Shown here: one piece after another, positions 1-64,000 of the stretch
Position numbering within the stretch: the first letter of the stretch is position 1
How the letters are laid out: each line of letters begins with the position of its first letter
DNA from: Actinobacteria bacterium HGW-Actinobacteria-2
GTDB taxonomy: Bacteria; Actinomycetota; Actinomycetes; Propionibacteriales; Propionibacteriaceae
Assembly (NCBI GenBank): GCA_002841335.1
Contig: PHEY01000004.1
Coordinates: 186,001 to 250,000 of the forward strand
Length of the DNA: 64,000 bases
Direction: 5' to 3'
Program-made: the position numbers and the translations under genes
The notes under the pieces: generated by a model
Told to the model about the DNA's origin: nothing
The model's input: only the letters and a program-made list of their open reading frames with translations
Databases searched by the model: none

Positions 1-1026
1 AACCTGATCCTGGACGACGGCGGCGACGCGACTTTGCTGGTGCATTCCGGGGTGGAGTTCACCAAGGCCGGGGCGGTGCCCGAAGCCGGCCCGGACGATT
101 CGGCCGAGTGGGCGGTGGTGCTGGACACGCTGCGGGCCTCGAAGCTGCACTGGCCGACGCTGGCCACGGCGATCTTCGGCGTGACCGAGGAGACCACCAC
201 CGGCGTCCATCGGCTCTACGAGATGGCCAAGAACCGCACCCTGCTGTTCCCGGCGATCAACGTCAACGACTCGGTCACCAAGTCCAAGTTCGACAATCGC
301 TACGGCATCCGCCACTCGCTGATCGACGGCATCAACCGGGGCACCGACGTGCTGATCGGCGGCAAGACCGCCGTTGTGTGTGGCTACGGCGACGTGGGCA
401 AGGGGTGCGCGGCGTCCCTGGCCGGCCAGGGTGCGCGGGTGATCGTCACCGAGGTCGACCCGATCTGCGCTCTGCAGGCTGCGATGGACGGCTACCAGGT
501 GGCCACCTTGGACGATGTGGTGGCCAGCGCGGACATCTTCATCACCGCGACGGGCTGCCTGAAGGTGATCACTGCCGAGCAGATGGGCCGGATGAAGAAC
601 CTGGCCATCGTGGGCAACATCGGTCACTTCGACAACGAGATCGACATGGCCGGGCTGGAGAAGCTGGACGGCATCACCAAGACCACCGTCAAGCCACAGG
701 TGGACCGCTGGACCTTCGCCGACGGTCATTCGATCATCGTGCTCAGCGAAGGTCGTCTGCTGAACCTCGGCAATGCCACCGGCCACCCGAGCTTCGTGAT
801 GAGCACCTCGTTCGCCAACCAGGTGCTGGCGCAGATCGAGCTGTTCACTCGCACCGAGCACTACCCGATCGGCGTCTACACCCTCAGCAAGGAGCTGGAC
901 GAGTACGTCGCTCGCCTCCACCTGGACGCTCTCGGTGTCCGGCTGTCGGAGCTGACCACCGAACAGGCCGACTACCTCGGCGTGTCAGTGAAGGGCCCGT
1001 TCAAGGCCGAGCACTACCGCTACTGA
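1..1026 (+). CDS. ahcY: Adenosylhomocysteinase, C-terminal part (cut by window edge)
   Basis: S-adenosylhomocysteine hydrolase splits SAH into adenosine and homocysteine in the cytosolic methyl cycle. The frame is open from base 1, so the N-terminus lies outside the window. Visible signatures are the catalytic-region segment [13 protein letters not shown] (about nt 259-297), the NAD-binding glycine-rich loop GYGDVGKG (about nt 382-405), and the canonical family C-terminus [11 protein letters not shown]. The insertion near the start ([14 protein letters not shown]) is typical of the bacterial/plant-length form. It is followed by a short stretch holding one GCTGGTTGAGCAGCG-type repeat before the convergent SixA-like gene. 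The identification is secure. Confidence 0.97.
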
Positions 1027-1106
1027 GCTCACCCCGCTGGTTGAGCAGCGCGCGGAGAAGCCGGGCTCCGCTGGTTCAAGGGTCCGCCGACAACGGCTGG
1101 CGCGCC

Positions 1107-1604
1107 TCAGCCGCGGGCGATTTCGAAGCGCTCGAGCTTCGCCTTGCCTTCCTTCAGCGACTTCCAGGTGCCGGAGAACGTGAGGACGGCCAGGCCGCAG
1201 GTGGGGAACTTCTTGGCCACCTTCTCGGTGAGGTCATTGGGCTTTGCCAGTAGCAGGATCAGGTCTGAGACGCCGGGCTGGTGACCCACCAGCAATACGG
1301 TGTTGTCCGACTCGCCGAGCTTCCCCAGCTGCTTCAGCAGAGCCTCTTCGTTGCCCTGGTAGATGGCCTTGATGGCGCGGACATCCTCACACTCGGCACC
1401 GCCGGACTCCGCACCTTCCCAGGTTTCCTGCACCCGGACGGCCGTGGAGGCCAGCACCACGTCGAGGTCGTACTCGGCGAGAATCTCACCGGCGGCGACG
1501 GCATCGCGCTCACCGCGCTCGGACAGTCCACGCAGCTGATCGGCGTCCGTGGTCTGCCAACTCGATTTGGCGTGACGCAGCACGATGAGGGTCTTCTTAG
1601 CCAT
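1107..1604 (-). CDS. SixA-like histidine phosphatase
   Basis: Member of the histidine phosphatase (phosphoglycerate-mutase-like) superfamily, close to phosphohistidine phosphatase SixA. The RHG-type active site is RHAKSSW near the N-terminus (R-H, the phospho-accepting His), and the second catalytic His sits in LLVGHQPGVSDL. At 165 aa it is the usual size. I chose ATG at 1604 over the GTG at 1610 because TAGGAT (minus strand, 1611-1616) leaves 6 bases to that ATG, as in other leaderless starts of this window. The substrate is unknown; dephosphorylation of a protein histidine is family-based inference. It converges on ahcY. Confidence 0.85.
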   Translation of the reverse strand: MAKKTLIVLRHAKSSWQTTDADQLRGLSERGERDAVAAGEILAEYDLDVVLASTAVRVQETWEGAESGGAECEDVRAIKAIYQGNEEALLKQLGKLGESDNTVLLVGHQPGVSDLILLLAKPNDLTEKVAKKFPTCGLAVLTFSGTWKSLKEGKAKLERFEIARG

Positions 1605-1653
1605 GGGCACATCCTAAGTGGATCGAGGCCGAGCCGGTGACGAACGGACGTCC

Positions 1654-1914
1654 TCACTCATCGCCTGGACGCATCGTCTCCCAGATCTCTTTGCATTCAG
1701 GGCAGACCGGGAACCGATCAGGGTTGCGCGACGGCACCCACACCTTGCCGCACAGGGCGATCACCGGGGTACCCATCACCATGGCCTCGGTCAGCTTGGC
1801 CTTCGGCACATAGTGCGAGAACCGTTCGTGATCGCCTTCCTCGGGACGCAGGTCGAGGCGTTCCTCAGTGCGTTCCTTCACAATGGTGACCCGCTGCGGG
1901 CTCTCCGTCGTCAT
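1654..1914 (-). CDS. DUF3039 family protein
   Basis: An 86-aa actinobacterial protein of the DUF3039 family; function unknown. The C-terminal half carries PVIALCGKVW followed by CPECKEIW, that is one Cys plus a CxxC pair, which suggests a small metal-binding site. The N-terminus is acidic and charged (RTEERLDLRPEEGDHERF). A GGGAAG sequence lies a few bases upstream of the ATG. It sits tandem behind the proline-rich membrane protein on the same strand, separated by about 130 bases in which I see nothing else. Confidence 0.85.
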   Translation of the reverse strand: MTTESPQRVTIVKERTEERLDLRPEEGDHERFSHYVPKAKLTEAMVMGTPVIALCGKVWVPSRNPDRFPVCPECKEIWETMRPGDE

Positions 1915-2046
1915 CAGCGTCTTCCCTTGAGTTGACCGTGTAGAACTCCAAAGCTACCAATGGCGGCAGCTTCCACGTAGAGCAACTGTGACACCTGCTG
2001 CTCCACTCAGATCTTCGAATCAGCAACGAAGCTGATCGCCCCGAAC

Positions 2047-2934
2047 TCAGCCCTTACGCGCCTTGGCCAGGCCGATGAAGATGCTGTAGCTGCCGAGGGC
2101 GGCGAAGATCAGGTACATCGCTACCGCGGCGCCGTTGGATGTCCACACCTCAGGGGCGGTGATGTAGGAGATCACGGCCTCGGTCTGGCGTGCGGTGTCG
2201 TTCGGGAACACCTTTCGGGCCACCAGCACCGCGTCGGAGGCGATGGCGGCGACCAGCGACACCACGACGCCGACCAGGATCAGCAGCAGCAGGCCGATCG
2301 CGCCCTTGCGCGGCGTCCGTCCGGCGCCCTTCCCGTACAGCCAGACGCAGGCGTAGGCCATGACGGCACCGGTGAGGGCAGCGACGAAGCCCATCTGCCA
2401 CAAGAAGACGGCCAGCACGATCCCGGCGATCACGCCGGCGAAAGCGAACAGCATGCCGCGGCCGACCTTCTCCTCGGTGTTGTCCTCCGGCTGAGTCCAC
2501 TCGGTGACCGGGGTGGTCGGCGGGGCGTTCCATGGCTCGGCGGCGGCTGGCGGGGCGGACGGGGCAGCAGCGGACGGTGCTTGATAGGTGCCGGATGTCG
2601 GGTAGCCGGTTGGGGCCGGAGCGCTGGCGGGGGCCTGGTAAGCGGGAGCGCTGGCGGGGGCTTGGTAGGCCGGAGCACCGGCAGGTGCCTGGTAGCCAGG
2701 GGCCGGGTAGGCGGTCGGGGCGCTGGCGGGGGGTTGGTACGCGGTCGGGGCAGTGCTGGGTGGTGCGGCCGGGGCAGTCGCGGGCGGGACGTAGCCGGTC
2801 ACTGGCGCGGTCTGCGGGGGCGCGAAGGAAGGCATTCCGGGGGTCGGTGCCGGGGCTGCGGCAGGCGGGAGATAGCTTGGCGGGGCGGGGGTGGGTGGCA
2901 CATCGGCCGTGGACTCGGGGTGCTGCTCAGCCAT
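2047..2934 (-). CDS. Proline/alanine-rich membrane protein
   Basis: A 295-aa protein with two parts. Residues 1-150 are low-complexity and rich in Pro, Ala, Gln, Thr and Tyr, with repeated units like AYQAPASAP, and are expected to be disordered and cytoplasmic. Residues about 155-290 hold four hydrophobic segments (around 160-178, 180-198, 212-235 and 268-287), giving a polytopic membrane domain. Such architectures are common in Actinobacteria with no assigned role; I do not recognise the membrane domain. The repeat-rich DNA also creates long antisense reading frames, which I take as shadows. It is divergent from the MFS transporter. Confidence 0.75.
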   Translation of the reverse strand: MAEQHPESTADVPPTPAPPSYLPPAAAPAPTPGMPSFAPPQTAPVTGYVPPATAPAAPPSTAPTAYQPPASAPTAYPAPGYQAPAGAPAYQAPASAPAYQAPASAPAPTGYPTSGTYQAPSAAAPSAPPAAAEPWNAPPTTPVTEWTQPEDNTEEKVGRGMLFAFAGVIAGIVLAVFLWQMGFVAALTGAVMAYACVWLYGKGAGRTPRKGAIGLLLLILVGVVVSLVAAIASDAVLVARKVFPNDTARQTEAVISYITAPEVWTSNGAAVAMYLIFAALGSYSIFIGLAKARKG

Positions 2935-2991
2935 GATTGCTCCGCTCGTTCGTGAGAAACTACCGGGATCCTAGTGGCAGCCGGAGGTGGC

Positions 2992-4377
2992 ATGACCGGA
3001 GCGGAGATGGGTGTCTCCCCCCAGCGTCGCGCCTTGGTCGTCGGGCTGCTGCTGAGCGTGGCGGCGATCGCTTTCGAGGCGATCGCGGTGGTCACCGCGA
3101 TGCCGGCCGCGGCCGACGATCTGGGCAACCTCGACCTGTACGCGTGGGCGTTCACCGCGATGGTGATCGGGCAGTTGTTCGCCATCGTCGCGGCCGGACG
3201 CGCGAGCGACCGCTTCGGCCCGCGGGCCCCGCTGGTGGTCGGCTTCATCGTGTTCGCGTTCGGCCTGGTGCTGGCCGGGGCCGCGCCGAGCATGGCGGTG
3301 TTGGTGCTGGGGCGATTCGTCCAAGGCCTCGGCGGCGGGACGATGAACCTGGCGGTGATGGTGGTGGTCGCACGGCTGTTCGCCGGGCACGCACGGGCCG
3401 TCTTGATGACCTGGATGTCGGTGGCCTGGATGCTGCCGGCCTTCGTCGGCCCCGTGGTGGCCGCCTGGCTGGCGACCACCTTCAGTTGGCACTGGGTGTT
3501 CTTCTCGGTGCTACCGCTGATGGCCCTCGGCGGTGGCCTGATTCTGGGGCCGCTGCTGCGCGCCGAACTGGCTCCGGTTCCCCGCGAAGCCGACCGGACC
3601 CACGGAGATGTGCGTGTCCTGGCCTCGGGGTTGCTCGTGGCGGTGGGGGCGGCGCTGCTGCAACTGGCCGGTCAACAGCCGGGGATCGTGTGGGTGGCCG
3701 TGGTCGGGCTGGGGGCGCTGGTCGTCGGGCTGCCCGTGCTGCTGCCGGCCGGCTACCGTCCTGGCGGCTCCGGGCTGGCCGCCACCGTGAACGTACGGGC
3801 CCTGGTCACCGGCGCCTTCTTCGGTGCCGAGACCTTCTTGACCTTGATGCTGGTGCGGGCCGAGCACCTGGACCTGCGTGATGCCGGGTTGGTGCTGACC
3901 ATCGGCTCGATCGGCTGGACGGCCGGTTCGTGGCTGCAATCGCGCCGGTGGCTGCAGCTGCGCCGAGACCGGATCATCACCGTCGGTGCCGCGGCCACCG
4001 CGCTCGGGCTGGCCGCGGTCGCGCTGGCTGCCTGGCTGCCAGGGCAGCTGCTGTGGGCGGTCATGGTGGGCTGGGTGATCGGCGGCTTCGGTATGGGTCT
4101 GCAGGTGGCCAGCACGTCCTTGGTGGTGATGGAACTCTCGCCGCCGTCCGACCTGGGCCACAACACGTCCGCCCTCCAAGTGGGGGAGGCCTTGGGTAGC
4201 TCGGTCGTGGCCGGACTGGCCGGGACCATCTTCGTGTTGTTGAACGCCGACCAGAACCGGGCTTTCGGCACGCTGTTCGTGGCGATGGTGGCGGTGGCGG
4301 TGATCGGCTTGGTGTTCTCCCTGCGGATCGGTGTGGTGCGAAACCATTCGGTTGATAACATCTCGACATCGAGATAA
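2992..4377 (+). CDS. MFS drug-efflux-type transporter
   Basis: A 461-aa Major Facilitator Superfamily membrane protein, about 12-14 hydrophobic segments, DHA-type by its start (LVVGLLLSVAAIAFEAIAVV) and its motif-A-like loop GRASDRFGPRAPL after TM2. I chose ATG 2992 over GTG 2974 because GGAGG lies 5-6 bases upstream. It probably exports hydrophobic or cationic compounds; the substrate is unknown. A MarR-type regulator follows within 12 bases, and a palindrome suited to it covers the last codons of this gene, so the two form a regulator-transporter pair. Confidence 0.88.
   Translation: MTGAEMGVSPQRRALVVGLLLSVAAIAFEAIAVVTAMPAAADDLGNLDLYAWAFTAMVIGQLFAIVAAGRASDRFGPRAPLVVGFIVFAFGLVLAGAAPSMAVLVLGRFVQGLGGGTMNLAVMVVVARLFAGHARAVLMTWMSVAWMLPAFVGPVVAAWLATTFSWHWVFFSVLPLMALGGGLILGPLLRAELAPVPREADRTHGDVRVLASGLLVAVGAALLQLAGQQPGIVWVAVVGLGALVVGLPVLLPAGYRPGGSGLAATVNVRALVTGAFFGAETFLTLMLVRAEHLDLRDAGLVLTIGSIGWTAGSWLQSRRWLQLRRDRIITVGAAATALGLAAVALAAWLPGQLLWAVMVGWVIGGFGMGLQVASTSLVVMELSPPSDLGHNTSALQVGEALGSSVVAGLAGTIFVLLNADQNRAFGTLFVAMVAVAVIGLVFSLRIGVVRNHSVDNISTSR
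4360..4375. promoter_or_regulatory. Palindromic operator, probably for the MarR-type gene
   Basis: ATCTCGA-CA-TCGAGAT is a perfect 7+2+7 palindrome overlapping the MFS stop codon and ending 13 bases before the MarR-type start. MarR-family sites are commonly palindromes of this length and shape, so autoregulation is likely. A TTGATA (4352) just upstream could serve as a -35 element for a separate regulator promoter. The palindrome is seen; its role is inferred. Confidence 0.6.
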
Positions 4378-4388
4378 ATGGGGGTGAC

Positions 4389-4877
4389 ATGGACGAGGTG
4401 GATCAGATCCTCGCGTCCTGGGCCACGGAGCTTCCCGACTTGGATGCCTCGCCATTGGCGAGCCTGTCGCGGATCAGCCGGCTGGCCCGCCATCTCGATC
4501 GAGCCCGCAGCGAAGCGTTCGCCGCCGCCGAGTTGGAGCCGTGGGAGTTCGACGTGCTGGCCGCTCTGCGCCGCCACGGGGCACCGTACGAGTTGTCGCC
4601 GGGCGAGCTGATCCACGAAACCCTGTCCACCTCCGGCACCATGACCAACCGAGTCAACCGTCTGGCCGAGCGCGGCCTGGTGGTGCGCAAACCCAACGCC
4701 GCCGATCGGCGCGGCGTGCTGGTACGCCTGACTACCGACGGCCGTCATCGGGTCCAGGTCGCGATGACCGCGCTGCTGAGCTTCGAAAGAGAGGTTCTGG
4801 AGCCGATCACCCCCGCCCAGCGCGAAGAGTTGGCCGACCTGCTGCGCACTTTGCTGGCACCGTTCGAACGAGCCTGA
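4389..4877 (+). CDS. MarR family transcriptional regulator
   Basis: A 162-aa winged-helix regulator. The HTH and wing are clear: ELIHETLSTSGTMTNRVNRL (recognition helix) followed by ERGLVVRKPNAADRRGVLVRLT (the DxRG wing typical of MarR). Flanking helices would form the dimer interface. The start ATG 4389 has GGGGGTG upstream. It lies 12 bases after the MFS gene and is preceded by the ATCTCGA-CA-TCGAGAT palindrome, so it probably represses itself and perhaps the transporter. The ligand is unknown. Confidence 0.92.
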   Translation: MDEVDQILASWATELPDLDASPLASLSRISRLARHLDRARSEAFAAAELEPWEFDVLAALRRHGAPYELSPGELIHETLSTSGTMTNRVNRLAERGLVVRKPNAADRRGVLVRLTTDGRHRVQVAMTALLSFEREVLEPITPAQREELADLLRTLLAPFERA

Positions 4878-4928
4878 CCGCGCCGATATCGTTGGTCTCG
4901 GATCAACCTCGACCACGAAAGCCCCCTC

Positions 4929-7097
4929 ATGGCCCTGTCCAACCCGCACCTCGCCGAACTCGCCGAGGCATTCGGCATCGCCACCGAATTCTGGGATTGG
5001 AAGGGTCGCCTCACCGAGATCACCGATGACACCGTGATCGCCGTCCTCGCCGGCATGGACGTCGACGCGCACGACCCCGAAGCCGCCGCGGCCGCCCTGG
5101 CGGTGGTGCACGACCGTCTCTGGATGCGGGTGTTGCCGCCGTGTGTGGTCACCGAGCAAGGAGCCAGCCACCGGGTCCTGGTGCACGTGCCCCATGGTGA
5201 TTGGGTGCGGCTGTCGGTGCGGTTGGAGGACGGCACCCATCGTGACGTGCCCCAAGCAGAGCATTGGGCGGAGCCGCGCAGCATCAACGACCAGTTGATC
5301 GGCGAGGCGGCCTTCGACCTGCCCACCGACCTGCCGCTGGGCTACCACCGGCTCCAGGCGACCACCGAGGCCGGCCAGACCGAGTCGACGCTGGTGATCA
5401 CCCCACCTTTCCTGGGGTTCCCGGCGTCCATGGGCGACAAGCGCACCTGGGGGTATGCGGTTCAGCTCTACAGCCTGACCTCGGCCGAGTCCTGGGGCCT
5501 GGGCGACTTCTCCGATCTGTCCGACCTGGCGATCTGGTCGGCCACTCAGCAGTACGCCGGCTACGTGCTGGTCAACCCGCTGCACGCCGCCGAACCCACC
5601 CCGCCGCTGGAAGCCTCGCCGTATCTGCCGACGTCGCGGCGGTTCGTGAACCCGATCTATCTGCGTCCCGAGGCCGTCCCGGAGTATGCCGAGCTGGACG
5701 AGGACGCCCGCGGCCTGATCTGGGAGCTCAAGGTGAAGCTGGTCACCGAGCTGGCCGGCGCCGACTTGATCGACCGTGAGCCGATCTGGAACACCAAGCT
5801 GGCCGCACTGCGAGTCATCTTCGATGCCGGGATGCGGCCGGCCCGGCGGATGGCCTTCAACGACTTCCTGCGCCGGGAGGGCCGCGGGCTGACCCAGTTC
5901 GCCACCTGGAGCGCGCTGGTCGGCGTCCACGGCCAGGACTTCCGCACCTGGCCCAGTGAGCTGCAGCGTCCGTCCTCGCCGGAGGTGGCGGCCTTCGCCG
6001 AAGCGCATCGAACTGACATCGTCTTCTACGCCTGGCTGCAGTTCCAGGCCACCGACCAGCTGCGTTCGGCCCAGTCCGCGGCCCGCGATGCCGGCATGAA
6101 GGTCGGCATGATGAACGACCTGGCGGTCGGGGTGAGCGCGCGCAGCGCGGAAGCCTGGACCTACGGCAACCTCTTCGCCGACGGCGTCAGCGTGGGCGCG
6201 CCGCCGGACCACTTCAACCAGACCGGTCAGGACTGGGGACAGGCGCCGTGGCGTCCGGACCGGCTGGACGAACTGAGCTACGCCCCCTTCCGGCACATGG
6301 TCGCCGGTGTGCTGCGCCACTCCGGTGGCCTGCGCGTTGACCACATCATGGGCCTGTTCCGCCTGTGGTGGGTGCCGGCCGGCAAGCCCGCCAGCCAAGG
6401 CACCTACGTCCGCTACAACCACGAGGCGATGGTCGGCATCCTCGCGCTGGAAGCCCATCGCGCTGGGGCGCTGGTGGTCGGGGAGGACCTCGGCGTGGTC
6501 GAGCCGTGGGTGCGTGACTACCTGCGCCGGCGCGGCATCCTGGGCACCTCGATCGAATGGTTCGAGCGCGACGACGCCGGCCGGCCGCTGCCGCCGCAGG
6601 ATTGGCGCGAGTACTGCCTGGCGTCGGTGACCACCCACGACCTGCCGCCGACCGCCGGCTACCTGGCCGGCGAGCACGTCCGGTTGCAGCACTCCCTGGG
6701 CCTGCTCACCGAGTCGCTGGACGTCGAACTCGACCAGGCGCGCTCCGAGCGCGAAGCGGTGATCACCGGGCTGGTCGAACGGGGCCTGCTGGATGCCGCC
6801 GATGTCGAGGACACCGAACAGATCGTGCTGGCCATGCACCGCTTCCTGGTGGCCACCCCGTCGCGCGTGCTGTGCGCGGCGCTCACCGACGCGGTGGGGG
6901 ACCGGCGCACCCAGAACCAGCCGGGCACCTCGACCGAGTACCCCAACTGGCGAGTGCCGCTCAGCGGGCCGGACGGACGTCCGCTGGCGCTGGAGGATCT
7001 CTACGTCGACGAGCGGGCGTTCCGCTTGGCCACCGTGATGAACGACTTCGCCGCCCCGCTGCGTCCGCCGAGTCCGGCGACCGAACTCATCGACTGA
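4929..7097 (+). CDS. malQ: 4-alpha-glucanotransferase (amylomaltase)
   Basis: GH77 enzyme of 722 aa that transfers alpha-1,4-glucan segments between malto-oligosaccharides in glycogen/maltodextrin metabolism; cytosolic. The catalytic triad regions are visible: nucleophile Asp in LRVDHIMGLFR, acid/base Glu in VVGEDLGVVEPW, and transition-state Asp in TTHDLPPTAGY. The GH77 segment MMNDLAVGVSARSAEAW is also present. The roughly 150-residue N-terminal extension before the barrel is usual for the longer actinobacterial form. The gene stands alone; glgA/glgC lie 13 kb away. A very long antisense frame across it is a shadow. Confidence 0.96.
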   Translation: MALSNPHLAELAEAFGIATEFWDWKGRLTEITDDTVIAVLAGMDVDAHDPEAAAAALAVVHDRLWMRVLPPCVVTEQGASHRVLVHVPHGDWVRLSVRLEDGTHRDVPQAEHWAEPRSINDQLIGEAAFDLPTDLPLGYHRLQATTEAGQTESTLVITPPFLGFPASMGDKRTWGYAVQLYSLTSAESWGLGDFSDLSDLAIWSATQQYAGYVLVNPLHAAEPTPPLEASPYLPTSRRFVNPIYLRPEAVPEYAELDEDARGLIWELKVKLVTELAGADLIDREPIWNTKLAALRVIFDAGMRPARRMAFNDFLRREGRGLTQFATWSALVGVHGQDFRTWPSELQRPSSPEVAAFAEAHRTDIVFYAWLQFQATDQLRSAQSAARDAGMKVGMMNDLAVGVSARSAEAWTYGNLFADGVSVGAPPDHFNQTGQDWGQAPWRPDRLDELSYAPFRHMVAGVLRHSGGLRVDHIMGLFRLWWVPAGKPASQGTYVRYNHEAMVGILALEAHRAGALVVGEDLGVVEPWVRDYLRRRGILGTSIEWFERDDAGRPLPPQDWREYCLASVTTHDLPPTAGYLAGEHVRLQHSLGLLTESLDVELDQARSEREAVITGLVERGLLDAADVEDTEQIVLAMHRFLVATPSRVLCAALTDAVGDRRTQNQPGTSTEYPNWRVPLSGPDGRPLALEDLYVDERAFRLATVMNDFAAPLRPPSPATELID

Positions 7098-7116
7098 CCC
7101 TTCCCGCCGCCGGCAG

Positions 7117-7333
7117 TGGTTTCGACAAGCTCAACCAGCGGTGGTTGGCCTTCCTGTCGCTGTTAGTGGTTTCGACAAGCTCAACCAGCGGCGACCCAAC
7201 CTGTCGCTGGTAGTGGTTTCGACGAGCTCAACCAGCGGCGACCCAACCTGTCGCTGGTAGTGGTTTCGACGAGCTCAACCAGCGGTGACCCAACCTGTCG
7301 CTGGTTGAGCAGCGGCGCAGCCGCGTGTCGAAA
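7117..7333. repeat. Array of GGTTTCGAC(A/G)AGCTCAACCAGCGG repeats
   Basis: Four direct copies of TGGTTTCGACRAGCTCAACC begin at 7117, 7167, 7214 and 7261 (spacings 50, 47, 47), each ending in AGCGG. They are followed by the inverted form (GCTGGTTGAGCAGCG ... GTGTCGAAACC, about 7296-7333). The array fills the gap between the convergent malQ and pncA genes. Inverted copies could fold and act as a bidirectional terminator. Related copies occur near 1030, 20088 and 30003. Confidence 0.9.
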
Positions 7334-7341
7334 CCTCGTCG

Positions 7342-7896
7342 CTAGCGGACGACCTTCACCCCAGCGGCCTTCAACTCAGCGAAGGTCTCCGGCAGTTTCT
7401 CGGGTGCGACGGCGGCCGTGAGTGGCAGCAGTACGCGAGTGGTCAGGCCGGCCAAGGCAGCGTCCAGGGCGGTGGCTTTGACGCAGTAGTCGGTGGCGAT
7501 GCCGACGATGTCGACGGCGGTCACTTCGTGGTCGGCCAGCCATTCGTCCAGGCCCTCGCCGTCGCAGGCGCCTTCGAAGCCGGAGTAGGCCGCGGCGTAG
7601 TCGCCCTTGTCGAAGACCGCTTCGAACTGCTCGACCCGCAGCGGGGTGTGCAACTCGGCGCCGGTGCTGCCGGCTACGCAATGCGTCGGCCAGGAGTCGA
7701 CGAAGTCGGGTTGGGCGGCGAAGTGCTCACCCGGGTCGACGTGGTGATCGCGGGTGGCGACCACGTGGTCGTAGCGGTGGGAGCCGGCCAGCAGCGCGGC
7801 GATGTCGGCGGCAACCTTGGCTCCGCCGACCACGGCCAGCGAGCCGCCTTCACAGAAGTCGTTCTGTACATCAACCACGATCAGGGCAACCGCCAT
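7342..7896 (-). CDS. pncA: Nicotinamidase
   Basis: Isochorismatase-fold hydrolase, 184 aa, converting nicotinamide to nicotinic acid in NAD salvage. The catalytic Asp is in VVDVQNDFCEGGSLAV, metal-binding Asp/His in ATRDHHVDPGEHF, and the nucleophilic Cys in GIATDYCVKATALDA. Length and motif order fit PncA rather than a generic isochorismatase. It starts 2 bases after the stop of pncB on the same strand, so the two salvage enzymes are co-transcribed. Confidence 0.93.
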   Translation of the reverse strand: MAVALIVVDVQNDFCEGGSLAVVGGAKVAADIAALLAGSHRYDHVVATRDHHVDPGEHFAAQPDFVDSWPTHCVAGSTGAELHTPLRVEQFEAVFDKGDYAAAYSGFEGACDGEGLDEWLADHEVTAVDIVGIATDYCVKATALDAALAGLTTRVLLPLTAAVAPEKLPETFAELKAAGVKVVR

Positions 7897-7898
7897 GC

Positions 7899-9269
7899 TC
7901 AGGCCTTCCTCGCGTACGGGTTGGTCGTCGGATCGCCGTCATCGTCCAGCATGATCGTGGGGATGGCCGGCTCGCCCTTGCTCATCTTCAACGCCGACTG
8001 CGGCAGTTCGGCGCGGGCGCGGGCATGCCGCTCGCGGGCGTCCTCCAGCGACTCGCGGGCGACCGCCTTGCCCTTGCGCATCAACTCGACCAGGAGCGGA
8101 CGGTCATTGCCATCGTTTTCCGGCGGGGCTCCGATGCCGATCACTTCGGCCTCGGCCCGGCCTCGGGCGTCCAGGCGGCGCAGGGCGAACTTGCGTCCGC
8201 CGACGCTGGACTTGTTGGCGCTCTTCTTGGCCACCGGCACCAGTTCGGCCTTCTTGCCCTCGGAATCGGCACGCGCGACCAGCTTGTAGACGAAGCCGCA
8301 GGTGGGCGCGCCCGACCCGGTCACCAACGACGTGCCCACGCCGTAGCCGTCCACCGGGGCGCTGCGCAGTGCGGCGATCTGGTACTCGTCCAGGTCGGAG
8401 GTGACGATGATCCGGGTGGAGGTGGCGCCCAGCGAGTCGAGTAGCTTGCGGACGTCGGCGGCTTGCTCAGCCAGGTCACCGGAGTCGAGCCGGATCGCGC
8501 CCAACTTGCCCTTGGTCAGCCGGACGCCGGTGCGCACTGCTTCTTCGATGTCGTAGGTGTCGACCAGCAGCGTGGTCGACTTGCCCAGCGTCTTCAGTTG
8601 CGCCTTGAACGCCTCCTCCTCACTGTCGTGCAACAAGGTGAAGGAGTGTGCGGCGGTGCCGGCGGTGGGCACGGCGTAGGTCCGTCCGGCTTCGAGGTTC
8701 GAGGTCGCGGTGAAGCCGGCGATGTACGCGGCCCGGGCGGCGGCCACGGCAGCGTGCTCGTTGGCTCGCCGCGAGCCCATTTCGATGCACGGTCGATCCT
8801 TGGCCATCGCGGTCATCCGGGAGGCGGCCGAAGCCACCGCAGAGTCGTAGTTGTAGATGCTCAGCAGCAGGGTCTCCAACATCGCGGCTTCGGCGAAGGT
8901 GCCCTCCACGATCAGCAGCGGTGAGCCAGGGAAGTAGACCTCACCCTCGGGGTAGCCCCAGACATTGCCCTTGAACTTGTAGTGGCTGAGCCACTCGGCC
9001 AGGTCGGTGTCGATGACGTTCTCTTCCAACAGGAAGTTCAGTGCCGATTCGTCGAATCGGAAGGCCTTGATCGCTTCGATCGCTCGGCCCACGCCGGCCA
9101 CGACGCCGTAGCGGCGGCCTTCGGGCAGGCGGCGGGCGAACAGCTCGAACACGCTGCGCCGCATCGCGGTCTGGGATCGGAGCGCCGCCCTGATCATGGT
9201 GAGCTCGTAATGATCGGTCAGCAGGGCAGTGCTCGGGGTGGTCCCGGCCGGCGCCATCAGGACAGTCAT
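7899..9269 (-). CDS. pncB: Nicotinate phosphoribosyltransferase
   Basis: A 456-aa NAPRTase that joins nicotinate and PRPP to form nicotinate mononucleotide, the step after PncA. Family features include the start [12 protein letters not shown], the phosphorylatable-His region ([16 protein letters not shown], residues about 213-228), VDTYD and IRLDSGDL (PRPP/product binding). TAGGCT on the minus strand (9276-9281) ends 6 bases before the ATG, suggesting a leaderless transcript for pncB-pncA. It is divergent from clpS. Confidence 0.94.
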
Positions 9270-9304
9270 GGGGTCAGCCTAACCACGCGTGTCAGAATAG
9301 GTCG

Positions 9305-9607
9305 GTGTCCACACCCGATCAGCCCGCCGATCCGTCCGGCGGTACCGCGACGATGTCGCGTCCGGCTGAAGCGGGGCTGGTCAACTGGGTGACCCTGGTC
9401 TGGGACGACCCGGTGAACCTGATGAGCTACGTGACCCACGTCTTCTCCACCTACTTCGGCTATTCGGTAGAACGCGCCACCGAGTTGATGCTGCAGGTGC
9501 ACAACCAGGGCAAAGCGGTGGTCTCGACCGGCACTCGGGAACAGATGGAGATCGACGTGGACGCGATGCACAGCTACGGCCTGTGGGCCACGATGGAGCC
9601 CGGCTGA
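9305..9607 (+). CDS. clpS: ATP-dependent Clp protease adaptor ClpS
   Basis: A 100-aa adaptor that delivers N-degron substrates to the ClpAP/ClpCP protease. The fold is visible from residue 25: [18 protein letters not shown] (N-degron pocket, Asp-Asp-Pro-Val-N), then [16 protein letters not shown] and the C-terminal [11 protein letters not shown]. The first 24 residues are an unstructured, Pro/Ser-rich tail, as in actinobacterial ClpS. The start is GTG; CAGAAT leaves 6 bases to it. Its stop overlaps the ATG of the DUF2017 gene (TGATG), a pairing common in Actinobacteria. Confidence 0.95.
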
Positions 9608-10161
9608 TGCGCGGCTTCAAGCGGGCCGGTTCGATGATCACCGTCCGGATGAGTGACTACGAGACCGCCCTGCTGGAGTCGTTGGTTGATCAGCTGCTGG
9701 GCCTGCTGGAGGCCGAGGGGGAGTTGGACTCCGGCGGGAGCGACCCGTTCGAACGCTGGCAGGCCGAGCTGGCCGAGGACGACCCGTTGGACCGCAGCGA
9801 CCCGGTGATCACTCGGCTGTTCCCGGACGCCTACCCGGACAATCCGGTGGCATCGGTGGAGTTCCGTCGGCTGACCCAGGCCAAGCAGCGCAGTGACCGC
9901 CAGCGGCAGGCCGAAGTGGTGCTGTCGGCGCTGGCCGACAGCGAGGCGGGCAAGCATCGGGTGCAGGTACGGCTGATCGATCTGGACGATTGGCTGAAGA
10001 CGCTCACCGCGATCCGGCTGAGCCTGGCGGTCCGGTTGGGCATTCAGACCGCCGACGATCTCGAGGAGTTGGACGTGCTGCCCGACGACGATCCGCGGGC
10101 CTACGTGTACCGGGTCTATGAGTGGATCGCCTACCTCAGCGAGGGCCTGCTCAGCCTCTGA
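9607..10161 (+). CDS. DUF2017 family protein
   Basis: A 184-aa actinobacterial protein of unknown function, regularly found next to clpS. The ATG at 9607 overlaps the clpS stop, indicating translational coupling; an in-frame codon at 9583 is possible but would overlap clpS more. Visible are ITVRMSDYETALLESLVDQL (amphipathic helix), DPVITRLFPDAYPD, and VQVRLIDLDDWLKTLTAIRLSLAVRLGI. It has no signal peptide or membrane segment. A link to ClpS-dependent proteolysis is suggested only by position. Confidence 0.88.
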   Translation: MRGFKRAGSMITVRMSDYETALLESLVDQLLGLLEAEGELDSGGSDPFERWQAELAEDDPLDRSDPVITRLFPDAYPDNPVASVEFRRLTQAKQRSDRQRQAEVVLSALADSEAGKHRVQVRLIDLDDWLKTLTAIRLSLAVRLGIQTADDLEELDVLPDDDPRAYVYRVYEWIAYLSEGLLSL

Positions 10162-10217
10162 CTTGTTTTCGTAACATTTTGCGTGCGAATTTCGAGACGG
10201 GTGGTGGCGCGGGAGTA

Positions 10218-10236
10218 TTTGGTAAGGCTACCCTTA
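10218..10236. promoter_or_regulatory. IdeR/DtxR-type iron box over the feoA promoter
   Basis: TTTGGTAAGGCTACCCTTA matches the actinobacterial IdeR/DtxR iron-box consensus (TTAGGTWAGSCTWACCTAA) at about 17 of 19 positions. Its core is GGTAAGG-CTAC-CCTTACC, an inverted repeat. It contains TACCCT (10229-10234), a -10 box that ends 7 bases before the feoA GTG. Repressor bound here under iron-replete conditions would cover the promoter. Sequence match is seen; regulator identity is inferred. Confidence 0.8.
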
Positions 10237-10241
10237 CCGGT

Positions 10242-10472
10242 GTGGGGATTGATCTCGCCTCGGCGCCACTACGGACTCAACTGACTCTGACCCATGCGGG
10301 AGAGGATCAGGCGCTGGTGCGCCGACTCGCCCGGCTGGGTCTGCGGGTCGGCGCCGGCTTCTCCCTGGTCTCGCGTACCTCCGGCGGCGGACGCGTCGCG
10401 GTCGTGGCCGGGACCCGTATCGCGTTGGGCAAGCCGCTGCTCACCCAACTGCGCGCCCGGGTGATGGCCTGA
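10242..10472 (+). CDS. feoA: FeoA-like ferrous iron transport protein
   Basis: A 76-aa SH3-like FeoA protein, the cytoplasmic partner of FeoB in Fe(II) uptake. The fold is seen in LRTQLTLTHAGEDQALVRRL, LGLRVGAGFSLVSRTSGGGR, then VVAGTRIALGKPLLTQLRARV. I chose GTG 10242 because the iron box and its -10 TACCCT end immediately before it; an upstream in-frame codon at 10122 would place the promoter inside the gene. The transcript is probably leaderless. Its stop overlaps the feoB start (TGATG). Confidence 0.87.
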   Translation: MGIDLASAPLRTQLTLTHAGEDQALVRRLARLGLRVGAGFSLVSRTSGGGRVAVVAGTRIALGKPLLTQLRARVMA

Positions 10473-12496
10473 TGTCCCTGATCGAGCGGGCCAACGGGTC
10501 CCTGCCGCTGGCGCCCTCGGCGAAGGCCTGCTGCCACCCCGACACCGGACGCCCGACCGCCCCCGACGATCCGGTGGTCGCGCTGGTCGGCGCGCCGAAC
10601 ACCGGCAAGTCGACGCTGTTCAATGCGCTCACCGGGGCCGGGGTGACCATGGGCAACTGGCCCGGCACCACCGTGGAGGTCTCCCGCGGCCTGTGGCGAT
10701 CCAACGGCACCGAGGTCGCCTGTGACTGCGAAACCTGCACCTGCTCAGAGGCCGACGGTCGACTCGACATCACCTTGATCGACCTGCCCGGCACCTACTC
10801 CCTCGACCCGCACTCGCCCGACGAAGCCCTCACCCGCGAACTGCTGGTCGGAAAGCCGGCCGCCGAGCGTCCCGACCTGAGTGTGGTGACCTGCGATGCT
10901 GCCCGGCTGACCAGCTGTCTGTACCTGGTGGCGCAGTTGCGCGAGCAGGATTTGCCGATGGTGGTGGCGCTGACCATGAGTGACGTGGCGGCCAAGCGCG
11001 GGGTGCACATCGACACCGAAGCGCTGGCCCGCGAACTGGGCTGCCCGGTCGTGGAGATCGATCCTCGCCGCCGCGGTGGGTTGGTGGCGCTGGCCGATCT
11101 CGTCCGCGACCGCCTGGGACGTCCCGCGCCCGCCCCCCGCGCCGCCCTCACCGATGACGACGACCTGGCGCTGGAGGACGACCGCTTCGCCTGGATCGCC
11201 CATGTGGTCGACGTGGCCACCGGAGCCGCCGTGCAGAACGCGCGCACCTGGTCGGACCGGGTCGATCGTTGGGTGACCGCCCCGGTGGTGGGTCCGCTGA
11301 TCTTCCTGGCGGTGATGTGGGTGGTCTTCCAGGTCACCACCAGCGTGGCTTCGCCGCTGCAGGACCTGTTGGACGGACTGTTCTCCGGTCCGGTGAGCCA
11401 GGGGGCGACCGCGCTGCTCTCGTTCCTCGGCCTAGGTGACAGCTGGGTGCAGGGGCTGGTGGTCGACGGTCTGATCGCCGGCGTCGGCATGCTACTCACC
11501 TTCGTGCCTCTGATGGCGCTGATGTTCGCGCTGTTGGCGATCTTGGAGGATTCGGGCTACCTGGCCCGCGCTGCGGTGGTCACCGACCGACTGATGCGCT
11601 CCATCGGTCTGCCCGGACGGGCATTCCTGCCGTTGATCGTGGGCTACGGCTGCAACGTCCCGGCGATCAGTGGAACCCGGATCCTGCCGAACGCGCGCCA
11701 GCGGATCCTGACCGCCTTGCTGGTGCCGTTCACGTCCTGCACCGCCCGGTTGACGGTGTTCGTGATGATGGGCGCGATCTTCTTCGGTCCCTACGCCGGC
11801 ACTGCGGTGTTCGCGATGTATGTCACCTCGATCCTGATCATCATCCTGGTCGGGTTGGGGCTGCGTTCGACCTTGTGGCGCAACGAACCCATCGATCCGT
11901 TGGTGATCGACCTGCCCGCCTACCAGGTGCCCACGCTGCGGCTGACGTCCTCGGTGACCTGGCTGCGGTTGAAGGGCTTCCTGCAGACCGCCGGCGGCAT
12001 CATCGTGGTCACCGTGGCCGCGGTCTGGCTGCTGCAGTCCGTCCCGGCCAAGCCGGGACTGGCCTTCGCCGAGGTGCCGGTGTCCGACTCGGTCTACGGC
12101 GTGGTCTCGGCGAGCATCGCGCCGGTGTTCGCACCGGCCGGATTCGGGTCGTGGGAGTCGGCGTCCACGCTGCTGGTGGGCTTCGTGGCCAAGGAGGCGG
12201 TGATCTCGTCGTGGGCGCAGACCTACGCGGTGGACGAACCCGACGACAACGCCACACCCGGAGACCTCGGTGCTGCGGTGTACCAGACCTTCACTGAGTC
12301 CTCCGGTGGCCATCCGATCCCGGCGGCGCTGGCGTTCATGGTGTTCCTGATGGCCTACACCCCGTGCGTGGCCACCCTGGCGGCGCAGTGGCGGGAGATC
12401 GGGCCGCGCTGGACGCTGTTCGGGGTAGGTGTGCAGCTGGTGGTCGCCTGGACGCTGGCGGTCGCGGTGTTCCAAGTCGGCAGGCTGTTCCTATGA
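10472..12496 (+). CDS. feoB: Ferrous iron transporter FeoB
   Basis: A 674-aa GTPase-permease for Fe(II). G1 is GAPNTGKST (residues 40-48), the G2 Thr lies in WPGTTVEV (63-70), G3 is DLPG (104-107). The G4 position reads TMSD where NxxD is usual. Two Gate domains follow, e.g. FVPLMALMFALLAILEDSGYLAR ahead of the second half, with GYGCNVPAISGTR as the conserved Cys/Pro motif. Odd points: a Cys cluster C84, C86, C89, C91 between G2 and G3, and CC at 20-21 in an N-terminal extension. It sits second in a feoABC operon under the iron box. Confidence 0.95.
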   Translation: MSLIERANGSLPLAPSAKACCHPDTGRPTAPDDPVVALVGAPNTGKSTLFNALTGAGVTMGNWPGTTVEVSRGLWRSNGTEVACDCETCTCSEADGRLDITLIDLPGTYSLDPHSPDEALTRELLVGKPAAERPDLSVVTCDAARLTSCLYLVAQLREQDLPMVVALTMSDVAAKRGVHIDTEALARELGCPVVEIDPRRRGGLVALADLVRDRLGRPAPAPRAALTDDDDLALEDDRFAWIAHVVDVATGAAVQNARTWSDRVDRWVTAPVVGPLIFLAVMWVVFQVTTSVASPLQDLLDGLFSGPVSQGATALLSFLGLGDSWVQGLVVDGLIAGVGMLLTFVPLMALMFALLAILEDSGYLARAAVVTDRLMRSIGLPGRAFLPLIVGYGCNVPAISGTRILPNARQRILTALLVPFTSCTARLTVFVMMGAIFFGPYAGTAVFAMYVTSILIIILVGLGLRSTLWRNEPIDPLVIDLPAYQVPTLRLTSSVTWLRLKGFLQTAGGIIVVTVAAVWLLQSVPAKPGLAFAEVPVSDSVYGVVSASIAPVFAPAGFGSWESASTLLVGFVAKEAVISSWAQTYAVDEPDDNATPGDLGAAVYQTFTESSGGHPIPAALAFMVFLMAYTPCVATLAAQWREIGPRWTLFGVGVQLVVAWTLAVAVFQVGRLFL

Positions 12497-12753
12497 CCGG
12501 CCCGCTGACGGCGCTGCTGGCCGAGGTTGCCGCCGGTACCCCGACCGTGGCCGAGATGGCCCGCAACACCGGCTTGAGCACCGACGTCCTGCGGGCCGGG
12601 TTGGATCACCTGGTGCGCACCGGACGGCTGCAGGCCACGAACCTGCCGATCGGTTGCCCGCCCAGCGGGTGCGGAGGCTGTGGCGCTGCCGGTGGCTGTG
12701 GAGTCGCCGAGGGTGGCAACTCCCTGGTCACGTTGTCGTTGACCCGGCGCTGA
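12493..12753 (+). CDS. feoC: FeoC-like winged-helix protein with Cys cluster
   Basis: An 86-aa protein overlapping the feoB stop (ATGA). Residues about 5-50 form a small winged helix (PTVAEMARNTGLSTDVLRAG, then LDHLVRTGRLQATN). The tail holds four cysteines, C55-X4-C60-X2-C63-X5-C69, resembling the [Fe-S] loop of enterobacterial FeoC. FeoC proteins are thought to regulate FeoB or its stability in response to iron or oxygen. The assignment rests on position, size and the Cys spacing; overall similarity to E. coli FeoC is not expected to be high. Confidence 0.8.
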   Translation: MTGPLTALLAEVAAGTPTVAEMARNTGLSTDVLRAGLDHLVRTGRLQATNLPIGCPPSGCGGCGAAGGCGVAEGGNSLVTLSLTRR

Positions 12754-12754
12754 C

Positions 12755-12913
12755 TCACCAGATCTGCGGCGGCCGACGCCGGTCGCCGGTGGGGGCGTCC
12801 TTGTCACTGGCGGTGAAGCGCTTCACCGCGTCTTCGGCGGCGCGGCGTCCGTCATCGACCAGGCGAGCTGCACGCAACAGCAGCTTGGTGACATCGATCG
12901 GTCCCTGGGTCAT
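12755..12913 (-). CDS. Small hypothetical protein, 52 aa
   Basis: A short gene starting MTQGPIDVTKLLLRAARLVD and ending DRRRPPQIW. It has an excellent ribosome binding site (GGAGG, five bases before the ATG) and ends one base away from the feoC-like stop, in convergent orientation. The sequence is a charged amphipathic helix (residues 8-32) with a Pro/Arg-rich tail and no membrane segment. I do not recognise a family. The strong RBS and tight packing against feoC support a real gene. Confidence 0.65.
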   Translation of the reverse strand: MTQGPIDVTKLLLRAARLVDDGRRAAEDAVKRFTASDKDAPTGDRRRPPQIW

Positions 12914-13201
12914 GCTGCCTCCGAGTGGTTGGCGTCCAGTCTAGGACTGGTGTGGCGACGGGCTCAGGCGTCAGGGGCTCGTCCAACTCGGGGCCGTGCT
13001 GCATGGCGACTCGCGGATTGGTGGTGGTTGTGAAGTGCGCCAGCCAGAGCCGAGTCGCCATTCGCGGATCGGTGACGGCTATGAGCCTTCGACGGGCCGC
13101 CCCAACGATCGTGGATCCGCGAGTTCGTCGAATCGTCGCCGCTGACCCGCTGATGACTCTCATAGATCCGCGACTTGCCGCGCAGGACCGACGGTCTGGA
13201 A
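12914..13201. repeat. Intergenic stretch with four CGCGGATY half-sites
   Basis: This 288-base gap has no gene. It holds ACTCGCGGATT (about 13019) and TTCGCGGATC (about 13061) in one orientation, then GATCCGCGAGTT (about 13114) and GATCCGCGACTT (about 13165) in the other. ACTCGCGGAT and ATCCGCGAGT are perfect complements, so a long imperfect stem can form. It may be a decayed palindromic repeat; no function is evident. Confidence 0.55.
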
Positions 13202-14056
13202 CTAGCGGGGGCTGGGCTGGGTGAAGGTCAAGGTGACGGTGGTATCGGCGCCCGGGGTGCCTTGCCACTGGGGCAGGGCGGTGGTGGAGCGGGTCCAGGA
13301 GGCGGGGCCGACCTGCACCGAGATCAGCCCGTACTCGCCGGCGACCGCGATCGCCTCGTGCGCTGCGGCCCAGGCGATGCGGACCTCGGTGGCGGTGACC
13401 GTCAGGCCGGTGTCGGTGGCGGTGATCGTGACGGTGTCGCCCAGGGTCTTGGACAGGAAGGTCTTCATTTCGGCGGCGTTTGCCGGTTTCGGGTGCGCCA
13501 CCACGCAAGTGAAGGTGGCCGGGCTCTCCCCGGTCAGTGAACTGGCCAGCGTCCGGGCGCGGTCGACGTGCTTGCGGTACGCCTCAGGGAAGGCGCTGCG
13601 CTGCACGGCCTGGGCGACATCGTTGATGTCCTTGGTCTGCCAGTTCTTGATCCGCTCCATCACCCGGTAGAACGAGCGCGTCGAGTACCACGGATCCATG
13701 ATCTGCTCGATGGTGCCCCAGCCCTTGCTCGGACGCTGTTGGAACAGTCCGATCGAGTCGGCGTGGCCGTAGTCGAGATTGCGGATATCGGACTCCTGGT
13801 AGGCGGTGGCCAGTGCGATCGAGGCCGCCCGCGGCACCAGCCCGCGCTTGATCGACATTCCGGAGATGATCGCGGCATTGCGCGCCTGCTCGGGATCGAT
13901 CGCGGTCAACCGCTGGGCGGCAGTGGCCTCACAGCGGTCTTCGACAGGGAGCGGCACCTTGTTGTAACCGGCCCAGATGATCGCGCCGACGACCACCATG
14001 CCGATGACCACCGCGAGCACTCCCGCGGTGATGGCGAACGCCTTGACTACCTTCAC
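13202..14056 (-). CDS. Membrane-anchored lysozyme-like protein, function unknown
   Basis: A 284-aa protein with one N-terminal membrane helix (residues about 8-29) and an extracytoplasmic remainder. Residues 80-140 carry a lysozyme-like/transglycosylase-like pattern: ALATAYQESDIRNLDYGHAD with a Glu in the catalytic position, then SIGLFQQRPSKGWGT. The last 100 residues are a separate beta-rich, Thr/Val-rich segment. The family is widespread in Actinobacteria, often with an uninformative name; cell-wall cleavage is inference. It starts 11 bases after dapD on the same strand, so may be co-transcribed with it. Confidence 0.75.
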   Translation of the reverse strand: MKVVKAFAITAGVLAVVIGMVVVGAIIWAGYNKVPLPVEDRCEATAAQRLTAIDPEQARNAAIISGMSIKRGLVPRAASIALATAYQESDIRNLDYGHADSIGLFQQRPSKGWGTIEQIMDPWYSTRSFYRVMERIKNWQTKDINDVAQAVQRSAFPEAYRKHVDRARTLASSLTGESPATFTCVVAHPKPANAAEMKTFLSKTLGDTVTITATDTGLTVTATEVRIAWAAAHEAIAVAGEYGLISVQVGPASWTRSTTALPQWQGTPGADTTVTLTFTQPSPR

Positions 14057-14066
14057 CGGCCGGCTT

Positions 14067-14993
14067 CTAGTTGGCGTGCAGGTCGGCGTTGAGTTCCACT
14101 CCGCTGACCGCGCCCCGCCGCTTGGCGATCACCGCGCCGGTCACCGAGTTGCGCAGGAACAACAGGTTCGACTGCCCGCTCAGGCTGGCCGCCTTCACCA
14201 CGCTGCCGTCTGCCAGGGTCACTTTGGTGCCGGCGGTCACGTACAGGCCGGCTTCGACCACACAATCGTCGCCCAACGAGATCCCCACTCCGGACTCCGC
14301 GCCCAGCAGGCAACGCTGACCGATGCTGATCTGCTCGGTGCCACCGCCGGACAGGGTGCCCATGATCGAGGCCCCACCGCCGATGTCGGAGCCGTCACCG
14401 ACGATTACGCCAGCCGAGATCCGCCCCTCCACCATGGACGTGCCCAGGGTGCCGGCGTTGAAGTTCACGAAGCCCTCGTGCATCACCGTGGTGCCTTCGG
14501 CCAGGTGAGCACCCAGCCGCACCCGGTCGGCGTCGGCGATCCGCACGCCGGTCGGCAGGACGTAGTCGACCATGCGGGGGAACTTGTCCACCCCGAACAC
14601 GGTGATCTGGCCGCGAGTGGAGCGCAGTCGTAGCCGGACGTCCTCGAAGCCGTCGACCGCGCACGGGCCGGCCGAGGTCCACACCACGTTCGGCAGGACG
14701 CCGAAGATGCCGGTCAGGTTGATCGTCCGCGGTGCGCACAGCCGAGCACTCAGCAGATGCAGCCTCAGGTAGGCGTCCGGCACGGAGGCCGGCGCAGCGT
14801 CCAGATCGATCTCGACCAGTATCACCTCGGAACGCACATGGCGGTCGTCGTCGGTGTCGGGGGCGGCGACCAGAGCACGTGGTGGCTCAGCCTGCGTGGA
14901 CGCGCCCAGGGCGGGTGTGGGGAACCACGTGTCGAGGATCTGTCCGGATTCGTGGATGGTGGCCAGGCCCCAGCCGTGCGCGCCTCGTGTCAT
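14067..14993 (-). CDS. dapD: Tetrahydrodipicolinate N-succinyltransferase (actinobacterial type)
   Basis: A 308-aa enzyme of the succinylase branch of diaminopimelate/lysine synthesis. It transfers succinyl from succinyl-CoA to tetrahydrodipicolinate. The N-terminal half has the actinobacterial DapD pattern ([38 protein letters not shown]), and the C-terminal half is a left-handed beta helix with hexapeptide repeats ([28 protein letters not shown]). TAGGCT on the minus strand (15001-15006) leaves 7 bases to the ATG, a leaderless-type start. It is divergent from dapE, the later step of the pathway. Confidence 0.93.
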
Positions 14994-15039
14994 GCCGGCC
15001 AGCCTACCTGGGCTCAGAACGGCACTCGCCGACGGGTTG

Positions 15040-15117
15040 TGAGCCGAATTGCGCGCTAGATGCTGAGATGGTGGCCAACGGGGGGCTTGAAGGCGATCTA
15101 GCGTGCAATTCGTCTCA
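15040..15117. repeat. Long imperfect hairpin between dapD and dapE
   Basis: CGAATTGCGCGCTAGAT (15045-15061) pairs with ATCTAGCGTGCAATTCG (15096-15112), 17 pairs with one G-U; outer TGAG/CTCA extend it. The loop is 34 bases. It lies between the two divergent -10 boxes, so it is not a terminator for either gene. It could be a protein-binding palindrome or an inserted repeat. Confidence 0.75.
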
Positions 15118-15160
15118 GCGGTATCCGGGGCGATCGGTCGCGCTCGCTAGGCTGGCAGCC

Positions 15161-16216
15161 ATGAGTCTGGAGCTGGCCGGCGACCTGGTGGCGTTGTTTC
15201 GTGCGGTGATCGATGTCGAGTCGGTCAGCGGTAACGAGGGTCCCCTCGCCGACCTGGTCGAGCAAGCGCTAAGCGCCCAGCCTCACTTGGACGTGGTCCG
15301 CGACGGTGACACCGTGATCGCCCGCACTCACCTCGGACGCGCTGAGCGGGTGGTAGTCGCTGGCCATCTCGACACCGTGCCGGTAGCGGCCAATCTGCCC
15401 TCCCGGCTCGTCGATGATCGGGTCTACGGCCGCGGCTCGGCGGACATGAAGGGGGGAGTGGCCGTCGCCTTGGCGTGTGCAGCCACCTTGACCGCCCCTA
15501 ATCGCGACATCACCTGGATCTTCTACGACCACGAAGAGGTCGAAGCCGAGCGCAACTCCCTCACCCGGATCGCCACCGAACACCCCGAGTGGCTCAGCGG
15601 CGACTTCGCCGTATTGATGGAGCCCACCGGTGCGGTGGTCGAAGGCGGCTGCCAGGGCACCTTGCGTTGTGTGGTCGCCACCCATGGCACGGCCGCCCAC
15701 TCGGCGCGTTCCTGGCTGGGCCACAACGCCATTCATGACGCCGCGCCGGTGTTGGCGCGGTTGGCCGACTACACCGCCCGCGAGGTCGACGTGGACGGGC
15801 TGGCCTACCACGAGGGCCTCAACGCGGTGGCGATCAGTGGCGGCATCGCCGGCAACGTGATCCCCGACGAGTGCAGGGTCACGGTGAACTTCCGCTTCGC
15901 GCCCGACCGGGACGAGGCTGCGGCCAAGGCCCATTGCCGAGAGGTGTTCGACGGCTACGAGGTCGAGTTCGTCGACTTTGCCCCCGGAGCGCGTCCAGGC
16001 TTGGATCGTCCGATCGCGGCCGAGTTCGTCGCTGCTGTCGGCGGCCAACCGCGCGCCAAGTACGGCTGGACCGATGTGGCCCGCTTCTCCGCGCTCGGCG
16101 TGCCGGCGGTGAACTTCGGCCCGGCCGATCCCGGCAAGGCGCACGCTGACGACGAGTTCTGCCCGGTGGCCGACCTGTTCACCTGCCGCGACGCGTTGCT
16201 TCGCTGGCTCAGCTGA
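15161..16216 (+). CDS. dapE: Succinyl-diaminopimelate desuccinylase
   Basis: M20 zinc hydrolase, 351 aa, removing succinate from N-succinyl-LL-DAP. Metal-site motifs are GHLDTVPVAAN (His and catalytic Asp), GRGSADMKGGVA (bridging Asp) and DHEEVEAERN (catalytic Glu and ligand), plus the dimerisation domain around HGTAAHSARSW. ATG 15161 was chosen because TAGGCT ends 7 bases upstream; the reading frame is open further upstream but lacks signals. With dapD (divergent) and dapA (25.7 kb) it covers part of the DAP route. Confidence 0.92.
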   Translation: MSLELAGDLVALFRAVIDVESVSGNEGPLADLVEQALSAQPHLDVVRDGDTVIARTHLGRAERVVVAGHLDTVPVAANLPSRLVDDRVYGRGSADMKGGVAVALACAATLTAPNRDITWIFYDHEEVEAERNSLTRIATEHPEWLSGDFAVLMEPTGAVVEGGCQGTLRCVVATHGTAAHSARSWLGHNAIHDAAPVLARLADYTAREVDVDGLAYHEGLNAVAISGGIAGNVIPDECRVTVNFRFAPDRDEAAAKAHCREVFDGYEVEFVDFAPGARPGLDRPIAAEFVAAVGGQPRAKYGWTDVARFSALGVPAVNFGPADPGKAHADDEFCPVADLFTCRDALLRWLS

Positions 16217-16217
16217 C

Positions 16218-17132
16218 TCAGCGGCGGTGAGCCGTGACTGTGCGCAGCGTCTCGACCGCTGCGCCGATTGCGGGGACGGCTAGTGCGCCACTGAGGCACA
16301 CCACCTGCACCTGACGATCGTTTCCGGGGAGATCGCGGACGGAAGTTCCGGCGGGGATCTCCAGCGGCTCCAGGGCGAGTTTGGGTTGCAGAGCGATACC
16401 GACGCCGGCGGCGACCAGTCCAAGGACCGCCACCGAGTTGTCGGTGGCGTGAACGATCCGTGGGCTGAACCCTTGGGCGCTGCAGGAGGCCAGCAGGTGG
16501 CCGCGGCACAGCGGGCAGCCGCCGATCCAGGTCTCGCTGTCGAACTCGGCCAGGCCGGACACCTCGGCCATGGCGGACGGGTGTCCAGCGGGGAGCACCA
16601 GCACCGCCGGGTCGGAGAACAGCTTTATCACCCGAATCCCGACCAGTCCGTCGTGCGGATCGGCCGGATCGCCGGGGTAGCTGAAGGTGAGCGCCAGGTC
16701 GATCGCGCCGTCGGTGAGCATCGTCAGCGCCTCGGGCGGCTCGGCCTCGGTGTAGATCAGTTGCAGACCGGGATGCTGGGCCTTCAGCAGCGCCATCATG
16801 GCCGGCACGATCGTCGACGAAGCGCTGGGGAAACCGGCCAGTCGGACGGTGCCGGTGGTGCGATCGGCGAGGTGGCTGAGTTCGTCCTCGGCGGCAGCGA
16901 GCGCGGCCAACACGGTGGTGGAGTGTCGGGCGACCACCCGTCCGGGTTCGGTGAGTTGGACGCCGCGTCCGGTGCGCAACAGCAGGGGGACGCCGAGGCG
17001 CCGCTCGGCACGGCGCAGGTGTTGGCTGAGTGCCGGTTGGCTGTAACCCAACTCTGCGGCGGCAGCGGTGATCGAGCCGTGCTCGGCGACCGCCCGGACA
17101 ATCCGAATGGTGTGCAGATCCAATCCACTCAT
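16218..17132 (-). CDS. LysR family transcriptional regulator
   Basis: A 304-aa LysR regulator. The N-terminal HTH is TIRIVRAVAEHGSITAAAAELGYSQPALSQHLRRAERRLG, shown here only as a description of residues 7-46; the rest is a periplasmic-binding-protein-like effector domain (VRLAGFPSASSTIVPAMMAL onward). TAATCT on the minus strand (17139-17144) ends 6 bases before the ATG. An ATAA-N7-TTAT element (17131-17145) fits a LysR T-N11-A box and overlaps its own start. It is divergent from the class V aminotransferase, its probable target. Confidence 0.9.
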   Translation of the reverse strand: MSGLDLHTIRIVRAVAEHGSITAAAAELGYSQPALSQHLRRAERRLGVPLLLRTGRGVQLTEPGRVVARHSTTVLAALAAAEDELSHLADRTTGTVRLAGFPSASSTIVPAMMALLKAQHPGLQLIYTEAEPPEALTMLTDGAIDLALTFSYPGDPADPHDGLVGIRVIKLFSDPAVLVLPAGHPSAMAEVSGLAEFDSETWIGGCPLCRGHLLASCSAQGFSPRIVHATDNSVAVLGLVAAGVGIALQPKLALEPLEIPAGTSVRDLPGNDRQVQVVCLSGALAVPAIGAAVETLRTVTAHRR

Positions 17133-17202
17133 AACGAGAGATTATCGTGGTGCGAAGAAGACTGTCCTGTTGTGATGAGTCCCCATGCGGCAGGGTAGAC
17201 CC

Positions 17203-18264
17203 ATGGACACCGCTCCGACGACGGCCCTGTGGGGCACCCGCGAACTCGCCAGCCACTTTGACGCTCCCGTTGGCTACCTCGCCGCGGCCAGCAACGGGAT
17301 CCTGCCGCGTGAGGCGGTCGCCGCCATGACTGCCGACATCCAGCGATGCGGTCGCGGTCAGGTAGCCCCGTCCGACTACGACCCAGTGGTCGCCGACACC
17401 CGCGCCCTGTACGCCGCCCTGGTCGGGGTGGACGTCAACCACGTCGCCCTCGGGGCGGTGACGTCATCGTTGGTGGCCATGGTCGCCGCCGGGCTTCCGG
17501 ACGGTGCCGAGGTGCTGGTCGGGGCCGAGGAGTTCACCTCGGTGGTGTTCCCCTTCGTGGCCGGGAACCGACTAAAGGTGCGCACCGTGCCATTGGCCGA
17601 GCTGGCCTCAGCGATCACCGCTTCCACGGATCTGGTGGCCTTCTCGCTGGTGCAGTCGGCCACCGGGGAGGTGGTGGACACCGCCGCGATCCGCGAGGCT
17701 GCTGCCCGCCACGGCGCACTCACCTTGGCCGACTTGACCCAGGCGGCCGGCGTGCTGCCGGTCGCGGCCAACGACTTCGACGTCACCGTGTGTCATGCCT
17801 ACAAGTGGTTGTGCACGCCGCGGGGTGTCGCCTTCCTGACCGTGAGCCCGGACGCGGCCGAGCGCCTGGTGCCGGTGAATGCCGGTTGGTACTCCGCCGA
17901 CGATCCGTGGGCCAACTGCTACTGGCCGCAGCAGGCGCCATCTCTGGGCGCGCGGCGGTTCGACACCGCTCCGGCCTGGCAGGCCTTCGTGGGCGCCCGC
18001 GAGTCGCTGCGCTTGTTCGCCGCTACCGACATCTCAGCGGTCTGGGCTCATGCGGTGGCTCTGGCTGACCAGCTGAGTGCCGCGCTGGACCTGCCCGCGC
18101 AGCATCGAGCAGTGCTGAGTTGGCCCGATCCTGAGCACCGCCAGCTGGCTCGGCTGACTGCTGCCGGAGTGCGGGCGTCCGGGCCGCTGGGACGGTTGCG
18201 GGTCGCCTTCCACGTGTGGAACACCGAAGCCGATGTGGCCGCGGTCCTCGACGCGCTGAGCTGA
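17203..18264 (+). CDS. Class V aminotransferase (PLP), kynureninase/cysteine-desulfurase-like
   Basis: A 353-aa fold-type I PLP enzyme. The PLP lysine is in CHAYKWLCTPRGVAFL, preceded by ADLTQAAGVLPV, where the Asp and Gln usually contact the PLP ring. The small N-terminal domain starts FDAPVGYLAAASNGILP. I cannot assign a substrate: kynureninase, desulfurase and isopenicillin-epimerase-like members share this pattern, and no catalytic Cys loop typical of a desulfurase is evident. ATG 17203 has AGGG upstream. The divergent LysR gene probably controls it. Confidence 0.85.
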   Translation: MDTAPTTALWGTRELASHFDAPVGYLAAASNGILPREAVAAMTADIQRCGRGQVAPSDYDPVVADTRALYAALVGVDVNHVALGAVTSSLVAMVAAGLPDGAEVLVGAEEFTSVVFPFVAGNRLKVRTVPLAELASAITASTDLVAFSLVQSATGEVVDTAAIREAAARHGALTLADLTQAAGVLPVAANDFDVTVCHAYKWLCTPRGVAFLTVSPDAAERLVPVNAGWYSADDPWANCYWPQQAPSLGARRFDTAPAWQAFVGARESLRLFAATDISAVWAHAVALADQLSAALDLPAQHRAVLSWPDPEHRQLARLTAAGVRASGPLGRLRVAFHVWNTEADVAAVLDALS

Positions 18265-18630
18265 TCAGTCCTCGACGGCCGACAGGTACAACCAGCGTCC
18301 GTCCAGCTGGACGAACTGCGACCGCTCGCGGACGAAGCCTCGTCCGGCCGGACCACGGAACCGCGCCACGAACTCGACCTTGTCATCGTCGGATTGAAGC
18401 ACCTGCAGTGACAGCCATTCCAGGCCGTCGCCGGCCTCGACGGTGGCCGGACGGGTGCGTGGATGCCAGGTGTGCAGCAGGTAGTCGGTGTCGCCGACGG
18501 CGAAGGCGCTGTAGCGGGAACGCATGAGCTGCTCGGCGGTGGCCGCCTCCGCCAGACCGACATGCAGTCGTCCGCAGCAATCGGCGTACGAAAGGCCGGT
18601 GCCGCAGGGGCAGGGCGAGCCGGGTTCCAT
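18265..18630 (-). CDS. YchJ-like SEC-C motif protein
   Basis: A 121-aa UPF0225/YchJ-family protein. The N-terminus carries the SEC-C zinc knuckle, PCPCGTGLSYADCC, and the NTF2-like domain begins TAEQLMRSRYSAFAVGDTDYLLHTWHP. Function is unknown; SEC-C knuckles bind zinc and occur in proteins linked to protein quality control. The start at 18630 places the knuckle at the N-terminus as in relatives; the longer frame upstream adds 13 non-conserved residues. It ends directly after the aminotransferase stop, convergent. Confidence 0.87.
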   Translation of the reverse strand: MEPGSPCPCGTGLSYADCCGRLHVGLAEAATAEQLMRSRYSAFAVGDTDYLLHTWHPRTRPATVEAGDGLEWLSLQVLQSDDDKVEFVARFRGPAGRGFVRERSQFVQLDGRWLYLSAVED

Positions 18631-18700
18631 ACGGCTGACGATAGTGCTCCGCACCGGCGAATGCTGCACCGGTGTGCCAACTGCTGGCTAGATTTCTCTC

Positions 18701-19453
18701 GTGACCAAACGAACTCAAGGCCCCGTCGTCCGGCGTTTCGATCAGGTACAACCGACCACCACCGACGAGCGGCTGCTCAGCAGCCGCGACGACGGTTCCT
18801 GGGTGCATGCTGACCCCTGGCGGGTGTTGCGCATCCAGTCGGAGTTCGTCGAGGGCTTCGGCACCTTGGCCGAGCTCGGTCCCGGTATCGGAGTGTTCGG
18901 CTCTGCGCGCACCAAGCGCAGCGACCCCATGTATGCCGCTGCGGCCGAGATCGGTGCCGGCTTGGCTCGAGCTGGGTACGCCACCATCACCGGTGGCGGC
19001 CCCGGGATCATGGAGGCCGCGAACAAGGGGGCGTTCGAGGCGGGTGGGATCTCGGTCGGGCTCGGCATTGAGCTGCCGTTCGAGCAGTCGCTGAACAAGT
19101 ACGTCTCGCTCGGTATCAACTTCCGCTACTTCTTCGCACGCAAAGTGATGTTCTTGAAGTACTCCAGTGGATTTGTGGTGATGCCGGGCGGCTTCGGCAC
19201 CTTCGATGAGGTCTTCGAAGCGCTCACGCTGGTGCAGACCCGCAAGGTGAAGTCGTTCCCGATCGTGTTGTTCGGCTCGCAGTATTGGGCGCCGCTGCTC
19301 GAATGGCTGACCGCCCATGCCCTGGCCGATGGTTACATCAACGCCGTCGATCTGGACTTGGTTCAGATCACCGACGATCCGGACGAAGCGGTGCGGCTGG
19401 TGACGTCTGCGGCGCCGCGGTCGCAGCGGGGCACCACGACCAACGGAACCTAG
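18701..19453 (+). CDS. LOG/TIGR00730 family Rossmann-fold protein
   Basis: A 250-aa member of the LOG (cytokinin riboside 5'-monophosphate phosphoribohydrolase) family. Signatures are GVFGSARTKRSDPMY, ITGGGPGIMEAANKGA, and the paired FARKVMFLKYSSG and MPGGFGTFDEVFE, which hold the catalytic Arg and Glu. It is expected to hydrolyse nucleoside 5'-monophosphate N-glycosidic bonds. Start GTG 18701 lies 6 bases after TAGATT (18689-18694), a leaderless-type start. The N-terminal 50 residues before the core are typical for this long subfamily. Confidence 0.9.
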   Translation: MTKRTQGPVVRRFDQVQPTTTDERLLSSRDDGSWVHADPWRVLRIQSEFVEGFGTLAELGPGIGVFGSARTKRSDPMYAAAAEIGAGLARAGYATITGGGPGIMEAANKGAFEAGGISVGLGIELPFEQSLNKYVSLGINFRYFFARKVMFLKYSSGFVVMPGGFGTFDEVFEALTLVQTRKVKSFPIVLFGSQYWAPLLEWLTAHALADGYINAVDLDLVQITDDPDEAVRLVTSAAPRSQRGTTTNGT

Positions 19454-19472
19454 GCCCGATAGGATGACCGGC

Positions 19473-19757
19473 ATGGAATGGGCGATCGCGATGCTGGCAG
19501 TAGTGATCCTCGGGGTGGCGGCCCTGGCTTCCACCGGCAGGTTGGGCGAGTTGCCGACCACGGTCACTGACATGCCGCAACCCCATATTCCCGACGGCGA
19601 GTTGATCGGCGACGATCTGCGCGGATTGCGGTTCGCCGTGGTCGCGCGGGGGTATTCGATGCAGCAAGTAGATGAGCTTCTCGACCGGCTCGCGGGCCAG
19701 TTGGACGCCGGCGCCGCGCCGAGTGTCTATCGCGACTCCTGGACGTACAGCGATTGA
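19473..19757 (+). CDS. DivIVA-domain membrane protein
   Basis: A 94-aa protein with one N-terminal membrane helix (residues 2-20) and a short DivIVA-like segment, LRFAVVARGYSMQQVDELLDRL, near residue 50, with the Arg-Gly-Tyr turn typical of the DivIVA N-domain. ATG 19473 is preferred over the upstream in-frame codon at 19464 because TAGGAT (19460-19465) would lie over the latter and leaves 7 bases to 19473. A role at the septum or pole is inferred from the motif. Confidence 0.82.
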   Translation: MEWAIAMLAVVILGVAALASTGRLGELPTTVTDMPQPHIPDGELIGDDLRGLRFAVVARGYSMQQVDELLDRLAGQLDAGAAPSVYRDSWTYSD

Positions 19758-19844
19758 TCGATTCCGCACTGTGCGCAGGGTGTCTGCGCGAAGTGGAATA
19801 ATGGAACCTGTTGGACCGTAACCAGCCAAGAACAGAGGTATGCG

Positions 19845-20015
19845 ATGGCAGCGATGAAACCGCGAACCGGCGAAGGCCCCATCGAGGTCGCCAAGGAAGG
19901 GCGTGTGATCGCCATGCGCATTCCCGCTGAGGGTGGCGGACGCTTGGTCATCGAAATGAACGCTGCCGAGGCCGCCGAACTGAAGGCAGCGTTGGACAGC
20001 GTCGTCGTCGGCTGA
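19845..20015 (+). CDS. DUF3117 family protein, 56 aa
   Basis: A short actinobacterial protein (MAAMKPRTGEGPIEVAKEG at the start, ending ALDSVVVG) that I recognise as DUF3117. Its function is unknown. It begins in a compact beta-rich pattern (EVAKEGRVIAMRIPAEGGGR; LVIEMNAAEAAEL) and has no Cys or membrane segment. AGAGG lies 8 bases before the ATG. A strong rho-independent terminator follows 11 bases after the stop, so it is probably an independently transcribed and well-expressed gene. Confidence 0.88.
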   Translation: MAAMKPRTGEGPIEVAKEGRVIAMRIPAEGGGRLVIEMNAAEAAELKAALDSVVVG

Positions 20016-20026
20016 ATCACCTGATC

Positions 20027-20068
20027 AACGAAGCCGGTCCCGGAGCAATCTCCGGGGCCGGCTTCGTT
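20027..20068 (+). terminator. Rho-independent terminator after DUF3117 gene
   Basis: A 19-pair stem: AACGAAGCCGG-T-CCCGGAG pairs with CTCCGGG-G-CCGGCTTCGTT, with one G-U pair and a CAAT loop. A T-rich run (TGTTGTGT) follows. It is a textbook intrinsic terminator for the short upstream gene. Confidence 0.9.
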
Positions 20069-20087
20069 TGTTGTGTCCACAACGCTG

Positions 20088-20190
20088 GTTGAGCACGAGC
20101 CAGCCCGGCGCTGGTTGAGCAGCGATCGTGAGCACCACTGGTTGAGCAGCGAGCGTGCGTGAGCGTGTCGACACCCTCGCTTCGCCCCAG
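20088..20190. repeat. Three GCTGGTTGAGCA-type repeats
   Basis: GCTGGTTGAGCACGAGC, GCTGGTTGAGCAGCGA and ACTGGTTGAGCAGCGA lie in direct orientation between 20088 and 20150. They are followed by GTGTCGACACC and, near 20205, GTTTTCGACCC. They belong to the same dispersed family as the array at 7117-7333. They lie between the terminator and the end of glgA, a convergent gene junction. Confidence 0.8.
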
Positions 20191-20251
20191 GCGTCGGTGT
20201 TTTCGACCCTTCGGCAACCTCAGGACCGGCCAAGCTCAACCAACAGGCAGG

Positions 20252-21448
20252 TCAGTGACCCTGGTGCCACTCGATCGCGCGCTGGTAGACCGCAACGGTT
20301 TCCTGGGCGATCTTCTCCCAGGAGAACTCGTCGATGCAGCGCTGGCGTCCCGCCTTGCCGTAGGCAGCGGCCAAGCCAGGGTCGCGGGTCAGCCGATTGA
20401 CCTGGGTGGCGAACCGCGCCTCGAAGTCGGCCACGAAGGCCGGATCTCCGGCCTGGGCCGGGTCGTAGGCGACCAGGCTGCCGGTCTGGCCGTCGGCGAC
20501 CACCTCGGGAATGCCGCCGACCGCTGAGGCCACCACTGCGGTCTCACACGCCATCGCCTCCAGGTTCACGATGCCCAGCGGCTCATAGATCGACGGGCAG
20601 GCGAACACGGTCGCGTGACTGAGCACCTGACGGACCGAGGCCCGCGGCAGCATCTCCTGAACCCAGGTGACCGAGCCCGACCGAGCTCGGCTGAGTTCGG
20701 CGAAGGCAGTGTCGAACTCGGCGGCGATCTCGGGGGTGTCGGGCGCGCCGGCCAGCAGCAGCAGCTGGGTGTCGGGATCGAACTCCTGCGCGGCCCGGAC
20801 CAGGTGCACCAGGCCCTTCTGGCGGGTGATCCGGCCGACGAAAACCACCAACGGGCGGTCCAGGTCGACGCCGAGGCCGGTGACGATGTCGGTGGCCGGA
20901 TCGGGCCGGAACTCGTCGGTGTCGATGCCGTTGCGCACGACCTCGACCCGGGCGGGATCCAGCTCGGGGTAGGACGCCAGGACGTCGGTGCGCATCCCGT
21001 CACTGACCGAGATCACCGCGGCGGCGTCGAGGAAGGCGGTCTTCTCCGCCCAACTGGAGACCCGGTAGCCGCCGGCGAGTTGCTCGGCCTTCCACGGACG
21101 GTGTGGTTCGAGCGAGTGTGAAGTGACCACGTGGGGCACGTCGAGGAACTTGCTGCCCACCAGCCCGGCGAAGTTGGCGTACCAGGTGTGGGAGTGGATC
21201 ACGTCCACGTCACCGATGGCGTCGGCCATGGCCACGTCGGTACCCAAGACGCGCAGGGCCTGGTTGGCGCCCGGAGGGAAGGTTTCGGGGTGGGCGGTGG
21301 CACCTTCGCGGGGCTCGCCCATGCATTGCACTTCGACCGAGTCGCAGTACTTACGCAGTTGGGGGACCAGTTGTCCTACGTGGACGCCGGCGCCGCCGTA
21401 GATGTGCGGGGGGTATTCGCGGGTGAGGATCGAGACGCGCATGGTCAT
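20252..21448 (-). CDS. glgA: Glycogen synthase (actinobacterial GT4, GlgM-type)
   Basis: A 398-aa GT4 glycosyltransferase beginning [19 protein letters not shown], the signature of the actinobacterial GlgA/TIGR02149 group. Mycobacterial members use ADP-glucose to make maltose-1-phosphate (GlgM activity), so the product could be glycogen precursor or maltose-1-phosphate. Nucleotide-sugar contacts are in [19 protein letters not shown] and the E-X7-E region in [22 protein letters not shown] 21442 or 21448 are both possible. It is divergent from glgC, which supplies ADP-glucose. Confidence 0.93.
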
Positions 21449-21573
21449 GCAGCGATGGTGTCACACCCTGGCGTCCACTGTCCGAAGAATCCGCTGGGGG
21501 TACCTCTCAGCCCGTTGTCAGATGCCGGAACCTGACCAATCGCTAAGACACGGCACGCAATTGCGGCGTTTGC

Positions 21574-21602
21574 TTGTGGGGCTGTCGGCGCTGCCATATG
21601 TT
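21574..21602 (+). promoter_or_regulatory. Promoter for glgC
   Basis: TTGTGG (21574-21579), a 17-base spacer and TATGTT (21597-21602) form a good sigma-70-type promoter. The -10 box ends 6 bases before the glgC ATG, so the transcript would begin at or next to the start codon. Confidence 0.65.
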
Positions 21603-21608
21603 CAAGCC

Positions 21609-22835
21609 ATGACCAGTGGGCCGAACGTTTTGTCCATCGTCCTCGCCGGCGGCGAAGGCAAGCGCCTGATGCCGCTGACCGCGGACCGCGCCAAGCCTGC
21701 GGTGCCGTTCGGCGGCACCTATCGCCTCATCGATTTCGTGCTGTCGAACCTGGTCAACTCGGACTTGACCAAGATCTGTGTGCTCACCCAGTACAAATCA
21801 CACTCGCTCGACCGACACATCTCGTTGACCTGGCGGATGTCGCAGTTGCTGGGCAGCTACGTCACCTCGGTGCCGGCTCAGCAGCGCACCGGCAAGCAGT
21901 GGTACCAGGGCAGCGCGGACGCCATCTACCAGTCGATGAACCTGATCAACGACGAGGACCCCGACTACGTGGTGGTCTTCGGCGCCGACAACATCTACCG
22001 GATGAACGTCGAGGACATGGTCAATGCCCACATCGAGTCCGGCATGGACGCCAGCGTGGCCGGCATTCGGGTGCCGCGGGCCGAGGCCAACGCCTACGGA
22101 ATCATCGATGCCGGTGAGGGCGGTGTGATCAAGCAGTTCCTGGAGAAGCCTGCCGATCCGCCCGGCCTGGTCGACAGCCCGGACGAGTCGTTCGCGTCCA
22201 TGGGCAACTACGTCTTCACCCGCAAGGCCTTCGTCGACGCGCTCAACACCGATGCCGCCGATGCCGACTCCCGCCACGACATGGGTGGCGACATCATCCC
22301 GTTCTTCGTCGGTCAGGGCCGGGCGCAGGTGTACGACTTCACCGCGAACAACGTGCCTGGTGCGACCGACAAGGATCGCAACTACTGGCGCGATGTGGGG
22401 ACGTTGGAGGCCTACCACGCCGCTCACATGGATTTGGTGTCGGTGGAGCCGGAGTTCAACCTCTACAACCGCAAGTGGCCGATCTGGACCTTGCAGTCCC
22501 AGCTCCCCGGCGCGAAGTTCACCTTGCGTGGTACCGCTGAGGACTCGATCGTCGGCTCCGGTTCGATCATCTCCGGCGGTGACGTGGATCGTTCGGTGGT
22601 TTCGCCGCAGGTGATGGTCGACAAGTGGGCCAAGGTGGAGGAGTCGGTGCTGTTCCCTGGTGTGCGAGTGGGCCGCAACGCGGTCGTGCGGCGGGCCATC
22701 CTGGACAAGAACGTGATCGTTCCCGACGGTGTCGAGATCGGCGTCGATGCCGAGCACGACCGGGCGCGCGGCTTCCACGTCGAGAACGGGATCACCGTGG
22801 TGGCCAAGAACGTGTCGGTTCCCGGCAGCTGGTGA
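21609..22835 (+). CDS. glgC: Glucose-1-phosphate adenylyltransferase
   Basis: ADP-glucose pyrophosphorylase, 408 aa, making ADP-glucose from glucose-1-P and ATP, the committed step of glycogen synthesis. The N-terminal nucleotidyltransferase domain has [20 protein letters not shown] and FGADNIYRM; the substrate-binding region is EKP; the C-terminal left-handed beta helix starts after residue 290 ([20 protein letters not shown]). ATG 21609 has the promoter spacing described upstream; the reading frame is open before it but unlike the family. It pairs divergently with glgA. Confidence 0.96.
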
Positions 22836-22839
22836 CCCG

Positions 22840-23445
22840 CTAGGACGGTGCAGGCCCGGTTTGTTCGACCGGGAAGAGATCGATGTGAACCCGGTATCGC
22901 CGGGCGGGGTCGCTCCCGGCAGCGTCCTGCGACTTCTGGAATCGCTGGACCACCTCACTCAGTTCGGTCGTGAGCTGCTCGGCTTGGGCGGAAGTGAGGT
23001 TGAGCATGGCTGCGCTCATCAAGCCCGGCTCATCGATGGTGGGGTCGAGAGTCTCCAGCCAGCTGGCCAACGCTGCGGTGCGCTCAGCGATGACGTGCTG
23101 AATGACGAGTCCGGCCGGTCCCTCGGTGTCTGGTGACATCAGCAGCGAAGGGTCGGTGAGCTGGAATCCCACCGGGCGCCACCACCGCTCCCGTCCGCCC
23201 TGGTGGGCAGGGTCGTCCTCGACGAAGCCGTGGCGTTCCAGTTGGCGAAGGTGGTAGCTGGTTTGGCCGCTGCTCTCGCCGAGCTGGCGCGCGAGTTGGC
23301 TGGCTGTGGCCGACCCCAGAGTTGCCAGGCGTGAGTACATCGTCATCCGCAGGGGATGGGCAAATGCCTTCAATGCGTCCGGCCCCAGCGTGCGGGTGGC
23401 CGGTTCGGCGACTTCAGGCACGGTGTCGGTCTTGCGCGTCTCCAT
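22840..23445 (-). CDS. ArsR-like winged-helix regulator
   Basis: A 201-aa regulator with an ArsR-type HTH at residues about 18-95: LKAFAHPLRMTMYSRLATLG, then GQTSYHLRQLERHGFVEDD as recognition helix and start of the wing. The 100-residue C-terminal part is helical and could bind a ligand. ATG 23445 sits inside the phased operator repeats, consistent with autorepression; the frame extends upstream without signals. It is divergent from an MFS transporter that it probably controls. The effector is unknown. Confidence 0.85.
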   Translation of the reverse strand: METRKTDTVPEVAEPATRTLGPDALKAFAHPLRMTMYSRLATLGSATASQLARQLGESSGQTSYHLRQLERHGFVEDDPAHQGGRERWWRPVGFQLTDPSLLMSPDTEGPAGLVIQHVIAERTAALASWLETLDPTIDEPGLMSAAMLNLTSAQAEQLTTELSEVVQRFQKSQDAAGSDPARRYRVHIDLFPVEQTGPAPS

Positions 23446-23491
23446 TTGCAGAGATACCTTTGCATAGAAATCTTTGCAGAGAAGTCTCTGC
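23445..23491. promoter_or_regulatory. Phased operator repeats between regulator and MFS gene
   Basis: TTTGCAGAGA, TTTGCATAGA and TTTGCAGAGA start at 23445, 23459 and 23473, exactly 14 bases apart; a weaker fourth copy (TCTGCGTAGC) starts at 23487. The third and fourth form GCAGAGA-AG-TCTCTGC (23476-23491), a perfect palindrome. The first copy overlaps the regulator start. This is probably the binding array of the adjacent ArsR-like protein. Confidence 0.75.
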
Positions 23492-23520
23492 GTAGCCAGT
23501 CTAGGAGATGGAGTCCCGTG

Positions 23521-24810
23521 ATGACAGCGACGCCGCCGGTCGAGGCACAATCAGGCGACACCTCAGCGCCAAGGCCTCGACTCTCGGGAGCCTTCAATGC
23601 ACAGTTGGCATCCACCGGGATCGCCAACTTGGCCGATGGCATCTTGTCCACGGTCGCGCCACTGGTAGCGCTCGGGCTCACAGCTTCACCGGTGCAGATC
23701 TCAATGATCACCGCGGCCGGATGGCTGCCGTGGCTTCTCCTCGGACTCTTCGCGGGAGTGGTGGTGGACCGGCGTGACCGTAAATCCATCCAGGTCGTCG
23801 CCTTGGTCGTTCGGGCGCTGGTCCTGGCGGTCGCCGCGGCGGCTGCGGCGACCGGCAGCCTCACCATGGGTCTGCTGCTCGTGGTCGTGCTGATCTACGG
23901 CATCACCGAGGTGTTCGCCGACCTCGCCGCGACCGCGATCGTGCCCCAACTCGTGCCTGCTGATCGCCTCGAGGCGGCCAACGGCCGAGTCGTCGGCGTG
24001 CAGCAGGTGGCCAACAGCTTTCTCGGGGCGCCCGTGGGCGGTGCGCTTCTCATCGCCGGTTCGGCGGCGGGGTTCGGGGCGGCAGGTGGACTGGCGGCAC
24101 TGGCCGGCGTGGTGCTCCTCCGCGGAATGCGGGGGTCCTACCGGCCCCGTCCCACCGACGTGCGCGGTGGCGGGCCCATGGGGCCGTGGGGGCAGGTGCG
24201 TGATGGCGTCCGCTTCCTCTTTCGCCACCCCGTGCTTCGGCCTTTGGTCATCACCGGCAGTGTGCTGAACTTCGCCATGACCGGCTATTTTGCGGTGTTC
24301 GTGTTGTGGGCGGTCGGGCCGTCCTCGGCGATCGGGCTGACCTCAAGTCAGTATCCGCTGCTCATGCTGGGTTTCGCGCTGGGGGCGGTGGGTGGATCGC
24401 TGGTGGTGGAGGCCGTACGGCGGCGCCTGGGTGAGTTGCCGACGATCGTGATCACCTTGGTGCTCAGCCTGCTGCTGATGGTGGTGCCGGTGTGGTGGCC
24501 GAATGGGTGGATCGTGGCGGCCGACTTGGCGCTGATCGGTGCCCTGAACACCATCGGCAATGTGGCCTCCCGATCGATGAGTCAGCGCCTCGTGCCCGAA
24601 GGGCTCCAAGGCCGAGTCAATGGGGCGTCCAAGACTCTGGGGTTCGGGCTGATGCCACTGGGGGCCGTGTGTGCCGGTGTAGTCGCAGAAGGCTTCGGGC
24701 TCGCAACCACCTTCATCGCAGCCGTTGTGGTGTCGCTACTGGCGTGCGGGTACTTGGTGCTCGCCTTGGCCCGGCGGACGTCAACCACGCCCAACCATCA
24801 GGCCGGGTAG
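23521..24810 (+). CDS. MFS transporter
   Basis: A 429-aa MFS protein with about 12 hydrophobic segments. The motif-A loop after TM2 is GVVVDRRDRKSIQVV; other segments start LVVVLIYGITEVFADLAATA. The sequence style matches the enterobactin/MdfA-like or macrolide-exporter branch. ATG 23521, or the GTG at 23518, follows AGGAG at 23503. The phased operator array upstream and the divergent winged-helix regulator suggest induction by its own substrate, probably a toxic small molecule. Confidence 0.88.
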   Translation: MTATPPVEAQSGDTSAPRPRLSGAFNAQLASTGIANLADGILSTVAPLVALGLTASPVQISMITAAGWLPWLLLGLFAGVVVDRRDRKSIQVVALVVRALVLAVAAAAAATGSLTMGLLLVVVLIYGITEVFADLAATAIVPQLVPADRLEAANGRVVGVQQVANSFLGAPVGGALLIAGSAAGFGAAGGLAALAGVVLLRGMRGSYRPRPTDVRGGGPMGPWGQVRDGVRFLFRHPVLRPLVITGSVLNFAMTGYFAVFVLWAVGPSSAIGLTSSQYPLLMLGFALGAVGGSLVVEAVRRRLGELPTIVITLVLSLLLMVVPVWWPNGWIVAADLALIGALNTIGNVASRSMSQRLVPEGLQGRVNGASKTLGFGLMPLGAVCAGVVAEGFGLATTFIAAVVVSLLACGYLVLALARRTSTTPNHQAG

Positions 24811-24824
24811 CGACGAGGGGCCGC

Positions 24825-25484
24825 TCAGTTGCGGACGGCCACCAGCAGGCCGTCGCCGATCGGCAACAGGGTGGCGGTGAAGGCGTCGCCTTCGAGGATC
24901 GCGTCGAGCGCCTCACGGATGATCAGCGGCTCGTCGTCCTCGTTGCGGTCGTCGGCCACCAGTCCGCCCCACAAGGCGTGATGCATGGCCAACACGCCTC
25001 CGCTGCGCAGAAGGCGTTCGGCCTGGGCGACGTACTCGACGAACTCCAGCGGGTCGCCGTCGATGAACACCAGGTCGTAGACGGCATCGCTCAGCTTGGG
25101 CAGGACCACCAACGGCTGGCCGGCGATCAGCCGGACGCGGCGCAGCGGCACCCCCTCGGCGTTGAACACCTCGCGGGCCACCATCTGGTTCTCGGCCTCG
25201 GCGTCGATGCTGGTGAGCACTCCCTCGGCGGCCATGCCGGCCAGGAGCGCACCGGCCGAGACCCCGGTGCCGGTACCGATCTCGACCACGGCCTTGGCGC
25301 CGACCGCGCGGGCCAGCATGGTGAGGGTGGAGGCAACGCCGATGCTGATCGCTTCCAGACCCAGTTCATGTGCGCGCTTGCGTGCGGCGCGCCCGCCTTC
25401 GGACTCGGAGACCAGTTCCTCGGCGAAAGCCTGGGTGTTGGTCCACAGTCCGGCGCGTCCCGAATTCTTCCCTACTGGGTTCAC
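24825..25484 (-). CDS. SAM-dependent O-methyltransferase (COMT-type)
   Basis: A 219-aa class I methyltransferase of the catechol/caffeoyl-CoA O-methyltransferase group. Motif I is VVEIGTGTGVSAGALLAGM, the acidic residue at the end of strand 2 is in LTSIDAEAEN, and the metal-site Asp is in VFIDGDPLEFVEYV. Start GTG 25484 lies 7 bases after TAGGCT (minus strand, 25492-25497). In mycobacteria a similar gene lies near the lysA/sigE region; substrate is unknown. It is divergent from a 43-aa gene. Confidence 0.87.
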   Translation of the reverse strand: MNPVGKNSGRAGLWTNTQAFAEELVSESEGGRAARKRAHELGLEAISIGVASTLTMLARAVGAKAVVEIGTGTGVSAGALLAGMAAEGVLTSIDAEAENQMVAREVFNAEGVPLRRVRLIAGQPLVVLPKLSDAVYDLVFIDGDPLEFVEYVAQAERLLRSGGVLAMHHALWGGLVADDRNEDDEPLIIREALDAILEGDAFTATLLPIGDGLLVAVRN

Positions 25485-25521
25485 GGGCCTCAGCCTAGCG
25501 ATACCTCTACCATTGCGTCCC

Positions 25522-25653
25522 ATGAGTCACGTGGTTGTCGCGGAGTTCGTCGCCAATGTGCGGCCGGTCGAGGTCGCAGCAGGTCAGCAGGCAGGCCTGG
25601 CCGGTGCCGTGGCGCGAGACGGCGACCCGCTGGTCCTCCTCGAAAACGCCTAG
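25522..25653 (+). CDS. Small hypothetical protein, 43 aa
   Basis: A short frame beginning MSHVVVAEFVANVRPVEV and ending DPLVLLENA. It is mostly hydrophobic/acidic with no obvious motif. Support comes from position: TACCAT (25508-25513) ends 8 bases before the ATG, mirroring the divergent methyltransferase promoter. Its TAG stop is part of the TAGGCT -10 box of dapA. I do not recognise a family; it could be a regulatory leader peptide for dapA, but that is speculation. Confidence 0.5.
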   Translation: MSHVVVAEFVANVRPVEVAAGQQAGLAGAVARDGDPLVLLENA

Positions 25654-25662
25654 GCTGGGAAC

Positions 25663-26541
25663 ATGAGCGCACCCTTCGGACGACTGATCACCGCACAGGT
25701 CACGCCGTTTCATGATGACGGCTCGCTGAACCTGGACGAAGCCAAGCGCCTCGCAGCGCACCTGGTCGACGTCCAAGGCAACGACGCGCTGGTCATCAAC
25801 GGCACCACCGGCGAATCGCCGACCACCACCGACGCGGAGAAGTTCGCGTTGCTGGAGGCCGTCATCGCCGAGGTGGGCGATCGGGCCAAGATCATCGCCG
25901 GGGTGGGCACCTTCGACACCCATCACACCGTCGAGTTGGCCAAGCAGGCCGAGCAGGCCGGTGCGTCCGGGCTGCTGGTGGTCACGCCGTACTACAGCCG
26001 TCCGCCGCAGGACGCGCTGGCCGATCACTTCGTGACCGTGGCCGACGCCACCGAGGTGCCGATCATCATCTACGACATTCCGCACCGCTCGGGCGTGCCC
26101 GTGGAGACCGCCACCATGATCTCGCTGGGCGCCCATCCCAAGATCGTCGCGGTCAAGGACGCCAAGGGCCTGCCGGTGGCCTCCGCGCAGGTGATGAAGG
26201 CCACCAACCTGGCCTACTATGCCGGTGATGACGGGATGACCCTGCCGTTGATGGCGGTCGGCGGCGTCGGCGTGGTCGGCACCTCGACCCACTTCACCGG
26301 ACGCGGCACCAAGGCGATGATCGAGGCCTTCGTGGCCGGAGACGTCGCCGGGGCTGTCGCCAAGAACGCCGCCCTGCTCGACGTCTTCACCGGGGTGTTC
26401 GCCACCCAGGGTGCGATGTTGGTGAAGGCCGGTCTGGCGGCTCGGGGCTTCCAGCCCGGTCCGATGCGCAAACCGTTGCTGAGCGCCTCGCCGGCACAGG
26501 CGGCGACCTTTGTCGCCCTGCTGGACGCGGCCGGGCTGTAA
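25663..26541 (+). CDS. dapA: 4-hydroxy-tetrahydrodipicolinate synthase
   Basis: A 292-aa TIM-barrel lyase that condenses pyruvate with aspartate semialdehyde. The Schiff-base Lys is in KIVAVKDAKG; the catalytic Tyr is in IIYDIPHRSG; the pyruvate-carboxylate loop is NGTTGESPTT. TAGGCT (25651-25656) leaves 6 bases to the ATG. It enters the DAP pathway whose later enzymes dapD/dapE lie about 10 kb to the left. The following tatB gene starts 20 bases after its stop. Confidence 0.95.
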   Translation: MSAPFGRLITAQVTPFHDDGSLNLDEAKRLAAHLVDVQGNDALVINGTTGESPTTTDAEKFALLEAVIAEVGDRAKIIAGVGTFDTHHTVELAKQAEQAGASGLLVVTPYYSRPPQDALADHFVTVADATEVPIIIYDIPHRSGVPVETATMISLGAHPKIVAVKDAKGLPVASAQVMKATNLAYYAGDDGMTLPLMAVGGVGVVGTSTHFTGRGTKAMIEAFVAGDVAGAVAKNAALLDVFTGVFATQGAMLVKAGLAARGFQPGPMRKPLLSASPAQAATFVALLDAAGL

Positions 26542-26561
26542 CGCGGAGCGAAGGCCGGCCC

Positions 26562-26921
26562 ATGTTCGACATCAACGCCCCAGAGTTCCTGATGCTGGCG
26601 GCGTTCGCGGTCATCATCTTCGGGCCGGAGAAGCTGCCGGAGTTGGCGCGCAAAGCCGCCCGGCTGCTCAACTACTTCCGCAACATCGCCAACGACGCCC
26701 AGGGCAAGCTCCGGGCCGAGTTGGGTACCGACCTGGCCGACCTCAACATCTCCGACCTGCATCCGAAGGCGCTGCTGGCCTCGACGCTGCTGGATCCGGT
26801 GAAGGCCGAAGTGACCGCGGTGACCGCCACGGTCTCGGAGACGATCGCCGAGGCCAAGACCGATCCTGAGCCGGTGGTGGTCGCTCGGGAGCCCGTGCTC
26901 TTCGACACCGAAGCCACCTAG
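26562..26921 (+). CDS. tatB: Sec-independent translocase TatB-like
   Basis: A 119-aa Tat protein. The N-terminal membrane helix (MFDINAPEFLMLAAFAVIIF) is followed by the hinge GPEKLPELARKAARL and an amphipathic helix through residue 50; the rest is a polar tail. The length and Glu in the N-terminus favour TatB over TatA. In mycobacteria tatB lies near an MgtE-N/CBS gene and mrp, as here, which supports the call. It would recruit folded Tat substrates at the membrane. Confidence 0.88.
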   Translation: MFDINAPEFLMLAAFAVIIFGPEKLPELARKAARLLNYFRNIANDAQGKLRAELGTDLADLNISDLHPKALLASTLLDPVKAEVTAVTATVSETIAEAKTDPEPVVVAREPVLFDTEAT

Positions 26922-27018
26922 AACCCCTCCTGGGCCACCTGTGGTGGTCGGTGAGGGTTTGGCTTCAAGGGGCGCCCAGAGGGGGATTTCGTTCACTGCG
27001 ACGCGGTACCCTCCTGCC

Positions 27019-28284
27019 GTGAGCGCGACTTCATCGATCTTTGTGTCCCGGATTCGGGGGTTGCCCATGCTCGCTGCCAACGGCGAGGCGGTGGGCAAGG
27101 TGAAAGACGTCGTCATCCAGAACAGATCTGGGCGACGATCACCCAAGGTCAAAGGCCTGGTCGTTGAACTGCTCGCGCACCGCCGCATCTTCATTCCGAT
27201 GGAGCGGGTGCATTCGATCGACCCCAACCAGGTGATCATCTCCGGTCTGGTCAACACTCGCCGGTTCGAGCCGCGGGACCGGGAGATGCTGGTGGCTGCC
27301 CAGCTGTTCGATCGGACGGTGACCCGCGCCGAGAGCGCCGGACCCGAGACGATCTTCGACGTGGCCATCGAGCGCGCCCGCAGCCGTGATTGGCAACTGT
27401 CGGAGGTGGCGCTGAAGGAAGTGGCTCGCCGTCCGTTCCAGCGTCCGCACGTGACCATCGTCGATTGGTCGGAGGTGCCGGACTTCATCGACGTGCCGGC
27501 GCCCCGCGACGCGGAGCAGCAGGTGATGCGGCTGAGTGAACTCAAAGCCGCCGACGTGGCCCGCGAGCTGCACGACATGGACCCGCTGCTGCGCGCCGAC
27601 GTGGTCGCCGCGATGGACGACGAACGCCTGGCCGAGGCGCTGGAGGAGTTACCCGAGGACGAGCAGGTCGACGTGATCGCCTCGCTGGACACCGATCGAG
27701 CCGCCGACGTGCTCGAGGAGATGGATCCTGACGACGCGGCCGACCTGATCGCCGAACTGGAACCGGGACTGGCCGAAACCATCCTGCAGCGGATGGAGCC
27801 GGAAGAGGCTCGCGACGTCCGCACCCTGCTCCGCTACGACGCGGCGACCGCTGGTGGTCTGATGAACCCCGAGCCGGTGGTGTTGGGGGTCGACGCCACG
27901 GTGGCCGACGCGTTGGCGCAGGTGCGCCAGGAGGAAGTGACCCCGGCGATGGCGGCGTTGGCGTTCATCTGCCGCGCGCCCCTGGACACTCCGACCGGAC
28001 GCTATCTGGGTGCGGTGCACATTCAGCGATTGCTGCGCGAACCCCCGTCCATGCTGGTGGCGGGCTTGATCGACCCTGACATCACCCCGCTGACGGTGAG
28101 CAGCAACATCGCCCAGGTGAGCCGTTACTTCGCCACCTACGACTTGGTGTGTGCGCCCGTGGTGGACAATGATCGGCGGCTGCTGGGTGCGGTGACCGTT
28201 GATGACGTGCTCGACCACATCCTGCCCAACGACTGGCGCGGGGTTCAGCTGGACCGACTGGAAACGGAGGTGACCGATGGCTGA
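27019..28284 (+). CDS. MgtE-N / CBS domain protein without membrane part
   Basis: A 421-aa cytosolic protein. Residues 1-100 look like a PRC-barrel (LPMLAANGEAVGKVKDVVIQ); residues about 180-290 are the MgtE N-terminal superhelical domain (MDPDDAADLIAELEPGLAETI); residues 300-420 are a CBS pair (LGAVTVDDVLDHILP at the end). The MgtE membrane domain is absent, so it is a regulator or sensor rather than a channel. GTG 27019 follows TACCCT by 6 bases. It overlaps the downstream DUF1003 gene by 8 bases and probably acts with it. Confidence 0.88.
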   Translation: MSATSSIFVSRIRGLPMLAANGEAVGKVKDVVIQNRSGRRSPKVKGLVVELLAHRRIFIPMERVHSIDPNQVIISGLVNTRRFEPRDREMLVAAQLFDRTVTRAESAGPETIFDVAIERARSRDWQLSEVALKEVARRPFQRPHVTIVDWSEVPDFIDVPAPRDAEQQVMRLSELKAADVARELHDMDPLLRADVVAAMDDERLAEALEELPEDEQVDVIASLDTDRAADVLEEMDPDDAADLIAELEPGLAETILQRMEPEEARDVRTLLRYDAATAGGLMNPEPVVLGVDATVADALAQVRQEEVTPAMAALAFICRAPLDTPTGRYLGAVHIQRLLREPPSMLVAGLIDPDITPLTVSSNIAQVSRYFATYDLVCAPVVDNDRRLLGAVTVDDVLDHILPNDWRGVQLDRLETEVTDG

Positions 28285-28771
28285 GAAGAATCGTCTTGAC
28301 ACCCCCGGTCGCCGAAGTGCCTGGGTGCCGCGGATGCGCCTCGATCAGGACACCTTCGGCACTTTTGCCGAATCGTTCGCCCGGTTGATGGGCACCGCGA
28401 GCTTCCTGTTCTGGATGACCTTGCTGATCGTTGGGTGGCTGCTGTGGAACGTCTTCGACGCGGGGGGCCCAGACCGGTGGCCGTTCGCCTTCCTCACGCT
28501 GGCGCTGTCGTTGCAGGCGTCCTACGCGGCACCGCTGATCCTGTTGGCGCAGAACCGGCAGGAGGCCCGTGACCGGGTCAGCCTGGAACACGACCGCGAA
28601 CAGTCCGCCCAATCGCGAGCTGACATGGACTTCCTGGCCCGCGAGATCGCGTCCCTGCGGATGCGGATGAACGATGTCGCCACCCGCGATTTCATCCGCT
28701 CCGAACTGCGCGAGATGCTGGCCGAGCTGCAGGACGAGGACGAGGACGACGACAAGGCTGCCAAGCCCTGA
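28277..28771 (+). CDS. DUF1003 membrane protein
   Basis: A 164-aa DUF1003 protein with two membrane helices (FLFWMTLLIVGWLLWNVF and FAFLTLALSLQASYAAPLIL) linked by the family's DRWPFAF turn, then NRQEARDRVSLEHDRE and a charged coiled-coil tail ending in a run of Asp/Glu. Its function is unknown. The 8-base overlap with the MgtE-N/CBS gene indicates coupled translation, and the two often co-occur in Actinobacteria, which suggests a common role in ion homeostasis. Confidence 0.88.
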   Translation: MAEKNRLDTPGRRSAWVPRMRLDQDTFGTFAESFARLMGTASFLFWMTLLIVGWLLWNVFDAGGPDRWPFAFLTLALSLQASYAAPLILLAQNRQEARDRVSLEHDREQSAQSRADMDFLAREIASLRMRMNDVATRDFIRSELREMLAELQDEDEDDDKAAKP

Positions 28772-28849
28772 AACCAGACCGAGTTCGAGGTTTGCCAAAA
28801 CTGCGGCCCGGTTGGGTGAGGAGCGCAGCGCGGGCTTACAGTTGGGCCC

Positions 28850-30001
28850 ATGTCCACCGACCTGCTTGCTGAGATCAACGCTGCCCTGGCGACTGTCATC
28901 GACCCCGAGATTCATCGTCCGATCACCGAGTTGGACATGGTCGAATCGGTGACGGTCGACGACACCGGCGCCGCCGCGGTCACCGTCCTGCTGACGATCA
29001 CCGGTTGCCCGATGGCCAACACCATCGAAGCCGACGTGCGCTCCAAGGTGACCGCGCTGCCGGGGATCACCTCGCTGGAGCTGACCATGTCGACGATGAG
29101 TGACGAGCAGCGGGCCGCACTGAAGCGCAAGCTGCGCGGCGGCCAGGAAGAGCGCGACATCCCCTTCGCCAAGGCCGAGTCGCGCACCCAGGTGCTGCTG
29201 ATCTCCTCGGGCAAGGGCGGGGTGGGCAAGAGCTCCACCACGGTGAACCTGGCGATGGCGTTGGCCGGGTTGGGTCGCAGCGTGGGCGTGCTGGACGCCG
29301 ACATCTACGGCCACTCGATCCCGCAGATGCTGGGGTTGATGGAGGCCAACCCGACGATGGTCGAAGGCATGATCATGCCGGTGCCGTCGATGGGGCTGAA
29401 GGTGATCAGCATCGGCATGCTCAAGGAGAGCCGCGATCAGGTGATCGCCTGGCGCGGACCGATCCTGGATCGGGCGCTGCAGCAGTTCCTGGCCGACGTC
29501 TACTGGGGCGACCTGGACTTCCTGCTGGTCGACCTGCCCCCGGGCACCGGCGACGTGGCGCTGTCGCTGGGCCAGAAGCTGCCCAACGCTGAGGTGATCG
29601 TGGTGACCACCCCGCAGGCTGCGGCCGCGGAAGTGGCCGAGCGCGCCGGCACGATGGCGTCCATGCTGAACCAGAAGGTGATCGGCGTGGTGGAGAACAT
29701 GGCCTACCTCGAGGTGACCGCCCCGGTGTCGGGCGAGACCTTCCGGGTGGACGTGTTTGGTTCCGGTGGTGGCGCTGAGGTGGCTTCCACGTTGACTACG
29801 CGACTGGGCTACGACGTGCCGCTGCTGGCGCAGGTGCCGATCGAGCCGAAGGTGTCGGCCAGTGGTGACGAAGGTGTGCCCCTGGTGGCGCTGGAGCCCG
29901 AGCGTCCGGCCGCCGCGGCGATCATCGCCCTGGCCGAACAGCTCAGCGCCCGCAAGCCCCGCCTGGTGGGCAAGTCGCTGGGGCTGACCCCGCTGAGCTG
30001 A
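28850..30001 (+). CDS. mrp: Mrp/ApbC Fe-S cluster carrier ATPase
   Basis: A 383-aa ParA-type ATPase that carries Fe-S clusters. An N-terminal MIP18/DUF59 domain (INAALATVIDPEIHRPITEL) precedes the deviant Walker A SSGKGGVGKSSTTVNLA, the switch DADIYGHSIPQM, and Walker B region FLLVDLPPGTGD. The CxxC of some Mrp proteins is not visible. TACAGT (28837-28842) leaves 7 bases to the ATG. Its neighbourhood with tatB and an MgtE-N/CBS gene matches the mycobacterial order. Confidence 0.93.
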   Translation: MSTDLLAEINAALATVIDPEIHRPITELDMVESVTVDDTGAAAVTVLLTITGCPMANTIEADVRSKVTALPGITSLELTMSTMSDEQRAALKRKLRGGQEERDIPFAKAESRTQVLLISSGKGGVGKSSTTVNLAMALAGLGRSVGVLDADIYGHSIPQMLGLMEANPTMVEGMIMPVPSMGLKVISIGMLKESRDQVIAWRGPILDRALQQFLADVYWGDLDFLLVDLPPGTGDVALSLGQKLPNAEVIVVTTPQAAAAEVAERAGTMASMLNQKVIGVVENMAYLEVTAPVSGETFRVDVFGSGGGAEVASTLTTRLGYDVPLLAQVPIEPKVSASGDEGVPLVALEPERPAAAAIIALAEQLSARKPRLVGKSLGLTPLS

Positions 30002-30002
30002 T

Positions 30003-30063
30003 TGCGCTGCTGGTTGAGCCCGGCACCGCTGGTTTCCCGCGCCGCCGGTTGAGCTTGTCGAGA
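30003..30063. repeat. GGTTGAGC-type intergenic repeats
   Basis: Two diverged copies, GCTGCTGGTTGAGCCCGG and GCCGGTTGAGCTTGTCGAGACC, follow the mrp stop. They belong to the dispersed family seen at 7117 and 20088. Here the flanking genes are in tandem, so the role is not limited to convergent junctions. Confidence 0.7.
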
Positions 30064-30140
30064 CCCGGCAGGTGACCGGTGCACAGCCGACGCACATCAC
30101 GCACCCAGCTGACCCACACCGGCTGCAATAGGCTGGAGTC

Positions 30141-31085
30141 GTGAGTCAGTTCAACCGCGCAGTGCCGCGCCGCACCATCCTGGCCGTGCCCGGATCGTCC
30201 GACCGCTTCATCGAGAAGGCCCGCACCTTGGGCGTCGACGGGCTATTCCTCGATCTTGAGGACGCCGTCGCGCCGGCAGTGAAGGCCGAATCGCGCCAGC
30301 GCATCGTGGAGGCGCTCAACTATGGGGCCGGCTTCGCCGCGCCGCTGGTGACCGTTCGGGTGAACGGCTGGGAGAGCCCGTGGACCTACGCCGATGTGAT
30401 CGAGGTGGTCACCGGTGCCGGGTCGAAGATTGATGCGCTGGTGCTGCCCAAGACCACTTCGGCTGCCGAGGTGAAGGCCCTCGACCTGCTGTTGACCCAG
30501 GTGGAGCACTCTGCCGGGCTCCCGGTGGGCAAGATCGGTATCGAGGTGCAGATCGAGGATGCGGTCGGCCTGCTGCATGTGGCTGAGATCGCCGCGGCCA
30601 GTCCGCGACTGGCGTCCCTGGTGTTCGGGCCGGGCGACTTCATGGCCAGCCTGGGCATGGGTGGACTCAACGTCGGTGCCCAGCCGGACGGCTACCCGGC
30701 CGACGCCTTCCACCACGTCCTGATGTCGATTCTGGTGGCGGCTCGCGCCCACGGCTTGCAGGCCATCGACGGTCCGTTCGTGGCGATCAGGGACGTGGAG
30801 GGCTTCCGCACGTCAGCCCAGGCCAGCGCGGCATTGGGCTATGACGGCAAGTGGGTGCTGCACCCGGCCCAGGTCGAGGCGGGGAATGAGATCTTCTCCC
30901 CGCGCGCTGAAGACTTTGTACGCGCCCAGCGAATCATGGTCGCCTACGCGTCGGCGACGGATGCCGCCAATGGTGCGGTGGGCGCGATCGTGGTGGATGA
31001 CGAAATGGTGGACGAGGCCGGGGTCAAGCTGGCTGCGGCGATTCTGGCCCGGGGACGGGCCGCCGGCATGGAGGTAGCGCAATGA
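30141..31085 (+). CDS. CitE-like CoA ester lyase (HpcH/HpaI aldolase family)
   Basis: A 314-aa TIM-barrel lyase. The catalytic Arg region is AVPGSSDRFIEKARTLGVDG, the first metal ligand Glu is in DLEDAVAPAVK, and the second metal site is VFGPGDFMASLG. Related enzymes cleave malyl-CoA, citramalyl-CoA or beta-methylmalyl-CoA, or hydrolyse malyl-CoA; the exact substrate cannot be read from sequence. GTG 30141 lies 6 bases after TAGGCT (30129-30134). It overlaps the following stress-type gene by 4 bases. Confidence 0.87.
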   Translation: MSQFNRAVPRRTILAVPGSSDRFIEKARTLGVDGLFLDLEDAVAPAVKAESRQRIVEALNYGAGFAAPLVTVRVNGWESPWTYADVIEVVTGAGSKIDALVLPKTTSAAEVKALDLLLTQVEHSAGLPVGKIGIEVQIEDAVGLLHVAEIAAASPRLASLVFGPGDFMASLGMGGLNVGAQPDGYPADAFHHVLMSILVAARAHGLQAIDGPFVAIRDVEGFRTSAQASAALGYDGKWVLHPAQVEAGNEIFSPRAEDFVRAQRIMVAYASATDAANGAVGAIVVDDEMVDEAGVKLAAAILARGRAAGMEVAQ

Positions 31086-31696
31086 GTCAAGTGAACTCGG
31101 TCCAGGCGGGGAGCCTGTTCGAACTGGAGTACCCGCAGTCGGTGGGTGTCTACCAGACCTATGCCGAGGCGCAGAAGGTGGTCGACTTCCTCGCCGATTC
31201 GAAGTTCCCGGTGCAGAACCTGGCCATCGTCGGCACCGAACTGCGCTCGGTCGAACGCGTGCTGGGTCGACGCACCTGGGGCACTGTCCTGTTGGGTGGG
31301 CTGCAGAACGGCATCAGCACCGGCGTGATCATGTCCTTGATCTTCTGGGCGTTCATGCCCGTGGACAACATCTGGGCGCTGTTCGGCTACGCCTTGGCCA
31401 TCGGCGTCCTGGTCGGGGTGGTGTTCGCCGCCTTGAGCTACTGGATGTCCCAGGGCAAGCGCGACTTCACCTCGGTGAGCCAGACAGTGGCCACCAAGTA
31501 CGAGCTCCTGGCTGAGCACAAGGTTGCCGCCCAGGCCCGCGATCTGGCCCGGACGATGCCGGGTGCGGCGCTGGCCGCCTTCACCCCGGTGGCTGCACCC
31601 CCGGCGCCGAATCCCTACAGCGTTCCGATGTACCCGCCGGCGCCACAGCAGCCCCGACCGGATACCGACCCGTCCCAGCCCCCGCCCCAGGGCTGA
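31082..31696 (+). CDS. General stress protein-like membrane protein
   Basis: A 204-aa protein of a widespread actinobacterial family annotated as general stress protein. The N-domain (SVGVYQTYAEAQKVVDFLAD, FPVQNLAIVGTELRSVERVLG) is an alpha-beta module like that of B. subtilis GSP17M. Two membrane helices follow (GISTGVIMSLIFWAFMPVD; LFGYALAIGVLVGVVFAALS), then a Pro-rich C-terminal tail. Its start overlaps the citE-like stop (ATGA). Role unknown. Confidence 0.82.
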   Translation: MSQVNSVQAGSLFELEYPQSVGVYQTYAEAQKVVDFLADSKFPVQNLAIVGTELRSVERVLGRRTWGTVLLGGLQNGISTGVIMSLIFWAFMPVDNIWALFGYALAIGVLVGVVFAALSYWMSQGKRDFTSVSQTVATKYELLAEHKVAAQARDLARTMPGAALAAFTPVAAPPAPNPYSVPMYPPAPQQPRPDTDPSQPPPQG

Positions 31697-31822
31697 GTGG
31701 TTTGGCGCACGAGGAACCGTCCCTTGGGCGCCACCGGCTGGCCCCTTCCACGCCCTGTCATCCCACCTTGCGCCCGATGGTGCTGGGCTCGGGCGCAGAG
31801 TGCTGGGTTCGGCCAGTCCCTG

Positions 31823-31870
31823 ACAACGCAACGGCCGCCCGGACGATCGTCCGAGCGGCCGTTGCGTTGT
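31823..31870. terminator. Bidirectional hairpin terminator
   Basis: ACAACGCAACGGCCGC pairs perfectly with GCGGCCGTTGCGTTGT (16 pairs). Inside is a second palindrome, CGGACGATCGTCCG. It sits 3 bases from the trpB stop and 126 bases from the opposing stress-type gene, a good position for terminating both. T-rich tracts are weak, as is common in high-GC hosts. Confidence 0.85.
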
Positions 31871-31873
31871 CGA

Positions 31874-33190
31874 TCAGCTGTCGGCCATGTCTCCCGACAA
31901 GTACTCGGCGTAGGCCGGCAGGTCGAGCTGACCCGAACCGGACACCCCGATCACGATCACCGGCGACTCGCCGGCCTCGGTCGCGGCCTTCGCCTGACGG
32001 ATCGCGCCGGCGATGGCGTGGTTGGACTCCGACGCCGGCACGATGCCCTCGGCGCGGGAGAACATCACGCCTGCCGCGAAGGCCTCACGCTGCTTGATCG
32101 CGATCGCGTCAATCAGACCCTCGTGGTAGCAGTGGCTGACCAGCGGTGACATTCCGTGGTAGCGCAAGCCACCGGCGTGGACCGGATCGGGTACGAAGTC
32201 CGGGCCGAGCGAGTACATCTTCAGCAGTGGCGTCAGGTGTGCGGTGTCGCCGAAGTCGTACTTGTATTCGCCCTCGGTCATCGACGGTGCAGCCTTCGGC
32301 TCACACGCGACGATCTTGGTCGCCTGACGTCCCTCCAGGTTCTCCCGGACGAACGGGAAGGCGATCCCGGCCAGGTTCGAGCCACCACCGGCGCACGCGA
32401 ACAGGTAGTCGACCTTCGGCTCCTCGAACAGCTCCAGTTGCTTGAGCACTTCCTGACCGATGATCGTCTGGTGCAGGGCCACATGGTTCAGCACCGAGCC
32501 GAGCGAGTAGCTGGCGCCGGGGTCCTTGGCCGCGGCCTCGACCGCTTCGGAGATCGCCATGCCCAGGCTACCGGTGGTGTCGGGGAACTGCTCGCGCAGC
32601 GCCCGTCCGGACTCGGTCAGCTCCGAGGGGCTGGCCACCACCGACGCGCCGAAGGTCTCCATCAGGTAGTGACGGTAGGGCTTGCCCTCGTAGGAGGAGC
32701 GCACCTGCCAGATGTCACAGGTCTGGCCGAAGATCTGAGTGGCGAACGCCAGGGCCGAACCCCACTGGCCCGCACCGGTCTCGGTGGTCAGGCGCATCCG
32801 TCCGGCGACCTTGTTGAAGTAGGCCTGGGCGACCGCAGAGTTGGTCTTGTGGCTGCCCACCGGGGAGGCGCCTTCGTACTTGTAGTAGATCTTGGCGGTC
32901 GTGCCGAGGGCCTGCTCCAGGCGACGTGCCCGGTAGAACGGGGACGGACGCCACAGCCGATAGATGTCGTGGACCTCTTGGGGGATCTCGATCCAGCGCT
33001 CGGTGCTGGCTTCCTGCTCGATCAGACCGGGCGGGAACAGCGCCTCGAGGTCTGAGGGCACCAGGGGCTGTTGGGTTCCCGGGTGCAGATGCGGCGGGGG
33101 AGGAGTCGGCAGGTCGGCGACGATGTTGTACCAGTGCGTAGGCATCTGGCTTTCGTCGAGCACCACCTTTGACTGCTTCGGATCGGACAT
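31874..33190 (-). CDS. trpB: Tryptophan synthase beta chain, TrpB2 type
   Basis: A 438-aa PLP enzyme of the TrpB2 group (longer than TrpB1 and not next to trpA). The PLP Lys is in ASPVGSHKTNSAVAQAYF; the phosphate-binding glycine loop is ACAGGGSNLAG. TrpB2 proteins condense indole or related donors with serine without a TrpA partner, or act in salvage. ATG 33190 has GAAGGAAG upstream; the frame continues far upstream without family similarity. No trp operon is nearby. The mobile-element remnant begins about 230 bases upstream of it, and I see nothing in that gap beyond a possible promoter. Confidence 0.93.
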   Translation of the reverse strand: MSDPKQSKVVLDESQMPTHWYNIVADLPTPPPPHLHPGTQQPLVPSDLEALFPPGLIEQEASTERWIEIPQEVHDIYRLWRPSPFYRARRLEQALGTTAKIYYKYEGASPVGSHKTNSAVAQAYFNKVAGRMRLTTETGAGQWGSALAFATQIFGQTCDIWQVRSSYEGKPYRHYLMETFGASVVASPSELTESGRALREQFPDTTGSLGMAISEAVEAAAKDPGASYSLGSVLNHVALHQTIIGQEVLKQLELFEEPKVDYLFACAGGGSNLAGIAFPFVRENLEGRQATKIVACEPKAAPSMTEGEYKYDFGDTAHLTPLLKMYSLGPDFVPDPVHAGGLRYHGMSPLVSHCYHEGLIDAIAIKQREAFAAGVMFSRAEGIVPASESNHAIAGAIRQAKAATEAGESPVIVIGVSGSGQLDLPAYAEYLSGDMADS

Positions 33191-33421
33191 GGCACTTCCT
33201 TCGGCTTCGAGTAGCGGGCCGCTCTTCCGACTGCGGTCCAGGCTGAACTCTAGGGGTGTCGGCACCGGTAGCGACATGGGTTCCAGCGACCGTTCTGTGG
33301 GCGGGGCTCGCAGGCGTACCAGTTGAGGGGCCGCGCCGGTGACAGCAACGACAATGTGACCTCTCAGCAGATCGTGGCGGCAGGAAATCCGAGTGCGGGT
33401 ACGCGATGAGGCACTCACCGT

Positions 33422-33715
33422 GTGGATGTCGCCGGGCGTACGACGCCGCTCGCGGCGAGGATGGTGGTGAACCACACGAAGATCCAGCGGCTGTGGCGTG
33501 AGGAGGGTCTCCGCGTCGCTCAGCGGTGGCCCCGCAAACGCAACGGGTCCTCGGCCGGCGACGCGCCGACAGCAGTCGCGCCGAAAATCGTGCGGGCGGT
33601 GGACTTCCATTTCGATACCGACGAGTAGGCGATCGGTGACTGGGAGACTGACTACAACCACCACCGCCGGCCCTTCTCGCTCGGCTACTTCCCCCAGCTG
33701 AGTACGCTCAGCATT
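33422..33715 (+). pseudogene. IS3-family transposase remnant (OrfB)
   Basis: The frame from 33422 reads VNHTKIQRLWREEGLRVAQR, then AVDFHFDTDE, the typical OrfB stretch before the first catalytic Asp. It stops at 33628. Just after, DWETDYNHHRRPFSLGYFP (another frame or register, about 33640-33700) matches the extreme C-terminus of the same transposases. The middle with the second Asp and the Glu is missing, so this is an internally deleted, inactive copy. It marks the left edge of the island. Confidence 0.75.
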
Positions 33716-33824
33716 GCACCCACCATATCGAAATCGACGACTCGCAAGAGGTCCGGGCCCAATGAAGACGCGGCTCACAGGCATGTCGATTCCGGGACAA
33801 TTTGGCCGCTTTTTCGAAATGAGG

Positions 33825-33853
33825 TTGTGTTACCACGCATCGGGCAATAGTCT
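33825..33853 (+). promoter_or_regulatory. Candidate promoter of the radical SAM island operon
   Basis: TTGTGT (33825-33830), a 17-base spacer, and TAGTCT (33848-33853) precede the MFS gene by 41 bases. AGGAG (33883-33887) lies 6 bases before its ATG, so unlike many chromosomal genes this operon has a leader and Shine-Dalgarno site. No other convincing promoter is seen until 38960. Confidence 0.6.
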
Positions 33854-33893
33854 GGCCGCACACGCTCTTCGCAAACCCCAGCAAGGAGTCCTC

Positions 33894-35096
33894 ATGAATA
33901 AGATCGCGCCCGGAGTAACGTTGCCGGCCGTGGCAGGGGGACCCCTTCGTGGAATACTCCGTCGGGTTACTGCTTACTCGGCCGTGCTGGCGCTTGCTGA
34001 CTTCATGTTCGGCGCTGTGTACGTGTCGGTTTTGTTGGCGCGCGACCTGCCCCCGGCGCAACTCGGCATCCTGTTCGGAATCAGCACCGCCTTCTCGGTG
34101 CTGATCGAGGCGCCCAGCGGCGCGGTGGCCGACAAGTACGGTCATCGGAGACTCATGAGCGCTGGCCTGCTCATATGGGCCCTCGCCTTGGCCATATTGA
34201 GCGTGGCCGCCACCTGGGCGCTGGTCCTCGTTGGGCTCTTAATGTGGACCGCGGGCATGGCGCTTCAGTCGGGCACCACGGCACCGATAGTCGTCGCCAG
34301 TGCACCCGAATCAGATCGCGTGATCCTCTTCGACGTGCTGATGCGTCGGGCGAGTGTGGCGCGTTGGGTTGGTTCCAGCCTTGGTGCGGGGGTCGTGTTC
34401 GCATTGGGAGACTGGGTGCCGGGTGGTGTGGTTATCGGGATCGCGGCTGGGGTGATCGCCGTCCTCGGATTGTTGGTGCCTCTGGTGTTCCCGTCGAGCA
34501 CGCCCCAGCCCGAACTGGACATGCAGTCGGTCTTCCGCTCGATGCTCGGCTGGAGTCGTCGGCGTGAGGTAGTGCCGCTCATCATCGCCACAATCGCATC
34601 GGGTTTGAGCGTGACTGTTATAGTTGTCACCTGGCAACCAGTGCTCTCGCCGGGGCTGGATCTCCGGCTGAATGGCCTCCTGCTAATGGCACTCACTCTG
34701 GCAGCCGCGATGGGGTCGTTGCTCAGCAAAGCCTTGCATGAGGTTGACGCCGCCGAAATGTCCCTTCTCGCATTTGCCATGATTGCGGCGGGCCTGGCGA
34801 TCAGTTCTCTGGTTGCCGGAGGGGCTCTGGTTGGCTACTTGCTGGCAGAGTTCGGCCTGGGTCTAAGCATGGTCGGCATCGGGAAGTGGCAGCATCTTGA
34901 GTTCAGTGACGAACTGCGCAATACCTTGTACTCGACCCTCGCAACGGTCGGCCTCTGCGCGGCGTTGGTGGCCAACTCCGCTCTAGGCATCCTGTGGCAG
35001 CAGGTCGGGTTGCCCGTCACCGTCCTTGTGTTTGCAGTAGCTGTCGCGGGCCTGTCCGTCGTTGTTGGCACGCTGCGGAAGCTCGCACCGTCGTGA
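33894..35096 (+). CDS. MFS transporter of the island operon
   Basis: A 400-aa MFS protein with about 12 hydrophobic segments; the motif-A-like loop after TM2 is GAVADKYGHRRLMSAGLL. The first 25 residues are soluble and Pro/Gly-rich. ATG 33894 follows AGGAG with ideal spacing; the frame is open 180 bases upstream but without a second RBS. It is the first gene of the island operon; its TGA overlaps the start of the radical SAM/SPASM gene. Export of the modified product, or self-protection, is the natural inference. Confidence 0.87.
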   Translation: MNKIAPGVTLPAVAGGPLRGILRRVTAYSAVLALADFMFGAVYVSVLLARDLPPAQLGILFGISTAFSVLIEAPSGAVADKYGHRRLMSAGLLIWALALAILSVAATWALVLVGLLMWTAGMALQSGTTAPIVVASAPESDRVILFDVLMRRASVARWVGSSLGAGVVFALGDWVPGGVVIGIAAGVIAVLGLLVPLVFPSSTPQPELDMQSVFRSMLGWSRRREVVPLIIATIASGLSVTVIVVTWQPVLSPGLDLRLNGLLLMALTLAAAMGSLLSKALHEVDAAEMSLLAFAMIAAGLAISSLVAGGALVGYLLAEFGLGLSMVGIGKWQHLEFSDELRNTLYSTLATVGLCAALVANSALGILWQQVGLPVTVLVFAVAVAGLSVVVGTLRKLAPS

Positions 35097-36418
35097 GGGG
35101 GAAAGCTCCAGGCGCGGCAAATGGCCCGTACGGGAGGGCAGTCGGTGCGCGGCAGGGCGAGACGCAGGTACTCCCAGTCCCGGATTCCGACCACCTGCAC
35201 CTCTTGCGCGCACCAGGGGCGGCGCCGATTCTTTTCGACTCGGTGTCGTTGGAAGCATTCTTGCTCGAGCCGTCGGACTTGGGGCCGGACGGAGAGTGGC
35301 CCTGTGTGCGCCTCAGGGGCGAGCGTGACGTCGTGATCGCTGCACGGCGACGTGGATTCGCGAGGAAGCCGGGACATATCAACACCTTCCGTGTTGTGTT
35401 GACGGAGAGCTGCAACTTCGCCTGCCGGTATTGCTTCGAGACCACCAGCGCGAGGCGGCCACGTTCGATGTCGAAACGCACTCTGGAGCGCACCGTTCAA
35501 GTCATTCTTGACGCGAATGCAGGCCAGGGAGTCGCGGTCCACTGGTTCGGCGGCGAACCGCTCCTGCTGTGGTCGCACATTGATTGGGCTATGGCGTCTT
35601 TCGCTGAGGCGGCCCGCCGGGGCCAGATATCCAGCGTTCACCACTCGATGACAACCAACGGCTCTCTTGTCACCCCTAGGATCGCGAGGGATCTGGCCCG
35701 CGCCAGGTGCGATGTCTTTGTGAGCGTTGACGGGCCCCGTGCCGTGAATGACCGCTCGCGGGTCGACCGCTCCGGGGGAGGAACCTTTGACGAGGCGTTG
35801 AGGGGCTTCAGGCTCCTAGCGCAGGCCGGTGTCGACGTCGGCCTGCTGGTAACGGCAGACGCAAGCTCGGTCAGCACCCTATTCGAGTCGGTGCGTGAGC
35901 TCATTGAAACGGTGGGAGTGCGCAAGGTTGGAGTGAACACTCCGCAGCCCAGCCGAAACGGTTGGAGTGTGGATGGAGCCGTGCTAGCTGAGCAGATGCA
36001 TCAGCTAGTGCGTTACTGCAATGATCAAGATGTCCGCCTATTGGGGCCGGGTCTACGCGTGCTTCGGGCGCTGAAGTACGCCAATCCACACGTTGACGAT
36101 TGTCGGAGCCCCTCGGGTGCCATGGCCGCTACGATCACACCGGAAGGGCAGCTAAGCGGCTGCATCGTGTCCTGGCAGGACGGTCGTCCCTGGAAGCTGC
36201 GAGACCTATCGTCGCGGAGCCTACTTGAACTCGAGCACATCAAGGTTACCCCCACGGTGCAGCCGGGTTGCCACGGATGCATCGCGGAGATGGTTTGTGG
36301 TGGGCCGTGCGCGCTCGAGATGGTGCTCGCTGGGGTTCATCCGGATCGCTGCGCATTCTATAGGACGTTCGTGGTCTTGTCGGTGCTGGAGTCGACCCGC
36401 GATGGAGTCCGATTATGA
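35093..36418 (+). CDS. Radical SAM/SPASM enzyme 1
   Basis: A 441-aa radical SAM protein. The [4Fe-4S]-AdoMet motif is C107-NFA-C111-RY-C114, followed by GGEP at 153-156. The C-terminus has a canonical SPASM domain for two auxiliary clusters: C337 and C357 (with G-X4-C), then C393-X2-C396-X5-C402-X3-C406, and C420. Such enzymes commonly modify ribosomal peptides (sactionine, ether or C-C crosslinks, as in PqqE, MftC). GTG 35093 overlaps the MFS stop (GTGA), and the gene overlaps the next by 4 bases. The 100-residue N-terminal region is unassigned and could bind a leader peptide. Confidence 0.88.
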   Translation: MRGKAPGAANGPYGRAVGARQGETQVLPVPDSDHLHLLRAPGAAPILFDSVSLEAFLLEPSDLGPDGEWPCVRLRGERDVVIAARRRGFARKPGHINTFRVVLTESCNFACRYCFETTSARRPRSMSKRTLERTVQVILDANAGQGVAVHWFGGEPLLLWSHIDWAMASFAEAARRGQISSVHHSMTTNGSLVTPRIARDLARARCDVFVSVDGPRAVNDRSRVDRSGGGTFDEALRGFRLLAQAGVDVGLLVTADASSVSTLFESVRELIETVGVRKVGVNTPQPSRNGWSVDGAVLAEQMHQLVRYCNDQDVRLLGPGLRVLRALKYANPHVDDCRSPSGAMAATITPEGQLSGCIVSWQDGRPWKLRDLSSRSLLELEHIKVTPTVQPGCHGCIAEMVCGGPCALEMVLAGVHPDRCAFYRTFVVLSVLESTRDGVRL

Positions 36419-37119
36419 CGCCCTCATTGTCGAGGAACTTCGTCGTTTCGGCACTCCCCCTAGAGTTCCGAGAGCGCTATGCGGATGCCACCATCGTGGT
36501 GCGCGAGACGCCGGACCTCCACCGACTCAGCCCGATCCGCCAGGCCAAGGCATCATCTTCATATGCCGAGGCTGTGCGCGCAGATATAGCTGCGGGCCGC
36601 GCGGTTGTGCTCGTTTCCGCCGGTAGCGCTGTGTGCCCGGCGAGTCCCGCCGCCATTCGCAAGCAAGCGCGATCTACCCGTGACAGCTTGGAGAATCTGT
36701 CGCCATCAGCGCCGATCATCTCAGCGCTGGCATCTTTCGAGGTCTGCGAATGGGTGCTGGAGGACGGCTCTGCCCTGGTGGAGGGGAGTCTACAGTTGCC
36801 TTACGGTGAGCTCTGGGTCCAAGGACCGAATCACTACACAGGCCCCCTCTTCGTAGCTGGTGAAGATGTTCCGCTGACCTTCCGGCGGGGACGCGTCGTC
36901 GGCACTCCCACTGTATGGCGGAGTCTGGTGGGGCGCCCCCTGGTTGAGCTCGGCTTCGGCTGTAACTCCCAGGCTGAGCGCAGGGGGCCAGGGCGGGAGA
37001 AGGCCTCTGGAATCTGGCATGTGGGGGTGGGGGCTGTGTCACGGTTGCACCTTTACCCGCCATTTGTGCACTCGGACGTTGAGCTGGACGTAAAGCGCAA
37101 CAGTGAGGAAGGACGATGA
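36415..37119 (+). CDS. Small M29-aminopeptidase-like protein
   Basis: A 234-aa protein that I match by eye to the C-terminal half of M29 (AmpS/AmpT-type) aminopeptidases, usually about 400 aa. The five metal-ligand positions appear kept: E132 (LPYGELW), E178 (PLVELGFG), H202 (GIWHVGVG), and H219 and D221 (VHSDVELD). The family Tyr seven residues after the His is Ser here (or shifted to Y214). The N-terminal half (1-110) is short and unlike the family. Start and stop overlap the neighbours by 4 bases. It may trim a peptide or bind metal only; the assignment is by pattern. Confidence 0.55.
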   Translation: MTPSLSRNFVVSALPLEFRERYADATIVVRETPDLHRLSPIRQAKASSSYAEAVRADIAAGRAVVLVSAGSAVCPASPAAIRKQARSTRDSLENLSPSAPIISALASFEVCEWVLEDGSALVEGSLQLPYGELWVQGPNHYTGPLFVAGEDVPLTFRRGRVVGTPTVWRSLVGRPLVELGFGCNSQAERRGPGREKASGIWHVGVGAVSRLHLYPPFVHSDVELDVKRNSEEGR

Positions 37120-38063
37120 GGGTACCCCTCGCCTACTTGGAGCTCACCAGAGCGTGCAACGAGCGCTGCTGTTATTGCTACAACGATTCGGGTCGACCGC
37201 TGGCAGGCGAACTGGGCACTGACGCCATCGGTGAGGTAGTTGAAGGCTTTGTTGCTCAAGGCGGACAGCAACTGATGATTACCGGGGGAGAGTGTCTTCT
37301 TCATCCCGGCATTGTTGACGTCATGGAGCGCGCTCGCGCCACTCCGCAGGTTCGTTGGCTCGCTATGAGTACGAATGGTCTGCTTCTCGACTCCCCTCGC
37401 GGGCGAGCGGTCCTGGAGCTGTGTGACGAGGTGGACATCAGCCTGGACGGGTTTGCTGACATTCATGACCCACTGCGCGGTGTTCGCAGTTGGGACAAGA
37501 CCCTTGCCGCTTTGAGGCTCGCGGGCGCGAGCGAGGCGAGGCTGCATGTCAATGCTTGTCTGACAGCCCCTCTGTGGAGGGACCTCGAGCGCTACCTGGG
37601 CCTTCTCGAGGAAGCGGGGGTGGCAAGTGTGAAGATCGCATTGATCGGCGGCGTGGGGCGTCAACGAACGCCAAAGAGCCTTTTCGATGGGCTTCCTGCT
37701 CGCACTGTCATCGCAGAGAGTCTGGATGAAGTCGCCGAGCGTTGGCATGGCCGACTCGATGTCAGTCAGTCGAGTAGCCGCAAGGTCTCACCGGTGACTC
37801 CCGCCACCGACGGCGTGGTGATCGACCCACTTGGTCGCTTGTTCCCGCAGCTAGGTTGTCAGGGTCTCCAGTGGCAACTGGGGTGGGCTTCCCCCCGATG
37901 GGAGTTGTGGGACGAGAGTCTCGATAGATATCTAGATCGCATGCGAGTAGTCGAGAGAATTGGCTCGAGCCGTGTCGCTGCGGGGGAATACGTTGAGTGG
38001 TGGGCACTTATTCGCGACGAACTCGAGTCGGGGCCCGAGGAAGGTGTCGCCCGTGTTGACTAG
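37116..38063 (+). CDS. Radical SAM enzyme 2
   Basis: A 315-aa radical SAM protein. The cluster motif is at the very N-terminus, C14-NER-C18-CY-C21, with ITGGECLLHPG as the GGE motif. The C-terminal third has a SPASM-like turn (DPLGRLFPQLGC) but only one Cys, so an auxiliary cluster is unlikely. It is shorter than enzyme 1 and distinct from it. It starts in an ATGA overlap with the M29-like gene and overlaps enzyme 3. Substrate unknown. Confidence 0.85.
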   Translation: MRVPLAYLELTRACNERCCYCYNDSGRPLAGELGTDAIGEVVEGFVAQGGQQLMITGGECLLHPGIVDVMERARATPQVRWLAMSTNGLLLDSPRGRAVLELCDEVDISLDGFADIHDPLRGVRSWDKTLAALRLAGASEARLHVNACLTAPLWRDLERYLGLLEEAGVASVKIALIGGVGRQRTPKSLFDGLPARTVIAESLDEVAERWHGRLDVSQSSSRKVSPVTPATDGVVIDPLGRLFPQLGCQGLQWQLGWASPRWELWDESLDRYLDRMRVVERIGSSRVAAGEYVEWWALIRDELESGPEEGVARVD

Positions 38064-38961
38064 TTTGGTAGTGATGGTTGGCTATCGGTGCAATCTCAGA
38101 TGCTCTTACTGCTTCAATGAGACACATGAGGATTCCGTCGGATACCAACAGAAACATGCGTCGGGGGGGCGCGACGTCGCATGGGGTCGCGAGGTGATAG
38201 CGCGTGTCGTTGAGGAGGCTGCTGCCACCGGATACCGACGCCTAGTTTTGACTGGGGGTGAGCCGCTGCTGTACCCAGAGACTTTGGACTGGATCGAGCT
38301 CGGTGCCTCCGCGGGTTTGCGGGTAAACCTCATCACGAACCTTACTGCGGTGGACACTCATGTCGTCCGCGCGCTCTCGAAGGCCGGGGCGCGCGCGTCC
38401 CTGCGGGTTAGTGTTGGTGGGTATGACCGCAGCACCCATCAACGCTATCGGCAAGGGTGGGACGCAATGCGTCGCGGTTTGAGTCTCGTGAAGCCTGTAG
38501 GGAATGAGCTGCATTTCTCATTAGTACTCACGCGCTCCATGCTCGCTCACCTCACGCGCTATGAGGCTTTCGCTTTGGCCGAAGGTGCTCGGCCACACAT
38601 CGCTGCCCTGTCCCCTGGGCGACCGGGCGTCGTGCCGGCCACGGAGCTCCTCGCCGAGGCATCTCGGGCGGAGTGGGAGGAAGCGGAGAAGTCCGTTACG
38701 GACGCCCTATTGCGGAGGGAGCTATCGCTGCTAAAGGGTATGTATCTCGCGAGTCTACGCCCCCGAACCTGCTCAATGCGCACTAAGGCGCACGTCCTAC
38801 TTCCGAATGGGGATCTTGTTGGCTGCTTCCATCGGTTGGACCTTGATTATGGGAACGTATTGGCGGGTAATCTTGGCTGCCTACTGAAGGGGGTGAATAT
38901 AGATCGCGCCCTCCCTGCGGACTGCATCGGAGAGCACTGCTTCACGAATCATTATGATTAG
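38053..38961 (+). CDS. Radical SAM enzyme 3 with auxiliary-cluster Cys
   Basis: A 302-aa radical SAM protein. GTG 38053 is preferred over GTG 38044 since AGGAAGG (38038-38044) lies 8 bases upstream. The AdoMet motif is C13-NLR-C17-SY-C20, then LTGGEPLLYP. The C-terminus carries C240-X17-C258 (with G-X4-C), C276 and C291-X4-C296, a twitch/SPASM-like set that could hold one auxiliary cluster. It overlaps enzyme 2 by 11 bases. The base composition drops toward its 3' end, with codons such as ATA and TTA that are rare in the chromosome. Confidence 0.85.
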   Translation: MLTSLVVMVGYRCNLRCSYCFNETHEDSVGYQQKHASGGRDVAWGREVIARVVEEAAATGYRRLVLTGGEPLLYPETLDWIELGASAGLRVNLITNLTAVDTHVVRALSKAGARASLRVSVGGYDRSTHQRYRQGWDAMRRGLSLVKPVGNELHFSLVLTRSMLAHLTRYEAFALAEGARPHIAALSPGRPGVVPATELLAEASRAEWEEAEKSVTDALLRRELSLLKGMYLASLRPRTCSMRTKAHVLLPNGDLVGCFHRLDLDYGNVLAGNLGCLLKGVNIDRALPADCIGEHCFTNHYD

Positions 38962-38999
38962 AAATCGCTAGACAATCGAAAGAGGAAGGCATTTTAGTC

Positions 39000-39449
39000 A
39001 TGAAGAAGCTTCATACTACTTTCAATCAATCCATCGAGGATTCTGATTTATGTGCGCGGAGTGGCCTCATGTCCCCTCGCCTGTTCGTCGCGGTCTATGT
39101 GAGCCAACTCGGCGCCATGGCCAACTACTACAAGCGGGTCTTTGGTGAGGATTCTGTGCAGTTCGAGGGGGATGAGGTGCTCTCACTTCGCATGGATGAG
39201 GAGATTGAGTTGTTCATCCAGGTGGTCGCTGAGGGTTCGGTCTTCGCTGAGCTCATAGGTAAGCAGTCGATCGGCGTGGGGCTCTCACCCGAACGCTATG
39301 CGCTTCTTGTGAGTAGCCTCCCCGACGAGATCCCGGTCGCGCTTGAAACCTGGACCGGCGGGCCGGCCGTGGATGAGGGGTTCATGCTCGTCGACCCTGA
39401 GGGCAACCATCTGATGCTGCTCCCGACCCAGCAAGCGGCCATGGTCTGA
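39000..39449 (+). CDS. VOC (glyoxalase/bleomycin-resistance fold) protein with AT-rich N-terminal extension
   Basis: A 149-aa protein. From residue 24 it shows the VOC fold: SPRLFVAVYVSQLGAMANYY (first beta-alpha unit), then ELFIQVV and a final FMLVDPEGNHLMLLP. The first 23 residues (MKKLHTTFNQSIEDSDLCAR at the start) come from strikingly AT-rich DNA with rare codons. AGAGGAAGG precedes ATG 39000; GGAG also precedes ATG 39069, so a shorter form is possible. VOC proteins bind metal and small molecules, and often confer resistance. The role here is unknown. Confidence 0.7.
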   Translation: MKKLHTTFNQSIEDSDLCARSGLMSPRLFVAVYVSQLGAMANYYKRVFGEDSVQFEGDEVLSLRMDEEIELFIQVVAEGSVFAELIGKQSIGVGLSPERYALLVSSLPDEIPVALETWTGGPAVDEGFMLVDPEGNHLMLLPTQQAAMV

Positions 39450-40226
39450 ATGACCGGGACGTTGCGAGAGGTGGGGCTCGGCGCGGGCTGGGTCCCACCT
39501 CCCTTGCCCGGTGGGGATGGCATGGTCTCCTTAGGGCTCTGGCGTAAGTTGGGCTCGGGGGTGTACGACCCGACTCCTGCGGGTGAGTTGCTCAGGTCAG
39601 CATGGCTGGGTGCGCTTGAGTTGCTGCTCCCGGGCTTCCTTGGTCAACCCGAGATGGTGCTTAGGCCAGCGGTACGCCCATCTCCGCGTCGGCTGCTGAG
39701 TTTCACGGTCCTGCCGCTAGTTGGTGATGCGTCCGACGAGGCCCTTGCTGCAATGCAGCTGGGGAGCCTGCTCAGAGCGCTCGCCGCTCTGGGTTGCGGA
39801 CTGTCTTTCGGACGCACAAGATCTGGGTCGCTGATGCTAAGCGGTCGGGATGCCGGGCTCCTCGATGTTTCGATTGCCACTCACGACCGGGATGCGGCCA
39901 AGGTGTTCGTAGGAGCTGAGGCTCTCGAGGTCGCGCTGGCCCGATCTCCCGCTCTCCCCCGCATATTTGGACGAACAGTCGGCATTCAACCTTTGGCCGT
40001 CGCGAGCCCGATCGCAACCCGACTTGCAGAGTCGCTTCGGCTCAGGGGTCTTGACGCACTGGTTCTCGAGCGGCCGCCAATCATTCCGTATCCAGTCTTT
40101 GTGAAGATCGTCCGAGGCGACAAGTATCTGGTCTCTAGTGGTTTCGGGCCGGATAGAAAGGTGCGGTGGTGCAGAACGAGCTCAGATGTGGTGGCTGTGG
40201 CCGTCGCGTCGACTTGGGAGCCGTAG
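39450..40226 (+). CDS. Truncated prolyl-tRNA-synthetase-like protein
   Basis: A 258-aa protein whose first 75 residues follow the start of bacterial ProRS: TLREV near the N-terminus, GLWRKLGSGVYDPTPAG (motif-1 region, compare GLIRKLASGIYTYLPLG), then GQPEMVLRPAVRPS (compare GAQEVLMPALQP). The next part may correspond to the stretch after motif 2, but the motif 2 and motif 3 arginines for ATP binding are not visible, and full ProRS is about 570 aa. Activation of proline is therefore doubtful. It starts directly after the VOC stop and overlaps the metallopeptidase gene by 61 bases. Confidence 0.5.
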   Translation: MTGTLREVGLGAGWVPPPLPGGDGMVSLGLWRKLGSGVYDPTPAGELLRSAWLGALELLLPGFLGQPEMVLRPAVRPSPRRLLSFTVLPLVGDASDEALAAMQLGSLLRALAALGCGLSFGRTRSGSLMLSGRDAGLLDVSIATHDRDAAKVFVGAEALEVALARSPALPRIFGRTVGIQPLAVASPIATRLAESLRLRGLDALVLERPPIIPYPVFVKIVRGDKYLVSSGFGPDRKVRWCRTSSDVVAVAVASTWEP

Positions 40227-40900
40227 CGGGCCGGGTGGCCCGGTATGCGAGCATGCTGAGACTCGCCACGACTCTCAACGTGTTGGCGCCGACGGTTGAG
40301 GTCCTGCCAGGACTCGGCGTAGACGGCATCTACTGCTCGGGGGTTATCTACGTCTCACCGGAGCGTTGGCGCTGCTATAAAGCCGATGTGGTGCTGGCTC
40401 ACGAAACCGTGCATTCCCTTATCGACCCCGAATTCGACCGCCGGCGCTGGGTTCGCGAGTCGTTAGCTGAGGGCATCGCGCTCGCCCTCATGGCCACTAG
40501 CAGCCGCTTCAGCGCCCTTCACTTGCGTGCCTCTTTGGGCCGTAGCCGTCAGGCCGCGCCGACGCCACACCCCGATGATTGGTATGGAACGAACGCGTTG
40601 TCCGTGTTCGGGTCTATCAGCCCCATCCAGACGGGGAGTCTGGACCTAGGCCTCACGCGTGAACGACTGGTGCGAGGCGCCATCAGCCCGCATTCATTTG
40701 AGGGGTCTGGAGGCGAGTTGGAGGCGACTGTGGCAGCACTTGTTGATCGCGCGGCACCGTCCGCTGCTGTTTGCGACCTAATGTGGCGTCTCTCTGAGCC
40801 TGGACTGCCCAAGGCGGGGGGCCGTTCCTTGCAGCCGCGCGACGCCGACTCCTGGGCTTCGGTGGCTTCCGATGTGGAGCGCTTTGAGGCAGACAAGTGA
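40166..40900 (+). CDS. HExxH metallopeptidase with N-terminal zinc knuckle
   Basis: A 244-aa protein with H79-ETV-H83 and a Glu 19 residues later (E102 in ESLAEGIA), the gluzincin spacing HExxH-X18-E. The N-terminus has LRCGGCGRRVDLG, a small CxxC zinc-ribbon-like turn. GTG 40166 (or 40169) includes this turn, at the price of a 61-base overlap; ATG 40253 would remove both. No signal peptide or membrane helix is seen, so it acts in the cytoplasm, perhaps on a precursor. It is the last gene of the operon; the IS481 element follows after 118 bases. Confidence 0.65.
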   Translation: MVQNELRCGGCGRRVDLGAVAGRVARYASMLRLATTLNVLAPTVEVLPGLGVDGIYCSGVIYVSPERWRCYKADVVLAHETVHSLIDPEFDRRRWVRESLAEGIALALMATSSRFSALHLRASLGRSRQAAPTPHPDDWYGTNALSVFGSISPIQTGSLDLGLTRERLVRGAISPHSFEGSGGELEATVAALVDRAAPSAAVCDLMWRLSEPGLPKAGGRSLQPRDADSWASVASDVERFEADK

Positions 40901-41018
40901 TCATCGGTGAACCTCTCCAACGCCGATCGTTTGCCCGGCCGCCGTTTTGGTGCGCCAAGATGGGGGCGGCCACAGGGACTCATGCATGAGTCGGTGACAC
41001 TCGGTCTGTGGATCTAGA

Positions 41019-42103
41019 TGTACTCGGCCATCAGGTTGGTGACACTCGGCTGATCGGGGGTTTGCCTCCGAGTGCGGTGTGTCGGCGTTCAGTGTTGTAG
41101 GCGTTGAGCCATGGGGCAAGGGCTTCCGTGCGGGCGGTGTTGGTGGTGAAGGGCTCGGCGTAGGCCCATTCGATCTGCAGGGTGCGGTTGAACCGCTCGA
41201 CTTTGCCGTTCTGCCAAGGGCTGTGGGGCCGGATGAATCTGTGGGTGATGCCGCGATCGGTCAACAGGTCGCGGACGTCTCGGGATCGCCGGTAGGAGAA
41301 GTGGTTGTCCGAGATCAGGCGCTCCACGACGATCCCGATGCTGGCGAAGTGGTCCAGTGCCCGGGCCAAGAAGGCGGCGGTGGTCGGGCCCTTCTCGTCG
41401 GGCAGGATCTCGGAGTAGGCGTAGCGGGAGTGGTCGTCGACCAGTGAGTGGACGTAGTCGTAGCCGACCTTGGCTTTCTTGCGGGCAGAGGTGTCGCCAG
41501 CTTCGCGGCCGTGAAGCTTCCAGCCACCTCCCTCAGGGATCCGGCCCAGCTTCTTCACATCGGTGTGCACCAGTGAGCCGGGATGGTCGTGTTCGTAGCG
41601 GATACCGGTTACCTTCGACGCTCGGATTATCGCACCCGTGATCGGGTCCAGCTCGTGCAGGTAGGGCAGCTGGTGGCGTCGCAGGACTCGTGACACGGTC
41701 CGGGCCGCTAGGCCAAGCTCAGGCCCAAGCCAGTCCTGGCCGCGGCGATACTCCACCCGGGCGGCAACGATTCGGGCCTCAACCTCAGCGCTGGTGCGCT
41801 GCGGGCTGCGGCGGGGCCGCGACGAGCGATCGGTCAAGCCGGCCTCGCCCTCGGCCCGCCACCGCGCGACCCAGCGGTGCGCGCATTGCCGCGACACCCC
41901 CTGCGCTTTCGCGGCGTGCGCCACCGGCCAACCCTGCTCCAGCACACGCGTCACGAGTAGTCGCCTGCCGAACACCGTCAAATGAGCCCTACATTGGGAC
42001 ACGGGAGAACCTACTTGAGATGTGGACCTTCGCAAGTCACACCCCAACGGGGGTTCTCCCTTTCGTCAACCAGCCCGTGTCACCCACGTCCCGGCCGAGT
42101 ACA
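41019..42103 (-). mobile_element. IS481-family insertion sequence
   Basis: A complete 1085-bp element. The ends TGTACTCGGCC (41019-41029) and GGCCGAGTACA (42093-42103) are perfect inverted repeats; GGTGACAC at 41038 and its complement at 42077 keep the symmetry, giving 27-bp imperfect ends. TCTAGA flanks both sides (41013-41018, 42104-42109), a 6-bp target duplication fitting the NCTAGN preference known for IS481. One transposase gene fills it. It bounds the radical SAM island on the right. Confidence 0.88.
41031..42002 (-). CDS. IS481-family transposase
   Basis: A 323-aa DDE transposase. N-terminal HTH segments (GWPVAHAAKAQGVSRQCAHR; RTVSRVLRRHQLP) precede the catalytic core: Asp in LVHTDVKKLGRI, Asp in VERLISDNHFSYRRS, and Glu in SPWQNGKVERFNRT, then the C-terminal WLNAYNTERRHTALGG. 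It appears intact. GTG 42002 is the likely start (SQCRAHLTV follows). The stop lies just inside the left terminal repeat. Confidence 0.92.
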   Translation of the reverse strand: MSQCRAHLTVFGRRLLVTRVLEQGWPVAHAAKAQGVSRQCAHRWVARWRAEGEAGLTDRSSRPRRSPQRTSAEVEARIVAARVEYRRGQDWLGPELGLAARTVSRVLRRHQLPYLHELDPITGAIIRASKVTGIRYEHDHPGSLVHTDVKKLGRIPEGGGWKLHGREAGDTSARKKAKVGYDYVHSLVDDHSRYAYSEILPDEKGPTTAAFLARALDHFASIGIVVERLISDNHFSYRRSRDVRDLLTDRGITHRFIRPHSPWQNGKVERFNRTLQIEWAYAEPFTTNTARTEALAPWLNAYNTERRHTALGGKPPISRVSPT

Positions 42104-42150
42104 TCTAGAGGCTCGAGCCGGGCGTCAGCGCCTCCAGCTCGCCTGCTTGA

Positions 42151-43635
42151 TCAGTGCCGCGCGTTCGCCCAGATCTCGGCCATCCAGGTTTCGATGGTGT
42201 CGGGGTCTTTGGGGAGGTGGTGGGAGAGGACTTCGCAGCCGGTTTCGGTGATCACGATGTCGTCCTCGATGCGGACGCCGATGCCGCGCAACTGCTCGGG
42301 CACCAGTAGGTCGGTGGCTTTGAAGTAGATGCCGGGTTCGACGGTGATGACCATGCCGGGGGCGAGGATGCCGTCGCGGTAGTTCTCGGTGCGGGCTTGG
42401 GCGCAGTCGTGGACGTCCAGGCCGAGGTGGTGGGACGTGCCGTGCACCATCCAGCGACGGTGGTGGCCGCCGGTGGCCGGGTTGAGCGACTCGGCCGCGC
42501 TGACCGGCAGCAGGCCCCATTCCTCCAAGTAACGCGCCACCACGGCGATCGCGGCGGCGTGCACGTCGGAGAACTTCGCGCCCGGCTTGGCGGCATCGAT
42601 GCCGGCCTGCTGGGCCTCCATCACGGCCAGATAGACCTGGCGCTGGGCGGCCGAGAAGGTGCCCGACACCGGCAGGGTGCGGGTGATGTCGGCGGTGTAG
42701 AGCGACTCGACCTCGACGCCGGCGTCCATCAGCAGCAGATCGCCGGGACGGATGTCGCCGTTGTTGCGGGTCCAGTGCAGGGTGTTCGCGTGATCGCCTG
42801 AGGCGGCGATGGTGTCGTAGCCGACCGCGTTGCCGGCGTGGCGGGCGTACAGCCCGAAGACGCCTTCGACCCAGCGCTCGCCACGGCCGCGACGGATCGC
42901 TTCAGGCAGGTCGGCCACCACGGCTTCGAAGCCTGCTGCGGTGTCGGCGCACGCCTTGCGCAACTCGTCCAGCTCGAAAGCGTCCTTGATCAGGCGGGCC
43001 TCCGACAGCGCGACCGCGAACACCTCATCGGCCTCGGCGGCAGCGCCGGCGTCCACGCCGTCGCGCAGCCGCAGCGCGTCGATGATCAAGGTGAGATCGG
43101 CGTCGGCCTCGCGCACCAGGCGCACCGGAGTGGTGGCCAGATCGGCCGCGGCGGCAGCCTGGAACTCTGCGATCGGTGCGCAGCGCAGGCCGGTGAGCGC
43201 GCTCATCTCCTCCAGCGACTCCCGCGTTCCCACCCACATCTCGCCGTAGCGGGCGTCGGCGTAGAACTCCGAGTCGGTGCGCGGGGCGCGCGGCTTGAAG
43301 TACAGCGTGGCGGTGGCGTCCGGCTCGATCATCAACACCGCATCGGGCTCACGGTCGCTGCCCAGGCCGGTCAGCCAGACGAATGCCGTGTGCGGACGGT
43401 AGGGGAAGTCGGTGTCGTTGGCGCGCACCTTGAGGCCGCCGGCCGGGATGATCAGCCGCTCGCCCGGGTAGGCCGCCGCGATCCGAGCTCGACGTTCCGC
43501 AGCCGGAACCGTGGCCGGCAACGCGGCCGGGAGCTCGGCGGGGTAGGGCGCCCACGCCTGCGGAATGAACTCGGCAAATGCCTGGGAGAAGGGGGTCTGC
43601 CGGTTCGGAAGCTTCGGCTGCGCGTCACTGCTCAT
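42151..43635 (-). CDS. pepP: Xaa-Pro aminopeptidase
   Basis: A 494-aa M24B metallopeptidase that removes N-terminal residues before proline. Metal ligands: Asp in LLMDAGVEVESLYTADITR (two Asp), His in GTSHHLGLDVHDC, Glu in TVEPGIYF and Glu in VRIEDDIVIT. The N-terminal creatinase-like domain starts at about residue 50. TAGCAT (minus strand, 43643-43648) leaves 7 bases to the ATG. It belongs to the chromosomal backbone to the right of the IS element. Confidence 0.93.
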   Translation of the reverse strand: MSSDAQPKLPNRQTPFSQAFAEFIPQAWAPYPAELPAALPATVPAAERRARIAAAYPGERLIIPAGGLKVRANDTDFPYRPHTAFVWLTGLGSDREPDAVLMIEPDATATLYFKPRAPRTDSEFYADARYGEMWVGTRESLEEMSALTGLRCAPIAEFQAAAAADLATTPVRLVREADADLTLIIDALRLRDGVDAGAAAEADEVFAVALSEARLIKDAFELDELRKACADTAAGFEAVVADLPEAIRRGRGERWVEGVFGLYARHAGNAVGYDTIAASGDHANTLHWTRNNGDIRPGDLLLMDAGVEVESLYTADITRTLPVSGTFSAAQRQVYLAVMEAQQAGIDAAKPGAKFSDVHAAAIAVVARYLEEWGLLPVSAAESLNPATGGHHRRWMVHGTSHHLGLDVHDCAQARTENYRDGILAPGMVITVEPGIYFKATDLLVPEQLRGIGVRIEDDIVITETGCEVLSHHLPKDPDTIETWMAEIWANARH

Positions 43636-43677
43636 GGGGTCGATGCTATCCCTGGTGCACGGTTCCTTCCGCCGTCG

Positions 43678-43819
43678 GTCGGGTTATGAGGGCGCGGACG
43701 GTGGTGTGAGGCGAACGGTCCGCAGTTAGTCGGGTTATGGGCGTACTGATTGCCCGCATAACCTGACTTCGTGCGGGGTCTCTGTGTTGAGGGGGCTGCG
43801 GCGCAGCCATAACCCGACT
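43678..43819. repeat. Intergenic palindrome set with GTCGGGTTATG arms
   Basis: GTCGGGTTATG occurs at 43678 and AGTCGGGTTATGG at 43728; the reverse forms GCATAACCTGACTTCGTGCGG (43756) and CCATAACCCGACT (43807) follow, the latter with the same CGTGCGG tail. The 13-base arms at 43728 and 43807 are perfectly complementary. It lies in the divergent gap between pepP and the zinc-ribbon gene. Function is unknown. Confidence 0.75.
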
Positions 43820-43911
43820 TCGTGCGGAGCCTTGTGTGGCCTCGGGTTGGGCGAGAGCGCCAGGTGGGCGAACACCAGTAGAGTCGGGGTTCACAACTTC
43901 AGGAGGCTCAG

Positions 43912-44655
43912 ATGAAGGCTGCTGCAGCGGCACAGCTCCGGCTTCTCGACCTACAGGCCGAGGACACCGCGATCGCCCAGCTCACCCATCGCAAGACCAC
44001 GCTGCCCGAGCATGCAGCGATCGTGGACGGCAAGGCCCAGCGGGCTACCTTGGCCGCGTCCCTGGTGGAAGTGCGCACGCGGCTGTCGGACTACAAACTC
44101 GAAGTTGAGAAGGCCGAGGCCGACCTGGTGCCGGTACGCGAGCGCCTCGCCCGCGACATCAAGCGCCGCGACGACGGCCTGGTCACCGATCCGCGCGGAT
44201 TCGCCGCCTTGAACGAAGAGATCGAGCACCTCGGGAAGCGCATCTCCGACCTGGAGGACACCGAGCTGGAGGCGATGGAAAATCTCGAAACCGCCGCTGC
44301 CAGCGAAGCCGAACTCGCCGCGCAGCTGACCGATCTGGAGAACTCGGTGCGCGCGGTGATCGCCGCCCGCGACGAGCAGCTCGCCCAAGCCGACGCCCAG
44401 ATCGCCGCCCACACCGCCGCCCGCGACGCCATCGTCGCCGAACTGCCCGCCGACCTGGTCGCGCTGTACGACCGGATCCGGGTCAAGGCCGGCGGTCTGG
44501 GCGCTGCCGAGCTGAAGGGACGCCGGTGCGCCGGCTGCCAGATCGAGGCCACCTCGGCCGCCTTGACCGGCTACCTGGAGGCGTCCGCCGACGACGTGGT
44601 GCGCTGTGAGGAGTGTGACCGCATCCTGGTGCGCAGCTCGGCCGCAGGAGCCTGA
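43912..44655 (+). CDS. CdsZ/CT398-like zinc-ribbon coiled-coil protein
   Basis: A 247-aa protein: a long coiled coil (residues about 10-180, rich in Glu/Ala/Leu heptads) and a C-terminal C4 zinc ribbon, RRCAGCQIEATS with a second CEECDRIL pair. This is the zf-RING_7/DUF164 architecture. Family members have been linked to RNA or secretion functions, not settled for Actinobacteria. AGGAGG precedes the ATG. The RNB-type ribonuclease starts 3 bases after its stop, so the pair is an operon and a joint role in RNA metabolism is plausible. Confidence 0.88.
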   Translation: MKAAAAAQLRLLDLQAEDTAIAQLTHRKTTLPEHAAIVDGKAQRATLAASLVEVRTRLSDYKLEVEKAEADLVPVRERLARDIKRRDDGLVTDPRGFAALNEEIEHLGKRISDLEDTELEAMENLETAAASEAELAAQLTDLENSVRAVIAARDEQLAQADAQIAAHTAARDAIVAELPADLVALYDRIRVKAGGLGAAELKGRRCAGCQIEATSAALTGYLEASADDVVRCEECDRILVRSSAAGA

Positions 44656-44658
44656 GCC

Positions 44659-46086
44659 GTGCCGGGGCCGAAGGTCGCGATCAGCGCCGAACCACCGGCC
44701 CTCGCCGAGGGCTTGCGACGGCTCCGAGACACTCTCGGCGTGCCGGCCGAGTTCCCTGCGGACGTCCTGGCTGACGCCGAGCGAGCTGCCGCTCGTCCGC
44801 TCCCGGAGTTGCCCGACCGGACCGATATCGCCTTCGTGACCTTGGATCCAGCCTCCTCGACCGACCTTGACCAGGCATTTCACCTGTCGCGGGTCGGAGA
44901 CGGCTACCTGCTGCGCTACGCCATCGCCGACGTGGCGGACTTCGTTGCTGCCGGCAGCGCGGTCGACGTCGAGGCCCATCAGCGCGGCGAGACCCTGTAC
45001 GCGCCGAACTACCGCACTCCGCTGCACCCGCCGGTGCTTTCGGAGGGGGCGGCGAGCCTGCTGCCCGACCAGGTCCGTCCCGCGTTGGTGTGGGAGCTGG
45101 AGCTGGATACGGAAGGACGCACCACCGCCACCCATGTGGCCCGTGCCCTGGTGCGCAGCCGCGCCAAGCTCGACTACGTCTCCGCCCAAGCAGCTCTGGA
45201 CGCCGGTACCGCCGACGAGCAGCTGGAGCTGCTGCGGACGGTGGGCACGCTGCTGCAGATCCAAGAGGTCGCCCGCGGCGGAGTGAGCCTGAACGTGCCC
45301 GAGCAAGAGGTGGTCACCCAAGGCTCGGTCTGGTCGCTGGCGTACCGGGCGCCGCTGCCGATCGAGGGCTGGAACGCGCAACTGTCGCTGGCCACCGGCA
45401 TGGCGGCCGCGAAGCTGATGCTGGGCGCCGGAGTGGGGCTGCTGCGCACCTTGCCGCCGGCGAAAGAGTCGTCCATCGAGCGACTGCGACGCACCGCGCA
45501 CGCGCTGGGGCTGGATTGGCACCATGCCCAGGCCTATCCCGACTTCGTGCGCAGCCTGGACGCCCGGGTGCCGGCGCAGGCGGCGATGCTCAACTCCTGC
45601 ACCACGCTGTTCCGCGGCGCGGGCTACCTCGTGCTCGACGGGACCACGCCCGAGCAGCCCGAGCACGCCGCGATCGCCGCGCCCTATGCCCATGTGACCG
45701 CGCCGCTGCGGCGGCTGGCCGACCGCTACGCCGGCGAAGTCTGCCTGGCGATCTGTGCCGGGACGCCGGTGCCGCGGTGGGTGTTGGAGGGCCTGCCGGA
45801 GTTGCCCGGCGAGATGAGCGAGAGTGGCCGGCGGACCAACAAGTTCGAACGCGGCACCGTCGATCTGGTCGAAGCGCTGGTGCTGGCGCCGCGGATGGGC
45901 CAGACCTTCGACGGCGTGGTGATCGCGCTGGACGAGGAAGACGAAAACGAGGGCGTCCTGCAGCTGACCGACCCGGCAGTGGAAGCCAAGGTCAAGGGCG
46001 GACGGCTGGTGCTGGGCCAAGAGGTGCAGGCCACGTTGACCGCCGCGGACCTGGTCACCGGCGCGGTGCAGTTCCGCCTGCTGTGA
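44659..46086 (+). CDS. RNB-domain ribonuclease (RNase II/R-like)
   Basis: A 475-aa 3'-5' exoribonuclease-type protein with mainly the RNB catalytic domain. The metal-binding Asp set is in VTLDPASSTDLDQAFHLSR, followed by RYAIADVADFV and the RNB continuation (YRTPLHPPVLSEGAASLLP). Cold-shock and S1 domains of RNase II/R are reduced or absent, typical of the short actinobacterial RNB proteins. GTG 44659 follows the zinc-ribbon gene by 3 bases. A long antisense frame over this region is a shadow. Confidence 0.88.
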   Translation: MPGPKVAISAEPPALAEGLRRLRDTLGVPAEFPADVLADAERAAARPLPELPDRTDIAFVTLDPASSTDLDQAFHLSRVGDGYLLRYAIADVADFVAAGSAVDVEAHQRGETLYAPNYRTPLHPPVLSEGAASLLPDQVRPALVWELELDTEGRTTATHVARALVRSRAKLDYVSAQAALDAGTADEQLELLRTVGTLLQIQEVARGGVSLNVPEQEVVTQGSVWSLAYRAPLPIEGWNAQLSLATGMAAAKLMLGAGVGLLRTLPPAKESSIERLRRTAHALGLDWHHAQAYPDFVRSLDARVPAQAAMLNSCTTLFRGAGYLVLDGTTPEQPEHAAIAAPYAHVTAPLRRLADRYAGEVCLAICAGTPVPRWVLEGLPELPGEMSESGRRTNKFERGTVDLVEALVLAPRMGQTFDGVVIALDEEDENEGVLQLTDPAVEAKVKGGRLVLGQEVQATLTAADLVTGAVQFRLL

Positions 46087-46088
46087 GG

Positions 46089-46760
46089 TCAGCGTTTCGC
46101 TGACGAGATGGCGCTGGTGAGCCGATCGATGCGCGCCACCAACTCGACGAAGGCCGCTTCGAAGGCGTCCTCGTCGGCGCGCGCAGCCGGATCGGGGATC
46201 GACCAATGCAGATCGGTGTCGCCGATCGACTCATGGGCCAAGTCGCACACCGAGACCACCAACTCGCCTCCGGTGAGTGCCTGGTCGATCAGTTTCGGCT
46301 GTGCGGCGGACAGGTCGAGGCCGTGGCGCCGTCCGGTGGCCACGGCGAGCGGATGGACGGCGGCAGCCGGGTCGGTGCCGGCTGAGGTCACCGGGAGCGA
46401 GCTGACGGTGCGCCAGTAGGCCTCGGCCAGCTGCGATCGCGCCGAGTTGTGCGAGCACACGAACGCGACGGCGTCCGGCGGGTTGATCGACGGCAAGCCC
46501 ACGAGCCGCTCGCAGGCGGCGGTGCGGGTGACGTAGGTGCGACGCCGGTCGCCCTCGGAGTGGTGGCGCTCGATCAGGCCCGCTCGCTCCAGAGTCTGCA
46601 GGTGGTGAGCCAGCAGGTTGGTGGGCAGGTCGACGGCGCCGGCCAGTTGCTTGGGGGAGAGGTCGTCATGGGCCAGCAGGTCGACGATGTGCAGCCGGAC
46701 GGGGTCGCCGAGGGCGGCGTAAGCCTGGGCACGTCCCTGGCGATCAGCAGTTGACATCAC
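46089..46760 (-). CDS. ArsR-ArsC fusion: HTH regulator joined to LMW-phosphatase-type arsenate reductase
   Basis: A 223-aa fusion. Residues 1-90 are an ArsR winged helix (GDPVRLHIVDLLAHDDLSPK; NLLAHHLQTLERAGLIER). Residues 95-223 are a low-molecular-weight phosphatase/ArsC domain with the P-loop VCSHNSARSQ (C-X5-R) and DPAARADED near the end. It could sense and reduce arsenate or related anions. The start is GTG 46760 (GGAGG six bases before) or ATG 46757. It is divergent from arsC with an ACTCAA-TTGAGT palindrome between. Confidence 0.87.
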   Translation of the reverse strand: MMSTADRQGRAQAYAALGDPVRLHIVDLLAHDDLSPKQLAGAVDLPTNLLAHHLQTLERAGLIERHHSEGDRRRTYVTRTAACERLVGLPSINPPDAVAFVCSHNSARSQLAEAYWRTVSSLPVTSAGTDPAAAVHPLAVATGRRHGLDLSAAQPKLIDQALTGGELVVSVCDLAHESIGDTDLHWSIPDPAARADEDAFEAAFVELVARIDRLTSAISSAKR

Positions 46761-46781
46761 GGGAATCCTCCATCACGATTG

Positions 46782-46799
46782 ACTCAATAATAGTTGAGT
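46782..46799. promoter_or_regulatory. Palindromic operator between ArsR-ArsC fusion and arsC
   Basis: ACTCAA-TAATAG-TTGAGT is an inverted repeat with AT-rich centre, lying 22 bases from the fusion start and 38 bases from the arsC start. ArsR-type sites commonly have this form. It probably controls both divergent genes. Confidence 0.65.
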
Positions 46800-46836
46800 G
46801 ATTCGAACCTGTCACCTCAACACTCAGGAGGAACTG

Positions 46837-47238
46837 ATGAAACCCGTCGTGCTGTTCGTATGTGTCCATAACGCCGGACGCTCGCAGATGGCTGCTGGCT
46901 ACCTGCGCCACCTCGCCGGCGATCGCATCGAGGTGCGCTCGGCCGGCTCGGCACCGGCCTCGATGATCAACCCAGTGGCGGTGGAAGCGATGGCCGAAGA
47001 GGGCATCGACATCTCCTCCGAGCAGCCCAAGGTGCTCAGTCCGGTGGCGGTGCAGACCTCGGATGTGGTCATCACGATGGGCTGTGGCGACGCCTGCCCG
47101 TTCTACCCCGGCAAGCGCTACGAGGACTGGGTGCTGGATGATCCGGCCGGCCAGGGCATCGAGTCGGTTCGTCCGATCCGTGACGAGATTCGTCGCCGCA
47201 TCGAGGAACTTGTCGCCGACTTGCTCCCCGCCGCCTAG
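46837..47238 (+). CDS. arsC: Arsenate reductase, mycothiol-type ArsC
   Basis: A 133-aa LMW-phosphatase-fold reductase. The P-loop FVCVHNAGRSQMAAGY carries the nucleophile Cys; MGCGDACPFYPGKRYEDW and LDDPAGQ match the actinobacterial arsenate-mycothiol transferase group, in which arsenate is bound to mycothiol and reduced through mycoredoxin. CAGGAGG precedes ATG 46837. It leads an operon-like run with arsR, a permease gene and a thioredoxin-like gene. Confidence 0.9.
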   Translation: MKPVVLFVCVHNAGRSQMAAGYLRHLAGDRIEVRSAGSAPASMINPVAVEAMAEEGIDISSEQPKVLSPVAVQTSDVVITMGCGDACPFYPGKRYEDWVLDDPAGQGIESVRPIRDEIRRRIEELVADLLPAA

Positions 47239-47245
47239 CGAGGCC

Positions 47246-47266
47246 TATACTTCAACCGTGGTTGAA
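47246..47266 (+). promoter_or_regulatory. arsR promoter and overlapping operator
   Basis: TATACT (47246-47251) is a near-consensus -10 box ending 6 bases before the arsR GTG. TTCAACC-GT-GGTTGAA (47251-47266) is a perfect 7+2+7 palindrome spanning the start codon. A repressor here would block a leaderless transcript. Another half-site, AGTTGAA, follows at 47275. Confidence 0.75.
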
Positions 47267-47587
47267 TCAAGCCCAGTTGAAGTATCAACGGCACTGCTGA
47301 CGGCGGTATCCGATCCGATCCGCTGGCAGCTGATCTCGCAGCTGGCGCCCGGCGCCACCCGCTGCGTGTGTGAACTCACTACCGAACCGGCCATCCCGGG
47401 CAACCTGCTGAGCTACCACCTCAAGGTGCTCCGGGAGGCCGGGCTGGTGATCAGCAGCCGTCGCGGACGCTGGGTCGATTACCAGCTGGCCGAGGACGCG
47501 CTGGAGCGCCTGCACGCCGCACTGCCCGTCCCGGTGGCACCGGCCGCCTGTGCCTGCGTCCGTGAGTCTGTGGGGGCCCCGGCGTGA
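47258..47587 (+). CDS. arsR: ArsR-family metalloregulator
   Basis: A 109-aa ArsR repressor. The HTH reads LTAVSDPIRWQLISQLAPGA, with CVCEL (possible As/Sb ligands) in the following helix, and NLLSYHLKVLREAGLVISSR as the recognition helix. The C-terminus ends in another CACVRE Cys pair. GTG 47258 lies within the palindrome described for its promoter. Its stop overlaps the permease start (GTGA), so it represses and leads the permease operon. Confidence 0.9.
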   Translation: MVESSPVEVSTALLTAVSDPIRWQLISQLAPGATRCVCELTTEPAIPGNLLSYHLKVLREAGLVISSRRGRWVDYQLAEDALERLHAALPVPVAPAACACVRESVGAPA

Positions 47588-48636
47588 GCGCGGCTACCGA
47601 AACGATCCTGCGTCCGTCCGTCCGTCGCTGGGGCGGGTTGGCGTTGGCTGCTGCGGTCGTGGTGGGGCTGTATGTGCTCAACGAGTGGCTGTGGACCTGG
47701 CTCTACGGCAGCGTGCTCGGCTGGGATCTGACCACCGGCTGGGGCTCGATCATCCACTTCTTCAGCTACGACGTGATCAAGATCACGCTGCTGCTGGTCG
47801 GCATCATCTTCGCCGTCACCGTGCTGCGCAGCTTCGCCAGCATCGAGCGCACCCGCGCTCTGCTGGGCGGCAAGCGTGAGGGGGTGGGCAACGTCCTGGC
47901 CGCCGGCCTGGGTGTGGTCACTCCGTTCTGCTCGTGCAGTGCGGTGCCGGCGTTCATCGGCTTCGTGGCGGCCGGCGTCCCGCTGGGTGTGACGATGAGC
48001 TTCCTGATCGCCAGCCCACTGGTGAACGAGATCGCGATCGCCCTGCTGTTGGGCCTGTTCGGCGTCGGTCCCACCGCGTTGTACGTCGGCGCGGGGCTGG
48101 TGATCGCCATCGTCGCCGGCCTGGTGATCGGACGGCTGAAGTTGGAACGCTACGTGGAGCCCTTCGTCTTCGAGACCAAGCTGCGCGGCAAGGTGATCGA
48201 CTCCTCAGTCGGCCTCACCTGGGACGACCGACTGGCCATGGGGCGCGAAGAAGTGGCCAGCATTCTGCGCAAGATCTGGCCCTACCTGTTGGTCGGCATT
48301 GGGCTGGGTGCGCTGATCCATGGCTGGGCGCCGGGGGACTTCTTCGCCCGCTACGCCGGGCCGGACAACCCCTTCGGTGTGCTGATCGCCGTGCTGCTGG
48401 GCGTCCCGCTGTACTCGAACGCCGCGGGCATCCTGCCGCTGGTCGAGGCGCTGCACGACAAGGGGCTGCCGATGGGCACCCTGCTGGCCTTCATGATGGC
48501 CACCGTCGCGCTCAGCCTGCCCGAGATGATCCTGCTGCGCCGGGTGCTCAAGCCCCGGCTGATCGCCATCTTCGCTTCCGTTACCGCTCTCGGCATCATC
48601 GCCGTGGGCTACCTCTTCAACGCCATCGGCATCTGA
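47584..48636 (+). CDS. arsP: ArsP/DUF318-type permease
   Basis: A 350-aa permease of the DUF318 family with eight to ten membrane helices. The Cys motif GVVTPFCSCSAVPAF is characteristic; ArsP members export trivalent organoarsenicals, while others act on unknown substrates. The second half repeats an inverted module (LGVPLYSNAAGILPLVEAL). It is coupled to arsR by a 4-base overlap and followed after 12 bases by a thioredoxin-like gene. ArsM, encoded 4 kb away, could supply methylated arsenic. Confidence 0.83.
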   Translation: MSAATETILRPSVRRWGGLALAAAVVVGLYVLNEWLWTWLYGSVLGWDLTTGWGSIIHFFSYDVIKITLLLVGIIFAVTVLRSFASIERTRALLGGKREGVGNVLAAGLGVVTPFCSCSAVPAFIGFVAAGVPLGVTMSFLIASPLVNEIAIALLLGLFGVGPTALYVGAGLVIAIVAGLVIGRLKLERYVEPFVFETKLRGKVIDSSVGLTWDDRLAMGREEVASILRKIWPYLLVGIGLGALIHGWAPGDFFARYAGPDNPFGVLIAVLLGVPLYSNAAGILPLVEALHDKGLPMGTLLAFMMATVALSLPEMILLRRVLKPRLIAIFASVTALGIIAVGYLFNAIGI

Positions 48637-48648
48637 CAAGGAGAAACA

Positions 48649-48885
48649 ATGCACATCAAGATCCTGGGCTCCGGCTGCGCCAACTGCATCAACCTGGAGA
48701 AGGCGGCCCGCCAGGCCGTCGACGAGCTCGGCCTGGAGGCGACCTTCGAGAAGGTCACCGACTACGCCGACATCGCCACCTACAACATCATGCGCACCCC
48801 CGGCCTGGTCGTGGACGACGAGGTCGTCCTCTCCGGCCGCGTCCCCACCGTCACCCACGTGAAGGAACTCCTCACCGCCCGCTAG
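48649..48885 (+). CDS. Small thioredoxin-like redox protein
   Basis: A 78-aa thioredoxin-fold protein of the redox-active-disulfide family. The active site is LGSGCANCINLE (CxxC) and the cis-Pro is in RTPGLVVDDEVV. It is usually found next to DUF318/ArsP permeases, as here. It probably handles thiol chemistry for the permease or its substrate. AAGGAG precedes the ATG. Confidence 0.9.
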   Translation: MHIKILGSGCANCINLEKAARQAVDELGLEATFEKVTDYADIATYNIMRTPGLVVDDEVVLSGRVPTVTHVKELLTAR

Positions 48886-48904
48886 CCGTCCATCCCGCCG
48901 ATCT

Positions 48905-48962
48905 GCCCCCGAATCGCGCAGCCGCTACCGAAATTCCGGTAGCGGCTGCGCGATTCGGGGGC
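48905..48962. terminator. 26-pair perfect hairpin at convergent junction
   Basis: GCCCCCGAATCGCGCAGCCG and on to CTACCG (48905-48930) pairs perfectly with 48937-48962 across an AAATTC loop, 26 pairs without mismatch. It lies 19 bases after the thioredoxin-like stop and 26 bases from the opposing TSUP stop. Its length exceeds normal terminators, but the position fits bidirectional termination. Confidence 0.85.
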
Positions 48963-48988
48963 GCCTGGGTGTGAGGCGGTGCTGCCTG

Positions 48989-49834
48989 CTAGGCGTGATG
49001 CCAGACCTTCACCGCTGAGAAGAGCAAGAGTGCGGCCAGCAGGGGCACCAACACCACTGCTGGCACCGCGCCCAGCAGCATCCCGCCCGCAAAGACCCCG
49101 ACGATGGAGCCCAGCGCCATCGCCAGGACGAAGCGCCGCTGATCGCGGAGGACCCCGAACGCCTGGTCTCGGCTGTATCGCGCGAAGGCCACCAGCATGG
49201 TGGGCAGCGAGATCAGCAGCGACAGCGAACCTGCGAGCTTGATGTCGATGGCGAACAGCAACACGATGGCCGGAATGAGAAGCTCGCCGCCGGCCACCCC
49301 CATGAGGGCAGCCACCACGCCGATCCCAACGCCGGTAGCCACCCCCGCCACCACCTGAGCCGGCCCGGTGATTCCGATGGGCTGGACGCTGCCGAGGTGG
49401 CTCCAGGCGAGCAGCCCGGCGATGAGCACCAGCAGGATGGCCAGCACTCGGTAGAGCAGCGCGGGGGCCGCCTTCCGCGCCCAGCCTGCGCCGAGCCAGG
49501 CGCCGATGAGCGTTCCGGCAAGCAGATTCCCCACCACCGGCCATTCGCTGATCACCTCGGGCAGTGGGACGGCGACGAGTCTCGCGGGGAGGGCTGCGAT
49601 CACCACGATCAGGCTCAGCGCCTTGTTCATGATGACCGCAGCGAGGGCGGCGAAGCCGAACACGGCGACCAGAATCGGTAGCCGGAATTCCGCGCCACCC
49701 AGGCCGATCATGCCGCCGAGCACCCCGACGAGTCCGCCAAGGACGGCCGCCAGAACCAGCCGCTGTGGGAGCTCTGCCGTGGCCGTGACGGTCGAAGTGG
49801 CGGTCTCGTCGTGGCTGACCAGGGGAGCGTTCAT
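48989..49834 (-). CDS. TSUP (TauE/SafE) family anion permease
   Basis: A 281-aa membrane protein of the TauE/SafE family, seven or eight helices in two similar halves: VGVLGGMIGLGGAEFRLPIL and VALMGVAGGELLIPAIVLLF, each with the family's G-G-E/G turn. Members export or import sulfite, sulfonates or other small anions. ATG 49834 is preferred over a TTG further upstream. It converges on the ArsP-thioredoxin operon. A connection to arsenic or sulfur is possible but unproved. Confidence 0.87.
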   Translation of the reverse strand: MNAPLVSHDETATSTVTATAELPQRLVLAAVLGGLVGVLGGMIGLGGAEFRLPILVAVFGFAALAAVIMNKALSLIVVIAALPARLVAVPLPEVISEWPVVGNLLAGTLIGAWLGAGWARKAAPALLYRVLAILLVLIAGLLAWSHLGSVQPIGITGPAQVVAGVATGVGIGVVAALMGVAGGELLIPAIVLLFAIDIKLAGSLSLLISLPTMLVAFARYSRDQAFGVLRDQRRFVLAMALGSIVGVFAGGMLLGAVPAVVLVPLLAALLLFSAVKVWHHA

Positions 49835-49942
49835 GGCGCCACTCAACTCCGTTTGTGACGTCGCCCGCTACGGGGTGTTCGGGCCCGACATCTGACCGAA
49901 ACTCGATTTCGACTTAGCTCTCCGCAGTGATAGCTAATTGAG

Positions 49943-50794
49943 ATGAGAACACTCGACGCTTCGACGCCCTCGCCCACCGCGCTGCTTTCGGCAGCCGCCC
50001 GCGCCGCCCACCCGCTGGCCGACCAACCTCCGCACCTGCTCAACGACACCGACGCTCAGGCCCTGTGTTCGCTGTTCGAGCCCTCTCCGCTGAGCTATCA
50101 GCTGGGGGCCGCGCAGCATCCGATCATGGCCGCGGCGCGAATCTCGACCGTGGCCCGCAGCGCCTTCGCCGGTCGCCTCATCGGTGACAGCGGCCTCGGT
50201 CAGCTGTTGGTGATGGGTGCCGGTCTGGACACCTCGGTGAGCACGGGTTTTGGTGGCCGAGTTCTCGCGGTCGACCGTCCCGACGTGCTGGGCTGGCGGG
50301 CCGAGCTGGTCGCTGAGGCTGGGATCGAGGACGCGAGCATTCCGGTGGCGGCCGACCTCACTGAGCCCGGGCTGGTGGACGCGCTCGGTGCCGCGGGGCT
50401 GGACGCCACCGCGCCGACCGCAGTGGTGGCGCTGGGGTTGAGCATGTACCTCACCGCGGCCGACAATCGCGCCTGGCTGACGGCGCTGTCGTGCCTGCCG
50501 CCCGGCTCGATGGTGGTCTTCGACGCGCTGCTGCCGGACGTCGACGCCGATGAGGCTGGACGGGGCTATGCCGCCGCGATCACCGCAAACGCAGGCGGAC
50601 GCGAGCCCTGGCATTGGCGTCCGAGTGCGGACGAAGTGGACATGACGCTGAAGGCGTCCGGCTGGGGGAGCGTGGCGATCACCGCCGAGTCCGACGCTGT
50701 GCCAGCGGCGTTCTGGCAGGCCAATCCGGGACTGGTGCGCCAGCGCCTCGTCCAGCTGATTCATGCCCAGGTGCTCCCACCCACTACCCTGTAA
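49943..50794 (+). CDS. LCMT/Ppm1-type SAM methyltransferase
   Basis: A 283-aa methyltransferase of the TIGR00027/leucine carboxyl methyltransferase-like family, common in Actinobacteria. SAM-site features: LLVMGAGLDTSVSTGFGG (motif I), VLAVDRPDVLGWRAEL (acidic residue of strand 2) and VALGLSMYLTAADNRAWL. The substrate is unknown. Its last codons contain TACCCT, the likely -10 box of rnpB, and only 3 bases separate its stop from the first rnpB helix. Confidence 0.85.
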   Translation: MRTLDASTPSPTALLSAAARAAHPLADQPPHLLNDTDAQALCSLFEPSPLSYQLGAAQHPIMAAARISTVARSAFAGRLIGDSGLGQLLVMGAGLDTSVSTGFGGRVLAVDRPDVLGWRAELVAEAGIEDASIPVAADLTEPGLVDALGAAGLDATAPTAVVALGLSMYLTAADNRAWLTALSCLPPGSMVVFDALLPDVDADEAGRGYAAAITANAGGREPWHWRPSADEVDMTLKASGWGSVAITAESDAVPAAFWQANPGLVRQRLVQLIHAQVLPPTTL

Positions 50795-50797
50795 GGC

Positions 50798-51185
50798 GGA
50801 CGAGTCGGCCGGGTGATCGCGGCGCAAGTCGAGGAAAGTCCGGACTCCACAGAGCAGGGTGGTGGGTAACGCCCACCCGGGGTGACCCGCGGGAAAGTGC
50901 CACAGAGAACAGACCGCCCCGCAAGGGGTAAGGGTGAAACGGCGGTGTAAGAGACCACCGCGCTCCAGGTGACTGGAGTGGCAAGGCAAACCCCACCTGG
51001 AGCAAGGCCAAGAAGGACTCACGTCTTCGGACGCTGGGTCTGCGGACACCGTTTGAGCGCTGCTCGCGCGAGGTGCCCGGGTAGGTCGCACGCCTACGGG
51101 CGGAGGCGGTTGGCAACAACCGTCACAGATGGATGATCACCGACCCCTCGGGGTCACAGAATCCGGCTTACAGGCCGGCTCGTCC
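50798..51185 (+). ncRNA. rnpB: RNase P RNA (type A)
   Basis: The catalytic RNA of RNase P, which matures tRNA 5' ends. Terminal helix P1 pairs GGACGAG-T-CGGCC (50798) with GGCCG-G-CTCGTCC (to 51185). Conserved parts are in order: GAGGAAAGTCCGGACTCCAC (50831), AGGGTGGTGGGTAACGCCCA, GAAAGTGCCACAGAGA, AAGGGTGAAACGG, TGGCAAGGCAAACCCCACC, and the 3' ACAGATGGATGATCACC with ACAGAATCCGGCTTACAG. The boundaries are set by P1. TACCCT (50785-50790) inside the upstream gene is the probable -10. Confidence 0.96.
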
Positions 51186-51187
51186 CC

Positions 51188-52105
51188 TCAGTCTTGGGAC
51201 ATGCCCAGGGCTTCGGCCAACTCGGGGCTGACGATCATGTGGGCGCCTTCGGCGTCGCGGCCGGTGACCTGCTCCCAGCGTCCGTCCTTGACCCAGTACA
51301 CGTGTGGGCTGAGCGGTCCGGCGCCGTCGTCGAAGCCGGCCATCGCGAACAGGAAGAGGCTCTGCAGACTCAGCGCGGCGTTGGGTCCGTCGATCACCCG
51401 GAACGCGATCTGGTGGCGGTACGGCATCGCCACCAACACGCCGCGGCCGAGGTCGGCGCGTCCGGCCAACTCCAGCAGCTCGGGCAGGAACAACACCATC
51501 GACGCGGTGAAGAAGCTCTCACCGAGCAGGACGTCGAACTGGTCGCCATTGCCGCGGCTGAGCACCTGGTGTTCGCGCTTTTCGCTGCGCATCATGTGCC
51601 ACAGGTTGGCCCGTCCGACCGCTCGCCATTCGGTCAGGTCGCCGCGGGCGGCCAGGTCGCTCTCCGGCGGGGTGAGCACCGTGTCGGGGAAATCGAGGGC
51701 CAGGGTCAGCCGCAGGTCGCCGACCAGGGTCGGGGCGGTTTCGAACCACTCCGGATTCGGGACGCCGCCCCCGTCGGCAAGGCGCAAAACCAGTTGTGCC
51801 CGCAGCTCATCCTCCGTCAGCGTCTCCACGCCCGGCTTCGGGGTGGCGAGCATGCCGACGTGGGTGCGAACCAATCCCGGCCACTTGCGCTGGGGCGCAT
51901 CCGACACCAGGACGGCCAGGTTCCACAGCCCGAAGGCCGACCCCTCGGCGTCGACGACATGGTCGGAATGGACGGTCACCTCACGCCCGTGCTCGGCCCA
52001 GGCATCGCGGACGAGTTGCCGCAGCCGCTGCGCCCCGGCGATGCTCAGCGGCAACTCCGGATCGCGTGCGGACTCGGAACTGTCCTTCTTGGTGAACCAA
52101 CCCAT
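51188..52105 (-). CDS. Conserved hypothetical protein, 305 aa
   Basis: A soluble 305-aa protein that I do not firmly recognise. It has VTVHSDHVVDAEGSAFGLWN, a long middle with RANLWHMMRSEKREHQVLSR, and an end VYWVKDGRWEQVTGRDAEGA, loosely reminiscent of DUF1444/YtpQ-like proteins. No membrane segment or metal motif stands out. It ends 2 bases from the 3' end of rnpB in convergent orientation, so its transcript tail or terminator must overlap rnpB. Confidence 0.7.
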   Translation of the reverse strand: MGWFTKKDSSESARDPELPLSIAGAQRLRQLVRDAWAEHGREVTVHSDHVVDAEGSAFGLWNLAVLVSDAPQRKWPGLVRTHVGMLATPKPGVETLTEDELRAQLVLRLADGGGVPNPEWFETAPTLVGDLRLTLALDFPDTVLTPPESDLAARGDLTEWRAVGRANLWHMMRSEKREHQVLSRGNGDQFDVLLGESFFTASMVLFLPELLELAGRADLGRGVLVAMPYRHQIAFRVIDGPNAALSLQSLFLFAMAGFDDGAGPLSPHVYWVKDGRWEQVTGRDAEGAHMIVSPELAEALGMSQD

Positions 52106-52146
52106 ACAGCGAGCCTACTGACCCCGCCGCACGGGTCGGCTACCGC

Positions 52147-52977
52147 TCAGGCGGGTTTGGTGGCCCGGATGAACGCGCTGGCGAAGGCGCCCTCGAGTTC
52201 GGTCAGGGCCGATTCGGCGTCCAGGTCGGCCGGCAGGCTGTCGGGCGGGAGCTGTCCGGCCATCTCGATCAGTTCGTCGCGGCTGTAGGTGCGGGTGACC
52301 TGCAGGCTCGCGTCGTCGAAGCCTGCGGCGGTGAGCTTGGCCAGGTAGTGGGCATCGAGCAGGGCGCCGGTGATGCAGCCGGTCCACAGCGCCATCACCG
52401 AGGTCCACTCCGGCCCCAGCGGACGCAGCAGGACGATGTCGGAGACAGCGAACCGGCCGCCCGGGCGCAGCACGCGGAACGCTTCGCCCAGGACGGCGTC
52501 CTTGTCGGTGGACAGGTTGATCACGCAGTTGGAGATCACCACATCGACGCTGGCCTCGGCCAGTGGAATGTCCTCGATGGTGCCCTTGATGAACTGGGCG
52601 TTCTCGATGCCGGCCTCGGCCTTGTTGCGCTCGGCCAGCTGCAGCATCTCGTCGGTCATGTCCAGCCCGTAGGCGACGCCGCCGGGGGAGACCCGACGTG
52701 CCGACAGCAGCACGTCCAGACCACCGCCGGAGCCGAGGTCGAGGACGTCCTGGCCGGGTTGCAGCTCGATCAGCGCGGTCGGGTTGCCGCAGCCCAGGGA
52801 CGCCTCCAGGGCGCCGGACGACGGGGCGTCGAGGCCGGTGTAGAGGTTGGAGCTGATCGGATCGCTGGCGCCACCGCAGCAACCAGGAGGGCCGGCCTCA
52901 GTGAGCTTCAGCGATCGGCGGGCGGCGCTGGCGTACCGCTCCTGGACGGCCTGACGAGTGCTGTCGGTGGTGGACAT
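52147..52977 (-). CDS. arsM: Arsenite methyltransferase
   Basis: A 276-aa SAM methyltransferase that methylates As(III). Motif I is VLDLGSGGGLDVLLSAR. The As-binding cysteines appear as GPPGCCGG in the N-terminus, ISNCVINLS after motif I, and WTGCITGALL in the C-terminal domain. This Cys set separates ArsM from generic methyltransferases. ATG 52977 is the likely start. It is divergent from an arsR gene and, with the ArsP-like permease, can make a methylate-and-export route. Confidence 0.92.
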   Translation of the reverse strand: MSTTDSTRQAVQERYASAARRSLKLTEAGPPGCCGGASDPISSNLYTGLDAPSSGALEASLGCGNPTALIELQPGQDVLDLGSGGGLDVLLSARRVSPGGVAYGLDMTDEMLQLAERNKAEAGIENAQFIKGTIEDIPLAEASVDVVISNCVINLSTDKDAVLGEAFRVLRPGGRFAVSDIVLLRPLGPEWTSVMALWTGCITGALLDAHYLAKLTAAGFDDASLQVTRTYSRDELIEMAGQLPPDSLPADLDAESALTELEGAFASAFIRATKPA

Positions 52978-53048
52978 GAGGCTCCTTGGATCGATCAATG
53001 TCGAAACAGATTCTTCGCCCTTGATTCGATATGTGTCAAGATAGGGAC

Positions 53049-53390
53049 ATGGCACGTGAGCTCCAGATCGCCGACGCTTGCTGCGGGCTGGCCGCCACTC
53101 CCTTGAGCGAGGACGACGCCGAGCGCTTTGCGGTGATGTTCAAAGCCCTGGGCGATCCGATCCGGCTGCGCCTGGCCGCGCTGATCGCAGCTCAAGACGA
53201 AGTGTGCGTCTGCGACCTCACCCCGCAGTTCGAGCTGGCCGACTCCACCATCAGCCACCACCTCAAGGTGCTACGCGATGCTGGCCTGGTCGGCTCGCAG
53301 CGACGCGGGACCTGGGTCTACTACCGCGTGCATCCCGATGCGCTGCAGGCGCTCGGCGTCCTGCTGCAGCCGGTCGGCGGCGCGGACTGA
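53049..53390 (+). CDS. arsR: ArsR-family metalloregulator (arsM-linked)
   Basis: A 113-aa ArsR repressor. Metal-site cysteines are ADACCGLAA at the N-terminus and EVCVCDL in the alpha-3 helix; the recognition helix is DSTISHHLKVLRDAGLVGSQ, followed by WVYYRVHPDAL. This Cys pattern fits As(III) sensing. It is divergent from arsM; the 71-base gap has CTTGA-N11-TCAAG (53021-53041), a candidate operator. It differs from the arsR at 47.3 kb, so each ars locus has its own regulator. Confidence 0.9.
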   Translation: MARELQIADACCGLAATPLSEDDAERFAVMFKALGDPIRLRLAALIAAQDEVCVCDLTPQFELADSTISHHLKVLRDAGLVGSQRRGTWVYYRVHPDALQALGVLLQPVGGAD

Positions 53391-53423
53391 GCGCGGCCTG
53401 GCTCGCCGGTTACGCTGAGGAGC

Positions 53424-53912
53424 ATGGCTCGCCCTGAACCTCTGTCCTGGCGCGCGGTGATCGCCCTGCTGGCCAATGCCGACACTCGTGCGGTGTTGGC
53501 CGAGCATGTCGGCGACGCGGCACTCACTCCGGCCGCCCGCGAACGGGCGCGGACGCGGCTGGTCGAGGCCGGCGTGCTGGTTGCCGACGGTGCCGGCGGC
53601 TGGGTGATCGCCGAGGACCGTCTGCGGGCCACGCTTCAGGCCGGTTCGACACCTCGATCAGCCGGCCCCGAACGCTTCCTCGACTCCGACGGACGGCTGA
53701 TGGGCTACCCGTCCAAGGCGCCCGATCGGCTCGAACTGCTGCAGATGCTGGGCCCGCGCGTGGTCGGTCGTGACGAAGACCTTCCCGAGGCCGTCCTCAA
53801 CGCGCGTCTGGAGAAGCTCACCGATGACGTCGCCACGCTGCGGCGCTATCTGGTTGAGGCCGAGGTGCTCGAACGGTTCCCGGACGGGAGCGGCTACCGG
53901 CTGGTCCGCTGA
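53424..53912 (+). CDS. DUF2087 domain protein
   Basis: A 162-aa protein with a C-terminal DUF2087 domain: FLDSDGRLMGYPSKAPDRLELL, LPEAVLNARLEKL, then DDVATLRRYLVEAEVLERFPDGSGYRLVR. The N-terminal 70 residues resemble a winged helix (WRAVIALLANADTRAVLAEH; LVEAGVLVADG). Such proteins are thought to be regulators, often with metal-response neighbours; function is not established. TACGCT (53411-53416) leaves 7 bases to the ATG. Confidence 0.85.
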   Translation: MARPEPLSWRAVIALLANADTRAVLAEHVGDAALTPAARERARTRLVEAGVLVADGAGGWVIAEDRLRATLQAGSTPRSAGPERFLDSDGRLMGYPSKAPDRLELLQMLGPRVVGRDEDLPEAVLNARLEKLTDDVATLRRYLVEAEVLERFPDGSGYRLVR

Positions 53913-54045
53913 GAGAAATTGGGACGGCCCAGCCAGACCTATCGGGGGGTTGGCCTGGCGGGGCCTCGCCGAGGTTCCCGAGGGGTAGGGGAGGGGTCTC
54001 GACTACCTCAAGGCTAACAAGATCCCTAGTGAATAGCGCACACCG

Positions 54046-54894
54046 TCATGCGATGGTCAAGACTTCGGCACCATCGTCGGTGACCACGAGGGTCGTTTCC
54101 CACTGGGCGACCCGGCTGCCGTCGTTGGTGACGACCGTCCAGCCGTCGTCCCACACATGCGAGCTCGGATTGCCCAGCGCCAGCATCGGTTCGACGGTGA
54201 AGGTCATGCCGGGTTCGATCACCTCGTTGTACAGCGGATTGTCGTAGTGAGGGATCACTAGGCCGGAGTGGAAGGCGGAATGCACCCCGTGCCCGGTGTA
54301 CTCGCGCACCACGCCGTAGTCGAAGCGCTTGGCGAAGGACTCGATCACTCGGCCGATCACGCTGATCTCCCGACCTGGCCGGACGGCGCGGATGCCGCGC
54401 TCCATGGCTTCTTTCGTGCGCTCCATCAGCAACCGGGAGTCCTCGTCGATCTCGCCGACTCCGAAAGTGGCGCAATTGTCCCCATGTACGCCGTCGACGA
54501 AAGCGGTGACATCGATCTTCAACAGATCGCCGTCGGCCAGCGGGCGAGCATCCGGGATGCCATGGCAGATCACCTCGTTGACCGAGGTGCAGCACGACTT
54601 GGGGAAACCGCGGTAGCCCAGCGTCGAGGGGTAGGCGTCGTTGGCCACCAGGAAGTCGTGAATGGCGGCATCGATGGCGTCGGTAGTGACTCCTGGGGCG
54701 ATCAGGGTCGCGCCGACCTCGATGGCCTGGGCGGCGATCCGTCCGGCCCGGCGCATCTTGGTGATGGTCTCCGGGCTCTGGACGTGGGGGCCGTCGTACT
54801 GCTCGGGGCGGCTCTTGCCGACGTAGGCTGGACGAGCGATGCTGTCCGGCACCGAACGCTCGGGCGAGATGGGGTGTGGCTTGATCGCGGTCAC
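54046..54894 (-). CDS. map: Methionine aminopeptidase type I
   Basis: A 282-aa M24A peptidase that removes the initiator Met. Metal ligands are Asp in LKIDVTAFVDGVHGDNC, His in YTGHGVHSAFH, Glu in FTVEPMLAL and Glu in VAQWETTLVV. GTG 54894 is chosen because TATGAT (minus strand, 54902-54907) ends 7 bases before it; the ATG at 54906 overlaps this box. The 40-residue N-terminal linker with a PxxP segment is typical of the actinobacterial MetAP1c type. Confidence 0.93.
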   Translation of the reverse strand: MTAIKPHPISPERSVPDSIARPAYVGKSRPEQYDGPHVQSPETITKMRRAGRIAAQAIEVGATLIAPGVTTDAIDAAIHDFLVANDAYPSTLGYRGFPKSCCTSVNEVICHGIPDARPLADGDLLKIDVTAFVDGVHGDNCATFGVGEIDEDSRLLMERTKEAMERGIRAVRPGREISVIGRVIESFAKRFDYGVVREYTGHGVHSAFHSGLVIPHYDNPLYNEVIEPGMTFTVEPMLALGNPSSHVWDDGWTVVTNDGSRVAQWETTLVVTDDGAEVLTIA

Positions 54895-54942
54895 GCAGGC
54901 GATCATAGACGCGCTCTCGTCCGATGATTCTGAGGAGGCACG

Positions 54943-55131
54943 ATGATGCCGAATGGCCCCTGGTTCTACTGTCTGAACCACCATGCCGTCGAGCCTGCGG
55001 ACGAGGGATGCAAGGCGGTCGACCGGCTCGGCCCCTACGACACGCTCGACGAGGCCGCCCACGCCCTGGAGCGAGTCGCGCAGCGCAACGAGGCCTGGGA
55101 CGACGACCCGCGTTACGACGACGAGGACTGA
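54943..55131 (+). CDS. Conserved small actinobacterial protein, 62 aa
   Basis: A 62-aa protein: WFYCLNHHAVEPADEGCKAV, RLGPYDTLDEAAHALERV, and an acidic tail of Asp/Glu. I know this pattern from many Actinobacteria next to glnA; its function is unknown. Two Cys and two His near the N-terminus could bind metal. GGAGG precedes the ATG. It lies 69 bases upstream of the glnA gene in the same direction. Confidence 0.82.
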   Translation: MMPNGPWFYCLNHHAVEPADEGCKAVDRLGPYDTLDEAAHALERVAQRNEAWDDDPRYDDED

Positions 55132-55200
55132 GCGGGCGGCACGTTCCATTTGGGACAATCTGTAACCAAGCTGAAACACGATCCCACCCATACTGATCGC

Positions 55201-56538
55201 ATGGATAAGCAGACCGAATTCGTGCTTCGCACCATGGAGGAGCGGGACGTCCGCTTCGTCCGGTTGTGGTTCACCGATGTGCTCGGCTACCTGAAGTCAG
55301 TAGCCATTGCTCCGGCTGAGCTCGAAGGGGCGTTCAGCGAGGGCATCGGCTTCGACGGCTCAGCCATTGAAGGCTTCGCCCGGGTCTATGAATCCGACAT
55401 GGTGGCCCACCCCGACCCGTCCACGTTCCAGTTGTTGCCCTGGCGGGGCAGCAACCAGGGCACGGCCCGGATGTTCTGCGACATCCGCCAACCCGACGGT
55501 GCGCCGTCCTTCGCCGACCCGCGTTACGTGCTGCGGCGCACCCTGAAGAAGGCCTCCGACATGGGGTTCACCTTCTACACCCACCCCGAGATCGAGTTCT
55601 ACCTGTTCAAGCAGCCGATCGTGCCCGGCCAGGTGCCGACCCCTGCCGACCAGTCCGGCTACTTCGACCACACCACCACCAGCCCGGCCGCCGACTTCCG
55701 CCGCCAGGCGATCACGCTGCTGGAGCAGATGGGCATCCCGGTGGAGTTCAGCCACCACGAGGGCGGCCCCGGCCAGCAGGAGATCGACCTGCGCTATGCC
55801 GACGCGCTCACCATGGCTGACGCGATCATGACCTTCCGGGTGGTGATCAAGGAGGTCGCGGTCATGCAGAACCTGTTCGCGTCCTTCATGCCCAAGCCGT
55901 TGACCAACCAGCCGGGTTCGGGCATGCACACCCACGTGTCGCTGTTCGAGGGCGACAAGAACGCCTTCTACGACGCCAGCGCCGAGTTCCACCTGTCCAA
56001 GATCGGACGCCAGTTCATCGCCGGCCTGCTCGCCCATGCCGGCGAGATCACCGCGATCACCAACCCGTGGGTGAACTCCTACAAGCGGCTGGTGGCCGGT
56101 GCAGAAGCGCCCAGCTACATCTGCTGGGGACGCAACAACCGCTCCGCGCTGGTCCGGGTGCCGATGTACAAGCCGAACAAGGGCTCCTCGGCACGCATCG
56201 AGCTGCGCTCGATCGACTCCGCGGCCAACCCCTACCTGACCTATGCCATGGTGCTGGCCGCCGGCCTGGACGGCATCGAGAACGAGCTGGAGCTTCCCGA
56301 AGGCGCCGAGGACGATGTGTGGAGCCTGACCGACCGGCAGCGCCAGTCGCTGGGCATCCGTCCGCTGCCCCGCAGCCTGGGCAACGCCATCGATCTGATG
56401 GAGAACTCCCAGCTGGTTGCCGACACTCTGGGTGAGCACGTGTTCGACTTCTACCTGCGCAACAAGAAGGCCGAATACGAGGCGTACCGCAGTGTGGTCA
56501 CCGAGTGGGAGCTCACCAACTCGCTTCCGGGCCTGTGA
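55201..56538 (+). CDS. glnA: Glutamine synthetase, GSI-alpha/GlnA2-like
   Basis: A 445-aa type I glutamine synthetase. Active-site segments: GFDGSAIEGFARVYESDM, HPEIEFYLF, GGPGQQEIDLRY, MPKPLTNQPGSGMHTHVSL (ATP and glutamate contacts), and RNNRSALVRVPMY. The C-terminal NLYDLP adenylylation loop of GSI-beta is absent, and the length is short, so it is likely not regulated by GlnE even though glnE lies 5.5 kb downstream. In mycobacteria glnA2 and glnE are adjacent; here an ABC operon and an SCP-family gene intervene. Confidence 0.93.
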   Translation: MDKQTEFVLRTMEERDVRFVRLWFTDVLGYLKSVAIAPAELEGAFSEGIGFDGSAIEGFARVYESDMVAHPDPSTFQLLPWRGSNQGTARMFCDIRQPDGAPSFADPRYVLRRTLKKASDMGFTFYTHPEIEFYLFKQPIVPGQVPTPADQSGYFDHTTTSPAADFRRQAITLLEQMGIPVEFSHHEGGPGQQEIDLRYADALTMADAIMTFRVVIKEVAVMQNLFASFMPKPLTNQPGSGMHTHVSLFEGDKNAFYDASAEFHLSKIGRQFIAGLLAHAGEITAITNPWVNSYKRLVAGAEAPSYICWGRNNRSALVRVPMYKPNKGSSARIELRSIDSAANPYLTYAMVLAAGLDGIENELELPEGAEDDVWSLTDRQRQSLGIRPLPRSLGNAIDLMENSQLVADTLGEHVFDFYLRNKKAEYEAYRSVVTEWELTNSLPGL

Positions 56539-56653
56539 ATCGTCACTCCGTCTAAGAAAACGGTCTCTGATTGGCCCGATGGACTGCCAAATCGAGCCGA
56601 AACGCGATTGAATAGGAGCAGGTCGGCTGACGCCTGCATGGCTTCAGTGATCG

Positions 56654-56686
56654 AGGGGTCAGGTCTGCGGGGGGCGGACCACCCCT
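56654..56686 (+). terminator. Hairpin after glnA
   Basis: AGGGGT-CA-GGTCTGC (56654-56668) pairs with GCGGACC-ACCCCT (56674-56686) around a G-rich loop, with a 2-base bulge and one G-U pair. It is 116 bases after the glnA stop. No T-run follows, so termination is inferred from stem strength. Confidence 0.6.
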
Positions 56687-56737
56687 AGTTCATGCCGACA
56701 TGGCGGGTCCGTCGCGATTGCAGGGGTGCATCTCGAC

Positions 56738-56828
56738 GGGCCCGCACCCATTTGCGGGCCCACTCAATCCACTGAACGCGAACGCGCCTGCGCCCCAACC
56801 CCAGCGGATCGCTGAGGATTGGGGCGCA
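56738..56828. terminator. Two hairpins between glnA and the ABC efflux operon
   Basis: GGGCCCGCA-CCCATT-TGCGGGCCC (56738-56761) is a perfect 9-pair hairpin. TGCGCCCCAA (56789-56798) pairs with TTGGGGCGCA (56819-56828), with an inner CCAGCG/CGCTGAGG stem. The second lies 11 bases beyond the adaptor stop on the minus strand. Together with 56654-56686 they separate the convergent glnA and ABC operons; this 300-base gap has no gene. Confidence 0.7.
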
Positions 56829-56839
56829 AGGAGCCACCG

Positions 56840-58387
56840 TCAGCGGCTTGCGCTGGCCGTCGGCTGCGGGGCCGGTGCGGCTGAACTCGATGATCCAGAG
56901 CCGCTCGATGACGTCGACGACCCGGAACTCGTCTTGGTCGTTGTCCGACTCCGGCTCGCGTTGGCCGGAATGGCGGCAGTGCTGTCGGCCAACACCACCA
57001 CCTGCCCGGCGGTCAGGCCCTCGGTGATCTCGGCTCGACCGCCCCCGATGGCCCCGGTCTTGACCTGGGTGAGCGTCGGTGTGGACGCCCTCGCCGCCAG
57101 CACCAGAACCGTCCCGGTGCCCGTACCGGTGGGAGTGAGCGCAGAGACCGGAACCGTGACCACCCCGGTGCGTGCGACCACCGGGATCGACACCGTGGCC
57201 TTCGCCCCGCTGGCTAGCAGACCATCAGGATCGTCGACCGAGATCGTGGTGGTGTAGGTCGGCGTGGCGCCGGACGTCCCGCTGGTCTCCAGTGCGTTGA
57301 TCGCGGTGATCGTCGCCGACAGTGAGGTCAGCGACCCGGCGGGTGTCACGGTCGCGCTCGTGCCCACCGTGACGGCGCTGCGCGTCTTCAGCGGCAACTC
57401 GACGCTGACCTGGGCCTCGCCCTTGCCGACGATGGTGATGCTGCCGGACGAGGCGCTGGCGCCCTTGCTGAGGCTCACCGCTCCCACCGTCCCCGAGATG
57501 GGGGCGGTCAGCTCAGCGGCGTCCAGATCGGATTGGGCGCTGGCAAGGTTCTGCTGCGCCTGCAGCAGAGTTGCGCGGGCCGAGGCGATCGCCGCCTTAC
57601 TGGTGGTGGTCTTCTTGGTGGCCGACGAGCCGCCACCGGCACTGCTGCCGGCGGAGGTGTTGATCGCGGCCATCAGCGTGGTCAGATTCGTGTTCGCCGC
57701 GCCGAGTTCGGCTCGGGCAGTGGCGCAGGCCTTCACCTGGTCTGTCGTCGGGGTGTCGCTCGCCGACGCGGGCGTCACCGGCTCGGGGGTCGCCGCGGTG
57801 GTGGCCCCGCCGTCGGCCGGGGTGGTCGTCCCGCTCGTCTCAGCGGTGGCCCACGCCATGATCGGATCGCAGCTGGACGCCTCCGCGGTGGTGGCATCGC
57901 TCATTCGCTTCACCGCGGCATTGAGGGCGGTCAGATCGAGGCTGACCGTCACCAGCGAGGAGTTGGTCGTCTTCGACGACTTCGCCGACGTGGCCGAGTT
58001 CGCGGAGGCGGGGTGCTGGGCGTTGTACAGGCTCAACTCGGCGCGCGCCACGGAGGTCTCGGCCTCCAGTACCGCGAGCGTGAGGGTGCGGGAGTCGACG
58101 GCAGCCAGCGCCTGACCGGCGTGAACCGTGTCGCCGACGCTGACCAGCACCTTGGTCACCGTCCCATTGGCGGTGAAGCTCGCCACCGCGGTGTTCTGGC
58201 GACTGATCGTCCCCGTGGTCAGGTAGGTCTGGGTGACGTCGCCGGTGGCGGCGGTCCCGGTCACCCAGCGACTGCTCCCGGACCCGACACTCGCGTTCGC
58301 GGCGCCGATCCCGATCGCGGCGACCACCGCCAGGCTGACCCCGGCGATCAGGACGGCTCGGAGTCGGAGGTTCTGCCACATTCTCAT
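56840..58387 (-). CDS. Second efflux adaptor (membrane-fusion protein), HlyD/MacA-like
   Basis: A 515-aa adaptor with an N-terminal membrane helix (residues 9-31), a lipoyl half-motif (VTKVLVSVGDTVHAGQALAAV), a long Ala/Ser/Thr-rich coiled-coil hairpin (about 105-290), and the second lipoyl half and beta-barrel (LTAPISGTVGAVSLSKG; VSVELPLKTRSAVTVGTSA). It ends in a Ser-rich tail. It is the last gene of the operon and shares a TAATG stop/start with the permease gene. In a single-membrane host the adaptor must act without a TolC-type channel. Confidence 0.85.
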   Translation of the reverse strand: MRMWQNLRLRAVLIAGVSLAVVAAIGIGAANASVGSGSSRWVTGTAATGDVTQTYLTTGTISRQNTAVASFTANGTVTKVLVSVGDTVHAGQALAAVDSRTLTLAVLEAETSVARAELSLYNAQHPASANSATSAKSSKTTNSSLVTVSLDLTALNAAVKRMSDATTAEASSCDPIMAWATAETSGTTTPADGGATTAATPEPVTPASASDTPTTDQVKACATARAELGAANTNLTTLMAAINTSAGSSAGGGSSATKKTTTSKAAIASARATLLQAQQNLASAQSDLDAAELTAPISGTVGAVSLSKGASASSGSITIVGKGEAQVSVELPLKTRSAVTVGTSATVTPAGSLTSLSATITAINALETSGTSGATPTYTTTISVDDPDGLLASGAKATVSIPVVARTGVVTVPVSALTPTGTGTGTVLVLAARASTPTLTQVKTGAIGGGRAEITEGLTAGQVVVLADSTAAIPANASRSRTTTKTSSGSSTSSSGSGSSSSAAPAPQPTASASR

Positions 58388-59619
58388 TACTCGCTCCTCA
58401 GTGCGTCGATCGGGGCCAGCTTGGCCGCGCGGGAGGCCGGGTAGACCCCGGCCACGATGCCGATGCCCAAGGAGACGGCTAGGGCGATCAAGGTGGCAGG
58501 GATCGAGATCGCCACCGTGAAGTTCAGGATCGGGGTCAGGATGGCCGCCACCGCCAACCCCAGGGCGATGCCGACGATGCCACCGAGCATGCCCAGGATT
58601 CCGGCCTCGACCAGGAACTGTCGCCTGATCACCGCAGGAGTGGCACCCAGCGCCTTGCGCAAGCCGATCTCGCGGACCCGCTCGCTCACGCTGACCAGCA
58701 TGATGTTCATCACTCCGATGCCACCCACCAGCAGCGAGATGGCCGCGATGCCGCCCAAGAGCAGCGTCAGGATGCCGGTGATCGAGGTGGCCGTCTCCAC
58801 CAGCGCGGCTTGAGTGGACACGCTGAAGTCGGCGTCGTCGCTGGTCACCTGATGTGAGGCCAGTAGAGCGGTCTTCACCTGTTGGTAGGCCGCCGAAAGG
58901 CTGTCGGCGTCTTTGCCCTGCAAGTAGATCGACGAGACGCTGTTGGCATTGCTGGACGTCGACAGGCGCGCGGCGAAGCTGGTGCTCGGCACGATCACCG
59001 TGTCGTCCTCGTTGCCGGTCATCGAGGAGCCCGCCGAGGCCAGCACCCCGATCACGGTGAAGGACTGACCGTTGATGCTGATCGTCTGCCCCACCGGGCT
59101 TCCCGAGGTGAACAACTCACTGGCCGTCTCGGAGCCGATCACCGCCACGGCAGCTGAGCTGTTCACTTCGGCGGTGGTGAAGAACCGACCCGAATCGACT
59201 TCACGAGCCCGAACGTTGAGCCAATCCGGCACGGTTCCGACCACAGTCGAGGTCCAGGTGCTGTCGGTCGATTGCAGCGAACCCGAGGTGGACGAGGTAG
59301 GTGCCACCGCGACTACATCGGGGGCCACCGTCTTGTCGGCGAGCATCACCGCGTCCTGCGTGGTCAGGGTCGAGGCCGCGCCCCCGCCGCCGCGGAAGCC
59401 GCCGGAGGTGGTGGTCTGGCTCGGCGTGACGATGATCATGTTCGAGCCCAGCGAGTTGATCTGCGAGGTGATCTGCTGCTGGGCGCCTTGGCCCAAGCCG
59501 ACGGTCAACATCACCGCGGCGATGCCGATCAGGATGCCGAGCATGGTCAGCAACGATCGCATCCGGCGGGCGTTCAGCGCCGCGATGGCGGTACGAACGG
59601 TTTCGCTCCAGCCCATCAT
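58387..59619 (-). CDS. MacB-type ABC transporter permease
   Basis: A 410-aa FtsX/MacB-fold permease. One N-terminal helix (MRSLLTMLGILIGIAAVML) is followed by a large extracytoplasmic MacB_PCD domain (residues about 45-275) and three C-terminal helices ending GIVAGVYPASRAAKLAPIDALRSE, the family hallmark. It works with the ATPase encoded directly upstream (4-base overlap) and two adaptors. Such systems act as mechanotransmission exporters of peptides, lipids or drugs. Confidence 0.9.
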   Translation of the reverse strand: MMGWSETVRTAIAALNARRMRSLLTMLGILIGIAAVMLTVGLGQGAQQQITSQINSLGSNMIIVTPSQTTTSGGFRGGGGAASTLTTQDAVMLADKTVAPDVVAVAPTSSTSGSLQSTDSTWTSTVVGTVPDWLNVRAREVDSGRFFTTAEVNSSAAVAVIGSETASELFTSGSPVGQTISINGQSFTVIGVLASAGSSMTGNEDDTVIVPSTSFAARLSTSSNANSVSSIYLQGKDADSLSAAYQQVKTALLASHQVTSDDADFSVSTQAALVETATSITGILTLLLGGIAAISLLVGGIGVMNIMLVSVSERVREIGLRKALGATPAVIRRQFLVEAGILGMLGGIVGIALGLAVAAILTPILNFTVAISIPATLIALAVSLGIGIVAGVYPASRAAKLAPIDALRSE

Positions 59620-60314
59620 TTGGCGGCCCCCGCCCCGATCGCATCCTGGCGCAGGAGCCCGTCGTAGATGTGCACGCTGCTGGTGGCGCGAGCGGCCACG
59701 TCGGCCTCATGGGTGATCATCACGATGGTGCGTCCGGCGTCGTTCAGTTCGGCGAACAGGTCCAGGATCTCCGCAGTCGAATGCGAGTCCAGGTTGCCGG
59801 TCGGCTCGTCTGCCAGCACCAGCGCCGGGTTGGTCACCAACGCTCGGGCCACCGACACTCGCTGTTGCTGGCCACCGGACAGCTCACCGGGTCGGTGATC
59901 GACTCGCTCAGCGAGGCCGACCTTCGTCAGCGCGGCCAGGGCTCGCTCTCGCCGCTCGGCAGCCGGTACCCCGGCATAGACCAACGGAAGTTCCACATTG
60001 CGCTGGGCGGTCAGGCTGGGCAGCAGGTTGAACGACTGGAAGACGAAACCGATCTTGCGGTTACGCACCTCGGCCAGTTGTTTCTCACTCATCGACGACA
60101 CGTCGATTCCGTCCAGTTCGTAGCGGCCGGCGGTGGGCACGTCCAGGCAGCCGATGATGTGCATCAGGGTCGACTTGCCCGAGCCGGAAGGCCCCATGAT
60201 GGCCAGGTAGTCGCCGGCGTACACCTCCAGGTCGATGCCGCGCAGGGCGTCCACGGTGACCACGCCGGTGGCATAGGTCTTACGGACATCCGCCATCGAG
60301 AGCATCGGGTTCAT
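59616..60314 (-). CDS. MacB/LolD-type ABC ATPase
   Basis: A 232-aa ATP-binding subunit. Walker A is GPSGSGKSTLMHIIGCLDVP, the Q-loop is in IGFVFQSFNLLPSLT, the signature is LSGGQQQRVSVARAL, Walker B is LVLADEPTGNLDS, and the H-loop is MITHEADVA. It overlaps the adaptor gene upstream and the permease gene downstream by 4 bases each. It powers the MacB-type permease. Confidence 0.95.
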   Translation of the reverse strand: MNPMLSMADVRKTYATGVVTVDALRGIDLEVYAGDYLAIMGPSGSGKSTLMHIIGCLDVPTAGRYELDGIDVSSMSEKQLAEVRNRKIGFVFQSFNLLPSLTAQRNVELPLVYAGVPAAERRERALAALTKVGLAERVDHRPGELSGGQQQRVSVARALVTNPALVLADEPTGNLDSHSTAEILDLFAELNDAGRTIVMITHEADVAARATSSVHIYDGLLRQDAIGAGAAK

Positions 60315-61567
60315 CGACCGGCCCCTTGGCCGCCCGGGGCGCCGGCTGGTGGCCCACCGTCCAGTCCGCCGCCGAGGCCTCCGCCCCCACCGAAACCGAA
60401 GCCACCGCTGGAGTTGCTGGTCGAGGCCGAACTGGGACGGTAGGTGATCTGTACTTTGTCACCGGCAGCCAGGCCGCCGGTGATCTCGGTGGCGGTGCCG
60501 AACACCCGGCCCACCTCGACCGTAGTGACGGTGGTGCTGTTGTCGGTGTTCACCTTTGTGACCACGGTCTTGCCCGCCTGGGTGATGATCGCCGCCGTCG
60601 GGATGGTGAGCACGTTGTCGTAGGTACCGGTGGTGATCACTGCCGAGGCGGTGGTGCCGGAGTACAGGTCCTTGTGGGTGCCACTGAGATTGATCACCAC
60701 CGGGAAGGTGGCCGCGCCATTGCTGGTGGACGTCGCCATGATGCCGACTGAAGCCACGGTGCCGTCGCTGCTGGCCGAGCCGATCGTGACGCTGGCCGTC
60801 TGTCCAGCCTTCAGCCCGGACAGATCCGAGGCGCCCACGCTGCCTTCCAGCTTCCAAGTGGACGTCGAGATCAGCACGATCGCCGCGGTGGAGCTGGTGG
60901 ACGCCGTCGTCGTCGTGCCGGAGCCGACCTTGCTGCCACTGCTGGCCCCTGACGAGCCGGTGGCCTGATCGCCGGTGGCGATGTTGACGCTGGCGATCGT
61001 GCCGGCGAAGGTCGCCCGCAGCGTGGCGTTCTTCAGGTCCTGCTTGGCGCTGGTCAGCGATGCCGCAGCAGAGCTCACCTGAGCGGCGGCCGCGCGTTTG
61101 GCCGCGCTGCTGCCGGAGGAGGAGACCTCGGAGTAGTTGGCCTGCGCCGAGGACAGGTTCGCCGAGGCCAGAGACACCGCGTTCTGCAGGGAGGTGTCGT
61201 CGATCGTGGCCAGCTTCTGACCCTTGGTCACCGTGTCGCCGGCCTTCACATACACGTGGGTGACCTCGCCGGAGGTCGGGAAGTTCAGGTCTGCCTGCTT
61301 GCGTGGGCTCAAGGTGCCGTCCAGCGCCACGGTGGCGGTCTGGGTGCCGACGGTGGCCTCGGCGGTGGTCGTCCGGCCGGTGGTGGTGGGTCGCTTCGGG
61401 CTGAACAGGAAGAACGAGCCGACGCCGACACCGATCAACACCACCACGGTGATGCCCGCCGCGATCCAGGTCCTGGGGGAGCGAAGTAATCGCCAGGCCC
61501 GACCACCGCCGGGTCCGGAGTCGGATGAGTCGGTGTTGATCGGATCAGTGGTGTGGTCGGTGCTCAT
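60311..61567 (-). CDS. First efflux adaptor (membrane-fusion protein), HlyD-like
   Basis: A 418-aa adaptor. A cytoplasmic 30-residue N-tail precedes one membrane helix (WIAAGITVVVLIGVGVGSFF), then lipoyl half VTHVYVKAGDTVTKGQKLAT, a coiled-coil hairpin (about 115-180), a Gly/Ser/Thr-rich linker, beta-barrel segments and a Gly-rich C-terminus. It is the first gene of the ABC operon and overlaps the ATPase gene. Its relation to the second adaptor is architecture-level; the two are clearly diverged. Confidence 0.85.
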   Translation of the reverse strand: MSTDHTTDPINTDSSDSGPGGGRAWRLLRSPRTWIAAGITVVVLIGVGVGSFFLFSPKRPTTTGRTTTAEATVGTQTATVALDGTLSPRKQADLNFPTSGEVTHVYVKAGDTVTKGQKLATIDDTSLQNAVSLASANLSSAQANYSEVSSSGSSAAKRAAAAQVSSAAASLTSAKQDLKNATLRATFAGTIASVNIATGDQATGSSGASSGSKVGSGTTTTASTSSTAAIVLISTSTWKLEGSVGASDLSGLKAGQTASVTIGSASSDGTVASVGIMATSTSNGAATFPVVINLSGTHKDLYSGTTASAVITTGTYDNVLTIPTAAIITQAGKTVVTKVNTDNSTTVTTVEVGRVFGTATEITGGLAAGDKVQITYRPSSASTSNSSGGFGFGGGGGLGGGLDGGPPAGAPGGQGAGR

Positions 61568-61658
61568 CGGTCTCCTCGGGCGAACGTGGCCTTGCCGCCA
61601 ACCTAAGCCGCGGGCCTGTGCCGACTCCCAGCCGAACCTGTGCCCAAGCTGTGGGAGA

Positions 61659-62042
61659 TCAGCGCAGATGGTCCAGTGGCCACAATGCGGCCAACTCGGC
61701 ATAGATGCCGGAGGCCTGTACCCGATGGGCTTCCCGCGCCTCGGCCCAATCCAGAGTGCCGTCGGCCAACTCCAGCAAAGTGGCCGGATCGGTCTGGACG
61801 ACGTTCGGCGGCGTACCGCGGGTGTGGCGACCGCGCTCACCGATGCCCAGCTGCACCGCCGCGTACGGCGGCACCCGCAGCTCGACGGTCCCGCCGGGGA
61901 ACTGCTGGGCCAACAGCGCACACACCGTGCGTACTGCTGCGGCCACCTCCGCGGACGGCGGATCGGCGAGCTGCGGGTCCCGCAAGGCACGGACGGCATC
62001 GCGCATCCGCCCGATTTGCACTGCTGACACCTGCTTGGCCAC
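61659..62042 (-). CDS. SCP (sterol carrier protein)-family small protein
   Basis: A 127-aa protein of the bacterial SCP-ortholog family (mycothiol-maleylpyruvate-isomerase C-terminal-like): VELRVPPYAAVQLGIGERGR, RGTPPNVVQTDPATLLELAD, and the end WAEAREAHRVQASGIYAELAALWPL. It probably binds a lipophilic or thiol ligand; function unknown. GTG 62042 lies 7 bases after TAGCGT (minus strand, 62050-62055). A 727-codon antisense frame extends beyond it, but only this end is real. Confidence 0.82.
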   Translation of the reverse strand: MAKQVSAVQIGRMRDAVRALRDPQLADPPSAEVAAAVRTVCALLAQQFPGGTVELRVPPYAAVQLGIGERGRHTRGTPPNVVQTDPATLLELADGTLDWAEAREAHRVQASGIYAELAALWPLDHLR

Positions 62043-62049
62043 GGCGTAG

Positions 62050-62059
62050 ACGCTAGCAT
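62050..62059. promoter_or_regulatory. Shared, overlapping divergent -10 boxes
   Basis: ACGCTAGCAT contains TAGCAT on the plus strand (62054-62059) and TAGCGT on the minus strand (62050-62055), overlapping by two bases. Each box ends exactly 7 bases before a GTG start codon: glnE at 62067 and the SCP gene at 62042. Polymerase could serve only one direction at a time. Confidence 0.7.
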
Positions 62060-62066
62060 CGCCGCT

Positions 62067-64000
62067 GTGAGTCGCATCGGTAGTCAGCCTGGACGCCTGG
62101 CCCGTCTGGGCTTCGCCGATTCCTCGGCAGCCGCAGAGCTGGTGGCCGGCTGGGCGGAACTCGCCCCGGCGCCGGTGATCGACACGATCCTGGCGGAGCT
62201 GCAGACCGCGGCCGACCCCGACCTGGCACTGACCGGGATGGATCGGTTGGTGCGCGCCCGCCCGGAACTGTTCGGCGCGCTGGTCTCCGACAACGACCTG
62301 ATGAACCGGCTGGTCGCCGTCCTGGGCGCCAGCGCTGCGCTCAACCAGCATCTCGGCATTCACCCCGGCGAAGTGGACGTCCTGGCCGGGTCGGTGGAAC
62401 GGCGCGACCTGCCAGCACTGCGCGACGAGCTGATGGCCGCGATCGGAGCCGAAGGAGATCCGGCCAACCCGGTGGCCGATCCGAGTCGATCCGACGATCT
62501 GCGGCGGGCCTATCGTCGAGCCCTGCTGCGGATCGCAGCCCGCGACCTGACCGCGGACGATCCGCTGGTCGTCCTGCCTGAGGTCGCTGCTGAGTTGGCC
62601 GACCTGGCCGACGCCACCGTGGAAGCTGCGCTGGCGCTGGCTCGCGGCGAGGTGCCGGACTGGCCGCTGGCACGGCTGGGCGTCATCGCCTTGGGTAAGA
62701 CCGGCGCCGGGGAGTTGAACTATGTCTCCGACGTGGACGTGCTCTATGTCGGTGAACCGGCCCTCGACGACCAGGGCGCTCCGGTCTGTGATGCGTCCAC
62801 CGCGCTGCAGGTGGCCACCAAGCTGGCCGGTGCCCTGAGCCGAATCTGTTCGGCCCACACCGCCGCCGGCACCATCTGGCAGATCGACGCCGCGCTGCGC
62901 CCCGAGGGCAAGGCCGGAGCACTGGTGCGCACGCTGGTCTCCCACCAGGCGTACTACGAGAAGTGGGCGAAGAACTGGGAGTTCCAGGCCATGCTCAAGG
63001 CCCGGCCGATGGCCGGCGACCGGGAGTTGGCCGACGCGTTCGTCGAGCTGGTCTGGCCGATGGTGTGGCGGGTGGCCGACAACGACCAGTTCGTCTCCGA
63101 GACCCAAGCCATGCGGCTGCGGGTGATCTCTCTGCTGCCCAGCCGTGAGGCCAACCACGAGATCAAACTCGGTGCCGGTGGCCTGCGGGACGTCGAGTTC
63201 AGCGTGCAGTTGCTGCAGCTGGTCCATGGTCGCGCCGACGAACGGCTCCGGTTGCGCGGCACCTTCGCCGCGCTGACCGCGCTGGTCGACTACGGCTACG
63301 TCGGACGGGCGGACGGCTACGACCTGGGCACCGCCTACCGGCTGCAGCGGTTGCTGGAGCATCGCATTCAGCTGTACCGGCTCCGCCGAACCCACCTGAT
63401 GCCCGCCGACGAGGTCAGCCAGCGCTGGTTGGCCCGCAGCATCGGCCTGGCCGAGACCGATGAACTGATGCACCTGTGGCGGGCGACCACCCGCAAGGTG
63501 CTGCGGCTGCATCAACGGCTGTTCTACTCCCCGGTGCTGGCCGCTGTGGCCCGGATTCCTTCGGCCGAGGTGGCGTTGACCAACGAGGCCGCCGAGACCC
63601 GGCTGCGTGCGTTGGGCTACGGCGATGCCAAGGCTGCCCTGCGGCACATCGAGGCGTTGAGTGCCGGGATGAGTCGCTCGGCGGAGATCCAGCGGCAGAT
63701 CCTGCCGGCCATGCTGACCTGGTTCACCGCCGGCCCGAACCCCGATCACGGCCTGCTGGCCTTCCGGCAGGTGTCCGAGGCGCTGGGCTCCACGCCGTGG
63801 TACCTGCGCACCCTGCGCGACGGGGATGCGATGGCCGAACACCTGGCCCGCATCCTGTCCTCGTCCCGCTATGCGGTCGACCTGCTGCTGCGCGCGCCCA
63901 AGAACGCGTCCCTGCTGGGCGATGGTGAGGGCCTGGCCCCGCGTTCGGCCGACGACATCGCCGCCGAGATGCGGACGGCGGCGCGCCGCTACGAGAACCC
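62067..64000 (+). CDS. glnE: Glutamine-synthetase adenylyltransferase, N-terminal part (cut by window edge)
   Basis: The bifunctional enzyme that adds and removes AMP on GSI-beta glutamine synthetase. Visible are the N-terminal deadenylylase nucleotidyltransferase domain with GKTGAGELNYVSDVDVLYV (metal-binding Asp pair in DVD), RPEGKAGALVRTLVSHQAYYEKWAKNWE described here as residues about 276-303, and GGLRDVEFSVQLLQLVHG. The frame is open to the right edge and lacks the C-terminal half. GTG 62067 lies 7 bases after TAGCAT. It is divergent from the SCP-family gene. Confidence 0.95.
   Translation, partial: MSRIGSQPGRLARLGFADSSAAAELVAGWAELAPAPVIDTILAELQTAADPDLALTGMDRLVRARPELFGALVSDNDLMNRLVAVLGASAALNQHLGIHPGEVDVLAGSVERRDLPALRDELMAAIGAEGDPANPVADPSRSDDLRRAYRRALLRIAARDLTADDPLVVLPEVAAELADLADATVEAALALARGEVPDWPLARLGVIALGKTGAGELNYVSDVDVLYVGEPALDDQGAPVCDASTALQVATKLAGALSRICSAHTAAGTIWQIDAALRPEGKAGALVRTLVSHQAYYEKWAKNWEFQAMLKARPMAGDRELADAFVELVWPMVWRVADNDQFVSETQAMRLRVISLLPSREANHEIKLGAGGLRDVEFSVQLLQLVHGRADERLRLRGTFAALTALVDYGYVGRADGYDLGTAYRLQRLLEHRIQLYRLRRTHLMPADEVSQRWLARSIGLAETDELMHLWRATTRKVLRLHQRLFYSPVLAAVARIPSAEVALTNEAAETRLRALGYGDAKAALRHIEALSAGMSRSAEIQRQILPAMLTWFTAGPNPDHGLLAFRQVSEALGSTPWYLRTLRDGDAMAEHLARILSSSRYAVDLLLRAPKNASLLGDGEGLAPRSADDIAAEMRTAARRYEN

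Follow-up and report, generated by a model that had tools for sequence, protein, structure and literature searches.

What does a compact operon with three radical SAM enzymes and an exporter make, and where is its substrate encoded? This question is raised by eight tightly packed plus-strand genes (33894-40900) located between an IS3-family transposase remnant and an intact IS481 element in a 64,000-nucleotide stretch of DNA from Actinobacteria bacterium HGW-Actinobacteria-2 (contig PHEY01000004.1), here called the window. Our main reading, to which we give roughly a two-in-five chance, is that the operon was horizontally acquired and that its product is a small modified peptide, which the cell exports, with the N-terminal tail of its VOC-fold protein as the substrate.

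An inserted operon and its relatives

The first-pass annotation of this DNA had described eight consecutive, mostly overlapping plus-strand genes, among them three radical SAM genes and one for an MFS exporter, in a region of lower GC content with an IS3 remnant at one end and an intact IS481 element at the other, and all of this was borne out (Table 1). Genes within the operon overlap by 4, 4, 4, 8 and 61 bases, the rSAM3 and VOC genes are separated by a gap of 38 bases and the VOC gene directly abuts the gene at 39450-40226. GC3 amounts to 0.64-0.74 in the operon compared with 0.84-0.91 in seven neighbour genes. Above the Pfam cut-offs, only the MFS protein, for which export is predicted, and the three Radical_SAM proteins were recognized, while the other four of the eight operon proteins are without any family. 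The IS481 transposase matches NF033577 (6e-94, 315 bits, cut-off 224) and is also supported by Pfam; the assembly contains one full copy of the element. In the IS3 remnant, HTH_21 is matched at E 4.6e-4 and rve_3 at E 0.08, both under cut-off.

Table 1. Features of the island and the operon (window coordinates)
Feature	Coordinates	Strand	Support
Inserted island between TrpB-like gene and PepP gene	33288..42166		DNA-homology borders and genus spacing
IS3-family transposase remnant, frame interrupted by a stop	33419..33745	+	two open pieces, scanned separately
MFS exporter (predicted)	33894..35096	+	PF07690 1e-16; 40% to C. porci; 31%, 3e-40 to Streptomyces plasmid protein
rSAM1, radical SAM/SPASM, peptide-maturase-like	35093..36418	+	PF04055 3.3e-20
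M29-like metalloprotein, short	36415..37119	+	hhalign, family-score shuffles
rSAM2, radical SAM without auxiliary Cys set	37116..38063	+	PF04055 8e-19; 45% to C. porci
rSAM3, radical SAM with four C-terminal Cys	38056..38961	+	PF04055 1e-17; 42% to C. porci
VOC-fold protein with conserved N-terminal tail	39000..39449	+	Foldseek; 47% to C. porci
Candidate embedded substrate, VOC gene codons 1-26	39000..39077	+	conservation; motif common to Streptomyces ORF
Protein of no assigned family, possibly a degenerate class II aaRS relative	39450..40226	+	31% to C. porci
HExxH metallopeptidase-like protein, two Cys near start	40166..40900	+	HExxH motif; 35% to C. porci
IS481 element	41018..42104	-	transposase 41031-42047; inverted repeats; CTAG at either side

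Four relatives are homologous to the flanking DNA up to 33184-33287 and again from 42166-42167 onward. The spacing between the TrpB and PepP matches is 8957 bp here versus 6-2165 bp in 21 of the 29 other genomes of the genus, and none of these 21 comparable genomes carries an insert of comparable size at this site. Compared with the genus, the island represents an insertion at a site where the intergenic stretch is otherwise short.

Co-occurrence of the gene families in other genera, the check proposed with the first-pass annotation, was found in two forms. In Cutibacterium porci, all eight genes are present in identical order, with protein identities of 31-50%, and a looser related cluster is located on a plasmid of Streptomyces sp. 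NBC_01727 (NZ_CP109164.1). Since the full set occurs in just two of the searched genomes, its conservation rests on a single pair. The presence of the same eight genes in C. porci and the lack of an insert at the site in 21 genomes together indicate that the operon is more than a chance assembly. It might still be cargo of the insertion sequences that is decaying and has lost its function, as the IS remnant and IS element at its edges and an in-frame TAG ahead of the CxxxCxxC motif in the C. porci rSAM1 frame would allow; however, each of the eight frames in the window is open, with motifs preserved at 31-50% identity, and we regard such decay as very improbable.

The Streptomyces cluster shares with the window a SPASM enzyme of the rSAM1 clade, an M29-like protein, a protein with an HExxH motif, a second radical SAM enzyme, an MFS protein and a relative of class II aminoacyl-tRNA synthetases (PF00152, 5.7e-20). 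It differs by having a stand-alone 66-residue ORF, no annotated VOC gene and one radical SAM enzyme fewer, and it additionally encodes a FAD oxidoreductase and a P450. The 66-residue ORF, with three Cys, opens this operon just ahead of the rSAM1 homologue.

At E 1e-40, rSAM1 was found in one of 394 class genomes, its own. At E 1e-5, 156 of 196 relatives yielded rSAM2 matches; of these, only those in the window's own genome and C. porci (261 bits; next 71 bits) are full length, and the rSAM2 peptide patterns occurred in the genome contigs at one locus, that of C. porci, in a scan of two exact patterns. The rSAM3 search at E 1e-8 gave matches in 111 of 396 phylum genomes, which are read as background, the best one apart from its own reaching 53 bits. 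The M29-like protein was detected in 2 of 198 family genomes, its own included; at E 0.05, 11 of 394 class genomes had a match, of at most 17.7 bits in all except its own.

The plasmid search gave no match for the M29-like protein, the VOC protein of either species, rSAM3 or the island DNA. There, rSAM2 matched 9 records, none with 80% cover, and rSAM1 67 records, one of them with 80% cover; the Streptomyces M29-like and synthetase proteins matched only themselves, and the 66-residue ORF matched itself plus at least 22 chance-like sequences at E of 5 or above. An Actinomyces oris plasmid offered an ABC-transporter context, with no shared gene set in its annotation. One viral search returned nothing and another a single 22% match, and of 36 phage records matched none had 80% cover.

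Radical SAM enzymes and their predicted partners

The three radical SAM enzymes differ in their Cys complements. Besides CxxxCxxC, rSAM1 has seven further Cys, which are preserved in C. porci and Streptomyces, and the three proteins form a clade with support of 98/95. In rSAM2 only two further Cys are preserved, while the four C-terminal Cys of rSAM3 are preserved in both relatives. With these three genes, whose activity is predicted from sequence, the operon contains putative peptide-modifying enzymes of the kind expected in a RiPP cluster.

Among NCBIfam models, those that match rSAM1 best describe maturases of peptides or proteins. PapB (NF047865) is the top model (6e-32), but at 111 bits rSAM1 lies far under the cut-off of 340 bits for membership in the PapB-type ranthipeptide maturases. 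Among the best 25 of the 80, 69 and 69 NCBIfam models matching the three enzymes, none placed them at cut-off in a named RiPP or cofactor class, and the heme, PQQ and mycofactocin models were generic background. Assignment to a defence system was likewise rejected: PADLOC pVip matches were only short and weak (23-54 bits, over the radical SAM core), and the NCBIfam viperin scores were 34 and 46 bits against a cut-off of 180.

The earlier label of the M29-like protein holds as remote homology over the metal-site region, a kinship supported by profile comparison. With hhalign, the window protein matched its Streptomyces homologue at a probability of 95 (E 1.6e-8). The three-row family scored 36.0 against one M29 protein, where 200 column shuffles gave at most 24.7, and without the Streptomyces row it scored 26.2 versus a shuffle maximum of 23.2. 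PF02073 (Peptidase M29) gave no match at E 1 for the window and Streptomyces proteins and at E 10 for that of C. porci. The pattern E..EK..G..H.G.G..H.D is preserved in all three, and we take its residues to be metal ligands. The claimed HExxH protein was also recovered. In the window, C. porci and Streptomyces the motif is followed by a Glu 18-19 residues downstream, as is typical of gluzincins; the three proteins have no family match over cut-off, and the Streptomyces protein is likened to that of the window by its motif, wider homology between them not being detected.

For the protein encoded at 39450-40226, the previous label of a truncated ProRS-like protein could not be established. Its hhalign score against ProRS of 22.8 weakly suggests such a kinship, a value of at least 22 being reached by 3 of 200 shuffles; Pfam and PDB sequences yielded no match, and for the predicted structure (pLDDT 33) there was no useful fold match and ProRS was not recovered. 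This faint resemblance, together with the synthetase relative in the Streptomyces cluster, would suit a small-molecule product derived from an amino acid, either free or aminoacyl-activated, which a class II synthetase relative would activate and the radical SAM enzymes would rewire. Such a product appears improbable given the peptide or protein maturases among the best models of rSAM1, the two peptidase-like proteins in the operon, the three-Cys ORF that opens the Streptomyces operon and the lack of resemblance between the 39450-40226 protein and the Streptomyces synthetase relative.

A candidate substrate at the start of the VOC protein

The VOC label given previously found support in the fold of a low-confidence model (mean pLDDT 43) and none in sequence. 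Neither the window nor the C. porci protein has a Pfam match, and the best profile matches to solved-structure sequences were chance-like, with one putative glyoxalase at E 0.17. The secondary-structure order of the model fits the paired beta-alpha-beta-beta-beta fold, and its Foldseek matches are of VOC type, the 50 listed having E values between 1.3e-5 and 7.7e-4; we take TflA, ChaP, TioX, UcmS2, 4pav and 5uhj to be VOC proteins. Bleomycin-binding proteins, ZbmA, TnmS and EhpR, and many antibiotic-binding or resistance proteins, are among the matches listed. As modelled, the fold thus resembles that of drug-binding self-resistance proteins, from which the window protein differs by a conserved N-terminal tail of 26 residues and by the missing Pfam match.

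This tail, with the motif FNxSIxxSDLCARSGLxSP, is better conserved in the alignment to C. porci (17 of 26 residues identical) than the VOC part behind it (53 of 124 columns). Both tails read S-D-L-C-A-R-S-G-L, hence Asp-x-Cys, and D-[LI]-C-[AS]-R-S is common to the VOC tail and the Streptomyces 66-residue ORF. The latter match is only suggestive: its score was reached by 57 of 3000 shuffles and 7 of 1248 control ORFs, the next ORF of the Streptomyces locus scored 26.5 against the tail versus 27.0 for the 66-residue ORF, hhalign gave a probability of 2% and blastp-short nothing at E 5. Good Shine-Dalgarno-like stretches precede the VOC gene in the window and C. porci as well as the Streptomyces ORF, but also the window rSAM2 gene and the C. 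porci HExxH gene, and so are not special to the VOC gene.

A separate shared precursor was sought among ORFs of at least 18 residues outside the genes. The best eight matches between the window and C. porci, at E 0.001 or stronger, comprised seven minus/minus pairs, one minus/plus pair and no plus/plus pair. This result and the conservation of the tail above that of the fold speak against a peptide-modifying operon in which the VOC protein, with its conserved N-terminal arm, serves for self-resistance binding alone and the true substrate is encoded elsewhere or has escaped notice. The many antibiotic-binding fold neighbours and the weak link between tail and Streptomyces ORF speak for it, and we judge it somewhat unlikely. 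Alternatively, the radical SAM enzymes might equip the VOC protein with a permanent cross-link or cofactor, making this protein the end product, comparable to the maturation of quinohemoprotein amine dehydrogenase. TIGR03906 as the third-best NCBIfam model of rSAM1 and the position of the tail in a folded protein would agree with this, but it would leave the exporter and two peptidase-like proteins superfluous, and the annotated Streptomyces cluster has a small ORF and no VOC gene; we hold it to be quite improbable.

Proposed pathway and comparison with known systems

More specifically than in the main reading, one translated chain may unite substrate, carrier and self-resistance domain: the core of a peptide natural product would be the N-terminal tail of the drug-binding VOC protein, which the three radical SAM enzymes modify before it is freed by the HExxH protein; we put this forward tentatively and find it on balance doubtful. 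In the main reading, the VOC protein would be translated with its 26-residue tail, and rSAM1, among whose nearest curated models is the thioether-forming PapB, would link Cys18 of the tail to a carbon close by, with Asp16 as the first candidate. Further changes could be introduced by rSAM2 and rSAM3. The HExxH protein would sever the tail from the VOC domain, with trimming of the N-terminus left to the M29-like protein and export of the product to the MFS protein. Meanwhile the VOC domain might hold the maturing peptide and protect the cell, and the 39450-40226 protein could have a part in presenting either the substrate or an amino acid. The modify-cleave-export cassette on a mobile island proposed in the first-pass annotation stands as a reading, in view of the C. 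porci set, the Streptomyces cluster and the insertion relative to the genus, with modification, cleavage and export as predicted steps.

Should the tail prove to be the substrate, the peptide product would have no separate precursor gene, and searches for short precursor ORFs would miss such cases. Even without an embedded substrate, this is a defined mobile eight-gene system with four proteins outside Pfam, and the full set in a second genus plus the looser Streptomyces relative provide material for reconstitution.

The earlier statement that no described pathway has this gene set is in line with our literature search, in which queries for the set or parts of it turned up no paper that describes the set. 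The nearest likenesses are partial. PapB makes Cys-Asp thioethers in Cys-Xn-Asp with n of 0-6, according to the abstract of PMC9413430. The SPASM enzyme rSAM1, with PapB as its best model, and the close spacing of Cys and Asp in the candidate substrate recall this system; in contrast, the tail has the order Asp-x-Cys, the reverse of Cys-Xn-Asp as given there for PapB and unlike Cys-X3-Asp, three radical SAM enzymes are present here and the candidate substrate is fused to a VOC domain. 'Cluster 115', as described in section 4 of PMC9062424, combines 3 to 5 radical SAM enzymes with a peptidase, a hydrolase and a precursor with at least three Cys. Compared by this description, it is similar in its multiple radical SAM enzymes and peptidase, and the Streptomyces ORF likewise has three Cys; VOC, M29, HExxH and aaRS-like genes are not named in that section, and the precursor motif given there is Asp-Cys, whereas it is Asp-x-Cys here.

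Gene content and conservation of the operon

The genes investigated here constitute a real, conserved and mobile radical SAM operon, and its predicted product is most likely a modified peptide. As the first-pass annotation had described, eight tightly packed genes occupy the plus strand, with overlaps of 4, 4, 4, 8 and 61 bases; the sole gap (38 bases) precedes the VOC gene, and one further gene pair abuts. Pfam matches above the cut-off were obtained for five of the nine proteins scanned: the MFS exporter, rSAM1 to rSAM3 (all Radical_SAM) and the transposase of IS481. None was found for the proteins encoded at 36415 (M29-like), 39000 (VOC), 39450 (first called ProRS-like) and 40166 (HExxH), nor for their partners in Cutibacterium porci.

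The C. porci locus (NZ_VUMG01000001.1; Propionibacteriaceae) provided the only full-length match (46%) besides the window's own when 196 relatives were searched with rSAM2. The suggested check for co-occurrence of the gene families elsewhere found them together here: all eight genes are present in C. porci in the identical order, with aligned identities of 40% (MFS), 50% (rSAM1, portion after an in-frame stop), 39% (M29-like), 45% (rSAM2), 42% (rSAM3), 47% (VOC), 31% (39450 protein) and 35% (HExxH). The long overlap of the final two genes is conserved as well (58 bases in C. porci, 61 in the window). Because of the in-frame TAG ahead of its CxxxCxxC motif, the C. porci rSAM1 copy may be broken or mis-sequenced. 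The CxxxCxxC motif of rSAM1 and seven more Cys are conserved in the C. porci and Streptomyces homologues, as are four C-terminal Cys of rSAM3, and two additional Cys of rSAM2 are conserved between the window and C. porci. The eight-gene set was absent from the other genomes searched (198 family genomes and 394 class genomes, own included).

The genomic island and its insertion sequences

GC3 was 0.64–0.74 in the eight operon genes versus 0.84–0.91 in seven neighbours, confirming the lower GC content ascribed to this region. Genes for a TrpB-like protein and for PepP border the island; they occur in 27/30 and 26/30 genus genomes, respectively (own included). Both were located on a single contig in 21 of the 29 other genus genomes, with 6 to 2165 bp separating the matches; the corresponding spacing in the window is 8957 bp, which supports the earlier proposal of a mobile island. 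Among the remaining eight genomes, three had TrpB and PepP on separate contigs and five lacked one or both at E 1e-100. The gap measured 760 to 2165 bp in 9 and 6 to 256 bp in 12 of the single-contig genomes, and this position may be an insertion hot spot.

The IS481 element is the sole full copy in the assembly. It possesses inverted repeats and is flanked by CTAG at each end, which, being palindromic, is indistinguishable from the repeat itself. About 100 bases of one IS481 end gave 85% matches at three other sites (contigs C3, C4 and C9 of the same assembly), of which one lies at the edge of its contig.

Relatives in Streptomyces

A tblastn search with rSAM1 against plasmids returned 67 records, with >80% cover in one, from Streptomyces sp. 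NBC_01727 (34%, 6e-54), where the homologue is part of a cluster of partly related genes (see table). The second radical SAM protein of this cluster has four C-terminal Cys corresponding to those of rSAM3. In a tree of 23 rows with long branches, the rSAM1 proteins of the window, C. porci (partial) and NBC_01727 formed one clade (98/95), separate from 19 Streptomyces proteins of a second locus type; the twentieth protein of that set (L076) was placed far away.

Coordinates and features of the window, the C. porci locus (L011) and the NBC_01727 plasmid locus (L036)
Feature	Location	Relation or remark
Operon, eight genes	window 33894-40900, plus strand	
Island edges	window 33184-33287 and 42166-42167	DNA alignment against four relatives
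TrpB-PepP gap	window 33196-42154	
In-frame TAG in rSAM1	L011 8537-8539	
NBC_01727 cluster	L036 8470-22599	flanked by two IS6-family transposase genes
66-aa ORF, three Cys	NBC_01727 plasmid cluster	neighbour of rSAM1 homologue
M29-like protein	NBC_01727 plasmid cluster	probability 95 and E 1.6e-8 when aligned by hhalign to the pair from window and C. porci
HExxH protein	NBC_01727 plasmid cluster	shares motif with window protein; possible homologue
Second radical SAM protein	NBC_01727 plasmid cluster	28% to window rSAM2, 23% to window rSAM3
MFS protein	NBC_01727 plasmid cluster	31%, 3e-40 to window MFS
Class II synthetase relative	NBC_01727 plasmid cluster	PF00152 5.7e-20; nearest models AspRS and EpmA-type
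FAD oxidoreductase and P450	NBC_01727 plasmid cluster	extra genes

The second locus type comprises 20 Streptomyces loci (L057-L076) with a related SPASM enzyme, which was detected at E 1e-30 in 21/295 Streptomyces genomes. According to tblastn, these loci share two radical SAM proteins (20/20 and 19/20), a protein of ~118 aa that lacks a Pfam match and begins HLIYADVVDSKSKAGVWMGER (19/20), and a protein with a weak, below-cut-off Cupin_8 match (16/20). The opposite strand carries a gene of aspartyl-tRNA-synthetase type (15/20), which might be a second copy for self-resistance.

Protein assignments, candidate substrate and predicted chemistry

The VOC label was supported by fold and found no backing in sequence libraries (window protein against Pfam and NCBIfam, C. 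porci partner against Pfam); its profile returned chance-like matches and one putative glyoxalase (E 0.17) among solved-structure sequences. An AlphaFold model from a two-row alignment (mean pLDDT 43) has the strand and helix order of a VOC protein, and the best 50 of 58 Foldseek matches at E 0.001 were VOC-type, some judged by name and others presumed to be so, with many bleomycin-binding or other resistance proteins among them. The M29-like label holds as remote kinship: the three-row family scored 41.3 when aligned to two M29 rows; with a single M29 row the score was 36.0, and 200 column shuffles against that row reached a maximum of 24.7. The window/C. porci pair alone scored 26.2 (shuffles up to 23.2), hence part of the support for this kinship comes from the Streptomyces row. 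Against 17 ProRS rows, the 39450 protein scored 22.8 near the ProRS N-terminus, with 3/200 shuffles at 22 or above (maximum 25.3), and a second collinear piece scored 19.0. It did not resemble the NBC_01727 class II synthetase relative, and its predicted structure model was uninformative.

In the boldest reading, the N-terminal 26 residues of the VOC protein, here called the tail, are a candidate embedded substrate. The N-terminus reads MKKLHTTFNQSIEDSDLCARSGLMSP in the window and MKNCDIIFNDSINESDLCARSGLHSP in C. porci, with identity at 17/26 positions of the tail and 53/124 columns of the remainder. Across all eight protein pairs (C. porci rSAM1 taken only from L011 8648 on), eight separate 18-residue stretches had at least 14 identities; the tail contains one, and others include radical SAM motifs and what we take to be the metal region of the M29-like protein. 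The NBC_01727 66-aa ORF begins MKRRTITLESRGDICSRSTCLGVGC, and profile alignment placed DLCARS of the tail on its DICSRS, a score equalled by 57/3000 shuffles and 7/1248 control ORFs (50–85 aa, 21 Streptomyces loci). This ORF narrowly ranked top of 240 short ORFs at its locus (27.0 versus 26.5). The same pairing was recovered by hhalign at a probability of 2%, and blastp-short gave no match between tail and ORF at E 5; the resemblance is suggestive. In both species the VOC gene is preceded by a good Shine-Dalgarno-like stretch, as is the 66-aa ORF; the same holds for window rSAM2 and the C. porci HExxH gene. No plus/plus pairing of ORFs outside genes occurred among the eight best window–C. porci matches.

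Among NCBIfam models, PapB came nearest to rSAM1 (6e-32), followed by AmcB, a cyclophane maturase (1.5e-25), and by the maturase of quinohemoprotein amine dehydrogenase (7e-24); all three matches were far under cut-off. QhpD-type enzymes form links between Cys and carboxylate residues. In the proposed chemistry, rSAM1 would introduce a thioether or related cross-link at the tail Cys; the link may instead be of cyclophane type. PapB links Cys to Asp/Glu in Cys-Xn-Asp (n 0-6; PMC9413430), whereas the order in the tail is Asp-x-Cys. A literature search for the gene set or its parts found no published description. Compared by text description, the operon may be related to Cluster 115 of PMC9062424, in which a peptidase and a hydrolase accompany 3 to 5 radical SAM enzymes and a precursor with an Asp-Cys motif.
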